45,897 nucleotides of DNA from NCBI GenBank assembly GCA_007695115.1, contig REEK01000103.1, forward strand, positions 1-45,897, given 5' to 3'. The notes below the pieces were generated by a model that saw only the letters and a program-made list of their open reading frames with translations, searched no databases and had not been told where the DNA came from. Below are positions 1 to 45,897 of this stretch, in pieces. The DNA is from Sphaerobacteraceae bacterium. Lineage in GTDB: Bacteria; Chloroflexota; Chloroflexia; Thermomicrobiales; Thermomicrobiaceae. Within the stretch, counting starts at the first letter, position 1. Every line of letters begins with the position of its first letter. The position numbers and the translations under genes were made by a program.

Positions 1-79
1 GCGTCTCTATCGGGTTATCCCGGAGCAGGCGGTTGAAGCGGTCGATGGGGTGGGTGCTGTGGCCGATGGTGTTGATCAT
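1..79 (-). CDS. DUF488-family protein, N-terminal fragment (runs off the window)
   Basis: The minus strand opens with an ATG at 79 and reads MINTIGHSTHPIDRFNRLLR, continuing without a stop to the window edge. The TIGHS motif a few residues after the start is the hallmark of DUF488 proteins, small cytosolic proteins of unknown biochemical role. An in-frame ATG at 91 would add four residues, but the family normally has only two or three residues before TIGHS, so 79 is preferred. The gene begins about 42 bases after the stop of the upstream sugar kinase and probably shares its transcript. Only about 26 residues are visible, so the rest cannot be judged. Confidence 0.72.
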   Translation of the reverse strand, partial: MINTIGHSTHPIDRFNRLLRDNPIET

Positions 80-121
80 TGGTGGGCTCATGAGAACGAT
101 CCAGAAACTATCCCGGGTGGC

Positions 122-1561
122 TCAGTCGGTGCGCTCGACCAGCAACTGGTAGAGGTGCGCCTGACGCTCACGAGGCTCTGTGTATTGTTCGGTTCGTTCC
201 GGCCGCGGATCGAACCGGGTGCAGTCTGAACGAATATCAGGTGGGGGTGGTTCTTTACCGATCTGCCGCAGGGCGTGCAGCGCGGCACCCCGGAGCGATG
301 ATTCCGTCTTTCGCGGAAGCAGCAACGTATACCCGGAGATGTCGGCAATCATCTGAATCCAGGTCTGGTTCAGCCGCAGCGCGTTGCCAGTTGCGATGAT
401 CTCCACCGGCGGTTCCAGCATATGGGCCAGGTTTTCGAGAATGGCGGCGAAGCTGAATCCGATGCTCTCCATCGTGGCCTGGATGATGTCGATCGGGCGA
501 GTATCGAATCGCAAGCCATGAATCGTGCCGACAGCGTCCGAATGCCAGTTCGGGGATCGCTCTCCCGCGAAGTAGGGCAATACCGTCAGTCCATGACTAT
601 CAGGCTGGTTTCCGGCGATCTGTCGTTCGACGTCCTGATGATTCCCGGTGTTGAAGTGATCCATCAACCAGGCGATTACACCGCCACCCTCGCTGAGGGC
701 TCCACCGAGCAGGGCATTGTCCGAATCGAGCCGGTATTGCCAGAGACGCGGCGGGAGCGTACCTGGTGGTTGATTGGTCACCACGCGAAGCGCTCCGGTG
801 GTCCCGACCATTAGCGCCGGGTGGTTGGGAGAGATCGCGTGCGATCCGAGATTGTTGGCCGCCCCGTCCCCGATTGCCGGAATCCAGCGGGCCTTGTTCA
901 ACTTGGGCCAGTCACGGTTATTCTCGATAACAATCGGACGATCGTCGCGCGGGTTCAGCTTATCCTCGGAGAGTCCCAGATGCTCCAGTGTAGGTGTGGA
1001 CCAGCGAAGCGTGCGTCGATCGAACAGTCCCGTGCCTGAAGCCATCGATGTCGAGATACCGGCCACGCCGGTGAGACGTTCCTGCAGAAATTCCGGGAAC
1101 GACATCCAGCGAACGGTTCGAGCAACAACCTCTGGCTGTGTATCGAGTAGCCAGCGGAGTTTCGCCATCGGGTAGCTGGTGTGCAACCGAGAACCGGTGA
1201 TCTGATGGTGCGCGGCCGGGTCGATTTCCTTGGTGAGCTGAGAGACGCTCGCCGCGGCGCGCGTATCGGCCCACATCAGGACGGCCGTGGAGGGTTCTCC
1301 GTCAGCATCTATGCCCATCAATGAGTGCCAGAAACAGGAGGTTCCGATCGCATCGATATGGTCGACTGACTTCGTTGCGGCATCGATGCAGGTAAAGACC
1401 GTTTCCAGAAGCATCGCTGGATCGAGCTCAGCCTTGCCATCCGCGCCGGTTTCCAGGTTGTAGGTTCGCTGCGCAAAGGTGTTGTCGACCGTGTTCAGCG
1501 ATGCGTCGAAGACTTCGGCGCGCGTGGAAGAGCTGCCGATGTCGATTGCCAGAATCCGCAT
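122..1561 (-). CDS. FGGY-family carbohydrate kinase (gluconokinase-like)
   Basis: This 479-residue protein begins MRILAIDIGSSSTRAEVFD, the phosphate-1 loop of the actin-like ATPase fold shared by gluconokinase, xylulokinase and glycerokinase. It would phosphorylate a sugar or sugar acid with ATP in the cytosol. The N-terminal half carries the sugar-binding domain. The C-terminal half has the adenosine-binding stretch GDGAANNLGS and the late GNALRLNQTW segment typical of FGGY kinases. The GDGAxNNLG form and the overall length most resemble gluconokinases, but the substrate cannot be fixed from sequence. The frame stays open to 1918; I chose the ATG at 1561 because it gives the canonical family N-terminus. 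A second in-frame ATG lies at 1588, and neither has a clear ribosome binding site. It is followed by the DUF488 gene. Confidence 0.85.
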   Translation of the reverse strand: MRILAIDIGSSSTRAEVFDASLNTVDNTFAQRTYNLETGADGKAELDPAMLLETVFTCIDAATKSVDHIDAIGTSCFWHSLMGIDADGEPSTAVLMWADTRAAASVSQLTKEIDPAAHHQITGSRLHTSYPMAKLRWLLDTQPEVVARTVRWMSFPEFLQERLTGVAGISTSMASGTGLFDRRTLRWSTPTLEHLGLSEDKLNPRDDRPIVIENNRDWPKLNKARWIPAIGDGAANNLGSHAISPNHPALMVGTTGALRVVTNQPPGTLPPRLWQYRLDSDNALLGGALSEGGGVIAWLMDHFNTGNHQDVERQIAGNQPDSHGLTVLPYFAGERSPNWHSDAVGTIHGLRFDTRPIDIIQATMESIGFSFAAILENLAHMLEPPVEIIATGNALRLNQTWIQMIADISGYTLLLPRKTESSLRGAALHALRQIGKEPPPPDIRSDCTRFDPRPERTEQYTEPRERQAHLYQLLVERTD

Positions 1562-1867
1562 GTTCCGGGCCGTGTGCAGGTTATTCATCGGCACAGTATG
1601 CCATGAGTAATTGAAACAGGATACGCTTCTATTGTGTCCGGACATTGACAGCGATAGACTATGTGAATAAGTTGATCTATACGACTCAGAATTGCCACAA
1701 AACCGGCCTCGGCAGGTGACTGGTTTTCCAGCAGGCTCGATGCGGTCGGCGCTCCTCTGCGCTGTGTATCGAGATGCTCTATTCATGTTGGTCAGATCAC
1801 TGGCTCCCGACGACAGATGTCCGGGGCTGTGTGATGATACTGATCGCATGGATACGGAATCGAGTGA
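1562..1867. other. Divergent intergenic region (306 bp)
   Basis: No convincing gene lies here. It separates the leftward sugar kinase from the rightward HD-GYP genes and should hold both promoters. The only recognisable element is a perfect TTGACA at 1645-1650 on the plus strand. Confidence 0.6.
1645..1673 (+). promoter_or_regulatory. Possible sigma-70 promoter for the HD-GYP pair
   Basis: A consensus -35 box TTGACA (1645-1650) is followed 17 bases later by TAAGTT (1668-1673), a poor -10 box with three of six consensus bases. It points to the HD-GYP gene at 1868. The -35 is convincing and the -10 is not. Confidence 0.3.
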
Positions 1868-4800
1868 ATGATGACGGGGAACGAAGACCTCAGGGAGGCT
1901 TCTCCACGAGATCCTCATGGCACCGGGATGAATTCATCAAGTGACCAGGTTCTCGACGAGCTCTCGACGATCATGCCGGTCATCGCGTCCGTCATGAGCC
2001 AGGAGGTCAGTGCAGGATCCTGCACCTTTTTCATCTACGATGAACATCAGAGCAGGACGATCGCCGTGTTTCGACACGGTGAGTCGCAGTTGTGGTTCCC
2101 TGCTCCGGTTGACGCCGATGGGGTTGCCCCCGTATCTGTGCCAGTCGAAGCCGAAGTGCTTCGCACACGAGGTTCGATTCAACGTGTGACCGATGACGAC
2201 TTTCGTCGATTCCCCTTGCTGAACTCTGACCTTCGGGAGCAATCCGATGGGTACGTAGATTTGATTGTCCCGTTGATTCATCACGATCACGTCTACGGCG
2301 TTGCCTATCTCTGGCGAGCCGGAGACCTGGAACCGTTTTCTTCGCATGAGGTGGCATCTGCGGGGAACCTCGCTAGCGTGGGAGCGATGGCGGTCGAGTT
2401 TGCCCGCCAGTACCGTGATGAACGGTATCGGCGGCAGCGGCTGAATGCTCTGTTGAGTATCGCGTCGTTGTCTGCATCTCACTATTCAGTAGATCAGGTG
2501 CTTCCGGAGATTGCGGCGATCGCTCGTTCAGCTCTCGAAGTTGACGTGTGTAATCTCTATGTCTTCGATTCCCAGGCATCCGGGGTGACCGACGCGTATA
2601 CCAGTGGCCTCAACAATGAAGAGACAGCGGTATTCCAGGAGAGCCATGTGTATGCGGTTTCAGAGGTACCGGCTGAGCTGGAAGCGGCCGCCACGCTCGA
2701 GCCAGTCATCGTGACGGATCCAGTAAACCAGCTGGCATCCGGTTCCAGGCTGGCAGCGTATGCTGGCAGGAACAACATTTCCCAGATTCTCCTTGTTCCG
2801 ATCCTTTCTCAGCAATCGATGACCGGGGCAATGTATCTCTGGAATCGGGATCCGGCTCATCGATTCGACCCGGATGAACTGACAACGATTCAGGCAATTG
2901 CCAGCCAGGCTGGAGGCGTCATTCAGCAGGCACGCCTGTTCGAGGAAGAGCAGCGTCACATCAGCGATACCCAGGCATTGAGACGCATTGGTGAGGCAGT
3001 GTTGAACAGTGATTCGCTGGACGAGGTCTTCAATGAGCTGGCAGACGTTCTGAATGAGCTCATTCCCTACGATTATTGCTTCGTGGGCCGCGTGGATGAG
3101 GATTCGAATTCGGTTGTGGTGGCGTACATGTGGGGGGATTTTCCGCCAGACGTCCTCGGGTATCGTATCCCGCTGGATGATTCGCTGACCGGCAGGGTGG
3201 CCCGGACGAAAGAAATCGTGAACATCAAGGATCACAATCTTCATGGCCGGTCTCATCGATATCCATCAACTCACCTGCCGATCTATTCGGTACTCATCGC
3301 CCCCCTGATTACGGAAAGCGGCATGATCGGGGTACTCTATGCTGGGCGAAAACATGAACAGGAGTTCGACAATCGTGACGAACGGCTGATGGCGCTATTC
3401 TCTCAGCAGGCAGCCGCGGCGATCGAACGAACTCAGGCCCGAGAATCGCTCATGATGAACGCGAAACGACAGACCTTTCTGGCTGAATTGACCAACGCGC
3501 TCATCGCAACCGAAGATCCAGTCAGCATCCTGCAGAAGCTATGTGAGATGACTTGCAACGTCCTGGCTGACACGGTCATCGTTGGACTAACTACCTGGCG
3601 CTACGGTGAAATTCAGTGGCATGGGGGCGCCAGTACTGATCACGATCGACAAAAGCTTCTGATGAAATCGCTGGAAACCGGGGATCTATCTGTGGAGGCT
3701 GAGCGGATCGAGTATCTGGCAAATGCGGATGGCCCGTCATTCACCGAATTTGCCGATGGTGCGGCTGTGGATGGTCGGGTGATCCACCCGACTGCACGCG
3801 ATGTACTCAGACGTCTGGATGCCAGGCAGATTCTTTCAGTCCCTATGCGTTACGAGGGGCGAGCGCCGGGACTCTTGATCCTGATTTCGTCCGACCCGGA
3901 CCGACGTCTTGATGATCCGGAACTTCAGGGACTGGCCATGATTGTGTCTCACCGGATTGGAGACGCACTGGAACGGCGCCAGATGGCCCGGAATCGGGAG
4001 GCGTTGCTCCGGTTTTCCGAGGCAATTAACACCCACGCAGATCTGGAGGAGCTCCTCGAACTGTTCCTGTCCGAGCTTCAGGATCTTCTGCCCTATGATC
4101 AGCTTTATCTGGGGAAACATGATCCGGAAACAGATCAGTCCATCCCGCTGGCGTACGTCAATCCGCACGGGCTGGAAGTTGCGGAAGTCGCGATCGCTTC
4201 GAACAGGGGCATCAGTGGCGAGGCCATGCGCACCAGAAGAGCGATACTCGACAACGACGCCCATCTTCGGCAAACGAGCGCCTATGGCAGTGAGCATGAA
4301 GAATCCTTTTACGCGACGCACGGTGAAAGTGTAATGGCGGCGCCACTGATCAGCGATCACACGGTCATCGGCGTCGTCTTTATCGGGCGATCGGGAACGA
4401 ACCGCTTCAGTGAATCGGACTTCGAGACGTTTCTGCTCTTTAGCGGACTTATCGCCTCGGCGATCCATCGCACCGAATTGCTCGAGCGCAACAACGTGAT
4501 GTACCGGGCCTCGGTTGAGGTTCTGGCTGCGGTAGTCGATGCCAAAGATCCAACGACCCTGGAGCACTCGCGCAATGTAGCCCGGTATAGCCGACTTCTG
4601 GCCGAGGCGCAGAAGCTGCCGGCGTCGATGGTGGAGACAATCGAGCTCGCCGGGCTGCTTCATGATATCGGCAAGATCAGTATCCCTGATCATGTACTGC
4701 GGAAGCCGGGACCGCTGACCGCACAGGAACGAGCGCTGATCAATACCCACCCGGAGCGCGGAGAGCGGATTATCAGTCAGCATCCGGCACTGATGAACCT

Positions 4801-5092
4801 CACCCCCCTGGTGCGGAATCATCATGAACGCGTCGATGGAACCGGATATCCCGATGGATTGAGCGGGGATCAGATTCCGCCAGGGGCAGGTATCATCAGC
4901 ATTGCTGATGCGTTCGATACGATCACATCACAGCGTACTTATCAGCGCCGTCGCACCGTTCAGGAGGCGCTGCTGGAGCTGAAGCGAAACGCCGGAACAC
5001 AGTTCGATACTGCACTGGTTGAATTGTTTGTGCAGGAGATTCTCGCCAACCCGGAAGTCGTTGTGCAGGCCGACACTATGATCAGGCAATGA
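1868..5092 (+). CDS. Multi-GAF HD-GYP domain protein, copy 1
   Basis: A soluble 1074-residue signalling protein without membrane segments. It has about five successive GAF-type sensory domains (roughly residues 20-185, 190-355, 370-525, 530-710 and 715-880) and a C-terminal HD-GYP domain (about 885-1070). The HD-GYP motifs are complete: LLHDIGK near 931, HHERVDGTGYP near 985-995 and ADAFDT after it. HD-GYP domains hydrolyse cyclic-di-GMP, sometimes cyclic GMP-AMP. The GAFs presumably sense small ligands or redox state, but which ones is unknown. The next gene is a full-length paralogue 60 bases downstream, so the pair is probably co-transcribed. The ATG at 1868 gives the longest product; alignment with the paralogue favours the ATG at 1928, which removes 20 unmatched residues. 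Confidence 0.9.
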   Translation: MMTGNEDLREASPRDPHGTGMNSSSDQVLDELSTIMPVIASVMSQEVSAGSCTFFIYDEHQSRTIAVFRHGESQLWFPAPVDADGVAPVSVPVEAEVLRTRGSIQRVTDDDFRRFPLLNSDLREQSDGYVDLIVPLIHHDHVYGVAYLWRAGDLEPFSSHEVASAGNLASVGAMAVEFARQYRDERYRRQRLNALLSIASLSASHYSVDQVLPEIAAIARSALEVDVCNLYVFDSQASGVTDAYTSGLNNEETAVFQESHVYAVSEVPAELEAAATLEPVIVTDPVNQLASGSRLAAYAGRNNISQILLVPILSQQSMTGAMYLWNRDPAHRFDPDELTTIQAIASQAGGVIQQARLFEEEQRHISDTQALRRIGEAVLNSDSLDEVFNELADVLNELIPYDYCFVGRVDEDSNSVVVAYMWGDFPPDVLGYRIPLDDSLTGRVARTKEIVNIKDHNLHGRSHRYPSTHLPIYSVLIAPLITESGMIGVLYAGRKHEQEFDNRDERLMALFSQQAAAAIERTQARESLMMNAKRQTFLAELTNALIATEDPVSILQKLCEMTCNVLADTVIVGLTTWRYGEIQWHGGASTDHDRQKLLMKSLETGDLSVEAERIEYLANADGPSFTEFADGAAVDGRVIHPTARDVLRRLDARQILSVPMRYEGRAPGLLILISSDPDRRLDDPELQGLAMIVSHRIGDALERRQMARNREALLRFSEAINTHADLEELLELFLSELQDLLPYDQLYLGKHDPETDQSIPLAYVNPHGLEVAEVAIASNRGISGEAMRTRRAILDNDAHLRQTSAYGSEHEESFYATHGESVMAAPLISDHTVIGVVFIGRSGTNRFSESDFETFLLFSGLIASAIHRTELLERNNVMYRASVEVLAAVVDAKDPTTLEHSRNVARYSRLLAEAQKLPASMVETIELAGLLHDIGKISIPDHVLRKPGPLTAQERALINTHPERGERIISQHPALMNLTPLVRNHHERVDGTGYPDGLSGDQIPPGAGIISIADAFDTITSQRTYQRRRTVQEALLELKRNAGTQFDTALVELFVQEILANPEVVVQADTMIRQ

Positions 5093-5151
5093 GGTCTGAG
5101 CTCGATACAGCGATACCGAATACCGGTAGTCGGAGGACTCGGTAAGAGAAC

Positions 5152-8100
5152 GTGGCAGATTCAAGCCGTCCTGATATCACCGTAAGTGAACTTTCCTCGA
5201 TTGTTCCGCGATTGACCAGAGTGCTGGCCGACTCGGTCTACGCTGATCGCTGCGCGATCTTTGTTTATTCCGAGGACCAGCAGTCGACTATTGCGTTGTT
5301 TCGGGATGGCTACGATGATCCTGAACACCTCGCGCATCAGTGGACGAACGATCTCTCCCCACGCCAGGTGCCGGTAGAACGATTTGTTATCGACACCATG
5401 CAGCCGTTGCATCGCACCGGTCCGGAAGATTTCATCGAGTATCCGTTGGTGAACCCCGGGCAGGAGAAAGCTGAAGGCAGACTCGTTGACCTTACTATTC
5501 CTCTTATCTGGAACGGGCAGGTCCACGGGATCGCCTTGATCTGGCGCAAGGATGACCCCACTCCGTTTACCATCGATGAGATCAGACGGGTTATGGACAT
5601 AGGCAGACTGACGGCGATGACTATTGTCTTCGCGCGTCAGTATCAGCGAGAGCGTCACCAGGCTCAGCGGCTCGACGCGCTGGTGCGGGTGTCGCGCATG
5701 ACGGCAACCAGTCAGTCTCTTGACTCTGTGCTCGAAGCGGTTGCTGATTCAGTGCGTTCTGCCACCGGGTCTGATGTATGTGCGCTGTTCGTCTTCGATG
5801 AACATGATGAGACCGTGATCACGTCAGTTCAATCAGGGATGGTGCCCGAAGAGATGGAGATGTTCAGGGCGTCCAGCCTTGTACCGGTATCCGACGTTCC
5901 ATCTGAGTTGACGCTTCGTCGCACGCTGGAATCAATGGTGATACGAGATTTCGAGCGAGAGCTGGCCCCGGATTCCCCGTTCGGCACGTATGCAATTGAG
6001 CAGAAGGTTTCGGAGGTTCTGTTGACACCGATTATCTGGCAGTCTCAGATAGTCGGCGTTATCTACAGCTGGTTCCGGTCCCCGGACCGGACGTTCAGCA
6101 TTGCCGGAATCGACGCTGGCGACGCGATCGCCAACCAGGCTGGCGGGCTGGTGTCGCGATCCAGGCTCGAACAGTCGATCCGGCGACAGGTCACCGAGAG
6201 TCAGGCACTGATGCGCATCGGGCAGGCAGTGTTGAAGTCGGAGACGATCAATCCGGTTCTTGACGAGATTTCCCAGGCGCTGGAACAGTTGATTCCCTAC
6301 AGCTATGCGTACTTCGGGATGTTGACACCGGACGGTGAGTCGATTCGCGTCATGCGAGAATGGGGAGATAGGCACAAGCCGATAATCGGCACGTTGATCC
6401 CGGTGGGTTCATCGATCTCCGGTGTATCTATTCGGGAGCGACGACCGGTTGCGTCGCAGCGGGTCCGCGAGGACTCGCGAGCCTGGAAGAACATCCCCCA
6501 AGGTGTGCCGTTGCAGTCGGTGCTCTCCTCGCCGCTGATTTTCGACAATCGAGTCTTCGGGAATATCCTGATGGCGCGTGCGGCAACCTACCGTTTCTCG
6601 ACAAGAGAGGAAGAACTACTGGAGCTGATCTGCCAGCAAGCGGCCGTGGCGATCGAACGGGTCCGCGCCCGGGATGAAATTGCCCGGCGGGCAACACAGC
6701 AAGCGTTTCTGGCTCAGGTTGGTGAATTGCTGGTTTCCAGCGAGAACCCGGAATCGCTGCTGCAGCGGATCGCGCAGATGGCTGCAGGAACTCTCGCCGA
6801 TGGGGTGCTGATTGGATTGGCTGGCTGGGAGTATGGATCGCTTCGCTGGGTTGCCGATGCCTTCGATGATCCTGAGCGTGCCGAGAAGTTACATCGCGGT
6901 TTGCATCACCTTGATATGGAGAAACTCAGAGAGCGTCTGGAGTTCGCGCTGGTTTCCAATCGCGATTTCTCCTTTCCGATCTCCAATATCTGGGAAGAGC
7001 ATCGCTTTCTCCGCGATTTCATGGCGGGGCTGGGCGTTCAGTCGATGATGGTCATCCCACTCTACCAACAGGACCGGGCCCCCGGCTTGATGATTCTCCT
7101 TTCCTCGGATGAACACACCAGCCTGCAGGATGATCGCGTTCAACTCGGTCGAATTGTGGCGCAGCGGATCGGCGATGCGCTGGAGCGACAGCAGGTCAAG
7201 CGAAACCATGAAGGTTTGTTGCGCGTCTCCGAGGCGCTCTATGCTGAATCCAGCCTTGAGCGACTGGTCCGGACGATTGCGATCGAGCTCGAACAGATTC
7301 TGCCCTGTAGCCAGTTGCTGATTGCTGACCTGATGCAGGACGAGGGAATGCTCCGTACCCAGGTATTTCGACTTCATGGCGTGGAGCATCCTGGGCGGGA
7401 AAAATTCCCAGCTGACGAGGGTGTCTGTGGCGAGTCAATCGCGCTGGGTCAGCCAATCATGGACAATCAGGCCGATCTCCGGGAGACGTCGACATACGGT
7501 AGCGGTAGCGAGCGGATTTTCTATCGCCGGGAGGGCGAAAGCGCGCTGGTGAGCCCGCTGATCGTCGAAAACGAGATCGTTGGGGTCGTGTTCATGAACC
7601 GGACCGGCCATGATCGATTCACTCGTGCCGACTTCGAAACGTTCATGCTGTTTGCCGGACTCGCCAGTGCCGCGCTGGATCGCACCACGCTGGAGCAGAA
7701 CAATCGGGAACTCTACTGGGCATCAACTGAAGTCCTGGCGGCGGTGGTTGACGCCAAGGATCCTCACACACTCGAGCATTCCCGCCACGTGTCTGTCTAC
7801 AGCCGGAGGCTCGCGGAGCTGATGGATCTGCCCCAGCCGGAGATCGAGCGGATCGAACTGGCCGGACTGCTGCATGATGTCGGCAAGCTGGGGATTCCCG
7901 ATCGGGTGCTTCAGAAGCCGGGTAGATTGACCGATGAAGAGTTCGAGCTGATCAAGACACATCCTGATCGCGGGGCGAAGATCCTGGAGCGACATCCGGC
8001 ACTGGCCGATCTGATACCGATGATTCGGCATCATCATGAGATGATGAACGGTCGGGGCTATCCAGCCGGGTTACAGGAAGATGATATCCCAATTGGGGCC

Positions 8101-8313
8101 GCGGTCATCTGCGTTGCAGACGCATTCGATACGATGACATCGGAGCGCACCTACCAGGCTCGCCGATCGGTTGAGGAAGCATTGGCCGAACTCGAGCGGT
8201 GTGCTGGCACACAGTTCCACCCGGAACTGGTTCGCCGATTCGTGGATCATCTGAGGATGAACCCTGACGAGAGCCTGGTTGATGCGGAAGACGAAGAACC
8301 TTTCACGCCCTGA
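5152..8313 (+). CDS. Multi-GAF HD-GYP domain protein, copy 2
   Basis: This 1053-residue soluble protein matches copy 1 along its entire length: five GAF-type modules and a C-terminal HD-GYP domain. The catalytic HD lies in LLHDVGK (residues about 908-909) and GYP is at 969-971. The signature reads HHEMMNGRGYP, so the usual Asp before the first glycine is Asn and the usual Arg is Met, while the two histidines and the later ADAFDT are kept. I expect metal binding to survive, but activity may differ from copy 1. It starts with GTG at 5152; a GGAGG-like sequence lies about 17 bases upstream, rather far. The tandem arrangement indicates gene duplication followed by divergence. Confidence 0.9.
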   Translation: MADSSRPDITVSELSSIVPRLTRVLADSVYADRCAIFVYSEDQQSTIALFRDGYDDPEHLAHQWTNDLSPRQVPVERFVIDTMQPLHRTGPEDFIEYPLVNPGQEKAEGRLVDLTIPLIWNGQVHGIALIWRKDDPTPFTIDEIRRVMDIGRLTAMTIVFARQYQRERHQAQRLDALVRVSRMTATSQSLDSVLEAVADSVRSATGSDVCALFVFDEHDETVITSVQSGMVPEEMEMFRASSLVPVSDVPSELTLRRTLESMVIRDFERELAPDSPFGTYAIEQKVSEVLLTPIIWQSQIVGVIYSWFRSPDRTFSIAGIDAGDAIANQAGGLVSRSRLEQSIRRQVTESQALMRIGQAVLKSETINPVLDEISQALEQLIPYSYAYFGMLTPDGESIRVMREWGDRHKPIIGTLIPVGSSISGVSIRERRPVASQRVREDSRAWKNIPQGVPLQSVLSSPLIFDNRVFGNILMARAATYRFSTREEELLELICQQAAVAIERVRARDEIARRATQQAFLAQVGELLVSSENPESLLQRIAQMAAGTLADGVLIGLAGWEYGSLRWVADAFDDPERAEKLHRGLHHLDMEKLRERLEFALVSNRDFSFPISNIWEEHRFLRDFMAGLGVQSMMVIPLYQQDRAPGLMILLSSDEHTSLQDDRVQLGRIVAQRIGDALERQQVKRNHEGLLRVSEALYAESSLERLVRTIAIELEQILPCSQLLIADLMQDEGMLRTQVFRLHGVEHPGREKFPADEGVCGESIALGQPIMDNQADLRETSTYGSGSERIFYRREGESALVSPLIVENEIVGVVFMNRTGHDRFTRADFETFMLFAGLASAALDRTTLEQNNRELYWASTEVLAAVVDAKDPHTLEHSRHVSVYSRRLAELMDLPQPEIERIELAGLLHDVGKLGIPDRVLQKPGRLTDEEFELIKTHPDRGAKILERHPALADLIPMIRHHHEMMNGRGYPAGLQEDDIPIGAAVICVADAFDTMTSERTYQARRSVEEALAELERCAGTQFHPELVRRFVDHLRMNPDESLVDAEDEEPFTP

Positions 8314-8346
8314 GTCGACATATCCCCGCCGTTTCTCAACTTGACG

Positions 8347-8352
8347 TATAAT
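8347..8352 (+). promoter_or_regulatory. Possible -10 box of the recombinase-like gene
   Basis: A perfect TATAAT lies 37 bases before the proposed start. It is preceded directly by TTGACG, too close to act as its -35 box, and no good -35 box is seen 16-18 bases upstream. Weak promoter evidence. Confidence 0.3.
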
Positions 8353-8388
8353 CACCAACAACAGCAGATTCGCTGAAAGGTGACGCGG

Positions 8389-9366
8389 ATGGTGGATGAG
8401 AAGCGCATCGACGCCGAACAGGCGGTCTTCCAGCCGTCGCTGTTTGACAGTGGCGGTCGGGCAAGGCTGATCGGCCACGTGGGCCAGATCAATGATCTCA
8501 CCCCGGATTCGAGCCTGGATATCGCTCGCTACTGGTATCGCCGGTACCTGGAGCAGTCCGGGTATCCCCACAATACCGTCAAATCGTACTGCTACGATCT
8601 GGCGATACTGAACTCGCTGATCGGTTCGAAGCGCATCAATCAGATCACGCGTAAAGACATTGCGCAGTATCTGGATGCCAGCCTGAACCGTTCGACCCGC
8701 AAGCGTCGATTGACCTCGGTCTCCAGTTTTTTCCGGTTTCTGATCGCTCAGGCGCAGGTGATGGATACGGATCCAGCGGACTCGTTCCATCCGGACCCGA
8801 TTCCCCTGAAAACGCCCAAGCCGCTTTTCGGACAGGAGCAGGATGCGTTACTTGCGGCCGCTGAAGCTGATGGGCCGCGAGCGCACGCGATTATCTGGCT
8901 GATTCTCAATCTCGGACTGACACGATCAGAGATCCTGCGGCTGCGTCCCAGTGATATCGATCTCACGGATCCGACGTCACCGGTGGTGTACGTCTTCTAT
9001 GACAGCCCGCGATATGCTGGCAAGGAGCGCAAGCTGGCGGCTGACCCGGAGTTCGTGGGGATCTACCAGCGATTGCGTTCAGCTTACCCGAACACTGAGA
9101 CCCTCTTCGTAATGCTTCCGCAATCGATTAACCGGCTGGTAGAGCGGGTGGCACATGCTGCTGGCATCGATAAATCGGTGTCACCGCAATCGCTGCGGGA
9201 TACCTTTGCGGTGAATCAGGCCAGAAGTGGACTGGATGAGGCGGGCTTGCTGGAGATTCTCGGACTGGCCAATGACGCCCGGAACCGGACTAGCGTTCAA
9301 CGGTACCTCAAGCTGGCCCAGCCTCCGCTGGCTCCAGGTAAACGGCAATCCGACTCCCCCGACTGA
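8389..9366 (+). CDS. Tyrosine recombinase/integrase-like protein with altered active site
   Basis: A 325-residue protein with an N-terminal SAM-like core-binding domain (about 45-125) and a C-terminal phage-integrase-like domain (about 145-310). These enzymes cut and rejoin DNA through a tyrosine using an R-K-H-R-H/W-Y set. Here the first Arg (R179 in LGLTRSEIL), candidate Lys, second Arg (R270) and Tyr (Y306 in VQRYLK) are present. However, HxLRH reads QSLRD and the LGH position reads LGL, so both histidine positions are lost. It may be a weak or specialised recombinase, or a DNA-binding derivative. I chose the ATG at 8389, with AAAGGTG about 8 bases upstream, over the GTG at 8380. No attachment sites or phage genes are nearby, so it is not obviously part of a mobile element. 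Confidence 0.75.
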   Translation: MVDEKRIDAEQAVFQPSLFDSGGRARLIGHVGQINDLTPDSSLDIARYWYRRYLEQSGYPHNTVKSYCYDLAILNSLIGSKRINQITRKDIAQYLDASLNRSTRKRRLTSVSSFFRFLIAQAQVMDTDPADSFHPDPIPLKTPKPLFGQEQDALLAAAEADGPRAHAIIWLILNLGLTRSEILRLRPSDIDLTDPTSPVVYVFYDSPRYAGKERKLAADPEFVGIYQRLRSAYPNTETLFVMLPQSINRLVERVAHAAGIDKSVSPQSLRDTFAVNQARSGLDEAGLLEILGLANDARNRTSVQRYLKLAQPPLAPGKRQSDSPD

Positions 9367-9382
9367 CCGGGCAACAGGAAAC

Positions 9383-9403
9383 GGGCTGGCAGAAAGCCAG
9401 CCC
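9383..9403. terminator. Hairpin between convergent genes
   Basis: GGGCTGGC (9383-9390), loop AGAAA, GCCAGCCC (9396-9403) form a perfect 8-bp stem. It sits between the convergent recombinase-like and kinase-fusion genes and could end transcription in both directions. Only short T runs flank it. Confidence 0.6.
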
Positions 9404-9432
9404 ATTGTCATTCGTGTTGATTCTCGTGATGT

Positions 9433-11049
9433 TTACTGGCGTGGAACCAGGTTCAGTACCTTGAGCGCGTCGTTGAACGCTTCAGCGTCCGAGCGATTGG
9501 TATCGACCACGATATGGGCGAGGTTCTGGACCTCCGCCATCTGGTCGCCGTAGCGCTCTCGCTGCTCTTCATAGATGCTGGCGCTGGCGTCGCTCGCTTC
9601 TGTGTCATCGGATGCGCGCTGCTCGAGTCGCTCGGCGACGACTTCCGGTGGGCACCAGCATTCGACGAACTGGAGATCGGCGTCGACTACCTTGAACGCA
9701 TCGCGGGCGCGGGTTCGCCATTCCTTGTCGAGGAAGGTCGCATCCAGCACGACTGACGAGCCTTTCGATGCGGCAGAAACCGCACGACTGATCATCGTGT
9801 CGTACGTCTCTTGCGAGATTTCCGGACTGTAGATGCCTGAACCGTACTTGTCGGTCAGTCGCTCGTGCGCATCGTGGCCGGTGATCTCCTTGCGGATGCG
9901 ATCTGACGAGAGCCACTCGGCTTCGAGGGTTCGGGCAATTCGCCGGGCCAGGACGCTCTTGCCGGTACCAGACAGCCCACCAACGATCACCACGGTCGGT
10001 CGCTCTGGCTTCACCAGATAGGCGGTTGCCAGATCGATGTAGCGTTGGATCTCGCTCCGAATAGCGACGAACTCTTCCATCTCCGGGGCGATGTTCTCCG
10101 ACATGAAGCAGGCGACTTTGGCCCGGACGTGTGCCCGGTACGCCTTGTAGAACTGCACGAGTCGTGGCAGATCCTTGTCACCCATGCGTTCGGTGAGCCG
10201 GGCGATGAAGTGGTTTGCCAGATCCGGCCGGCGCTGGAAGTCGAGATCCATTGCAAGGAAGGCAACGTCCATCGCGATATCACCGCAGCGAATCCGCGGG
10301 TTGAACTCGACACCGTCAATGATCTGCATCTGTTCTGGTCGGGGGCCTTCGATAATGATGTGCTTGAGGTGGAGGTCCCCATGGCCATCACGAATCTTGC
10401 CGGTATCGACTCGATTCTGCATCAACTCGGCCTGGCTGGTCAGAAACTCCTTTGATGCCTTGTCGATGAGATCGAGCTGGATCGGGGCGATGAACTTGTT
10501 GAGATAGGGTTTCGACTGATCAACGTTTTCCTGAATATTGAAGCCGACGGCTTCGGCTGTTCCCCATTCGTCAACGCCCTCACCGGTATCGGCTTTGGGA
10601 TAGAAGGCAACCAGTCGCTCGACGACGCGGTTGAGCACATGTTCGTCCGCCTTGCCCTGCTTGACCAGTTCGGCCAGCACGCCATCGTCTGGCAGGCGGC
10701 GCATCTTGACAGCCCACTCCCGAACCGGGCCGCTACCTTCGATCCTGTAGCGTCCGTCATCTTCGGTAATTGGCACCACGCCGTAATAGACGTTATGGGT
10801 CAGGCGGGCGTTGAGCCGGACCTCTTCTTCACCATAGAACTTGCGTTTTTCCAGCGTCGAGAAATCAAGGAATCCGAAATCTACCGGCCGTTTGACCTTG
10901 TAGACGGTATCACCAACCAGAAAGACGATCGAAATATGGGTCTCTTCGATCTGCACCTCGTTGGCCTGTTCCGGAAAGGCATCCGGACGTGACAGATCGG
11001 CGTAGATCCTCGAAACATGCTCACGCGTAACCTGATCGGTATCGACCAT
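9433..11049 (-). CDS. Phosphotransferase-like / P-loop kinase fusion protein
   Basis: This 538-residue protein has two parts. The N-terminal half resembles the aminoglycoside phosphotransferase fold, with catalytic-loop motif HGDLHLKH (H223, D225) and a following IIDGVEFN metal-binding motif. The C-terminal part is a P-loop NTPase with Walker A GGLSGTGKS (K364), like predicted zeta-toxin or gluconate-kinase-type kinases. Such fusions are annotated as bifunctional aminoglycoside phosphotransferase/ATP-binding proteins, but no substrate is established, so resistance should not be assumed. The ATG at 11049 is chosen because AGGAG (complement of 11060-11064) stands 10 bases upstream; the frame extends further to 11256 without support. 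It lies downstream of the MarR gene on the same strand. Confidence 0.82.
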   Translation of the reverse strand: MVDTDQVTREHVSRIYADLSRPDAFPEQANEVQIEETHISIVFLVGDTVYKVKRPVDFGFLDFSTLEKRKFYGEEEVRLNARLTHNVYYGVVPITEDDGRYRIEGSGPVREWAVKMRRLPDDGVLAELVKQGKADEHVLNRVVERLVAFYPKADTGEGVDEWGTAEAVGFNIQENVDQSKPYLNKFIAPIQLDLIDKASKEFLTSQAELMQNRVDTGKIRDGHGDLHLKHIIIEGPRPEQMQIIDGVEFNPRIRCGDIAMDVAFLAMDLDFQRRPDLANHFIARLTERMGDKDLPRLVQFYKAYRAHVRAKVACFMSENIAPEMEEFVAIRSEIQRYIDLATAYLVKPERPTVVIVGGLSGTGKSVLARRIARTLEAEWLSSDRIRKEITGHDAHERLTDKYGSGIYSPEISQETYDTMISRAVSAASKGSSVVLDATFLDKEWRTRARDAFKVVDADLQFVECWCPPEVVAERLEQRASDDTEASDASASIYEEQRERYGDQMAEVQNLAHIVVDTNRSDAEAFNDALKVLNLVPRQ

Positions 11050-11176
11050 GATCTGAAAACTCCTCATCATAATTTCGGCAGTGAGGCACTCAGGGCTGAC
11101 CCCATGTTTACCCCTAACCCTACGCACTTCGCGTGCAAAGGACAAATCAGCATTTTGCCGGCGTGGCCCGGAACGA

Positions 11177-11207
11177 CGCGAAGGTGGCCAGAATGACCAC
11201 CTTCGCG
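11177..11207. repeat. Perfect 11-bp inverted repeat (hairpin)
   Basis: CGCGAAGGTGG (11177-11187), a 9-base loop, and CCACCTTCGCG (11197-11207) pair perfectly. It lies between the MarR and kinase-fusion genes, 46 bases past the MarR stop. It has no T tract on either side, so it may be an attenuating or RNA-stabilising hairpin rather than a standard terminator. Confidence 0.55.
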
Positions 11208-11252
11208 GCTTCGAAATCCGGTTGGCTGCAGCGACCACTAAGGCGTTGCTGG

Positions 11253-11708
11253 TCAATCGCTGGTATTGGTGGTGGATTCCACCGCGTCGATCAGCCGTGA
11301 AAGCGCCTGCATGACGTCGGATCGTTCCTCGTCAGACAGAGAAGAGATCGCGCGATGTAAGCGGTCAGAATCGAGCGGTTGCAAGTGCTCGATAACGTGT
11401 CGCCCATGATCGGTGAGTGCATTGAGCACCACCCGGCGATCCCTGGGATCGTCTGCCCGGTAGGTCAGTTCCTGTTTGACCAGTCGATCCAGAATTCCGG
11501 TCACCGTTGGGGTCGATACGTTGAGCTTGCGCGCCAGCACAGAGACCCTTGTCGGGCCATCAGCGTAAAGAATCATCATTACGCGGAGTTGCTGCATGGT
11601 TACGCCTGGCCACTCTGACGATCCCCGACCTGGCTCCTGTTGAAGCTGGACCAGAATCCTGGTGGTCATCTCGACGATGTCGCGTGAATTCGTGTGCATC
11701 GTAGACAT
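11253..11708 (-). CDS. MarR-family transcriptional regulator
   Basis: A 151-residue winged-helix regulator. The central segment VTMQQLRVMMILYADGPTRV followed by VSVLARKLNVSTPTVTGILD is the recognition helix-turn-helix, and DDPRDRRVVLNALTDHG is the MarR wing with its conserved DxRDRR motif. These proteins usually act as dimers that repress nearby genes until a small ligand or oxidant binds. I chose the ATG at 11708; the next in-frame ATG at 11699 is nearly equivalent and a GGGG-rich stretch lies about 15 bases upstream. A candidate operator-promoter lies about 290 bases upstream on the same strand. The physical neighbour downstream is the phosphotransferase/kinase fusion, a possible target. 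Confidence 0.88.
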   Translation of the reverse strand: MSTMHTNSRDIVEMTTRILVQLQQEPGRGSSEWPGVTMQQLRVMMILYADGPTRVSVLARKLNVSTPTVTGILDRLVKQELTYRADDPRDRRVVLNALTDHGRHVIEHLQPLDSDRLHRAISSLSDEERSDVMQALSRLIDAVESTTNTSD

Positions 11709-12125
11709 AAGTGGTATTTCATTCCCCTTTCCGTGCCCAGGGAGAAGTGCGATCTCCAGCAGCTTCTGGCAAGAACTGCATGGCACACAATCATTCGACC
11801 CCAGCGTCCCCATGCTGAACTGGTCGATGACTCTCGAAAATGGGAGGAACCCGAAACGACAATGATCGGTATCTCTGTGTCCCCACGTGCCGTATGCCAT
11901 CACGGAGAGCGTGGCCCGGCTCGTTCAGATGTACAGATTCACCACGTTTCGTCGACGATCGTCTCTGCCCAGACGTTCGTCACGTGTTTCCCTCCCGCAA
12001 TAGTAGTGCTTGCGTAAACAATACGCAACTCCTTTCTTGCTTGATTCACCTGAAACACGGAGGATGATCAGACGAATGTGCGCATAGCGGTTTCTGGCCT
12101 GCCTGAGTGTGCGAATCCGGTTGTC
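11709..12125. other. Long intergenic region with regulatory site, no gene seen
   Basis: This 417-bp stretch separates the FtsB-like gene from the MarR gene. I find no reading frame with both a plausible start signal and recognisable protein. The notable content is a 19-bp inverted repeat overlapping a promoter-like pair near 12000-12028, which would give the MarR transcript an unusually long leader. Confidence 0.55.
11999..12028 (-). promoter_or_regulatory. Candidate MarR operator overlapping a promoter
   Basis: TTGCGTA (12010-12016), five bases, TACGCAA (12022-12028) is a perfect 7+7 inverted repeat. On the minus strand TTGCGT (12028-12023) can act as -35 and TACTAT (12005-12000) as -10, with exactly 17 bases between. 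A dimeric repressor on the palindrome would block this promoter. The nearest gene in that direction is the MarR gene, so autorepression is the simplest reading. Target and binding are inferred. Confidence 0.45.
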
Positions 12126-12545
12126 TCAACTGCGGCGGGCGAGAATGTCCATCCAGCGCTGCCAGTTCGGCGGTGGACCGTCAGCCTCCGGTTCTGGCTC
12201 GTTTTCGACGGCGGGCGTCGGGGCCTCATTCCAGCGAACAAGCATCACGGTTTCACCCGGAAAGGCGAGATTGAGATCTCTCCGGGCGATCTGCGCGACA
12301 TAGGTTTCGTACTGATCGCTGTCGTAGGCCTGGATCTGCTGTTCGAGCGAATCCCGCTTCTGCCGGAGTTCAGTAATCTCGGCCTTGCGTTCGGCAACAT
12401 CACTTTCCAGTTCCTGGGCACGCCAGGCCTGTTCACCGAATGAAAGAACGAAGTACATGCCAACGATCAGGACGAACCCGATCATGATTCGACCGCGGAT
12501 CGGCCCTAACCATTCAGAGATGCTCGTGTAGATGCGGTCCGTCAT
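12126..12545 (-). CDS. FtsB/DivIC-like septum formation initiator family protein
   Basis: A 139-residue single-pass membrane protein: short cytoplasmic N-terminus, one hydrophobic helix (about residues 20-38, IMIGFVLIVGMYFVLSF), then a coiled coil (about 42-75, rich in E, K, Q and L heptads) and a proline/glutamate-rich tail. That order is characteristic of the FtsB/DivIC family, which links late divisome proteins outside the membrane. The conserved region after the coil (YVAQIARRDLNLAFPGE) also fits the family. GGAG lies five bases before the ATG at 12545. It follows gatA with a 14-base gap, so gatC, gatA and this gene probably form one transcript. Family-level assignment only. Confidence 0.78.
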   Translation of the reverse strand: MTDRIYTSISEWLGPIRGRIMIGFVLIVGMYFVLSFGEQAWRAQELESDVAERKAEITELRQKRDSLEQQIQAYDSDQYETYVAQIARRDLNLAFPGETVMLVRWNEAPTPAVENEPEPEADGPPPNWQRWMDILARRS

Positions 12546-12559
12546 CGTTTCTCCGGTCG

Positions 12560-14038
12560 TCAGGATGCGGTGGATATCTGCGCGTCAAGCGGTGGGTTGC
12601 TGGTGTGCCATTCGGTATTCTGTTCGTAGGCATGAGCAACGCGAAGAACGGTTGCTTCGTCGAACGCGCGTCCCATGAACTGCAAGCTGACGGGCAGCCC
12701 ATCGGCAAACCCGCAAGGGACGGCAATCCCCGGAATTCCGGCCATATTGGCCGGGATAGTGAACACGTCCGAGAGATACATCTGCATCGGATCCGCACTC
12801 CGGGCGCCACGCTGGAACGAGACGGTCGGCGAGGTTGGCGCGGCGATGACATCGACGTTCTGGAACGCTTCGTCGAAGTCACGCTTGATCAAGGTACGAA
12901 CCTTCTGCGCCTGCACATAGTAGGCGTCGTAGTAGCCTGAACTCAGCGCGTAGGTGCCGAGCATGATCCGGCGCTTGACCTCGGGGCCGAATCCCTTGCC
13001 ACGGGTCTGGAGATAGGTGTCGAGCAGGTTATCCTGCGCCAGGCTCATCCCGTACTTGACCCCATCGAAGCGGGCGAGGTTCGCCGATGCTTCGGCCGGT
13101 GCAATGATGTAATAGGTGGCCAGCGCATGTTCGGTGTGCGGAAGGCTGATCGGGACGATCTCTGCACCGAGCTTCTCCAGCTCGCCGATAGCCTGCTTCA
13201 CCGACTCTTCGACCCGGCTGTCCATCCCGTCGATCTGATATTCCTCAGCCACACCAACGCGCACACCGGTCAGGTCTCCACCGAGGGTGGCCCGATAGTC
13301 AGGAATCGCGGTGTCGACCGAGGTTGCATCGTTAGGATCTTTGCCGGAGATCGCACCGAGCAAAAGCGCGGCGTCTTCCACCGAACGGGCAAATGGGCCG
13401 ATCTGATCCAGACTGGAGGCAAACGCGATCAGCCCGAACCGTGAGACCCGGCCGTAGGTCGGCTTCAGCCCTACGACGCCGCAGAATCCAGCCGGCTGCC
13501 GGATCGAGCCTCCGGTATCCGAGCCAAGGGACACGCTGACTTCCTGGGCAGAGACGGCAGCGGCAGAGCCACCACTGCTTCCACCAGGAACGTGGTCGAG
13601 CTTCCAGGGGTTGCTGGTGAACTGGTAGGCGGAATGCTCGGTAGATGAGCCCATGGCGAATTCATCGGTGTTGGCTTTGCCGATAAAGAGAGCATCCTGC
13701 TCGCGGAGCATCTTCACGACGGTGGCATCGTAGGGTGATCGATATCCCTCGAGCAGCTTCGAACCGGCGGTCGTTGGAGCGTCGGTTGTGCAGAGAATGT
13801 CCTTCAGGCCGACCGGAATGCCGGTCATTGGCCCAGCGGTGCCGTTCTTGATTCGCTGATCGGCAGCCTGTGCCTGCGCCCTGGCGACGTCGTCAGTAAT
13901 CGTGATGAATGCATTGACGCTCGCCTCGACTGCCTCGACACGAGCGAGGTGTGCATCGAGAACGTCGACGGCGCTGATTTCGCCGTTGTCGAGCAAATCA
14001 CGCAGCTCAACGGCGGATCGATTGATCAATTCGGACAC
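12560..14038 (-). CDS. gatA: Aspartyl/glutamyl-tRNA(Asn/Gln) amidotransferase subunit A
   Basis: GatA is the glutaminase/amidase subunit of the GatCAB complex, which converts misacylated Glu-tRNA(Gln) or Asp-tRNA(Asn) to the correct species in the cytosol. The amidase signature is complete: Lys in PVGLKDIL, cis-Ser in VPGGSSGGSA and nucleophilic Ser in GSDTGGSIRQPA. I start it at GTG 14038 because GGAGCGAGG lies just upstream. With this start the triad is K79, S154 and S178, the numbering known for Staphylococcus aureus GatA. A GTG at 14056 would add six residues and has no ribosome binding site. The product is 492 residues, normal for the family. gatC precedes it by 30 bases; gatB is not in the window. 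Confidence 0.97.
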   Translation of the reverse strand: MSELINRSAVELRDLLDNGEISAVDVLDAHLARVEAVEASVNAFITITDDVARAQAQAADQRIKNGTAGPMTGIPVGLKDILCTTDAPTTAGSKLLEGYRSPYDATVVKMLREQDALFIGKANTDEFAMGSSTEHSAYQFTSNPWKLDHVPGGSSGGSAAAVSAQEVSVSLGSDTGGSIRQPAGFCGVVGLKPTYGRVSRFGLIAFASSLDQIGPFARSVEDAALLLGAISGKDPNDATSVDTAIPDYRATLGGDLTGVRVGVAEEYQIDGMDSRVEESVKQAIGELEKLGAEIVPISLPHTEHALATYYIIAPAEASANLARFDGVKYGMSLAQDNLLDTYLQTRGKGFGPEVKRRIMLGTYALSSGYYDAYYVQAQKVRTLIKRDFDEAFQNVDVIAAPTSPTVSFQRGARSADPMQMYLSDVFTIPANMAGIPGIAVPCGFADGLPVSLQFMGRAFDEATVLRVAHAYEQNTEWHTSNPPLDAQISTAS

Positions 14039-14068
14039 CTGAAACCTCGCTCCCACGATCTGGACTGC

Positions 14069-14365
14069 TTACTCGAGAACCGCTCGGACCTTGAACATGC
14101 CGTCTTCACTGTCGGGGGCATTTTTCATGACCTCGTCCAGCGAAAGGCTGTCGTGCACGTCATCCGCTCGCATCTGGTTCTGGAGCGTGATGACCTGTGC
14201 GGTCGGCGGAATAGCGGACGTATCAACGGATTGCAGCAGGCTGATGTGATCGAGGATCGAGGAGAGCTGCTCCCGCATCATTTCGCGTTCATCTGGCTCC
14301 AGCCCGAGCCGGGCCAGCATTGCCACATGGTCAACTTCTTCAAGGCTCAGCTTCTTGTCGCTCAC
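14069..14365 (-). CDS. gatC: Aspartyl/glutamyl-tRNA(Asn/Gln) amidotransferase subunit C
   Basis: A 98-residue small subunit that wraps around and stabilises GatA and anchors GatB. It shows the family start [17 protein letters not shown], the central helix [19 protein letters not shown] and the C-terminal [14 protein letters not shown] tail. It starts with GTG at 14365 with AAGGGA about 9 bases upstream. It is the first gene of a leftward gatC-gatA-FtsB/DivIC-like operon; the order gatC-gatA is common. Confidence 0.96.
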
Positions 14366-14639
14366 TGGGTATCATCCCTTCACGCACGGGCATATCCGCA
14401 GCCGTTCCGGGGCGGAATTGCTATTCGGGAGTCTAACATACTGGCAATCGGAACGACCCTGACACTGACCTGCATTCGTACGCATTATTGTCAGATTGCC
14501 CGCCATCAGGCAGAAACGAAGGAAGTCCCGGAATTTGATGCTTCTGTCCCCCGCTGTTCCCTGATCTTGGTTACAATCCGCAAGGGCAGATACGAATCGC
14601 TTTTCAATTCCAACGAGCCGAGGAGTTCTCACGATTTCA

Positions 14640-15893
14640 ATGAGACTCACAGGTTGTGACATCCGCGCACATTTGGCGTGGCAGAGAGGGGTTGGCCTGT
14701 TTCTGGCACCTCTCGCTGGTCTCGTGATGCTTGCGGCCTGTCTGGATGACCCCGGAGCACCTCCACCGGGCGCGTTTACTTCATCGACCCCGACCCCGTC
14801 GGAGAACGGAGCAGGCTTCGACGATCAGCCTGATGGCTATAGTGGCCTCGGGGATTTTGAGTTCTCCACGGATTCACTACCGCCGGCAGAGCGGATCTAC
14901 TTCGCCTACGGAGAAGACATCTGGCAGATCGATCAGTCCGGTGATGTCTCCGAAGTGACCAGTGATCTCCAGGTTGCAGGGTTCTCGTCCAGCGCCTCGG
15001 GCGACTTACTGGCGGTGCTTCATCTCGAGCGTGACGGTGATGACGAGGCGATCGAACTCAGTGTCTTCGATGATGACGCCGAGGAGATCTTCTCGCTGGA
15101 TTCGATTCCGACCGAGTATGACATTCGCCAGATCGGGTCGATCGATTCCGTGGTGATCAGTCCGACTGGATCCTCGCTGGCGGTGACGTTTCAGAACGGA
15201 GCGATGAGCCTGGTTTCCCTGGATGGTGAGGTACGCCAGCTGCTCCAGCCATCTGGTGCCATTCAGCCAGGCCGACTGTCGTGGTCGTCGGATGGACAAT
15301 TTCTGGCTTACCTGGATCCGTGGATGTCGGGAGAGCAATCCAGCCTCTACGTTCAAGTGACAGCGCGAGATCTTCGTGAACCGCTTGCTGATGCGGGGGA
15401 GAGCGCTCAGGGGATCCTGCGAGCTCGCTGGGTGCCGGGATCGCCGTATGTGGTGTTCGTGAAATCGTCCGGATCGACGATCTCCAACGGCGGTGACCTG
15501 TTCATGGTCGATGCCGAGTCCGGTCGGCAGGAGCTTCTGATGTCTGCCGGCGAGATCGCCCCTGTTGCCGGGATCGTGGACATCGCTCCATCGCCGGATG
15601 GCGAATGGCTGGCCGCAACCGGCTTCGTTCCCGGAGACGATCACCCCGCCTTTGCGGGCCTCTGGATCAAGAATCTGCAGAGCGGGCTGCGAACCGAAAT
15701 CGATCTGGATAGCAGTGACCCGGTTACCGATCTCTGGTGGTTTGGGGACGAGTTGCTCGTCCGGACAATTGACGAGCCACGAACCTCGCTCCCCGGCACC
15801 TATACCGGCCGGGAGGGGTTCCGATTGCTGCAAATCGATCCTGAATCGGGAGATGTCAGCGAGCGATTCGCTGATGAATCAGGCGAGCCGTAG
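14640..15893 (+). CDS. Lipoprotein with TolB/WD40-like beta-propeller repeats
   Basis: A 417-residue predicted lipoprotein. The N-terminus has basic residues, a hydrophobic stretch and lipobox LAAC with lipidated Cys34, followed by a proline/serine/threonine-rich linker. The rest is made of repeated beta-strand blades with TolB-like phrases such as SWSSDGQFLAYLDP and IAPSPDGEWLAATGF, indicating a beta-propeller on the outer face of the membrane. Propellers usually bind proteins or ligands; no catalytic motif is visible. GAGGAG lies about 14 bases before the ATG, a long spacing. It ends only 7 bp from the convergent dnaX stop, with no terminator between. Specific function unknown. Confidence 0.8.
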   Translation: MRLTGCDIRAHLAWQRGVGLFLAPLAGLVMLAACLDDPGAPPPGAFTSSTPTPSENGAGFDDQPDGYSGLGDFEFSTDSLPPAERIYFAYGEDIWQIDQSGDVSEVTSDLQVAGFSSSASGDLLAVLHLERDGDDEAIELSVFDDDAEEIFSLDSIPTEYDIRQIGSIDSVVISPTGSSLAVTFQNGAMSLVSLDGEVRQLLQPSGAIQPGRLSWSSDGQFLAYLDPWMSGEQSSLYVQVTARDLREPLADAGESAQGILRARWVPGSPYVVFVKSSGSTISNGGDLFMVDAESGRQELLMSAGEIAPVAGIVDIAPSPDGEWLAATGFVPGDDHPAFAGLWIKNLQSGLRTEIDLDSSDPVTDLWWFGDELLVRTIDEPRTSLPGTYTGREGFRLLQIDPESGDVSERFADESGEP

Positions 15894-15900
15894 CGCCGCG

Positions 15901-17877
15901 CTATTCCTTCGTTTCCTTCGCCTCGAAAATATTGCGGGCAGCCTGCAGGCGTGCTGCGTCGGGATCAGCCTTTTCATCGCTCTCCGGTTCCTCGACAGGT
16001 TCCGGTTCTGCTGGTGTCGATGATTCAGCCGTGGCTTTGGTTGCTGCTGGTTCGTCTGGTTCCGGGTCCGGTTCGACCGGGTCTTCGACTGTCTCCTGTG
16101 GTGCCGGTTCTGGCTCGCTAGCCACTTCCTGCGGCGCCGCGGCTTCCGGCTCAGGGTCGGATATTGTCGTTGGCTCCGGTACTGGTTCCGGCTCAGGCTC
16201 AGGTTCCGGAGCTGCTGCGGTCGGTGCAGGAGACGGTGCTGCTGTTGCGGCGAACGTCTGCGGAACGTCTTCGGGCGCCATGCAGATGACGGCCATCTTT
16301 CGGTGGACATACTGCTCGAGTACCCGTTCGACAACCTGACGCACACTATCCTCGTTCAGTTTGGTGCGATGGAACTCGTAGGGTGCAGCCAGGATGATCT
16401 TGTCGTCGGTGACGTTTGCAGGATCGGCCGAGCTGAGCAGTGCCGCGATGCGGGAGTTCTCCGCCTTGACGTCTCGCCGAATATGCGCCCAGTTTGCCTG
16501 CAGATGATCCAGCATCTCGTTGCCCTGACCAGCGGGCGGTGCTGGAGCGGCCGGACGCGGTGGCGGGGTCGGCGCTGGTTTGGGTGCCGGTGTTGACTGC
16601 GCCGGTTTCGTATCCGCTGCTGGCCGCGATTCGCGGATACTGCGCGGTTCAGCCGGGGCGGGAGTCTGTGCAGGCGTTGGCGTGGGCGCACTGGGTCGTG
16701 ATGGTGCGGCCGCCGGAGGCTGGACCATCTCCACCACGTTTGCCCCGCGCTGTTCACCGACGATTGCCCGGACAACCGCCAGTTCCAGGGGCAACTGCGG
16801 ATAGGATGATTTGTTGCTGGCTGCGTCGACCTCGGAGAATGTTCGCACCAGTGCGGTGAGTTGATCGAGCGAGAAGCGATTGGCCAGCTTAACGGCGGTG
16901 TCGTCTGCCTCTGGCGGCTTTCCGCCGGCACGAAGATGCAGGAGCAAGCGAAGATAGCCAATCATCTGCCGGTTGAGTTGATGGATGTCCTCGCCGGCGT
17001 CGGTCGCCTCGGTGATGAGACGAAGACCTTCTCCGGCATCTTCGCCAGCGATGGCCTCGACCATGCCGATCAGCCGCTCGTTGTGGCTCAGTCCGAGCAC
17101 TTGCCGGACGGTCTCCGCATTGAGTACCCGCTTCTCGGCATTCTGGTCGCCGTAAAGCGCCAGTTGATCGAGAAGCCCGAGGGCATCCCGGAGGCTGCCC
17201 GTGGAATGACGGGCGATCAGCAAGAGCGCTTCTTCTTCGGCATCGATATGCTCGGAGACGGCGACGTTCTTGAGATGCTGGACCGTGCTTTCCACCGGGA
17301 ATCGACGGAAATCGAACCGCTGACAGCGGGAGGCCACCGTATCCGGCAGTTTCTCTGCTTCGGTCGTGGCCAGGACGAACTTCACATGGTCCGGCGGCTC
17401 TTCCAGGGTCTTGAGGAAGGCGTTGAACGCATCACGAGTAAGCTGATGGGCTTCGTCGATGATATAGAACTTGACCCTCAGCTGCGTTGGCGCGTAGCGC
17501 ACCTTCTCCCGGAGATCGCGGATGTCGTCCACGCCACGGTTAGATGCGGCGTCGATCTCGATAATGTCGACCACTGACCCACTGTTGACGGCGGCACAGG
17601 ATGCACACTGATTGCAGGGACGCTGCTCTGGGTCCTCAGCCTCACAGTTGACCGCCTTGGCGAGCAGCCGGGCGGTGCTGGTCTTTCCGGTCCCTCTGGG
17701 GCCGCAGAACAGGTAGGCATGGGCCACACGGTCGAGCACAATCGCGTTGCGGAGCGTCCGGGCAACATGTTCCTGCCCGATGTACTGGGAAGGCTCGAAC
17801 GAGGTGGGACGATACTTCCGGTACAATGACTGCGACTGGGCCGGAGCCGTTGCGGCTGAGGTCATTTCCTTCGCCAT
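15901..17877 (-). CDS. dnaX: DNA polymerase III subunit gamma/tau
   Basis: DnaX is the ATPase of the clamp loader that places the sliding clamp on DNA during replication. The product of 658 residues has the family opening SLYRKYRPTSFEPSQYIGQ, Walker A GPRGTGKTS (59-67), a four-cysteine zinc module (C78, C88, C91, C94), a DEAH Walker B, and sensor TTEAEKLPDTVASRCQRFDF. After domain III come a proline/alanine-rich linker and an E/P-rich tail. I chose the ATG at 17877 over upstream starts because a TATAAT lies at 17955-17950, downstream of those starts. I see no run of six or more A on the coding strand in the distal half, so no E. coli-type slippery site for a separate gamma product. Confidence 0.96.
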   Translation of the reverse strand: MAKEMTSAATAPAQSQSLYRKYRPTSFEPSQYIGQEHVARTLRNAIVLDRVAHAYLFCGPRGTGKTSTARLLAKAVNCEAEDPEQRPCNQCASCAAVNSGSVVDIIEIDAASNRGVDDIRDLREKVRYAPTQLRVKFYIIDEAHQLTRDAFNAFLKTLEEPPDHVKFVLATTEAEKLPDTVASRCQRFDFRRFPVESTVQHLKNVAVSEHIDAEEEALLLIARHSTGSLRDALGLLDQLALYGDQNAEKRVLNAETVRQVLGLSHNERLIGMVEAIAGEDAGEGLRLITEATDAGEDIHQLNRQMIGYLRLLLHLRAGGKPPEADDTAVKLANRFSLDQLTALVRTFSEVDAASNKSSYPQLPLELAVVRAIVGEQRGANVVEMVQPPAAAPSRPSAPTPTPAQTPAPAEPRSIRESRPAADTKPAQSTPAPKPAPTPPPRPAAPAPPAGQGNEMLDHLQANWAHIRRDVKAENSRIAALLSSADPANVTDDKIILAAPYEFHRTKLNEDSVRQVVERVLEQYVHRKMAVICMAPEDVPQTFAATAAPSPAPTAAAPEPEPEPEPVPEPTTISDPEPEAAAPQEVASEPEPAPQETVEDPVEPDPEPDEPAATKATAESSTPAEPEPVEEPESDEKADPDAARLQAARNIFEAKETKE

Positions 17878-17949
17878 ACGCTGTGCATCAACTTTCTGGT
17901 CTGGATCCGTCCCTGTCGGCAGTAAGGACTCAATGGCATGTAGGCCGGA

Positions 17950-17955
17950 ATTATA
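17950..17955 (-). promoter_or_regulatory. Possible -10 box of dnaX
   Basis: A perfect TATAAT on the minus strand, about 70 bases before the dnaX ATG at 17877. No consensus -35 box is evident 16-18 bases further upstream. It lies in the 158-bp region shared with the divergent rsmI gene. Confidence 0.38.
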
Positions 17956-18035
17956 CCGGTCAGCATTCATCCCCGCACCCGAACCACCGCAGTCCAACAC
18001 CTGAAATTCTCTGAGAGACCCAGGAGCGATGATCT

Positions 18036-18869
18036 ATGGGAACGCTGTACATCGTCGGGACACCGATCGGCAATCTGGAAGACATGACCTATCGGGCGGT
18101 CCGGATTCTGGAGAACGTCGATCTCATCGCGGCCGAAGACACCCGACACTCGGGGCGCTTGTTGCAGCACTTCGATGTTCGCGCCCGGTTGATCAGTTTT
18201 CATGGGGATTCTTCTGAAATTCGGATCGAGGAGATTCTCGATGTGCTGGCAGATGGCGATGTTGCGCTGATCACGGATGCCGGGATGCCGGGTATCTCCG
18301 ATCCCGGTGTGGAGCTTGTGCGTGCGGTATCCAGCGCGGGAATCGATATCGAAGTGATCCCCGGGCCGTCGGCCGTCACTTCGGCCGTTGCACTCTCCGG
18401 GCTGGTTGATGCTGGATTCCTGTTCGCCGGATATGCGCCGCGGCGAAGTCGCGATCGGGTGCCGTTCTTCACACGGGTGCTGGGAACGGGTTACCCGGTG
18501 GTGGTGTTCGAATCGCCGCACCGTATAGTGGATAGCCTGGCCGACCTGGCCGGTATCTATCCAGATCAGCCGGTGGCGGTTTGCCGGGAGTTGACCAAGC
18601 TGCACGAGACGGTCTACCGAGGATCAGTAGCTGAAGTGGTGGCGCAGATCGGTGATCCACCTCCACCGGGGGAGTATGTAGTGGTCATTTCGGCGCTGGT
18701 TGATTCCGGTTCGGACGTTGATGACGTGGGAGAGGCCGAGACTATTGCCCGGACCTTGCTGGATCAGGGGCTGGCAACCAGCAAGGTAGCCCGCGAGGTG
18801 GCCCGAACCTGCCGGATCAGCCGCAGCGACGCTTATGATCTGGTACTGAAACTGAAAGATGAATCCTGA
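18036..18869 (+). CDS. rsmI: 16S rRNA (cytidine-2'-O-)-methyltransferase RsmI
   Basis: RsmI methylates the ribose of cytidine 1402 in the decoding centre of 16S rRNA using S-adenosylmethionine. The 277-residue protein has every hallmark of this tetrapyrrole-methylase-fold enzyme: LYIVGTPIGNLEDMTYRA at the start, AAEDTRHSGRLL, ALITDAGMPGISDPG, IPGPSAVTSAVALSG and VFESPHRI. The C-terminal helical segment (LLDQGLATSKVAREVART) matches the short extra domain of RsmI. AGGAG lies about 9 bases before the ATG. It is transcribed divergently from dnaX. Confidence 0.97.
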   Translation: MGTLYIVGTPIGNLEDMTYRAVRILENVDLIAAEDTRHSGRLLQHFDVRARLISFHGDSSEIRIEEILDVLADGDVALITDAGMPGISDPGVELVRAVSSAGIDIEVIPGPSAVTSAVALSGLVDAGFLFAGYAPRRSRDRVPFFTRVLGTGYPVVVFESPHRIVDSLADLAGIYPDQPVAVCRELTKLHETVYRGSVAEVVAQIGDPPPPGEYVVVISALVDSGSDVDDVGEAETIARTLLDQGLATSKVAREVARTCRISRSDAYDLVLKLKDES

Positions 18870-19165
18870 CGGGGCGAAGCAGCGGGGGAGAATCGGGGCA
18901 TTAAAAGACGACCCCGACGAGCCTTCCGGACATCGACACTCTTCCACGAACTCTTGCTAACTTCCAACGTACCGGCCTTCACCGTACCGCCACAAGCAGC
19001 TGAATTTCCGTAATCGGCTGAACAGTTTCCCGTTCGTCCGCTTGATCAGGCTCTTCACACCCAATCGGAACTACCTACGTGATGAATATCAGTTCGGCAG
19101 TGTGTCGATCCGTGGTCAACTCCTCGGGATCGTTAAGAAGATATTAGTCGGTTTCAGACGGTCTG

Positions 19166-19486
19166 TCAAGAGGTTTTCGAGAACGAATTGCTAGACTCTT
19201 TCGATCCGGAATCTGGCTCTTCGGTGCTGTCGTCGTCAGGTTCAACTGGCTCGTAGTTCGTGTCCTCGCTGAGTTCGCTGCCAAATGCGGACCCCAACGC
19301 AATGCCGAATCCCATTCCGATCGCTAGCCCGATGGCCAGATTGTCCAGCGCCATACCGATCGCGACACCGAAACTGAGGCCGATGGCAATACCCATTCCC
19401 ATGCCACCGGCCGTTGCGGCGCCTTGTCCTTTCGGACTGGTGTGCTCCTGCTTCTGATCCGTCTGTTTGTCGTTGTTCGGGCTCAT
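19166..19486 (-). CDS. Small glycine-zipper membrane-associated protein
   Basis: A 106-residue protein of unknown function. A charged, glutamine/lysine-rich N-terminus is followed by a hydrophobic central block (about residues 27-70) of alternating small and aliphatic residues such as GMGMGIAIGLSFGVAIGMA, with Gly/Ala every two to four positions. This glycine-zipper pattern packs helices in membranes or forms oligomers. The C-terminal 35 residues are acidic and serine-rich, probably disordered. The ATG at 19486 is preferred to that at 19498 because TGAGG stands six bases before it. It is a single gene on the minus strand downstream of the alcohol dehydrogenase. Confidence 0.65.
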   Translation of the reverse strand: MSPNNDKQTDQKQEHTSPKGQGAATAGGMGMGIAIGLSFGVAIGMALDNLAIGLAIGMGFGIALGSAFGSELSEDTNYEPVEPDDDSTEEPDSGSKESSNSFSKTS

Positions 19487-19524
19487 CGGGTGCCTCATCG
19501 GGATGATTCGTGCACTGCTCGAGT

Positions 19525-20598
19525 CTATTCGTACATGATTACGCCGCGGGCAACTTCTCCGGCTTTGAGCGCATCGAAAGCCTCGTTGACCTGCTCCAGC
19601 TTGAAGCGGCGGGAGATCAACTGATCGATCTTGATGCGCCCATCGAGGTAAAGATCGATGTAGCGTGGAATATCGGCATGCGGGCGAACCGAGCCGTAGA
19701 AACAGCCCTGAATCGCTTTGCCGGAGCGCATCAGTTCGTTGAGGTTGAACCCAACCTCTTCATCAGAAGCTCCCAGTCCAACAACGACCGCCGTACCGCC
19801 GTTCCGGGCTGCATCATAGGCCTGCTTGATCGTCTCCGGTCGGCCGATGACCTCGAAGACATAATCGGCACCGCGTCCGTGGGTCAGATTCTTGATCTCC
19901 TGCACGGCATCGGTATCGCCGGCGTTGACCAGATGGGTTGCCCCGAACTGCTGAGCCAGCTCCAGCTTGCGCTCGACCAGATCGACGGCGATTACCCGTG
20001 AGGCTCCGGCCAGGGCCGCCCCTTGCACGACATTCATACCCACACCGCCGACGCCGATCACCGCGACGGTGTCGCCTGGCTTGACGTTGACCGTGCTGGT
20101 GGTTGCTCCAAGACCGGTGGTTACTCCACAGGCGAGCAATGCCGCGCACTCGATCGGTAGCTCTTCCGGCACTTTGACCAGGTTGGAGGCAGAGACATTG
20201 ACGTACTCGGCGAATGATCCGACACCGAGTAGCTGGGTGAAGCGCTCTTCTTTCCGGATAAAGCGCGGATATCCGGGGAGCGGTGTGGTGCAGAGATAGT
20301 CTTCGCCGGTATTGCAGAAGTGACAGTTCCCACACTTCGAGCCGAACATGATTGTCACGCGATCACCCGGTTGGACCGAGGTAACACCGGGACCGACTGC
20401 CTCAACCACACCGGCGCCTTCGTGCCCAAGAATGAGCGGCGGCTTGAAAGGCGTCTCCCGGTTGATGTGGTGAAGATCAGAGTGGCAGACCCCGCTGGCC
20501 TGGATCTTCACTCGAGCGTCACCTGGTTCGAGATCAGCAAGATCGATCTCTTCGATCTTCAGGGGTGTTCGACGTTCCCAGAGAACTGCAGCTTTCAT
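19525..20598 (-). CDS. Zinc-dependent alcohol dehydrogenase (MDR superfamily)
   Basis: A 357-residue medium-chain dehydrogenase that would interconvert an alcohol and an aldehyde or ketone with NAD(P). Zinc ligands are visible: catalytic C38 and H59/E60 (LGHEGAG) and four structural cysteines C89, C92, C95 and C103. The Rossmann motif VIGVGGVGMNVVQGA lies near the middle. The sequence resembles the class III/NDMA-dependent or aryl-alcohol dehydrogenase group more than simple ethanol dehydrogenases, but the substrate is uncertain. ATG 20598 has AAAGGAG about 10 bases upstream; the ATG at 20622 does not. Two adjacent palindromes lie immediately upstream, suggesting repressor control. Confidence 0.9.
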   Translation of the reverse strand: MKAAVLWERRTPLKIEEIDLADLEPGDARVKIQASGVCHSDLHHINRETPFKPPLILGHEGAGVVEAVGPGVTSVQPGDRVTIMFGSKCGNCHFCNTGEDYLCTTPLPGYPRFIRKEERFTQLLGVGSFAEYVNVSASNLVKVPEELPIECAALLACGVTTGLGATTSTVNVKPGDTVAVIGVGGVGMNVVQGAALAGASRVIAVDLVERKLELAQQFGATHLVNAGDTDAVQEIKNLTHGRGADYVFEVIGRPETIKQAYDAARNGGTAVVVGLGASDEEVGFNLNELMRSGKAIQGCFYGSVRPHADIPRYIDLYLDGRIKIDQLISRRFKLEQVNEAFDALKAGEVARGVIMYE

Positions 20599-20626
20599 GG
20601 TCCGAATGCTCCTTTGCCACATGTTT

Positions 20627-20658
20627 TGACATCGGTGTCACTGATTGGACACAGTGTC
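20627..20658. promoter_or_regulatory. Paired palindromic operator candidates
   Basis: TGACATCGGTGTCA (20627-20640) and GACACAGTGTC (20648-20658) are two inverted repeats built from the same TGACA/TGTC half-sites. Their centres lie about 20 bp apart, two helical turns, so two dimers could bind one DNA face. They sit 28-60 bases before the alcohol dehydrogenase ATG. The binding protein is unknown. Confidence 0.45.
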
Positions 20659-20716
20659 GTCCAGGATCGTGAAGTTGTCCAGAGGGGGTGGAGGCCGGAT
20701 GACCCGGCGAAACCGG

Positions 20717-21196
20717 TTAGTGGGATCGCTTCCAGTCCCCGGACTTTCCGCCAGTCTTCTCTTCCAGACGAATATCAGTGATCACCATCCAGCGGTCGAC
20801 CGCTTTGACCATGTCATAGATCGTGAGGGCGGCGATGTTGACGGCGGTGAGCGCTTCCATCTCCACGCCGGTCTTGCCGGTGGTCTCCACGGCAGCCTCG
20901 ATATCGACGGCGTTTTCGACTGAATTCGGAGTCAGTGTCAGCTTGACCGACGTCAGCGGCAATGGATGGCAGAGCGGGATGAGATCCGAGGTGCGCTTGG
21001 ATGCCATGATTCCGGCGATTTCGGCAACTCCGAGCACATCGCCCTTGCCGGCTTCTCCGGATTCGATCAGGGCCAATGTCTCCGGCAGCATCGTTATTCG
21101 TCCACGGGCGACAGCTCGTCGCTTTGTTGACTCTTTACTTCCGACATCGACCATGTGCGCCCGACCGTGTTCGTCGAAGTGTGTCAGTTCACTCAT
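20717..21196 (-). CDS. moaC: Cyclic pyranopterin monophosphate synthase MoaC
   Basis: MoaC converts the MoaA product to cyclic pyranopterin monophosphate, the first stable molybdenum-cofactor intermediate. The 159-residue protein is standard length. It carries the family opening [16 protein letters not shown], the substrate-binding [15 protein letters not shown], and [10 protein letters not shown] and [10 protein letters not shown], which contain the catalytic region. The start overlaps the end of the upstream EamA transporter gene by 8 bp, suggesting translational coupling. No other molybdenum-cofactor gene is in the window. Confidence 0.97.
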
Positions 21197-22166
21197 CGGT
21201 ATCAGATCCCTTTCCTGTTTGTCCGGATGCCTTTTCAGCCCGGTAGCGCCGGAGGATTCGATCTACTGGGCCGCTCCGGGTGGTGTTGGTGATGATAACG
21301 CCGGTCAGAATCGTCAGCCCACCAAGGAGAACGAAAATCGTGATGCGCTCACCGAGGAGCAGCCAGGCACCGAGCGCGCCGAAGACCGGAACCATGTAGA
21401 CATAAACGGCGATCTGCGTTGGCTCCAGAATGCTGAGTCCACGGTACCAGAGCAGATACGCGACGACGAGCGCCAGCACGGCGCTGACTGTGAGCGCCAG
21501 CCACTGGGTAGGGCCAAACGTCCGGGTTACGGTGATGAGTTCGGTATTGACCAGCAGGAACGGCAGCAGCGGCAGGGAGCCGGCGATGGTGGTGACCCCG
21601 ACGAACTGCACGGGATCATATCGGCCCTGGAGCGGCTTGCTCAGTACGGTGTAGAAGGCCCAGGCGAGGGGACCACCCATCGTGATTAGCACGCCAAGCG
21701 CGTTCTGGATGCTGAACTCGGCTTCCTGACCGCCGTAGAGGAGCACGATCAGAAATCCGGAGAAGGCGATGATCACGCCGAATATTTTCCGGCCGGTCAT
21801 CGGTTCTCCGACGAGGATGCGCGAGATGATCGCCGTGAAGACCGGGTTTCCCGTGACGATGAGGCTGGCGACGGCTGCCGGAATGAGCTGGGTACCGAAG
21901 GCGATTGCCGAGGTGTTGATCGTCACGCCAAGGATGGCGATCACGAGCAGCATCGGGATGTCGGCCCGTTGAATCTTCGGAATGCCGCGAGCCATTATCA
22001 GCACGATCGGAATGAACACGAGGCTCGCCATCAGCAGGCGAAGCACAACCACGTTGCCCGGGCTGATGGTATCCAGAAGATGCTTGATGGAGACGAAGTT
22101 CGAGCCCCAGAAGATTGCCACGCAGAGCAGGGACAGATGGATCAGGACGACGGAACGATCAGGAAT
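21189..22166 (-). CDS. EamA/DMT-family transporter
   Basis: An integral membrane protein of the drug/metabolite transporter superfamily with about ten hydrophobic helices in two repeated halves; the first begins near [19 protein letters not shown]. Members export amino acids, metabolites or drugs; the substrate is not predictable. The reading frame opens at a TTG (22196) with no ribosome binding site. An ATT at 22166 lies 7 bases after GGGAGG (complement of 22174-22179) and gives the family-typical short N-terminus, so I use it, giving 325 residues; TTG would give 335. The basic C-terminus overlaps moaC by 8 bp. A strong terminator separates it from pntB. Confidence 0.85.
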
Positions 22167-22235
22167 GGGACGACCTCCCGGAAACGATCGAGACAAAGCC
22201 GATTCATTCTACGCGAAACCGGGTCGCGCAAAAGA

Positions 22236-22279
22236 GAACCCCCGGCCAGAGTTCGAGTCGAAACTCCAGCCGGGGGTTC
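22236..22279 (-). terminator. Rho-independent terminator of the pnt operon
   Basis: GAACCCCCGGC (22236-22246) and GCCGGGGGTTC (22269-22279) form a perfect 11-bp stem. A nested GAGTT/AACTC stem inside extends it after a short internal bulge. Read leftward, the hairpin is followed by CTCTTTTG, a T tract. It starts 25 bases past the pntB stop. Confidence 0.85.
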
Positions 22280-22303
22280 AGCGTGTCGTTACGTGTCCTT
22301 GCT

Positions 22304-23698
22304 CTAGACGTTCTTGACTGCCGCGATGACGTCGGCGAGCGCAGCCTTGGCGTCGCCGAAGAGCATGCGGGTCTTGTCCAGATGGAAGAGATCGTTCTCG
22401 ATACCAGCAAAGCCTGGCTTCATCGATCGCTTCATGACGATGATCGTCTGCGCGGAATCAGCATTCAGGATCGGCATACCGTAGATCGGGCTGCTCTGAT
22501 CCGTGCGTGCCGCCGGGTTGACGACGTCGTTGGCACCGACAACCAGTACGACATCGGTTCGCTGGAATTCACCATTGATCTGCTCCATCTCGAAGAGCTG
22601 ATCGTATGGCACGTTCGCTTCGGCCAGAAGCACATTCATATGACCAGGCATACGTCCAGCAACCGGATGGATGGCATAGCGTACATTGACGTTGCGCTTG
22701 TCCAGCTCATCGGCCAGCTCACGAATGGCGTGCTGTGCCTGCGCCACGGCCAGACCATACCCTGGAACGATGATGACGTTCTGAGCATAGCCGAGCATCA
22801 CGGCGGCGTCGTCTGCGTTGGTCTGGCGGATCGGCTTGGCTTCGCCGTCTGCAGCGGCCGGGCCAGCACCAGCGGCACCGAAGGCACCGAAGAAGACGTT
22901 GCTGAGAGGTCGGTTCATCGCCTGACTCATGAGTACCGTCAGGAGCATACCGGAGGCACCGACGAGGGCACCGGCAATGACCAGGATCTGATTATCGAGC
23001 ACGAAACCGGCAGCCGCAGCGGCCAGACCGGTCATCGAGTTCAACAGCGAGACCACCACCGGCATGTCGCCACCCCCGATTGGGATGACCAGCGCGATGC
23101 CGAGAACCAGTGCAACGGCGAACATGATCCAGACCGTGGTTTCCTGTCCGCCCATGGCGAGCAGGTAGACCCAGGTAGCGCCAACTGCAAGCACGAGCAG
23201 AATCGACGCAGGCATCTGAATCGGACTTCGGATTGCGCCACTCGGGATTATCTCGTGCAGCTTGCCACCGGCGATCAGACTACCGGTCAGGGCGATACAG
23301 CCAACGGTAACCCCGAAGGCGACCGAGAGACCTTCACCGGCTGAGACTTCTCCATCACGGGCGAACTTCATGAACTCGCCAACGGCGATTACAGCCGCCG
23401 TACCACCACCCATGCCGTTGAACAGGGCGACGAGCTGCGGCATGGCGGTCATCTGAACCTTGCGGGCCAGATAGTAGCCGATACCGCCACCGATCAGCGT
23501 ACCGATGATGATTGTCCAGAAGGTACTGATCTCGGGATCGATGAGCGTTGCGACAAAAGCGAGAGTCATAGCCCCAATGGCGAGCTGGTTACCCTGCCGG
23601 GCGGATGCCGGCGCGCTAAGCCGCTTGAGACCGATGATGAAGAGCGCAGCAGAAATGATATAGGCGATATGAATTACGGATTCGCGAAAATCCTCCAT
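22304..23698 (-). CDS. pntB: NAD(P) transhydrogenase subunit beta
   Basis: The 464-residue beta subunit of proton-translocating transhydrogenase, which uses the proton gradient to reduce NADP with NADH. The N-terminal two thirds has about eight to nine membrane helices with conserved phrases (VALFNGMGGGTAAVIAVGE, GGGDMPVVVSLLNSMTGLAA). The C-terminal domain III binds NADP(H), with VPGYGLAVAQAQ and VVGANDVVNPAA. The ATG at 23698 shares a base with the stop of the preceding small subunit (TAATG), a sign of translational coupling. It is the last gene before the terminator. Confidence 0.97.
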   Translation of the reverse strand: MEDFRESVIHIAYIISAALFIIGLKRLSAPASARQGNQLAIGAMTLAFVATLIDPEISTFWTIIIGTLIGGGIGYYLARKVQMTAMPQLVALFNGMGGGTAAVIAVGEFMKFARDGEVSAGEGLSVAFGVTVGCIALTGSLIAGGKLHEIIPSGAIRSPIQMPASILLVLAVGATWVYLLAMGGQETTVWIMFAVALVLGIALVIPIGGGDMPVVVSLLNSMTGLAAAAAGFVLDNQILVIAGALVGASGMLLTVLMSQAMNRPLSNVFFGAFGAAGAGPAAADGEAKPIRQTNADDAAVMLGYAQNVIIVPGYGLAVAQAQHAIRELADELDKRNVNVRYAIHPVAGRMPGHMNVLLAEANVPYDQLFEMEQINGEFQRTDVVLVVGANDVVNPAARTDQSSPIYGMPILNADSAQTIIVMKRSMKPGFAGIENDLFHLDKTRMLFGDAKAALADVIAAVKNV

Positions 23699-23994
23699 TA
23701 CTGCCCCTCCACCGGCTTCTTCTTGAACATCTCGAGCATTCGGTCAGTTACGGCAAATCCACCGACTGCGTTCCCAGCGCCGAGGATCACACCGATGAGT
23801 CCCAGCGCGTGCAACAGGGTGCTATCGGCCGCACCGGCTACCAGCATCGCACCGATAAGCACGATGCCGTGGATTGCGTTGGTGGCCGACATCAACGGGG
23901 TGTGCAGCGTGGCTGGCACCCGGTTGATCAGTTCGATCCCCAGGAACACCGTCAAGAGGAATACATAGATCGCGAGTACGAATTCGAGACTCAC
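23698..23994 (-). CDS. pntAB: NAD(P) transhydrogenase subunit alpha, membrane part
   Basis: A 98-residue membrane protein with three predicted helices, equivalent to the C-terminal membrane domain of E. coli PntA. It pairs with the soluble NAD-binding subunit and PntB in three-component transhydrogenases. The conserved HTPLMSATNAIHGIVLIGA segment is clear. I start it at GTG 23994: GGAGG lies 7 bases upstream and the start overlaps the pntAA stop in GTGA. An in-frame ATG at 24021 would overlap pntAA by 31 bp and has no such signal. Confidence 0.95.
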   Translation of the reverse strand: MSLEFVLAIYVFLLTVFLGIELINRVPATLHTPLMSATNAIHGIVLIGAMLVAGAADSTLLHALGLIGVILGAGNAVGGFAVTDRMLEMFKKKPVEGQ

Positions 23995-25169
23995 GAGGCC
24001 CCCTCCTTCTCCTTCATCCATTCGAGGGTCGGTCCGTGGAGAACCTCACCGTCGCGAGTCAGAACGACACCCTTCGTGATCTCGTCTTCCATGTTGAAGA
24101 TGATCTCGCCCTCTGGAGACAGGTGCTCCAGCAAGGTTGCCAGGTTCTTTGCGTACATCTGGCTGGCGTGGAAGGGCATCTTCGTCGGCAGATCGAACGG
24201 CGACATGATCGTCACGCCATGGACAACCGTTGTCTCGCCTGGCGTGGTTACCTCACAGTTGCCGCCCATTTCGCCAGCCATATCGAGGATGACCGATCCG
24301 GGCTGCATCTCTTTGACCGTGTCTTCTTTGATCAGGATCGGCGCCCGTCGTCCCGGGACCAGTGCGGTGGTGATCACCACATCGGACTTGAGCGCGTGGT
24401 TGTGTATCGCTTCCTGTTCCTTCTTGATGTGGTCCTCAGCCAGTTCCTTGGCGTACCCACCGGCAGCCTCAGCATCTTCTTCGAGATCGATATCGATGAA
24501 GGTCGCTCCGAGACTCTGGACCTGTTCCTTCACCACTGAGCGGGTGTCGAAGGCTTCCACCTGAGCGCCGAGTCGCTTTGCGGTGGCGATTGCCTGAAGG
24601 CCGGCCACGCCAGCACCCAGGACCAGCACTTTGGCCGGTGGAATCGTTCCCGCAGCCGTCATCAGGAGCGGGAAGAACTTGGGCAGGTGACTGGCGGCAA
24701 GCAGAACTGCCATATAGCCACCACAGGTGCTCATCGACGAGAGCACGTCCATCGACTGCGCCCGGGTGATGCGCGGAATCGCATCCATGCTGAGCGCGGT
24801 GACTTTCTGCTCAGCCAGCTTCACCACGTTTTCCTGATGGGAAAGAGGCTGGAGCAAGGCGATCAGTGTCTGGCCTTCGGAGAGAAGCGCGATCTCGTCG
24901 TCGGTTGGTCGCTGAATCTTCAGAATGACCGTGGCTTCGTCGTAGACGCCTTTCGCCGAATCAATCAGCTTGGCGCCGACTGCTTCGAAGGCGTCATCGG
25001 TAAATCCGGCCATCTCGCCTGCGCCCCGCTCGACAATGACTTCGAACGGCTTGCGGGAAAGCTGCCGGATGACATCCGGGGTCAATGCGACCCGCGTTTC
25101 CCCTTTTCGGGTCTCACGCGGAACACCGACACGGAGTTTTGTGGCTGCATCCGTATCTGTCGGGGGCAA
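23991..25169 (-). CDS. pntAA: NAD(P) transhydrogenase subunit alpha, NAD-binding part
   Basis: A 392-residue soluble domain I subunit that binds NAD(H). It has the alanine-dehydrogenase/transhydrogenase fold, opening with LRVGVPRETRKGETRVALTP, and a dinucleotide-binding LVLGAGVAGLQAIATAKRLG. The transhydrogenase phrase FDTRSVVKEQVQSLGA and the end of domain I (LDMAGEMGGNCEVT) fit PntA rather than alanine dehydrogenase. It starts with TTG 25169, with GAGGAG 8 bases upstream. It is first in pntAA-pntAB-pntB; genes overlap by one to four bases. Confidence 0.96.
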   Translation of the reverse strand: MPPTDTDAATKLRVGVPRETRKGETRVALTPDVIRQLSRKPFEVIVERGAGEMAGFTDDAFEAVGAKLIDSAKGVYDEATVILKIQRPTDDEIALLSEGQTLIALLQPLSHQENVVKLAEQKVTALSMDAIPRITRAQSMDVLSSMSTCGGYMAVLLAASHLPKFFPLLMTAAGTIPPAKVLVLGAGVAGLQAIATAKRLGAQVEAFDTRSVVKEQVQSLGATFIDIDLEEDAEAAGGYAKELAEDHIKKEQEAIHNHALKSDVVITTALVPGRRAPILIKEDTVKEMQPGSVILDMAGEMGGNCEVTTPGETTVVHGVTIMSPFDLPTKMPFHASQMYAKNLATLLEHLSPEGEIIFNMEDEITKGVVLTRDGEVLHGPTLEWMKEKEGAS

Positions 25170-25421
25170 GACCGTATCTCCTCGACACTCGACGGAGAAG
25201 TCGTCGCGCGGTCTTCTCCGTACCGAACTATTCGCTTCAGGTGAGCCGCGGCTCTGGTTCGTTCAGATCTTCAGATAGTGATTGGAAGTTGCCGCAATGA
25301 AATGGCACCCAACCCCAACGTAGCCTACCGACCGTCCCGGTCACCGTCAACTGCGCACACGCCTAAACGGAAACCGGGCAACAGTGACCGGTTCTCAGCC
25401 ATAGGTTCTGATGACTCGAGT

Positions 25422-25448
25422 CCAGGCAACTCGGCACGAGTTGCCTGG
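25422..25448 (-). terminator. Long perfect hairpin after the MerR-like gene
   Basis: CCAGGCAACTCG (25422-25433), loop GCA, CGAGTTGCCTGG (25437-25448) form a 12-bp perfect stem just 5 bases beyond the stop of the MerR-like gene. A self-complementary GACTCGAGTC (25413-25422) abuts it. No T tract follows leftward, so termination is likely but not classical. Confidence 0.6.
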
Positions 25449-25453
25449 TGAGC

Positions 25454-25702
25454 TTACCGGGAGTGATCGACCGTGCGGTCCGCGATGACCTGTCGACGTT
25501 CCTCTCTGAAAAAGTGATCGACCGATCGCTGACAGGATGCCAGCCACTGGATGACCTCAATCTGGGACGGCTCGTAGTACGGAACCATCCACAGCGTCTT
25601 CCAGGATCGTATCGGGACGACCATTCCTTCTTCTTCGAGCCGGCAAAGCTCGCGTTCTGACACTCTGGCGTAATCCAGTGCTTCAGAGCGCTTGAGTTTC
25701 AT
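25454..25702 (-). CDS. Small MerR-like HTH protein
   Basis: An 82-residue protein that looks like an isolated MerR-type winged-helix domain. MKLKRSEALDYARVSERELC resembles the helix-turn-helix, LEEEGMVVPIRS matches the usual EGLLxPxR, and PYYEPSQIEVIQWLASC matches the R/Y-Y-x-x-x-D/Q-I-x-x-L wing. It lacks the long dimerisation helix and effector domain of full MerR proteins. ATG 25702 is preferred; a TTG at 25738 would overlap the previous gene. It follows the unknown 168-residue gene and the dehydrogenase on the same strand, so may be co-transcribed and could regulate them. The role is inferred only. Confidence 0.6.
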   Translation of the reverse strand: MKLKRSEALDYARVSERELCRLEEEGMVVPIRSWKTLWMVPYYEPSQIEVIQWLASCQRSVDHFFREERRQVIADRTVDHSR

Positions 25703-25721
25703 CAGAATGTCCGATTCCTCA

Positions 25722-26228
25722 TCAGGTCCGTGATACAAGGATCGTCGGTGGCGGGCGGAACCCGCCGGCGCGCTCGACTACACGTCGCGCCTGAGCCTGA
25801 TCAATGATATCGACATGAATCAAGCCCGGTGCGATTCTGCCACAATGCGCGCTCAATGCGTCGACAAGTGAGGAATCGATCGCTTCGACGAGCGCGCGAA
25901 GCGCCGCAGTTTCCCGCTCAGCTCGTACAACCAGATAGATCGGGTCGGTCAGTTCCAGAGCAGGGGTGCCGAGTTCCTCGGCTTCGGGTAACTCATGCTC
26001 TTTGTAGACTGCTGTGACGCTGCAGTCCATGCGAACCAGCAGAATTCCCACCTGATGGGCCAGCTCGTGCCGAAAGTATTCGAGAGCGGAGAGTTCATTC
26101 TCGAGAATCTGGTCAAGCGCTTCGGAAGGACTCTCGAGATGAAGGCGTCCAGTGGTAACGGCTATCGCTCCATCCAGCATGTTGCGAGAAGCCCGGGAAA
26201 GATCTTCCACGATTGTTGTTGTCTGCAT
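25722..26228 (-). CDS. Conserved-looking hypothetical protein downstream of glutamate dehydrogenase
   Basis: I do not recognise this 168-residue soluble protein. The N-terminal half is mostly helical (VEDLSRASRNMLDGAIAVTT and a charged region), the C-terminal half alternates strand and helix (DPIYLVVRAERETAAL, GLIHVDIIDQAQARRVVERA), which could be a small ligand-binding fold. The ATG at 26228 has AGGAG 9 bases upstream, a good start; an in-frame GTG at 26246 lacks this. It begins 19 bases after the dehydrogenase stop and is followed by the MerR-like gene, so the three form a likely operon. A role in regulating or assembling the dehydrogenase is possible but unproven. Confidence 0.7.
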   Translation of the reverse strand: MQTTTIVEDLSRASRNMLDGAIAVTTGRLHLESPSEALDQILENELSALEYFRHELAHQVGILLVRMDCSVTAVYKEHELPEAEELGTPALELTDPIYLVVRAERETAALRALVEAIDSSLVDALSAHCGRIAPGLIHVDIIDQAQARRVVERAGGFRPPPTILVSRT

Positions 26229-26247
26229 TGTGTATGGCTCCTGCACG

Positions 26248-27570
26248 TTATCTCGGACTCCAGCGGAAGTCGACTGCCTGCGCTACTCGTTCGACGGCAA
26301 TAATGTACGCCGCTTCGCGCATGGTGATCTTTCGCTGCTGAGCGCTCAGGAAGACTCGGTTGAACGCATTCCGCATTGATTCATCGAGCATTTTTCGCAC
26401 GGTCTCCAGTTTCCATCGGTTGCCCTGAAGCCCCTGGAGCCACTCGAAATACGACACAACCACACCGCCCGCGTTGGCGAGGATGTCGGGCGCAATCACA
26501 ACCCCGCGCTGGCTCAGGATCTGTTCCGCCTCAGCGGTAGTCGGACCATTGGCGCCTTCAACGATGATGTGGGCCTTGATATCCGCCGCGTTTCCGGCGT
26601 GAATCTGTCCCTCGAGAGCTGCAGGGATCAGAACGTCGCAGTCAATGGTGAGAATGTCACCCGGGGGGACCATCGTCGCGTCATCGCCACGGTAGGTTTC
26701 GAGCAGGCGTGGTGGCTGGCACTGAACTGACTGGAGAATGCGGGGAATATCCAGCCCGGCGGGATTCACCAGCCCACAACTGACGTCGGAAATGGCCACG
26801 ACCTTTACGCCGTGCTCATGGAGTCTCCGGGCTGCTTCTGAACCGACTTTGCCGAAGCCCTGAATTACCGCTCGTGCCTGACTCGGAGAAATGTACTCGT
26901 TATCGAGCATCGCCCGGGCTGTCTCTGCCACCCCGCGACCGGTCGACTCACCGCGGCCTGGAATGCCGCCCAGCGCGAGCGGCTTTCCGGTCACCACTGA
27001 TGGCTCATGCCTGTCGACTCGTTTTTCGTACTCGTCCAGGAACCAGGCCATCGTGCGTTCATCGGTGTTGACGTCAGGCGCGGGGACATCGACGTGAGCC
27101 CCAATGAATGGTGTCAGGGCGTTGGCGTAGGCTCTGGTGATACGGGCGAGTTCGCCGGATGAGTGGAGTGACGGATCGCAGACCACGCCGCCTTTTGCTC
27201 CCCCATATGGCAGATCGAGCAACGAGCACTTCCAGGTCATCAATGCCGCGAGCCCGCGCACTTCGTCCAGATCTGCAGCCGGGTGAAATCGGACACCACC
27301 TTTGCCGGGGCCGAGCACGCGCGAATGCTGGACTCGATAGCCGGTGAAAGCTTCCACCCGGCCGTCATCGAGTTCCACCGGCAATGTCACGGTTATCTCT
27401 CGATCAGGCTGATTGATGAGGTTGAACACCGAGGTGCTGATACCGAGGGTGTCGGCTGCATTGCGAACATATTGCTGGCTGTCATGCAGAAGAACAGATC
27501 CATGCGTTTGCGCAGGTGTGACGCTGTGTTCAACTGCCTGGGTCCTTGTCGTTCCAACGGTGGTTGCCAT
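26248..27570 (-). CDS. Glu/Leu/Phe/Val-type dehydrogenase (glutamate dehydrogenase-like)
   Basis: A 440-residue oxidative-deaminating dehydrogenase linking an amino acid and its 2-oxoacid with NAD(P). The catalytic loop LPYGGAKGGVVCDPS contains the active lysine; GPGKGGVRFHP and GANGPTTAEAE are conserved in the family; the Rossmann motif is VIQGFGKVGSEAARRL. Length and motifs fit glutamate dehydrogenase best. ATG 27570 has AAGGA about 10 bases upstream. It heads a three-gene group with two uncharacterised proteins. Upstream lie four phased GTGAGA boxes and the OmpR-type regulator gene, so two-component control is plausible. Confidence 0.93.
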   Translation of the reverse strand: MATTVGTTRTQAVEHSVTPAQTHGSVLLHDSQQYVRNAADTLGISTSVFNLINQPDREITVTLPVELDDGRVEAFTGYRVQHSRVLGPGKGGVRFHPAADLDEVRGLAALMTWKCSLLDLPYGGAKGGVVCDPSLHSSGELARITRAYANALTPFIGAHVDVPAPDVNTDERTMAWFLDEYEKRVDRHEPSVVTGKPLALGGIPGRGESTGRGVAETARAMLDNEYISPSQARAVIQGFGKVGSEAARRLHEHGVKVVAISDVSCGLVNPAGLDIPRILQSVQCQPPRLLETYRGDDATMVPPGDILTIDCDVLIPAALEGQIHAGNAADIKAHIIVEGANGPTTAEAEQILSQRGVVIAPDILANAGGVVVSYFEWLQGLQGNRWKLETVRKMLDESMRNAFNRVFLSAQQRKITMREAAYIIAVERVAQAVDFRWSPR

Positions 27571-27605
27571 GTTACTGAGGTCCTTCCCGGATAGTCGTTC
27601 TTCGA

Positions 27606-27621
27606 GGGGGATTAATGCCCC
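27606..27621. repeat. GGGG-ATTAAT-CCCC imperfect palindrome
   Basis: GGGG, G, ATTAAT, G, CCCC form a 16-bp palindrome with one mismatched pair flanking the central ATTAAT. It lies 36-51 bases before the dehydrogenase start, between it and the GTGAGA boxes. It may be an operator; nothing more is visible. Confidence 0.3.
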
Positions 27622-27643
27622 TGACGAGTATGGGGAAAGGCTC

Positions 27644-27692
27644 GTGAGATTCTGGTGAGAACCGGTCGTGCTGGTGTGAGAATGTCGTGAGA
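27644..27692. promoter_or_regulatory. Four phased GTGAGA direct repeats (OmpR/PhoB-type site candidate)
   Basis: GTGAGA occurs at 27644-27649, 27655-27660, 27676-27681 and 27687-27692, start spacings 11, 21 and 11 bp. These are two pairs of 11-bp direct repeats on one helix face, the geometry known for OmpR/PhoB-family response regulators. They lie 74-122 bases before the dehydrogenase start, and the regulator encoded immediately upstream belongs to that family. The binding assignment is inferred. Confidence 0.5.
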
Positions 27693-27721
27693 CGCTTTTG
27701 CGGGCCGGGAAGGATCGCCGG

Positions 27722-28438
27722 TCAGTCCTGGTTGCTGGAGGACAGGTAGTAGCCGATTCCGCTTCTGGTCTTGATGAACCTGGGTTGAGTCGGGTCTGGT
27801 TCGATCTTGCTGCGGAGATACCGGATGTAGGTGCGCAAGTAGGTCAGTTCATCGCGATACTCGGCTCCCCAGACTTCGGAGAGGAGGTCTGTATGCGTGA
27901 TGACCTGATCCGGATGCCGGGCAAGGGTAAGCAACAGGCGGTATTCGGTTGGCGTGAGACTGATCTCATTTCCGGCCACCGAGACACTGTAGGTGGCCTG
28001 ATTGATGATGAGGTCTTCAATCTGGATCTGGCCTGCCGGTTCCGTTGATCCTCTGCTGCGCCGGAGCACTGCCCGGACACGCGCCAGTAATTCGCGAGCA
28101 CTGAACGGTTTGGTGATGTAGTCGTCTGCGCCGAGCGAGAACCCACGCAGTTTGTCGGGTTCCCGGGTTCGAGCGGTGAGCATGATGATTGGAGTCGATG
28201 AGAACCCACGAATTCGCTCACAGACGGCGAATCCGTCAATAGCCCCGGGTAGCAGGAGATCGAGAATTACCAGGTCAGGTGCCTCGATAGCCGCCATTTC
28301 TATCGCGGTCTGACCATCATTGGCGATCAGGACGCGATGACCAGTCGATGTCAACAGCGTTTCCACCAGCCTGACGAGTTTTGGTTCATCTTCAACCACG
28401 AGAATGGTTGCTGGTTGATCGAGAATGGAGTCATTCAT
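27722..28438 (-). CDS. OmpR-family response regulator
   Basis: A 238-residue two-domain regulator. The receiver domain has the acidic pair in VVEDEP, the phosphorylated Asp60 in LVILDLLLPG, and Lys in YITKPFSARELL. The C-terminal OmpR/PhoB winged helix ends with YLRTYIRYLRSKIEPD and KTRSGIGYYL. It is coupled to the adjacent kinase gene: the ATG at 28438 lies 5 bases before the kinase stop codon is complete, an 8-bp overlap. The resemblance of the pair to KdpDE-type systems is loose. The dehydrogenase operon is the nearest downstream target candidate. Confidence 0.92.
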   Translation of the reverse strand: MNDSILDQPATILVVEDEPKLVRLVETLLTSTGHRVLIANDGQTAIEMAAIEAPDLVILDLLLPGAIDGFAVCERIRGFSSTPIIMLTARTREPDKLRGFSLGADDYITKPFSARELLARVRAVLRRSRGSTEPAGQIQIEDLIINQATYSVSVAGNEISLTPTEYRLLLTLARHPDQVITHTDLLSEVWGAEYRDELTYLRTYIRYLRSKIEPDPTQPRFIKTRSGIGYYLSSSNQD

Positions 28439-29531
28439 CTCTGCTCGCGTCGTTCCCATCAATCTGTTCGAAGAGCGGCAATGTAAACGTCAGTGTGGTG
28501 CCCTCATCAACCTCACTTGCGGCCCAGATTCTCCCCCCGTGCGCCCGCACGATTGCTTCGACGATCGGCAGACCGAGCCCGGTTCCCCGGACACCGTTGA
28601 TCTGCCGCTGCGACGTGCGAAAGAACCGTTCGAACAGCTTGTTGAGATGCTCCGGGGCGATTCCTATGCCCTGGTCAGACACCGCTACAATGGCTTCCGC
28701 GTTCCGTTTCTCGGCCCGGACAAGGATCATCCCGCCATCGGGAGAGTACTTGATGGCATTGTCGATCAGGTTGATGAGCACCTGTTGAACACGCTGCTCG
28801 TCGGCGAAAACCGTGGTTAGGCCAGTACTGCAAGACACCACGATCTTATGACGATCAGTCCGCCGAGCCATCGTTTCCACGGTACGCCGAATCAGCGCTG
28901 GAAGAAGCACTGGCTCTGGCTGAATTTCCAGTGCACCAGCCTCGATGACGGTGGAATCGAGCAGTTGCGTGACCAGATCATTCAGTCGATCACTCTCTTC
29001 TTCGATCGCGCCAAGAAATTCGATCGTCGTTGTGCTATCCAGATCGATTTCATCGAGGAGCAAGGCAGACGCGTATCCCTTTATCGACGCGAGCGGAGTG
29101 CGCATTTCGTGCGCGAGCATCCCGACGAGATCGAATCGAACATCCGCTGCCTCGGCCCTTGCTCGCTGGCGTTCAGCATCGGTCAAGCGGCGATTAAGCA
29201 CAGCATGGACGATCAAGTCTGCGGCCTGGTTCAGTCTTTGCTCGCACTCTGCATCGATACCGACGCCGGGTTCCCAGTTCACCATAACAATGGCAATCAA
29301 CTGATCGGCATCCCGAACCGGGAGACAGAGGCGAGCATCTGGTTCTTCTGGCGAACTCGAATCGGCGACGACTTCGCACCAGGCGCGAGGTGGCAAGAGC
29401 AACTGCACTGCGTCTGGAAGGTCAGCCAGAAGCTCAGAGAGAGTCAGGGGCTGCAGTATCGCCTGCATGAATCGCTGCATCGGGTCTATCACGCCAGGGT
29501 GCTCGGCAATCATGATCATAAGCGGTCTCAC
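28431..29531 (-). CDS. Soluble sensor histidine kinase
   Basis: A 366-residue kinase without membrane helices. Residues about 30-115 form an unrecognised, probably GAF-like input domain. The HisKA domain has His141 in MLAHEMRTPLASIKGY, and the HATPase domain has N-box LINLIDNAIKYSPDGG, DQGIGI and GTGLGLPIVE. It should autophosphorylate and pass phosphate to the OmpR-type regulator encoded directly downstream. GTG 29531 is the upstream limit; ATG codons at 29519 and 29513 are alternatives and no start has a strong ribosome binding site. The gene is divergent from the PhzF gene. Confidence 0.88.
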   Translation of the reverse strand: MRPLMIMIAEHPGVIDPMQRFMQAILQPLTLSELLADLPDAVQLLLPPRAWCEVVADSSSPEEPDARLCLPVRDADQLIAIVMVNWEPGVGIDAECEQRLNQAADLIVHAVLNRRLTDAERQRARAEAADVRFDLVGMLAHEMRTPLASIKGYASALLLDEIDLDSTTTIEFLGAIEEESDRLNDLVTQLLDSTVIEAGALEIQPEPVLLPALIRRTVETMARRTDRHKIVVSCSTGLTTVFADEQRVQQVLINLIDNAIKYSPDGGMILVRAEKRNAEAIVAVSDQGIGIAPEHLNKLFERFFRTSQRQINGVRGTGLGLPIVEAIVRAHGGRIWAASEVDEGTTLTFTLPLFEQIDGNDASRDE

Positions 29532-29623
29532 GAACCTGATGATACGCTACCCACGCTACCTGAACCGACGGGCTGATAGTTGAAAACCGGGCCAGCGACC
29601 ATTGGCGACGGAAGGACAGATTC

Positions 29624-30412
29624 ATGACATACATTCGACAGATCGATGCATTCACGAAGGTGCCATTCTCGGGTAATCCGGCGGGTGTCTGTATTCTCGA
29701 TGAGCCGGCTGATGAGACATGGATGCAGGCTGTGGCAGCTGAGATGAACGTTGCCGAAACGGCATTCCTCTGGCCACTGGATTCGGGGTTCAGCCTGCGC
29801 TGGTTTACGCCGACCACCGAGGTTGATCTGTGCGGCCACGCCACGCTGGCAAGCGCGTTTGCGATCTGGGAATCTGGCCTGCTCTCAACCGCTGAATCGC
29901 CAGTGTTTTCAACCAGAAGTGGCGAGCTGCGGGCATCCTGGATCGACAACCGGATCGTGCTCGATTTCCCGATCGAGGGGCCGGAAGACTCCATTGATCC
30001 AGCGCCCATCAGCAAGGTGATCAATGTTCCGGTAGTCGAGGCCAGTCGCAACCGGTTCGATTTTCTGGCGGAGGTTGCATCGGAGACAGAGGTTCGCGGC
30101 GTTGTGCCGGATCTCCAGGCAATCGCCGGCCTCGGGTGCCGGGGGCTGATCGTAACTGCTCCGTCAGACAATCCAGAGTTCGATTTCGTGTCGCGATTTT
30201 TCGCTCCTGTGGTTGGTATCGATGAGGATCCAGTCACTGGATCAGCCCACTGTTTCCTGGGGCCATGGTGGGGACAGAAACTCGGGAAGACAGAGATGGT
30301 CGGCTATCAGGCATCTGATCGCGGAGGTATCGTCGGGGTCGAGATCCACGGCGACCGCGTGTACCTGAAGGGCAACGCAGTCACCGTGTTCTATGGACAG
30401 TTGTTCGGCTAG
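29624..30412 (+). CDS. PhzF-family epimerase/isomerase-like protein
   Basis: A 262-residue member of the PhzF/diaminopimelate epimerase-fold family. The family glutamate is at E45 in NVAETAFL, the same number as the catalytic Glu of phenazine-biosynthesis PhzF. Other family marks are AFTKVPFSGNPAGVC, FTPTTEVDLCGHATLA and IDEDPVTGSAHC. Most members outside phenazine clusters have unknown substrates; no phenazine genes are nearby. GGAAGGAC precedes the ATG by about 6 bases. Its stop overlaps that of the convergent pyruvate kinase gene. Confidence 0.93.
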   Translation: MTYIRQIDAFTKVPFSGNPAGVCILDEPADETWMQAVAAEMNVAETAFLWPLDSGFSLRWFTPTTEVDLCGHATLASAFAIWESGLLSTAESPVFSTRSGELRASWIDNRIVLDFPIEGPEDSIDPAPISKVINVPVVEASRNRFDFLAEVASETEVRGVVPDLQAIAGLGCRGLIVTAPSDNPEFDFVSRFFAPVVGIDEDPVTGSAHCFLGPWWGQKLGKTEMVGYQASDRGGIVGVEIHGDRVYLKGNAVTVFYGQLFG

Positions 30413-31845
30413 TCGGAAATCCGGCGCAGGTGCAGCGCGTCGGTATGGCCTGGCTCATTGTGGTAGACAAGGCTGCCCACGATCAGGGCATGGTCTCCTG
30501 GCCTGGCCTCGCCGGCGCGTATGAGCTCGGAAGACATCTGAGCCATCAGCTCTTCGGTGCCGGAGGCATAGTCGACGACGATCGTCTTGACGCCCCAGAC
30601 CAGTGCCAGTTGGTTGGCGATGAAGTCATCGTTGGTCATGGCGATGATCGGCACCTCTGGACGCTCCCGGGCGACTTCCCGGGCCGAGAATCCACTCCGT
30701 GTCAGCACACCGATAACGTTGACCAGCGACGAGCGCTGGGTGATGTCGAATGCTGCCCGGGCGATCGTCGAAGCAATGGTGGTTGGCTCCTCGGTGTCTG
30801 GCTCGCGATGTGGTGGAAGGCTGCGCTCGATTGCCGATACGATCCGGTCCATCATCGCGACGGCTTCCAGTGGATAGTCGCCGGTTGCGGTCTCGGCACT
30901 AAGCATGACCGCATCGGTACCGTCGAGCACGGCGTTGGCGACATCGCTGGTTTCTGCACGGGTTGGCACCGGCTGGTAAATCATTGATTCCAGCATCTGG
31001 GTAGCCGTGATCACCGGGCGTCCAAACTTGTGGCCGACCTGGATAATGCGCTTCTGAGCCAGTGGCACGTCTTCCGGCGGAAGCTGAACGCCGAGATCGC
31101 CACGGGCGACCATCAACGCGTCAGCAGCCTGCGCCACTGCGTCGATGCTCTCCAGCGCTTCGGCTCGCTCGATCTTCGCGATGATCTTGCATCGCCCGCC
31201 GTACCGCTGAAGTTCCGAACGAACCATATCGACATCAGCGGCTTTGGTCACGAAACTCATGCCGAGATACTCGATATCGGCTTCGGCGGCGAAGCGGATG
31301 TCGCGACACTCATCCTCGGAGAGGACTCGCTGGTCAACAGGCGCTCCGGGAACGGTCACACCCTGGCGGCCACGAAGGTAGCCTCCGCGGACGACATGGC
31401 ATTTGGCGCTGGTGCCATCGGCTTCCTGAACGACGAGTTCTAGCAGTCCGTCGGCCATCAGGACACGCTGGCCCGGTCGGAGCCGGTGAACCACTTCTTC
31501 TTCGTCGATGGTGATGACTTCCGGAGTAAGCTGATCACTACCGGCGATCAGTGTTACGCTGGCATCGCGCCTTAGACGAATTGAGTCGCCATCCGGAAGC
31601 GGCCCGGTGCGAGGCTTGACGCCGGCAAGGTCCTGAAGGATGCCGACGTGGTGTCCGGTTGCGGCGATCGCTTCACGAATCGATTCAACGATGCGCCAGC
31701 GCGCCTCGATACTGTTGTGGGCGGCATTGACCCGGAACACGTCAACGCCGGAGAGAATGAGCTGCTTGAGAATGGTGACATCCCATGATGCCGGACCAAC
31801 TGTGGCGACGATCTTCGTCTTGCGTCCGCTACTTTCCCCTGTCAA
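30409..31845 (-). CDS. pyk: Pyruvate kinase (probably potassium-independent type)
   Basis: Catalyses phosphoenolpyruvate + ADP to pyruvate + ATP. The 478-residue protein has TKIVATVGPAS at the start, active-site IAKIERAEALESID, MVARGDLGVQLP and ATQMLESM. I start it at TTG 31845 because GAGGAGG (complement of 31854-31860) stands 8 bases upstream; the frame reaches a GTG at 31899 with no such signal. Potassium-site residues differ: N40 is kept, but the usual Ser is Ala42 and the loop is QDLAGVKPRTG, with Lys77 where potassium-dependent enzymes have Glu117. This Leu/Lys pattern is associated with potassium independence. It lies divergent from the pyruvate dehydrogenase operon. Confidence 0.96.
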   Translation of the reverse strand: MTGESSGRKTKIVATVGPASWDVTILKQLILSGVDVFRVNAAHNSIEARWRIVESIREAIAATGHHVGILQDLAGVKPRTGPLPDGDSIRLRRDASVTLIAGSDQLTPEVITIDEEEVVHRLRPGQRVLMADGLLELVVQEADGTSAKCHVVRGGYLRGRQGVTVPGAPVDQRVLSEDECRDIRFAAEADIEYLGMSFVTKAADVDMVRSELQRYGGRCKIIAKIERAEALESIDAVAQAADALMVARGDLGVQLPPEDVPLAQKRIIQVGHKFGRPVITATQMLESMIYQPVPTRAETSDVANAVLDGTDAVMLSAETATGDYPLEAVAMMDRIVSAIERSLPPHREPDTEEPTTIASTIARAAFDITQRSSLVNVIGVLTRSGFSAREVARERPEVPIIAMTNDDFIANQLALVWGVKTIVVDYASGTEELMAQMSSELIRAGEARPGDHALIVGSLVYHNEPGHTDALHLRRISD

Positions 31846-32033
31846 CTGGGAAACCTCCTCGGACGACCGAATGACAACAATGGCATTCGATCTCATCACA
31901 ATTTCACACTTACGGTGCCCACCTTAGCATGTCCGCGCCACCACGGGTAGTCATACCGACGGTTGGCAGGGTCTTCACCTGTTAAATTTGTGCGGTCTGG
32001 ACTGCCGCGTCGTTTTCGAATAGTGAACATCGT

Positions 32034-32062
32034 GAGACAGATTGTTGACGATGCGGTATAAA
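32034..32062 (+). promoter_or_regulatory. Upstream promoter candidate of the dehydrogenase operon
   Basis: GAGACA (32034-32039), 17 bases, then TATAAA (32057-32062). Four of six and five of six bases match consensus. It would give a leader of about 290 bases. Confidence 0.4.
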
Positions 32063-32164
32063 CTGATGCGAGGTACCAGTGGCTGGCTGATTTCAGCGAG
32101 ACCACCGGGCACGAACCGGGGTATCCCACCCGCAGGGGTTGCGAGTTTCGTAACCGCCGGTGGA

Positions 32165-32192
32165 TTGACATGGGTTGTTCCGGTAGTATTAG
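32165..32192 (+). promoter_or_regulatory. Proximal promoter candidate of the dehydrogenase operon
   Basis: A perfect TTGACA (32165-32170), 16 bases, then TATTAG (32187-32192), four of six for a -10 box. Leader length would be about 155 bases before the E1alpha start. Confidence 0.42.
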
Positions 32193-32355
32193 CAGCCAGG
32201 TAGAAGGGCGCCGCGTGCGCCTCAACTGCAGCCTGCCACGGAAACGCTTCGACCGGGTTTCTGCCCGGCGTTTGAACGAGTTTCGAGCTCGCTTCGCTTG
32301 ATGAAGCTCCGCCGTGCCTGGCTCAACGTAGATGATGAAACTGGAGGCGTGGTCA

Positions 32356-33366
32356 ATGGCGAGCACGAAGAAGAGCCGCACCAAGGGGTTCCCGCTCGAA
32401 AAAGACGATCTGTTGGATATGTACCGGCAGATGTGTCTGATCCGAGAGTTCGAGGAAGCCTGTGCGCAGCAATACTCAATGGGCAAGATCGCCGGATTCC
32501 TCCACCTCTATATCGGTGAGGAAGCGATCGCTGTTGGTTCGATCAAGGCGATGGAAGAGCGCGATCATGTGCTGACCCACTATCGGGATCACGGATACGC
32601 GCTTGCGCTCGGACTTGATACTGGCGAAGTGATGGCAGAACTCTTCGGTAAAGAGACCGGAGTAACCGGCGGCCGTGGTGGCTCGATGCATCTTGCTGAC
32701 GCCAGCAAGAATTTCTGGGGTGGCTATGCAATCGTTTCCGGGCATCTGCTGCTCACGGTTGGTCTCGCCTATGCCAGCAAGTATCTGGACGAAGATCGCG
32801 TGGCGGTCTGTTACTTCGGTGACGGCGCCACCAACGCTGGTGCATTCCACGAAGCTATGAACATGGCTGCCGTCTGGAACCTGCCGGTGATCTTCATGTG
32901 CGAGAACAACCTGTACGGTATGGGTACTGCTGTCGAGCATGTATCAGCCGTTCAGGAAATGGCCAAGAAGGCGCTCGCCTATGACATGCCCGCCATGCAG
33001 GTCGATGGCCAGAACGTCACTGAAATGTATGAAAAGACGAAGGAAGCGCTGGACCACTGCCGCTCGGGCAAGGGTCCGTACTTCATCGAGGCGCTCACCT
33101 ACCGCTTCCGTGGTCACTCGATGGCTGACCCGGAACAGTACCGGGAGCGTGAAGAGATCGACCAGTATCGTGCGTATGACCCGATCCCGCTCTTCCGCGA
33201 TCGACTGATCGAAGAGAAGGTTGCCAAGGAAGACGAGCTCGAGAAGATTCAGAAGGCGGCCAGAGAAGAAGTCGAGGCGGCTGTGAAGTTTGCTGATGAG
33301 AGCAAAGATCCAGACTTGGATACGCTTGGTGACTTTGTCTACGCCGATCCGATCACGATCAAGTAA
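32356..33366 (+). CDS. pdhA: 2-oxoacid (pyruvate) dehydrogenase E1 component alpha subunit
   Basis: The alpha half of heterotetrameric E1, which decarboxylates pyruvate or a related 2-oxoacid with thiamine diphosphate. The 336-residue protein contains GRGGSMHLAD, the thiamine-diphosphate motif GDGATNAGAFHEAMN (GDG at 165-167) ending in NN at 184-185, and the loop YRFRGHSMADPEQYR. ATG 32356 follows GGAGG by 8 bases; the upstream in-frame ATGs are unsupported. It starts E1alpha-E1beta-E2. No E3 gene is in the window. Acetoin- or branched-chain-specific complexes have the same layout, so pyruvate is the most likely but not certain substrate. Confidence 0.93.
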   Translation: MASTKKSRTKGFPLEKDDLLDMYRQMCLIREFEEACAQQYSMGKIAGFLHLYIGEEAIAVGSIKAMEERDHVLTHYRDHGYALALGLDTGEVMAELFGKETGVTGGRGGSMHLADASKNFWGGYAIVSGHLLLTVGLAYASKYLDEDRVAVCYFGDGATNAGAFHEAMNMAAVWNLPVIFMCENNLYGMGTAVEHVSAVQEMAKKALAYDMPAMQVDGQNVTEMYEKTKEALDHCRSGKGPYFIEALTYRFRGHSMADPEQYREREEIDQYRAYDPIPLFRDRLIEEKVAKEDELEKIQKAAREEVEAAVKFADESKDPDLDTLGDFVYADPITIK

Positions 33367-33404
33367 GTCATTCACGGACTGCAGGAAGGGAACGAGGCTC
33401 ATAC

Positions 33405-34406
33405 ATGGCACGTGAGATTACGGTACGTGATGCGCTACGTGAGGCGCTTCGCGAGGAAATGGATAGCAACGAAGCTGTCGTCCTCATGGGCGAGGACATC
33501 GGTGCCTACGGTGGTTCGTTTGTCGTCACGGCCGGCTTTCTCGATGAGTATGGCCGCAAGCGCGTGATCGATACGCCGATCGCCGAGCTGGGAATCGTTG
33601 GCAGTGCCGTTGGTATGGCAATGGGTGGTATGCGCCCGGTTGCCGAGCTGATGACGATCAATTTCAGCCTTCTGGCGATGGATCAGATCGTCAACCACGC
33701 CGCCAAGATGTACGCCATGTTCAATGGTCAGTTCACGGCACCAGTGGTGATCCGGACTGCATCTGGCTGGGGACAACTGGCGGCAACGCACTCGCAGACA
33801 TTCGAAGGCTGGTACGCACACGTTCCGGGACTCCGGGTCGTCATGCCGGCCACTCCGGCCGATCACAAAGGCTTCATGAAGTCGGCCCTGCGGGGTAACG
33901 ATCCGGTCATGTTCATCGAACATTCACTGATCTACCGGAACCGAGGCGAAGTACCGGACGATGATGATTTCACGTTGCCAATGGAGGGCGCTGAGGTTCG
34001 TCGCGAGGGTGAGCACGTCACAATTGCTTCGTGGTCTCGCGGATATTACCTGGCAATGGCCGCTGCCGAAGAGCTGGCCAGCGAGGGCATCGAGTGTGAA
34101 GTCATCGATATGCGTGTTCTGCGGCCGATGGACACGGCGACCGTCGCCGAGTCAGTCCGCAAGACCAACCGGCTTGTTGTTGTTGAAGAGGGCTGGAAGA
34201 CGCTCGGTGTAGGTTCCGAGATTTCCGCCGCTGTTCAGGAGCAGGCATTCGATTATCTGGACGCACCGATCGAGCGTGTCGGCAGTCTCGAAGTTCCAGT
34301 GCCGTACAACCGGCAGATGGAGCGCGCGGTCTTCCCGGATAAAGACACCGTGATCGAGGCCGTCCGGACCGTGCTGGCCAAGGACATCAACACGGCAAAC
34401 GTCTAG
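33405..34406 (+). CDS. pdhB: 2-oxoacid (pyruvate) dehydrogenase E1 component beta subunit
   Basis: A 333-residue transketolase-type subunit that completes the E1 active site and binds E2. It begins with REITVRDALREALREEMDS and LMGEDIGAYGG. Family phrases include RVIDTPIAELGIVGSAVGMA and VVIRTASGWGQLAATHSQ. GAGG lies about 7 bases before the ATG. It is 38 bases after E1alpha and 96 before E2, consistent with one operon. Confidence 0.95.
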   Translation: MAREITVRDALREALREEMDSNEAVVLMGEDIGAYGGSFVVTAGFLDEYGRKRVIDTPIAELGIVGSAVGMAMGGMRPVAELMTINFSLLAMDQIVNHAAKMYAMFNGQFTAPVVIRTASGWGQLAATHSQTFEGWYAHVPGLRVVMPATPADHKGFMKSALRGNDPVMFIEHSLIYRNRGEVPDDDDFTLPMEGAEVRREGEHVTIASWSRGYYLAMAAAEELASEGIECEVIDMRVLRPMDTATVAESVRKTNRLVVVEEGWKTLGVGSEISAAVQEQAFDYLDAPIERVGSLEVPVPYNRQMERAVFPDKDTVIEAVRTVLAKDINTANV

Positions 34407-34502
34407 CCGGTTGGCCTCAGCCAGTCAGAGTGACGCCGTGGCTGCGCAACGACGTGCAACTGCGGCCCTGCGATTTGATGAGATGACTCAGAGGAGCGCG
34501 AG

Positions 34503-35849
34503 ATGGCCAAAGAAGTCCTCATGCCCCGTATGGGCTATGACATGGATGAGGGCACCCTCCTGCGGTGGCTGAAAGGCGTCGGTGACACGATCGAGCGTGG
34601 CGAGCCGATTGCCGAGATTGAAACAGACAAGACGAACCTGGAAATCGAGTCCTTCGAGGGCGGCGTAATCCATAAATTCCTGATCGACGAGGGCGATACC
34701 GTCCCTGTCGGACAGGCGATTGCGCTGGTCGGCGAAGAAGGCGAAGAGATCGCCGACGATGCTGGCTCGAGCGCTTCTGCCGACAGCGGTGCTGCTGAGG
34801 AAGAAGTGGTTCAGGAAGCTGCGAAGAGTGCACCGACAGCTCAATCTGAAGAGCCGGCTGTTTCGACTGCCTCGACCAACGGCGCAAGTGATCAGCCCGC
34901 TGCCCAGCAGCAGGTCGCTGATCGAAAACCGGGCGAGCGTGTTCGCGCCTCGCCACTGGTGCGTCGTCTTGCCGCTGAGCACGGACTGAACCTGCATCAG
35001 GTCAACGGTACCGGGCCCGGTGGTCGTATCGTCAAGGACGATGTGATGCCGCTGATCGGCACCGGACAGGCTCAGCAGCCAGCTGCTCAGCCCGAGGCGC
35101 AGGAAGCCCCGGCTCCGGCCGCTTCCGCTGATGTCTTTAGCGAGGATGGCGTGGAGTCCGAACTGCACGACCTCAGCCGCTTGCGGAAGACGATTGCCAA
35201 GCGGATGACCGAGAGCTTCTCGCAGCAGCCGCACTTCTACGTGTCGAACACGATCGACATGGGTGATGCGATGAAGCTGCGCAAGCAGATCAACGCGCAG
35301 GTCGAAGACGATACCCAGAAGGTGTCCGTCAACGATCTGGTGGTCAAGGCAACCGCGCTGGCGCTGCGCAAGTTCCCGATGCTCAACGCTGCCTACGCCG
35401 GTGATCAGGTCAAAGTGTACAAGCGGATCGACATCAACATCGCGATTGCTGTCGACGGCGGACTTGTCAGCCCGTTTATACCGGACGCAGACAACAAGCC
35501 GATCGGGCAGATCGCGGCGATGGCCAAGGATCTGGCAAAGCGGGCTCGCGAGGGAGGCCTGACCCCTGAGGAGTATCAGGGCGGCACCTTCACCACGAGC
35601 AACCTCGGAATGTTCGATGTTGACCGGTTCATCGCGATCATCAACCCGCCACAGGCCGGCATTCTGGCCATTGGCAGCATCGCGAAGCAGGCTGTCTGGG
35701 ATGATGACCGGGAAGAGTTCGTTCCGAAGGACATCATGAACGCCACGATCTCCGCTGACCATCGGGTCACGGATGGCGTAGCGGCCGCGCAGTTCCTGCA
35801 GGAAGTCAAGCGACTGCTGCAGAACCCGATGCTGTTGCTGGTGAGCTAG
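34503..35849 (+). CDS. pdhC: 2-oxoacid dehydrogenase E2 (dihydrolipoyl acyltransferase)
   Basis: The 448-residue core acyltransferase of the complex. Domains in order: one lipoyl domain with Lys43 in IETDKTNLE; an alanine/glutamate/serine-rich linker; an E1/E3-binding domain (RASPLVRRLAAEHGLNLHQV near 147-180); a second linker; the catalytic domain (about 218-448) with HRVTDG (His420, Asp424). It transfers the acyl group from lipoate to coenzyme A. GAGGAG stands 6 bases before the ATG. It ends the operon, with a strong terminator 31 bases later. Confidence 0.96.
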   Translation: MAKEVLMPRMGYDMDEGTLLRWLKGVGDTIERGEPIAEIETDKTNLEIESFEGGVIHKFLIDEGDTVPVGQAIALVGEEGEEIADDAGSSASADSGAAEEEVVQEAAKSAPTAQSEEPAVSTASTNGASDQPAAQQQVADRKPGERVRASPLVRRLAAEHGLNLHQVNGTGPGGRIVKDDVMPLIGTGQAQQPAAQPEAQEAPAPAASADVFSEDGVESELHDLSRLRKTIAKRMTESFSQQPHFYVSNTIDMGDAMKLRKQINAQVEDDTQKVSVNDLVVKATALALRKFPMLNAAYAGDQVKVYKRIDINIAIAVDGGLVSPFIPDADNKPIGQIAAMAKDLAKRAREGGLTPEEYQGGTFTTSNLGMFDVDRFIAIINPPQAGILAIGSIAKQAVWDDDREEFVPKDIMNATISADHRVTDGVAAAQFLQEVKRLLQNPMLLLVS

Positions 35850-35880
35850 CGGCGCTGCAAGCATCGTAGATATGAATCAG

Positions 35881-35915
35881 AAACGGGACGGCCATATCGG
35901 CCGTCCCGTTTTGTT
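35881..35915 (+). terminator. Strong rho-independent terminator of the dehydrogenase operon
   Basis: AAACGGGACGGCC (35881-35893), loop ATATC, GGCCGTCCCGTTT (35899-35911) form a 13-bp perfect stem, followed by a T-rich run. A textbook terminator. Confidence 0.92.
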
Positions 35916-35960
35916 GTGTCTGGGGTGACCGTTGTGTGCCGGGCCAGCATCGCGAAGAAG

Positions 35961-36090
35961 CTGTCATCCCGAGCTTGCCGAGGGATCTGAGACGTTCGCA
36001 GGCGGTCCTCCTCTGGTCACACGTCTACGCTAGCGACGTCTGAGATCTCTCCACGCTGGTCGAGATGACAGAATGGGTCGAGATGACAGA
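35961..36090. repeat. Imperfect palindromic intergenic repeat
   Basis: The left arm (35961-35994) begins CTGTCATCCCGAGC and ends GATCTGAGACG. The right arm (36037-36071), read in reverse complement, begins CTGTCATCTCGACC and ends GATCTCAGACG. The arms are about 34 bp with a few mismatches around a 42-base centre. GTCGAGATGACAGA is repeated directly at 36059-36072 and 36077-36090. Such intergenic repeats beginning TGTCATCC occur in many copies in some Chloroflexota and related genomes, by recollection; copy number here cannot be tested. Confidence 0.65.
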
Positions 36091-36127
36091 GAGGGGCGGG
36101 TCGATATGGCAATGATATGGATATCTG

Positions 36128-37198
36128 CTATTCCGGTGCCTCGTGGGGAATGACCTGGCGGGCGATACCGCCGCCGATCAGGCGATTGCCGCTATAGAGC
36201 ACCACTGCCTGCCCAGTGGCCAACGGCGGACCCGGCTCGATGAAATCCACTCGGTCACCATCCAGGCGAACCGGAAAACGCGGCCCCTGATAGCGAACGC
36301 GGGCTTCGATGTCGTCGGGAATCTCGCTGTGCCAGATCGGGTCTTCCAGAACCGCTGCACTGGTGAGGATTCGATCCCTGGTGGCAACTCGAACCGCACC
36401 CGACTCCGGATCGATCGACGAAACGAACTTGCGCTCCGGTGTTGTGACATTCCATTGCAGACCCCGACGCTGTCCGATGGTGACATAGGCGATCCCCGGA
36501 TGCTCGCCGACGATGCGCCCACCTTCGTCGATCATCGGGCCCGGCTTACCGGTCTCCGGACGAGCTTCCGACACCAGATTGCCGACGCCCCCTGCGGTCT
36601 TTGCGAAGCAGAGGTCGACGGAGGATGCCTTGCTGTGGACATGCAGGTTTCCCGAGAGTGCAAGATCGCGGACGGTCTGCTTGTCCATCTCGCCAAGCGG
36701 AAATTGCAGGCGGGAGAGATCGTCATGGGTCAGTCGATAGAGTGCGTATGACTGATCACGCCGCGGGTCTTCGCCCTCGGCCAGAAACCACTTTTCGTCA
36801 TGCCAGACTCTTCGAACGTAGTGTCCAGTAGCGACGTACTTGATGCCCAGCGAATCAGCCAGCTTGAGCAGGGCCGGAATCCGGACCCGGTGATTGCAAT
36901 TCAGACAGGGATTCGGGGTTCGGGCAGCGGCGTAGGAATCGATGGTGAACTGGGCCACCTCACGGGTGAAATCATCCCGGACATCTCGCACATAGAACGG
37001 TATGTCGACCCTGGCCGCAACCTGCCGGGCATCTTCGGCGGCCTGATCACCGCAGCAGATTCCCTCTTCGAGGCTTTCGGGATCGGAATCGAACAGGCGG
37101 AGATGGATCCCGATGGGATCCCATCCTTGCTGCTTGAATGTGAGTGCAGTGACCGCGCTATCGACTCCGCCGGAGAGCGCGACAAGTATCTTCGCCAT
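36128..37198 (-). CDS. mnmA: tRNA-specific 2-thiouridylase MnmA
   Basis: MnmA thiolates uridine 34 of Lys, Glu and Gln tRNAs with ATP and sulfur relayed from sulfurtransferases. The 356-residue protein has the PP-loop SGGVDS near residue 9, nucleophile Cys98 in NPCLNCN, and the second catalytic Cys197 in VDLCFAK. The conserved TIGQRRGL and a C-terminal beta-barrel are also present. The ATG at 37198 has only weak GAGAG upstream. It stands alone on the minus strand, downstream of the P450 gene and separated from it by a terminator. Confidence 0.97.
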   Translation of the reverse strand: MAKILVALSGGVDSAVTALTFKQQGWDPIGIHLRLFDSDPESLEEGICCGDQAAEDARQVAARVDIPFYVRDVRDDFTREVAQFTIDSYAAARTPNPCLNCNHRVRIPALLKLADSLGIKYVATGHYVRRVWHDEKWFLAEGEDPRRDQSYALYRLTHDDLSRLQFPLGEMDKQTVRDLALSGNLHVHSKASSVDLCFAKTAGGVGNLVSEARPETGKPGPMIDEGGRIVGEHPGIAYVTIGQRRGLQWNVTTPERKFVSSIDPESGAVRVATRDRILTSAAVLEDPIWHSEIPDDIEARVRYQGPRFPVRLDGDRVDFIEPGPPLATGQAVVLYSGNRLIGGGIARQVIPHEAPE

Positions 37199-37245
37199 GA
37201 GTTCGATCTCTCGTAGCTCGCTGATGAGCGACTAACAGAAATACA

Positions 37246-37275
37246 GAGGGGCAGCCGCTCGAAGCGCTGCCCCTC
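37246..37275 (-). terminator. Terminator of the P450 gene
   Basis: GAGGGGCAGC (37246-37255), a 10-base loop, GCTGCCCCTC (37266-37275) form a perfect 10-bp stem. It lies 28 bases beyond the P450 stop; leftward it is followed by a moderately T-rich TGTATTTCTGTT. Confidence 0.75.
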
Positions 37276-37303
37276 CGGAAGTATAGCAAAATCGGTCCGG
37301 GCG

Positions 37304-38578
37304 TTAATGCTGCGGCGCAAGCCGCAAATTGCTGGTCCTCACGTTCTGGATGATGAACCGGCTGCTCGGAGCGGTGGGCATCTGTGTCATATCGATCTCC
37401 AGGTCCTGCTCCGGAATATCGTATTCCATTTCGGAGACGAGTTTCCGGACTGCGACCTTCATCAGGTCGATCGTGATCCACTCTCCCGGGCACCGATGAT
37501 TGCGGTAGTGGTCGCCACCACCCTGGGGGATCAGGCTGTAGGCACTCTCATCCCACTCCTGGAATCGCTCTGGACGAAACTCATCCGGATCCTTCCAGGA
37601 CCGGGGATCGCGGTTGGTTCCGTGCAGATCGAGCATGACTTTGCGTCCTTTCGGAAACGTGAAGCCGCGCCACTGGAACTCCTTGCGGACCCTCGCCATC
37701 TGGAAGGGGAAGAACGGATAGTAGCGGCGGACTTCCTGAACGAAGTGCTCGATCTCGTCATCGCCAGCAGTCTCCAACTTCCGGCGAATCTCGGGATGTT
37801 CATGAAGGGCCAGGGCAGCAAAGACGATGAATCTTCCAATTGCCACAGTGGGACGCAGAATGTTGAGAAGGTCGACCGCGGCATGGCCTTTATCCATCAA
37901 CCTCCCTTTGAGATCCCGATGATTGGCAATGATGTAGAGCGCGGTTCCTTCCGGAACCTGTCGTTTCTTTTTCCTGACGTCTTCGATGATGTCGCTGATC
38001 CACTTTTCGGTTCGGTCTCGGGCGCTCCGACCTCGCCAGTGGTCCCGACCAACCGCTCCTGCTCCTTCGATCATCGCTGCGATATCGGCCGTTCGCTCTT
38101 CCACGTCGGCTTCCTCCAGCGGAACTCCGGTCCACTCGAACACGGCCCGTGCAATGACTTTCTCCGCTTCATCGAGAAGGACGATGTCGTCGCGCATCGT
38201 CTCCCACTTGATGGCAGCGTCATCCCAGTGCCGGGACATAGCATTCTTCATGTCTCTGAGGCGCGCCGGGGTCATCATCGACATGAACATCTGTTTGCGC
38301 CAGCGGTGCGCTTCGTCGTCGAGCCCCTGCACTCCGCCTTCACCGAGAAGTGTCCTATTGACCCGGCCAGGGGTTACACCTTTCCGCTCGAAGAGTTCTT
38401 CATCGTAGAACAGCTTCGATGCTTCTTCTCCACTTATGCAGATGACCTTGCGGAGCATGAGCCGGGTTTCGAAGATGTCTGACTGAAGTTCTCTCTGGCG
38501 GTTCCTGACGAACTGATACCCATCCGATGCGAGTGAAAGCGTGTTGTCGAATCCGGAATCCTGCGGGATCTGAGCCAC
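37304..38578 (-). CDS. CYP152-type cytochrome P450 (fatty-acid peroxygenase)
   Basis: A 424-residue P450 resembling the CYP152 peroxygenases (P450-BSbeta, SPalpha, OleT), which use hydrogen peroxide to hydroxylate or decarboxylate fatty acids. The heme thiolate motif is HRCPGEW with Cys363, preceded by IPQGGGDHY. The diagnostic Arg-Pro pair is R242-P243 (LRPTVAIGRF), at exactly the numbers of P450-BSbeta. The position equal to residue 85 in BSbeta is Gln84 (GVQGLDDEAH), as in hydroxylating members; OleT decarboxylase has His. I predict alpha/beta-hydroxylation rather than terminal-alkene formation. No redox partner gene is nearby, which fits a peroxygenase. GTG 38578 has AGGAG 6 bases upstream. 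Confidence 0.9.
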   Translation of the reverse strand: MAQIPQDSGFDNTLSLASDGYQFVRNRQRELQSDIFETRLMLRKVICISGEEASKLFYDEELFERKGVTPGRVNRTLLGEGGVQGLDDEAHRWRKQMFMSMMTPARLRDMKNAMSRHWDDAAIKWETMRDDIVLLDEAEKVIARAVFEWTGVPLEEADVEERTADIAAMIEGAGAVGRDHWRGRSARDRTEKWISDIIEDVRKKKRQVPEGTALYIIANHRDLKGRLMDKGHAAVDLLNILRPTVAIGRFIVFAALALHEHPEIRRKLETAGDDEIEHFVQEVRRYYPFFPFQMARVRKEFQWRGFTFPKGRKVMLDLHGTNRDPRSWKDPDEFRPERFQEWDESAYSLIPQGGGDHYRNHRCPGEWITIDLMKVAVRKLVSEMEYDIPEQDLEIDMTQMPTAPSSRFIIQNVRTSNLRLAPQH

Positions 38579-38844
38579 GGAACGCTCCTTTCAATCTGGA
38601 CGACGAAATACATAGCCGGAACGGACGTGTTGGTAGCTGGTCTCGCGCTAAAAGTGTGCCAGCGAAAATCAATTCGGTTGTCGGCTCTTCCATATCGTGC
38701 TCTTGCAGGGGCACCCGCGTCGGGAACGTTTCGTTGTTTCGGATGGATGATCTTGCACGGCAAAGATGACGCCTCGTATCTGACCACCGGGAACTCGGGT
38801 AGAATCCCGGATAGCGTGGTTTATCAAACTGGAAGGGGTCCTGA

Positions 38845-40104
38845 GTGAACGAGCAGGAGCAGAAAGCGTTCGACCTCGTTGAGGCGAGCGAGGCGAAACT
38901 TCTCGAGCGATACAAAACGGTGATCGGGGTCGATACCTCCGTGCCACCGGGAGATACCTACGAGGAACTCATCGACAAGCTGGAGCCGGAATTTCAGCGC
39001 CTCGGATTCAAGACCGAGCGGGTGACGATTCCCGAATCGGAGTACGCTCACATCCCCTTGCCGTTGAAGGGTCCTCGCACGAACCTGGTGGCAACACGAT
39101 CAACCGGCAAGGAGCCGATCACGATCTATGCCCATATGGACGTGGTTCCAGTGGAAGAGGCCTGGACTGAGGAGCCGTTCGGGGCTGAAGTCAAGGACGG
39201 CAAGATCTACGGACGTGGCACCGCGGACATGAAAGGTGCGATTGCCTCAGTACTGACCGCGGTGGAGTGCATGGACGAAGCCGGTGTGGAGCCGAACTTC
39301 GATTTGATCGTCTGCCTGTGCACTGACGAGGAAATCGGCGGCTATCCGGGTATCGAGTATCTGGCGAAGAAGGGGTACGTGAAGGGTCACATGCTCTGCC
39401 TCGAAGGCGGACAGGATCCGATGACCTGGCTCGGCTCGGCTGGAAGCGTTGATGTCACGATCACGGTCACTGGCGAGAGCTGTCATTCCGGGATGAACTA
39501 CCTCGGTATCAACGCGATCGATGCCATGATCCCCGTCTTGAACGAGCTGTACGAATTGAAGAAAGAGGTCGAGGTTCGGGAATCTGACTTGCCGGGGCCG
39601 CCGCACCCGAAGGCCCGCTCCTCGAAGATGACCCCGATGTTCAACTTCGCGATCATCAACGGGGGTGTGAAATCGAATATCGTCCCGGCAACCGCGACAT
39701 TGTTGATCAATCGGCGATTCATTCCCGAGGAAACGTACGAACAGGTAACGCAGGAGATCCAGGACGCCGTCGATCGCGCCAAAGAGAAAAGCCCGGCCAG
39801 AGCGATCGATGTCAGCTTCTATGATGTCTATCCGGCGATGAAGCTGGATCCGAACGGTCCCCGTATGGCCAAGATGAAGGAGTCCGTGCAACTGGTGCAG
39901 GGATACTCCGATGAAGAGTGGAAAGCATTCGCGGTTGCCGGATCTACGGACATGGCAAATGTTCAGCAGGTCATGGGCTGGACGGATATTCCGTTCCGTG
40001 GGCCAGGCCGGATGACGAGCCGGGCGCATGGTTCGGACGAGCATGTCTACGTCGAGGATGCCAAGGCGCATGTGAAGGAACTGATTCACTATCTTGCGTT
40101 CTAG
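38845..40104 (+). CDS. M20-family zinc peptidase/deacylase
   Basis: A 419-residue member of the ArgE/DapE/ACY1/CPG2 family, which removes acyl groups or cleaves dipeptides with two metal ions. Metal-site motifs are AHMDVV (His97), GRGTADMKG (Asp128) and CTDEEIGG (Glu162/163), plus a C-terminal GSTDMANV and GSDEHV. The middle lid domain carries the substrate-binding part. The exact substrate is not predictable. It starts with GTG at 38845, with GGAAGGGG about 6 bases upstream. It is divergent from the P450 gene. Confidence 0.9.
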   Translation: MNEQEQKAFDLVEASEAKLLERYKTVIGVDTSVPPGDTYEELIDKLEPEFQRLGFKTERVTIPESEYAHIPLPLKGPRTNLVATRSTGKEPITIYAHMDVVPVEEAWTEEPFGAEVKDGKIYGRGTADMKGAIASVLTAVECMDEAGVEPNFDLIVCLCTDEEIGGYPGIEYLAKKGYVKGHMLCLEGGQDPMTWLGSAGSVDVTITVTGESCHSGMNYLGINAIDAMIPVLNELYELKKEVEVRESDLPGPPHPKARSSKMTPMFNFAIINGGVKSNIVPATATLLINRRFIPEETYEQVTQEIQDAVDRAKEKSPARAIDVSFYDVYPAMKLDPNGPRMAKMKESVQLVQGYSDEEWKAFAVAGSTDMANVQQVMGWTDIPFRGPGRMTSRAHGSDEHVYVEDAKAHVKELIHYLAF

Positions 40105-40166
40105 GTGTCTCAAAGGGCAAGGCAACGATCGTTCCGTTTGAGTGATCGTTGAAATCTGCGAATCTT

Positions 40167-40198
40167 GACGAGCCAGGTCCGTTCGGGTCTGGCTCGTC
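40167..40198 (+). terminator. Possible terminator after the M20 peptidase gene
   Basis: GACGAGCCAG (40167-40176), a 12-base loop, CTGGCTCGTC (40189-40198) form a 10-bp perfect stem. A separate 8-bp CAACGATC/GATCGTTG stem lies just before it. No T tract follows. Confidence 0.45.
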
Positions 40199-40237
40199 GT
40201 CAGGAACTGGTAGCGAGCTACTCGACAGGGGGTCGGC

Positions 40238-40840
40238 GTGAGCAACGAACAATCCGGCGATGTGATTCTCGCCGGCGATAAGGTCTATCTCGGGCAGGTT
40301 CGCCGGGATCTGGCCCCCGTGTATCGCCGGTGGCTGAATGATCTGCGGGTCGCTCGAACGATGGGCATAATCAGCTATCAGGGTTTGCCGCTGACGGATG
40401 AAGATGAGTTCGACTGGTTTGATTCAGTTCGGGCAGACAAAGGCGAGGTTATGTTCGGCATCTATGAGCTCGGTGCTGGACGGCCAGTCGGCAACTGTGG
40501 ACTTTCCGAAACACGGATCCCAAACCGATCGGCTGAATTCGGAATTGCTATTGGTGAACAGGATGCTCGTGGAAAAGGCTACGGCACGGAAGCGACGCGG
40601 CTGGCGCTCGACTACGGCTTCAACATCCTCGGCTTGCACCATATCTGGCTGAAGTGTGTCGAATTCAACCATGCCGGTATTCGGGCGTATGAAAAGGCCG
40701 GATTCCAGCAGGCAGGCCGATTGCGCGAGGCCTGGCAACTCGGCGGCAAGCAGTATGATGTGCTTCTAATGGACGTCCTGGCTCGCGACTTCGAGAGCCC
40801 GGTCGTCAAGGAACTGCTCGATATACCCGGAGACGAGTGA
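40238..40840 (+). CDS. GNAT-family N-acetyltransferase (RimJ/RimL-like)
   Basis: A 200-residue acetyltransferase that transfers acetyl from acetyl-CoA to an amine, probably a ribosomal-protein terminus or small molecule. Motif A reads QDARGKGYGTEATRL, with a late FNHAGIRAYEKAGFQQAG that positions acetyl-CoA. The GTG start at 40238 follows AGGGGG by a few bases. It is 22 bp before the methyltransferase gene, which is on the same strand. Confidence 0.88.
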   Translation: MSNEQSGDVILAGDKVYLGQVRRDLAPVYRRWLNDLRVARTMGIISYQGLPLTDEDEFDWFDSVRADKGEVMFGIYELGAGRPVGNCGLSETRIPNRSAEFGIAIGEQDARGKGYGTEATRLALDYGFNILGLHHIWLKCVEFNHAGIRAYEKAGFQQAGRLREAWQLGGKQYDVLLMDVLARDFESPVVKELLDIPGDE

Positions 40841-40862
40841 CCGGCGACAGGGGGAGCGCGAT

Positions 40863-41606
40863 ATGGCAGACGCTACTGGCTGGATGGAAGACGATTCGCA
40901 GAAGTTCATCGAGCTGGGAGACCTGGTGGTTCCTTCCCGCTACGAACAGGCACGCCTGATCTGTGATCTGATCCCTGCATCTCCCGGAGACCATTTCATG
41001 GGCGTCGATATTGGCTGTGGTGAAGGGTTGCTTTCGAAAACAATTCTGGAGCGGTTTCCCGAAGCGCAGATGACGTTGCTGGATGGCTCCGAAGCGATGC
41101 TCACCCGGGCTGCCGAGAACCTCGGTGAGTACGCCTATCAGATCGATCTTCGTCAGTTCGACCTGAATCAGACGGACTGGCTGGATGAGCTTCCACGCCG
41201 GTTCCGGTGCATCGTGTCATCACTGGCGATTCATCATCTCGACGATGCGGGCAAACAGGCTCTGTATCAGGCGCTGTTCGATCATCTGGCCCCCGGTGGA
41301 GTGATGCTTATCGCTGATCTGGTGCATCCGCCAAACGAGCAGATCGCCGAAGCATGGGCCAATGAATGGGATCGGGATGTGCGGGAGCAGTCGCTGGCTC
41401 GTACGGGGTCTCTGCACGCGTTTGATCAGTTCCAGAATGGCTGGAATCACTATCGCACGCCGGATGTCGAGGTCGATAAACCGTCGCTGCTGCTCGAGCA
41501 GCTGCAGTGGCTGGAAGATATCGGGTTTGCCGGGGTCGGGTGCTTCTGGCTCCGGGCAGGGCATGCCGTATTCGGTGGATACCGGCCGGCTACAGATCGC
41601 GGTTGA
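40863..41606 (+). CDS. Class I SAM-dependent methyltransferase
   Basis: A 247-residue methyltransferase. Motif I is MGVDIGCGEGLLS (about residues 42-56), with LLDGSEAML as motif II and IHHLDD and GGVMLIADLVHP as motifs IV and V. The substrate is unknown. GGGGGAG precedes the ATG by about 6 bases. Its 3' end overlaps the convergent VOC gene by 17 bp. Confidence 0.88.
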   Translation: MADATGWMEDDSQKFIELGDLVVPSRYEQARLICDLIPASPGDHFMGVDIGCGEGLLSKTILERFPEAQMTLLDGSEAMLTRAAENLGEYAYQIDLRQFDLNQTDWLDELPRRFRCIVSSLAIHHLDDAGKQALYQALFDHLAPGGVMLIADLVHPPNEQIAEAWANEWDRDVREQSLARTGSLHAFDQFQNGWNHYRTPDVEVDKPSLLLEQLQWLEDIGFAGVGCFWLRAGHAVFGGYRPATDRG

Positions 41607-42042
41607 CGCTCTGATTGAGTTGGCGTAACGTCTCGGACCAGCGCGTTTGCGGTAGTTCGGTGTTGAGCTCGATCAGATTGCCGTCTGGATCACGAAGATG
41701 GGCCGACCGTATTCCGTGATCCGGCTGATCAGCCGGCGGGTTGACCAGTGTTGCTCCGTGCTCAATGAGCCGGTTGGCCCGGAAGTCGACGTCATCCACC
41801 GCGATGATCAGCATGACCGGATCCTGCCCCGATCGTTCCGTCGATTGATCGGCGGTGTCAACCATCTCCGCCATCCGCTGACGAGAGAAGATCGCCAGAT
41901 CGACTCCAGCGCCGGTATCGAGATCGGCATAGACACCATCCTCATCACCCCATCGAACCCGAAACTCCAGCGCATCCCGGTAGAACCGGAACAGCTCCGG
42001 ATACTGTCGGGTAAGCAGGCGGACATGGCTGAGTCGCATCAT
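41590..42042 (-). CDS. VOC-family (glyoxalase-like) protein
   Basis: A 150-residue vicinal oxygen chelate protein with two beta-alpha-beta-beta-beta modules. It begins MMRLSHVRLLTRQYPELFRF and ends with HLRDPDGNLIELNTEL, the usual metal-ligand Glu region. Family members bind small molecules, antibiotics or metals; specific function unknown. It lies 13 bp after the phosphorylase-like gene and likely shares its transcript. Confidence 0.88.
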   Translation of the reverse strand: MMRLSHVRLLTRQYPELFRFYRDALEFRVRWGDEDGVYADLDTGAGVDLAIFSRQRMAEMVDTADQSTERSGQDPVMLIIAVDDVDFRANRLIEHGATLVNPPADQPDHGIRSAHLRDPDGNLIELNTELPQTRWSETLRQLNQSVNRDL

Positions 42043-42055
42043 GGCTGGCTTCCGA

Positions 42056-43855
42056 TCATGTGTCTCGCGATAGCACTCCGGTCAGTTCGAATATGCGTTG
42101 AAGGATCAGCAGGGTCGAAGCGTAGGTTGAATCCATCCCGTAGTAGGAAAGGCCGCGGGCACCAAGCGTCTGCGCCCGGGTATACGGGGTATCCGATGCG
42201 TAGTGGATGATCCCGAGATCGAACGGCAACTCGACTAGATTGACGTTCTCGTTGTGGCCAAATCGGGTCAGGAATGTATCTTCGAAAATCGCGCTGAGGT
42301 ATGGCCCAGCTTCCATCTCGACCACGGTGAAGTTCTCCCGGTAGAAGAAGTCGAGATACTCCCGGTTCTGGAGATAGGTGCCGAGTACAGTGACTGCGCG
42401 CTGATGATCCAGCGCTGACCCGTAGACCAGAAACGGCGAGAAATCTTCGGAGGCAAAAACGTTCTGGAACCAGTAGGTATTGCCGCTGTGCTCATCGTAG
42501 ACCACGTCGGAGAGCATCACGTCGCCGATGCGGGCGTTGAGGGTGGCCGCTTTTCCCAGAACGTAGATGCCTTTGAGTTGATGGGTGTTGATCGCGATCT
42601 GGTTGAGGATGTGGTAAGCGCTCATACCCAGTGGATAGTTGATGTTGACGATGACGGCGTCGCTCTGCGATGGATCGATCGTGCCGAGTGCGGCCAGCCG
42701 CGGATCGAATCCGTCAGGCGACAGTTTGTTGACCTCGATTATCTGGACGTCGGCATCGAGGACACTGCCCGGGTCGATCGAGGTGATCCCTACGGTTTCT
42801 TCCTCGTCGTTTCGTGCCCGGCGCTGTTCCGGGTGATCGTGGAAGAACTGACGGGCGCTGAAGTAGAGAAAGTTGTCCCAACTGCTGCGGGTATCGCCAG
42901 ATCGAAGCTTCTCCAGCTCTTCGATCAGTTCTGGATCCTGTGTCTCTTCCACGTACTGGACCAACTGATCCCGGCGGCGTCGCGCGGTGCCAGACAGGGT
43001 ATTGACGATGCTGTGCGTGTTCGAGGAGACGAAATAGAGTGGGCGATCGTCCAGTGACTTCTCTCGCAGAAGCCGCTCGATCGGCCTCCACCAGGATCGG
43101 GTGCTCCGGGTATAGCCGGCATAGGTTCCGCCGTGCATCTGGATCGTCAGCCGCTTTCGCTCCCGGGCGATGCAGCGGATGGTGTCGGCGAATTCGCTGC
43201 CCCAGGCGGTTTTCAATCGATCCCAGTCTCGATCGGTCATCCCCAGCGCGTCCCGTATCGCGGGTTCCTCGTCTTCGGTGATGTCCCGGTCTTCGACCAT
43301 TTCCATCAGGCTGGGCGACTCCTGGAAGATCGTGTGCATCTTGTTCCACTCGATTTGCCAGGCGACGATGGTGGGGAGCAGATCATCGAGATCCGAGGTC
43401 GAGGCAACGTAGACCGCCAGCGTCCCTTCACCGTTGTCGTACCAGCGGCGCCGTCGACCGGGTGCCGTGACCGGCTCCCAGTTCTCGAGATCGTCGTACC
43501 CATGTCTGGCGAAGACATACGGCGACTGTCCGAGCGCGATGTGGCGGGTGTGAACGATCGAACGGGGCAATCGCATGGTGCTGTACATGAACGCGTTCAT
43601 GTCCGGAATCGGTTCCGCAGCTCCATCCGGAATCGGTTCCGCAGCTCCAGCGTGGAGGGATGATTCGATATTCAGATGTGCCGGGACGAGTGTCTCGATC
43701 TTGATCGGGCCGGTACTGCGCAACAACGTGTTGTAGGTGCGAACGTAGAGGTCTACTTCACGCTTTCCGGCAAGGTTCGGCTCAGTTCGAGGTCGTCCAT
43801 GACGCGACACCTCGGATTCGATCGATGAATCGTGGCGGAGTTCGGAAGAACGCAC
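42056..43855 (-). CDS. Uncharacterised 599-residue protein with phosphorylase-like C-terminal domain
   Basis: I do not recognise the N-terminal 370 residues, which form a globular, aromatic-rich domain without membrane segments. The C-terminal region (about 385-599) looks like a nucleoside phosphorylase/nucleosidase fold: GIYVLGKAATLNARIGDVML near 425-445, VVEMEAGPYLSAIF around M514, and YASDTPYTRAQTLGARG with D555. These correspond to the MEs/MEA and SD motifs of purine phosphorylases. Residues about 70-86 contain a tandem GAAEPIPD duplication. GTG 43855 stands 7 bases after a perfect AGGAGG. It follows a small membrane protein and two-component genes and precedes the VOC gene. Catalysis is inferred only. 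Confidence 0.7.
   Translation of the reverse strand: MRSSELRHDSSIESEVSRHGRPRTEPNLAGKREVDLYVRTYNTLLRSTGPIKIETLVPAHLNIESSLHAGAAEPIPDGAAEPIPDMNAFMYSTMRLPRSIVHTRHIALGQSPYVFARHGYDDLENWEPVTAPGRRRRWYDNGEGTLAVYVASTSDLDDLLPTIVAWQIEWNKMHTIFQESPSLMEMVEDRDITEDEEPAIRDALGMTDRDWDRLKTAWGSEFADTIRCIARERKRLTIQMHGGTYAGYTRSTRSWWRPIERLLREKSLDDRPLYFVSSNTHSIVNTLSGTARRRRDQLVQYVEETQDPELIEELEKLRSGDTRSSWDNFLYFSARQFFHDHPEQRRARNDEEETVGITSIDPGSVLDADVQIIEVNKLSPDGFDPRLAALGTIDPSQSDAVIVNINYPLGMSAYHILNQIAINTHQLKGIYVLGKAATLNARIGDVMLSDVVYDEHSGNTYWFQNVFASEDFSPFLVYGSALDHQRAVTVLGTYLQNREYLDFFYRENFTVVEMEAGPYLSAIFEDTFLTRFGHNENVNLVELPFDLGIIHYASDTPYTRAQTLGARGLSYYGMDSTYASTLLILQRIFELTGVLSRDT
43602..43649. repeat. 24-bp perfect tandem duplication
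   Basis: Two identical 24-bp units (43602-43625 and 43626-43649), beginning TCCGGAATCGG, lie in frame in the phosphorylase-like gene. They encode two copies of GAAEPIPD. The most likely origin is replication slippage. Confidence 0.9.
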
Positions 43856-43917
43856 GCGGACACCTCCTGTCGATCGGCTATGCGAATTCCGGGCATTATA
43901 CCGATGATGGAAGGTGG

Positions 43918-44172
43918 CTAGGGCTGCTGACGGCGGCGGTTTCGACGAAAAACCTCATCCTGCACCACGATGAGCACTCCGGCAGTCCCGAGAAAGAGGA
44001 AGACGAAGCCGGACCAGGTGAAGGATGCGGCAATGCCGCTACCGAATCCACCGGCGGCCAGCAGTGCCATCGACCAGCCGATACCGGCTGCGATCCGCCC
44101 GATCTTGATGTAGCGACCGAGGACGATGATCACGCAGAACAGGGTGATGCCGAGGACGCTCCAGAGAAGCAT
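43918..44172 (-). CDS. Small membrane protein downstream of the histidine kinase
   Basis: An 84-residue hydrophobic protein with about three predicted helices (LLWSVLGITLFCVIIVLG, IAAGIGWSMALLAAGGFG, GFVFLFLGTAGVLIVV) and a basic C-terminal tail. ATG 44172 has GGAGAG 7 bases upstream and lies 4 bases beyond the kinase stop, so the two are almost certainly translated from one message. It could be an accessory of the kinase. No recognised family. Confidence 0.68.
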   Translation of the reverse strand: MLLWSVLGITLFCVIIVLGRYIKIGRIAAGIGWSMALLAAGGFGSGIAASFTWSGFVFLFLGTAGVLIVVQDEVFRRNRRRQQP

Positions 44173-44176
44173 CCAG

Positions 44177-45655
44177 CTACTCTCCAGCCGGTGACTGGCG
44201 AGTCGTGAGCATCGGAGTGCTCGGCTCATCACGTTCAGTCTGGACGCGCTCGGGGAGTGCCAGCGGCAGGCGGATCGTCATCCGGGTACCGGCATGTGGC
44301 TGGCTGTACGCACTGATGTGACCAGCGTGGCAGTCGGCGATCCACTTGGCGATCGCCAGGCCGAGCCCGGCGCCGGTGGTTCCGCCATTTCGCGCTTCAT
44401 TGCCGCGATAGAACCGGTCGAAGATCCGGGTGACCTGCTCGTCGGTCATCCCTGGCCCTTCGTCGATCACGTCGATCCGGGCAAATCCGCCTTCAGCGCT
44501 TGTTCGCAGCATGATCGTCTTGCCGGCCGGCGTATAGGCGAAGGCGTTGTCCAGCAGGATCAGAAGGAGCTGGCGTAGCTGATCCGGATCGCCATAGATG
44601 TCGAGGTCTTCGCCGAGATCGGTATGGAACAGGTGGTCGGTCGCCAGTGGCGTTGCCACTCTGGCGGCATCCCGGACAACTTTTTCGAGCGTAATCAGTT
44701 GCATATCCGGTCGCCAGCCGACATCGGCGCGGGCCAGAGTGAGCAGATGCTCGACGAGACGCCCCATGCGCTCGGCTTCGTCGCGGATGTCGCCCAATCC
44801 TTCACGCATGTCGTCCCGGTTCATCCGGTCGCTGTCCAGCTGCCGGAGCAGGATCTCGGCATTGCCACGGAGCGCGGTGAGCGGGGTCCGCAGTTCGTGG
44901 GATGCGTCGCCCACGAAACGGCGCTCGGCATTGAAGGCAGCATCCAGCCTGGCGAGCATATGGTTGAACGTCTCGGCCAGTTGCTGGATCTCGTCGTTGG
45001 TGGCAGGCGTCCGGATCTGATGCTTCAGTTCCCCGGACTGTCCGACCGAGCGAACGGCTTCGGTAATGTGCGTCAGTGGGCGGAGTGACTGCCCGGTCAA
45101 CAGATAGGAGCCGATGGCGGTCGTCGTCAAGCCGATGAGGAATCCGCTGAAGAGGAACAACTGAAGCTGTTCCAGTGCCTGCTCCATCGGACGGAGTGAT
45201 TCGAACGCCTGAACGGTGCCGAACAGGACACCCTCTTCGCTTTTGAGCGGGGCGCTGATCACCCGCACGTCGCTGCCGGACAGCGTCGTCGTGAAGTAGA
45301 CTGCGTCGCCTTCGAGATTCGACTGGACGACGGATTCGGGGATTTCGAGGAAAAGTTCGTACTCGTCGGATCTGCTCTGCGTTTCGCCGGCGGCGTTGGC
45401 TACGTGGAGATGCAGCCCGGGATAGATAAACGGATCGAGGTTGGCAGGAGCCCGGAGCACTGGCTGACCCCCGACGCCGATAGCCGGATCGATCTGAGAC
45501 TGTTCCCGGTAGTTGTCGGCCACGGTGATAAGACGGCGATCAACCTCGGCCTCGAGTGAACGCGTCAGCATCTGATAGACGCCGAGACTCACCGAGACGA
45601 GGACTACCGCCATGAGCATTGTCGAAAGAAGGACGATTCTGGCACGAATGGACAT
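44177..45655 (-). CDS. Membrane sensor histidine kinase
   Basis: A 492-residue classical kinase. It has TM1 (about 7-27), an extracytoplasmic sensor region (28-165), TM2 (about 167-187), HAMP (about 188-240), HisKA with His253 in DASHELRTPLTALRGN, and HATPase with LLILLDNAFAYTPAGK, DEGPGM and TGAGLGLAIAKW. It should phosphorylate the OmpR-type regulator encoded directly upstream, whose end is 48 bp before this start. The ligand is unknown. Confidence 0.93.
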   Translation of the reverse strand: MSIRARIVLLSTMLMAVVLVSVSLGVYQMLTRSLEAEVDRRLITVADNYREQSQIDPAIGVGGQPVLRAPANLDPFIYPGLHLHVANAAGETQSRSDEYELFLEIPESVVQSNLEGDAVYFTTTLSGSDVRVISAPLKSEEGVLFGTVQAFESLRPMEQALEQLQLFLFSGFLIGLTTTAIGSYLLTGQSLRPLTHITEAVRSVGQSGELKHQIRTPATNDEIQQLAETFNHMLARLDAAFNAERRFVGDASHELRTPLTALRGNAEILLRQLDSDRMNRDDMREGLGDIRDEAERMGRLVEHLLTLARADVGWRPDMQLITLEKVVRDAARVATPLATDHLFHTDLGEDLDIYGDPDQLRQLLLILLDNAFAYTPAGKTIMLRTSAEGGFARIDVIDEGPGMTDEQVTRIFDRFYRGNEARNGGTTGAGLGLAIAKWIADCHAGHISAYSQPHAGTRMTIRLPLALPERVQTERDEPSTPMLTTRQSPAGE

Positions 45656-45703
45656 GATCAGGAATGCTCACAACATGAGAGTCCGTGAAGTGCGGACTCC
45701 GGT

Positions 45704-45897
45704 TCAGGACGATTGCTCACGTAAGGCATACCCTACACCGCGGACTGTTTGCAAGAGCCGGATTTCTCCTTCGGCTTCCAGTCGGCGGCGGAGGTTGCTG
45801 ATCGTCACCTCGAGTACGTTCGATTCGCCGGGAAAATCGTCACCCCAGATACGTTCCATGATCAACTCGCGTGTCATCACCTGTTGTGGATGTCGCA
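45704..45897 (-). CDS. OmpR-family response regulator, C-terminal fragment (runs off the window)
   Basis: The last 63 residues of an OmpR/PhoB-type winged-helix domain, reading [14 protein letters not shown] and then [16 protein letters not shown] and [14 protein letters not shown] before the stop at 45704. The receiver domain is outside the window. It is 48 bp before the histidine kinase gene and is its likely partner. Confidence 0.9.

Follow-up and report, generated by a model that had tools for sequence, protein, structure and literature searches.

DUF6909, a protein family with a predicted nucleoside phosphorylase/nucleosidase fold, encoded by a Sphaerobacteraceae bacterium

AMP nucleosidase converts AMP and water to adenine and ribose 5-phosphate (EC 3.2.2.4). 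In PNP, MTAN, and AMP nucleosidase, an equivalent aspartate protonates the leaving base, and in Escherichia coli DeoD this general acid is the aspartate of the SD motif. PNP and uridine phosphorylase (UP) also borrow an active-site arginine from a neighboring chain. The active site of Klebsiella Amn is lined by N205, M404, E405, and D428, with H188 and Y189 contributed by the apposed chain (PMC9584410). PNP-type effectors are also found in Detocs and CBASS, where they cleave ATP (PMC11249213, PMC10952713).

The window, i.e., the whole stretch of 45,897 nucleotides of Sphaerobacteraceae DNA analyzed here, carries a gene on its minus strand whose main sequence features are as follows.

42056..43855, minus strand: DUF6909 (PF21850) gene, 599 amino acids with a GTG start (open reading frame call and Pfam; relatives 40 to 98% identical)
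43863..43868, minus strand: ribosome-binding site AGGAGG, 7 nt 5′ of the GTG, read directly from the sequence
43886..43900, minus strand: TATAATGCCCGGAAT, a -10-like element shared, between diverging flanks, by four Thermomicrobiaceae genomes
43601..43648, minus strand: tandem duplication of eight residues, GAAEPIPD-GAAEPIPD (residues 70 to 85), found by alignment

According to a Pfam scan, residues 53 to 590 of the encoded protein match DUF6909 over the entire profile (positions 1 to 535 of 535) with an E value of 6.5e-217 and 721.5 bits, against a curated cut-off of 27. The scan otherwise gave a weak match alone, between residues 409 to 472 and the phosphorylase superfamily (PF01048, PNP_UDP_1; E = 0.0059), which at 16.5 bits falls below the curated cut-off of 25.1 bits. 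Nothing useful was returned by an NCBIfam search with the window protein, and sequence searches of the PDB with the protein and two profiles gave no meaningful match. The window protein is an ordinary member of a catalogued but functionally uncharacterized family, which is not named in any paper that we found in the open literature. The preliminary description of this locus was right that the function is undescribed; its view that the N-terminal part matches nothing has to be abandoned, since a single Pfam family spans residues 53 to 590 from end to end. It had also set the novelty of the protein against a full-length match to a characterized enzyme family. The match found is strong and full length, but the family to which it leads is uncharacterized.

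The GGAGG of the ribosome-binding site is kept in three sister genomes. The 15-bp element lies 31 to 45 bases upstream of the start, occurs in exact form at a single place in the window's genome, and has sister copies 5′ of DUF6909 at L033:415, L034:7954, and L043:7956. An upstream scan found no -35-like hexamer to accompany it. The element resembles a -10 sequence and is probably an own promoter or operator for DUF6909, and its conservation amid diverging flanks suggests that the gene can also be transcribed independently. The duplication, by which alone the window copy differs from the family, adds 24 bp next to a conserved PDMNAF motif and is missing from every one of the 17 relatives in the alignment, even from L043, which is 98% identical. 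It is either a strain variant or an assembly error.

The fold of the protein was examined in an AlphaFold2 model computed from an 18-sequence alignment (pLDDT 78.4, pTM 0.77), which gave the following layout.

43106..43771, minus strand: N-terminal domain of about 220 residues (residues ~29 to 250; model and conservation)
42071..43105, minus strand: NP-I (nucleoside phosphorylase/nucleosidase) fold (residues ~251 to 595; predicted model and structural matches)
42671..42973, minus strand: helical insertion of about 100 residues between strands 1 and 2 (residues ~295 to 395; model secondary structure)

The best PDB matches of the model in Foldseek were MTA/SAH nucleosidases (E = 1e-5), and AMP nucleosidase 1t8s/2guw matched with an E value of 3e-4. 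VIA-align superposed model residues ~250 to 595 on PNP, UP, and MTAN with Z scores of 17 to 17.7 over about 210 residues (root mean square deviation of about 3 Å), and from this span strand 1 of the NP-I fold was placed in YFVSSNTHS (residues 274 to 282) of the predicted model. The C-terminal part is thus phosphorylase-like, as the preliminary description had proposed from its motifs. The boundary that it drew at residue 370 moves to about 250, where the NP-I fold begins in the model, and roughly a third of the supposedly unknown 370-residue domain therefore belongs to the enzyme fold. For the N-terminal domain, structure prediction led to no confident PDB match. Folded alone from the sequence of a close sister, this domain reached a pLDDT of 82 and a pTM of 0.80. 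Its weak best matches were mostly uridine phosphorylases (Foldseek E values of 0.09 and worse; VIA Z scores of at most 4.3), which amount to one weak match recurring over near-identical chains, and a Z score below 8 can arise by chance. Profile comparisons of the domain with AMN, UP, PNP, MTAN, and its own C-terminal domain gave nothing significant, and a viral structure library returned only weak NP-I matches to the model.

Conservation was assessed in 25 divergent sequences from three clades, 22 to 65% identical to the window protein, in which 31 columns are invariant. The candidate active-site features are listed below.

43013..43021, minus strand: N279-T280-H281, following strand 1 (no variation at N279 or H281 among 25 divergent members)
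42551..42556, minus strand: G434-K435, glycine loop (K435 invariant; putatively in the place of E. coli PNP Ser90 by motif alignment)
42311..42319, minus strand: E513-M514-E515, putative ribose/base-binding motif within VEMEA (conservation and DeoD alignment)
42191..42193, minus strand: D555, candidate general acid of an SDxP motif (its SD aligns with that of E. coli DeoD)

The invariant residues of the NP-I fold include N279, H281, G434-K435-A436, Q496, E513-M514-E515, and S554-D555-x-P557. In the N-terminal domain, R95, R134, R136, D158, E169, and K172 (window protein numbering) are invariant, a pattern that speaks for anionic-ligand binding and against a variable sensor. Both motifs singled out in the preliminary description, VEMEA (residues 512 to 516) and ASDTP (residues 553 to 557), are present in the protein. 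When the profile was aligned to that of E. coli DeoD (a single comparison, E = 8e-4), EMEA and SD came into register with the ribose-binding and general-acid motifs, respectively. The Met-Glu and Asp machinery of the NP-I superfamily thus appears to be present as M514, E515, and D555. The correspondences of strand 1 and of the lysine are based on the predicted model and motif spacing.

Of the 301 genomes sampled from the window's phylum, 100 carry DUF6909, almost all of them in a single copy, and it is missing from the 14 control genomes. The family is rarer in the samples of two other phyla, i.e., those of a Myxococcales MAG (14 of 189 genomes) and of a Planctomycetota MAG (9 of 198). In a maximum-likelihood tree of 86 rows, the families f24, f43, f45, and f17 each occupied one side of a branch (support of 97 to 100) and the Thermomicrobia sequences related to the window gene formed one group. 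This grouping by taxonomic family indicates that inheritance is largely vertical, even though the gene is missing from four genomes belonging to a sister genus. The window gene is chromosomal, and distant relatives lie on plasmids of Persicobacter (Bacteroidota). In Persicobacter locus L053 (10355-16341), a same-strand run with a distant DUF6909 encodes a SAM methyltransferase, DUF6909, an MscS-type channel, a WecB-type glycosyltransferase, and an epimerase, the first four genes of which recur in L054. In the two phyla surveyed for AMP nucleosidase (AMN), one of them the window's, no sampled genome had it, which leaves a comparison of its distribution with that of DUF6909 uninformative.

One clade of the family, clade B of Planctomycetota and Myxococcota, carries an additional domain. 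Eight scanned members (L082, L090-L094, L096, and L097) have a cNMP_binding domain (PF00027) N-terminal to DUF6909, with Pfam E values from 1e-12 to 1e-16. In the two members tested with PADLOC, this domain matched the sensor part of PycTIR models, which we take to be a generic cNMP-domain match, and no Pycsar-like cyclase was present among the 25 most frequent neighbor families of clade B. The fusion probably means that DUF6909 activity is allosterically controlled in this clade. The Pfam scan found no cNMP_binding domain in the window protein, which belongs to clade A, and the regulatory link suggested for this gene therefore applies to another part of the family. Elsewhere, a cNMP-domain protein that otherwise reads as a membrane protein carrying PH-like repeats is encoded 24 bp downstream of DUF6909 at L069:7547-9211 (minus strand), and a CRP-like regulator is encoded 81 bp upstream in L040. 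Both of these neighbors are possibly coincidental.

The gene neighborhood of DUF6909 in the window is as follows.

44177-45655, same strand as DUF6909: histidine kinase with HAMP, HisKA, and HATPase domains (domain scan)
43918-44232, same strand as DUF6909: 104-aa ORF with no Pfam or NCBIfam match
41590-42042, same strand as DUF6909: VOC/glyoxalase protein (PF00903; Pfam)

The order on this strand is histidine kinase, small ORF, DUF6909, and VOC protein, in agreement with the neighbors reported earlier. The response regulator is cut by the window end. In the sister loci L043 and L034, where the window gene order recurs, an OmpR-type regulator is found at that place. Elsewhere in the phylum the neighbors vary, and the two-component genes, which had been read as a link to signaling, are kept in close sister MAGs only. 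A conserved operon was rejected, since neighbors differ between genomes of the phylum: clustering over 46 loci found no family common to more than five, and among 30 immediate neighbors a Pfam scan showed mostly unrelated proteins. A translin-like neighbor (PRK14562 family) was seen at L036:8824-9543, L037:2348-2995, and L067:8855-9511. A functional link with this family was also rejected, as it occurs in 56 of 100 carriers and 111 of 201 non-carriers of DUF6909 (odds ratio of 1.03, i.e., chance). The translin-like family is present in 167 of the 301 genomes, and the NCBIfam PRK14562 models that its members match (e.g., NF011160) are titled “haloacid dehalogenase superfamily protein,” which looks wrong. 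Farther away in the window, at 37304-38578 (minus strand), lies a cytochrome P450 gene whose product resembles, by eye, fatty-acid peroxygenases (CYP152 type, CPGEWITI heme motif).

The reading that we favor, with a probability of roughly 0.45 and hence tentatively, is that the window protein is a soluble intracellular NP-I enzyme, an N-ribosidase that cleaves the N-glycosidic bond in a phosphorylated purine nucleoside and is most like AMP nucleosidase. D555 would protonate the leaving base and M514/E515 would hold the ribose, in an active site whose lining would include N279 and H281, which follow strand 1, and the invariant K435. The basic residues R95, R134, R136, and K172 of the N-terminal domain may bind the phosphate or complete the site. 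Membership in the family, the NP-I fold of the predicted model, and the alignment and invariance of these residues are computational results, from which we infer that the protein is catalytic, that it hydrolyzes rather than phosphorolyzes, that it acts on a nucleotide, and what its N-terminal domain does. By sequence comparison, AMN enzymes have TN[YF] after strand 1, [DE]ME, and SDxP, and DUF6909 has SSNxH, EME, and SDxP; E. coli DeoD, Udp, and MtnN have neither the Asn nor SDxP. With the strand-1 Asn (N279) in its deduced register, this pattern resembles that of AMP nucleosidase more closely than those of PNP, UP, or MTAN. However, hhalign comparisons of DUF6909 with AMP nucleosidase were not significant (E values of 0.08 to 0.21), and the Pfam scan found no match to AMNp_N (PF10423) in the window protein at E values up to 1. 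For these reasons, we do not file the protein as an AMP nucleosidase, but an AMP nucleosidase-like mode of action is the most likely. The phosphate-side residues K436 and R381 of AMN have no clear counterpart in DUF6909, and the genome context holds no pointer to purine salvage. Being single copy in nearly all carriers, with a family-wise gene tree and varied neighbors, the gene behaves like a housekeeping gene. The protein probably works in the cell's own breakdown of nucleotides, not as part of a new defense or signaling system.

An enzyme acting on nucleosides rather than nucleotides, either a salvage hydrolase or phosphorylase or else an MTA/SAH nucleosidase, and with an unusual N-terminal domain serving oligomerization only, would agree with the nearest Foldseek matches and with the similar placement of PNP, UP, and MTAN by VIA (Z of 17). 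We consider this unlikely. The phylum's genomes already hold one to eleven PF01048 proteins, the invariant Arg and Lys residues of the N-terminal domain suggest an anionic ligand, and the PGDPxR motif of phosphorylases and the MEEE that follows strand 1 in MTAN are absent, with SSNTHS at the strand-1 place of the predicted model instead. A bolder proposal, to which we give little credence, is that DUF6909 forms a separate class of nucleotide N-ribosidase whose N-terminal domain is a degenerate NP-I half acting as a pseudo-subunit in cis. The conserved arginines of the RRR stretch (residues 134 to 136) would then reach the C-terminal active site, replacing the neighbor-chain arginine of PNP and UP, and in clade B the fused domain would gate the enzyme, so that nucleotides would be consumed under the control of cyclic nucleotides. 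The basis of this proposal is the weak UP matches of the N-terminal domain, with no profile support for that link, together with the cNMP fusion, which is solid. Since one weak match is repeated by near-identical chains at Z scores possibly due to chance, the degenerate NP-I half is speculation.

There is a slim chance that DUF6909 is a catalytically dead NP-I-fold protein that serves as a nucleotide-binding scaffold or for storage. The PNP phosphate-site arginines are not recognizable in it, and non-catalytic NP-I relatives exist, for instance, plant storage proteins (PMC3751785). However, the M, E, and D shared by NP-I nucleosidases are invariant across three deeply split clades, which is unusual for dead enzymes. 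It seems very improbable that the protein is a regulated nucleotide-depleting effector of the Detocs or CBASS Cap17 PNP type, triggered by the two-component system or, in clade B, by cyclic nucleotides. The two-component genes, small ORF, and DUF6909 are co-directional here and in two sister MAGs, and the sensor-like fusion of clade B could be taken in the same sense. Nonetheless, PADLOC gave no match for the window protein (2023 release, from which newer systems may be missing) or for clade C, a PHROGs scan of the window protein was also empty, and no relatives of DUF6909 were found in phages or viral contigs. On these grounds, a role of the window protein as a defense effector was rejected as a candidate, and any defense role is unlikely. 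The gene tree is vertical, the neighboring regulator is an ordinary DNA-binding OmpR type, clade B has no cyclase among its 25 most frequent neighbor families, and the conserved -10-like element suggests independent transcription. The earlier suggestion of a signaling or defense effector is thus not borne out.

DUF6909 is widespread and strongly conserved, occurring in a third of the phylum's sampled genomes and in some Planctomycetota, Myxococcota, and Bacteroidota. With its placement in the NP-I superfamily and the naming of candidate catalytic residues, nucleosidase activity can be assayed directly. Should the cNMP fusions regulate the enzyme, it would be an allosterically controlled way of degrading nucleotides in phyla whose sampled genomes had no AMP nucleosidase.

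Among described systems, PycTIR and other cNMP-fused effectors share the N-terminal cNMP_binding domain of clade B, but the effector part there is DUF6909 instead of TIR, and the window protein has no cNMP domain at all. The Detocs and CBASS Cap17 ATP nucleosidases share the idea of an NP-I-type effector and, at this locus, the proximity of a two-component system, but DUF6909 has neither a receiver nor a SLOG domain and no defense context. MtnN, DeoD PNP, and Udp have the NP-I fold and the M-E and D machinery in common with DUF6909, which differs from them in its strand-1 motif, its extra N-terminal domain, and a PF01048 match below the cut-off. AMP nucleosidase (Amn; PF10423 + PF01048) differs from DUF6909 in that the latter has a larger N-terminal domain and a helical insertion in the NP-I fold, and is without AMNp_N and without clear counterparts of R381/K436, but both combine an N-terminal domain with an NP-I domain and share the strand-1 Asn, [DE]ME, and SDxP.
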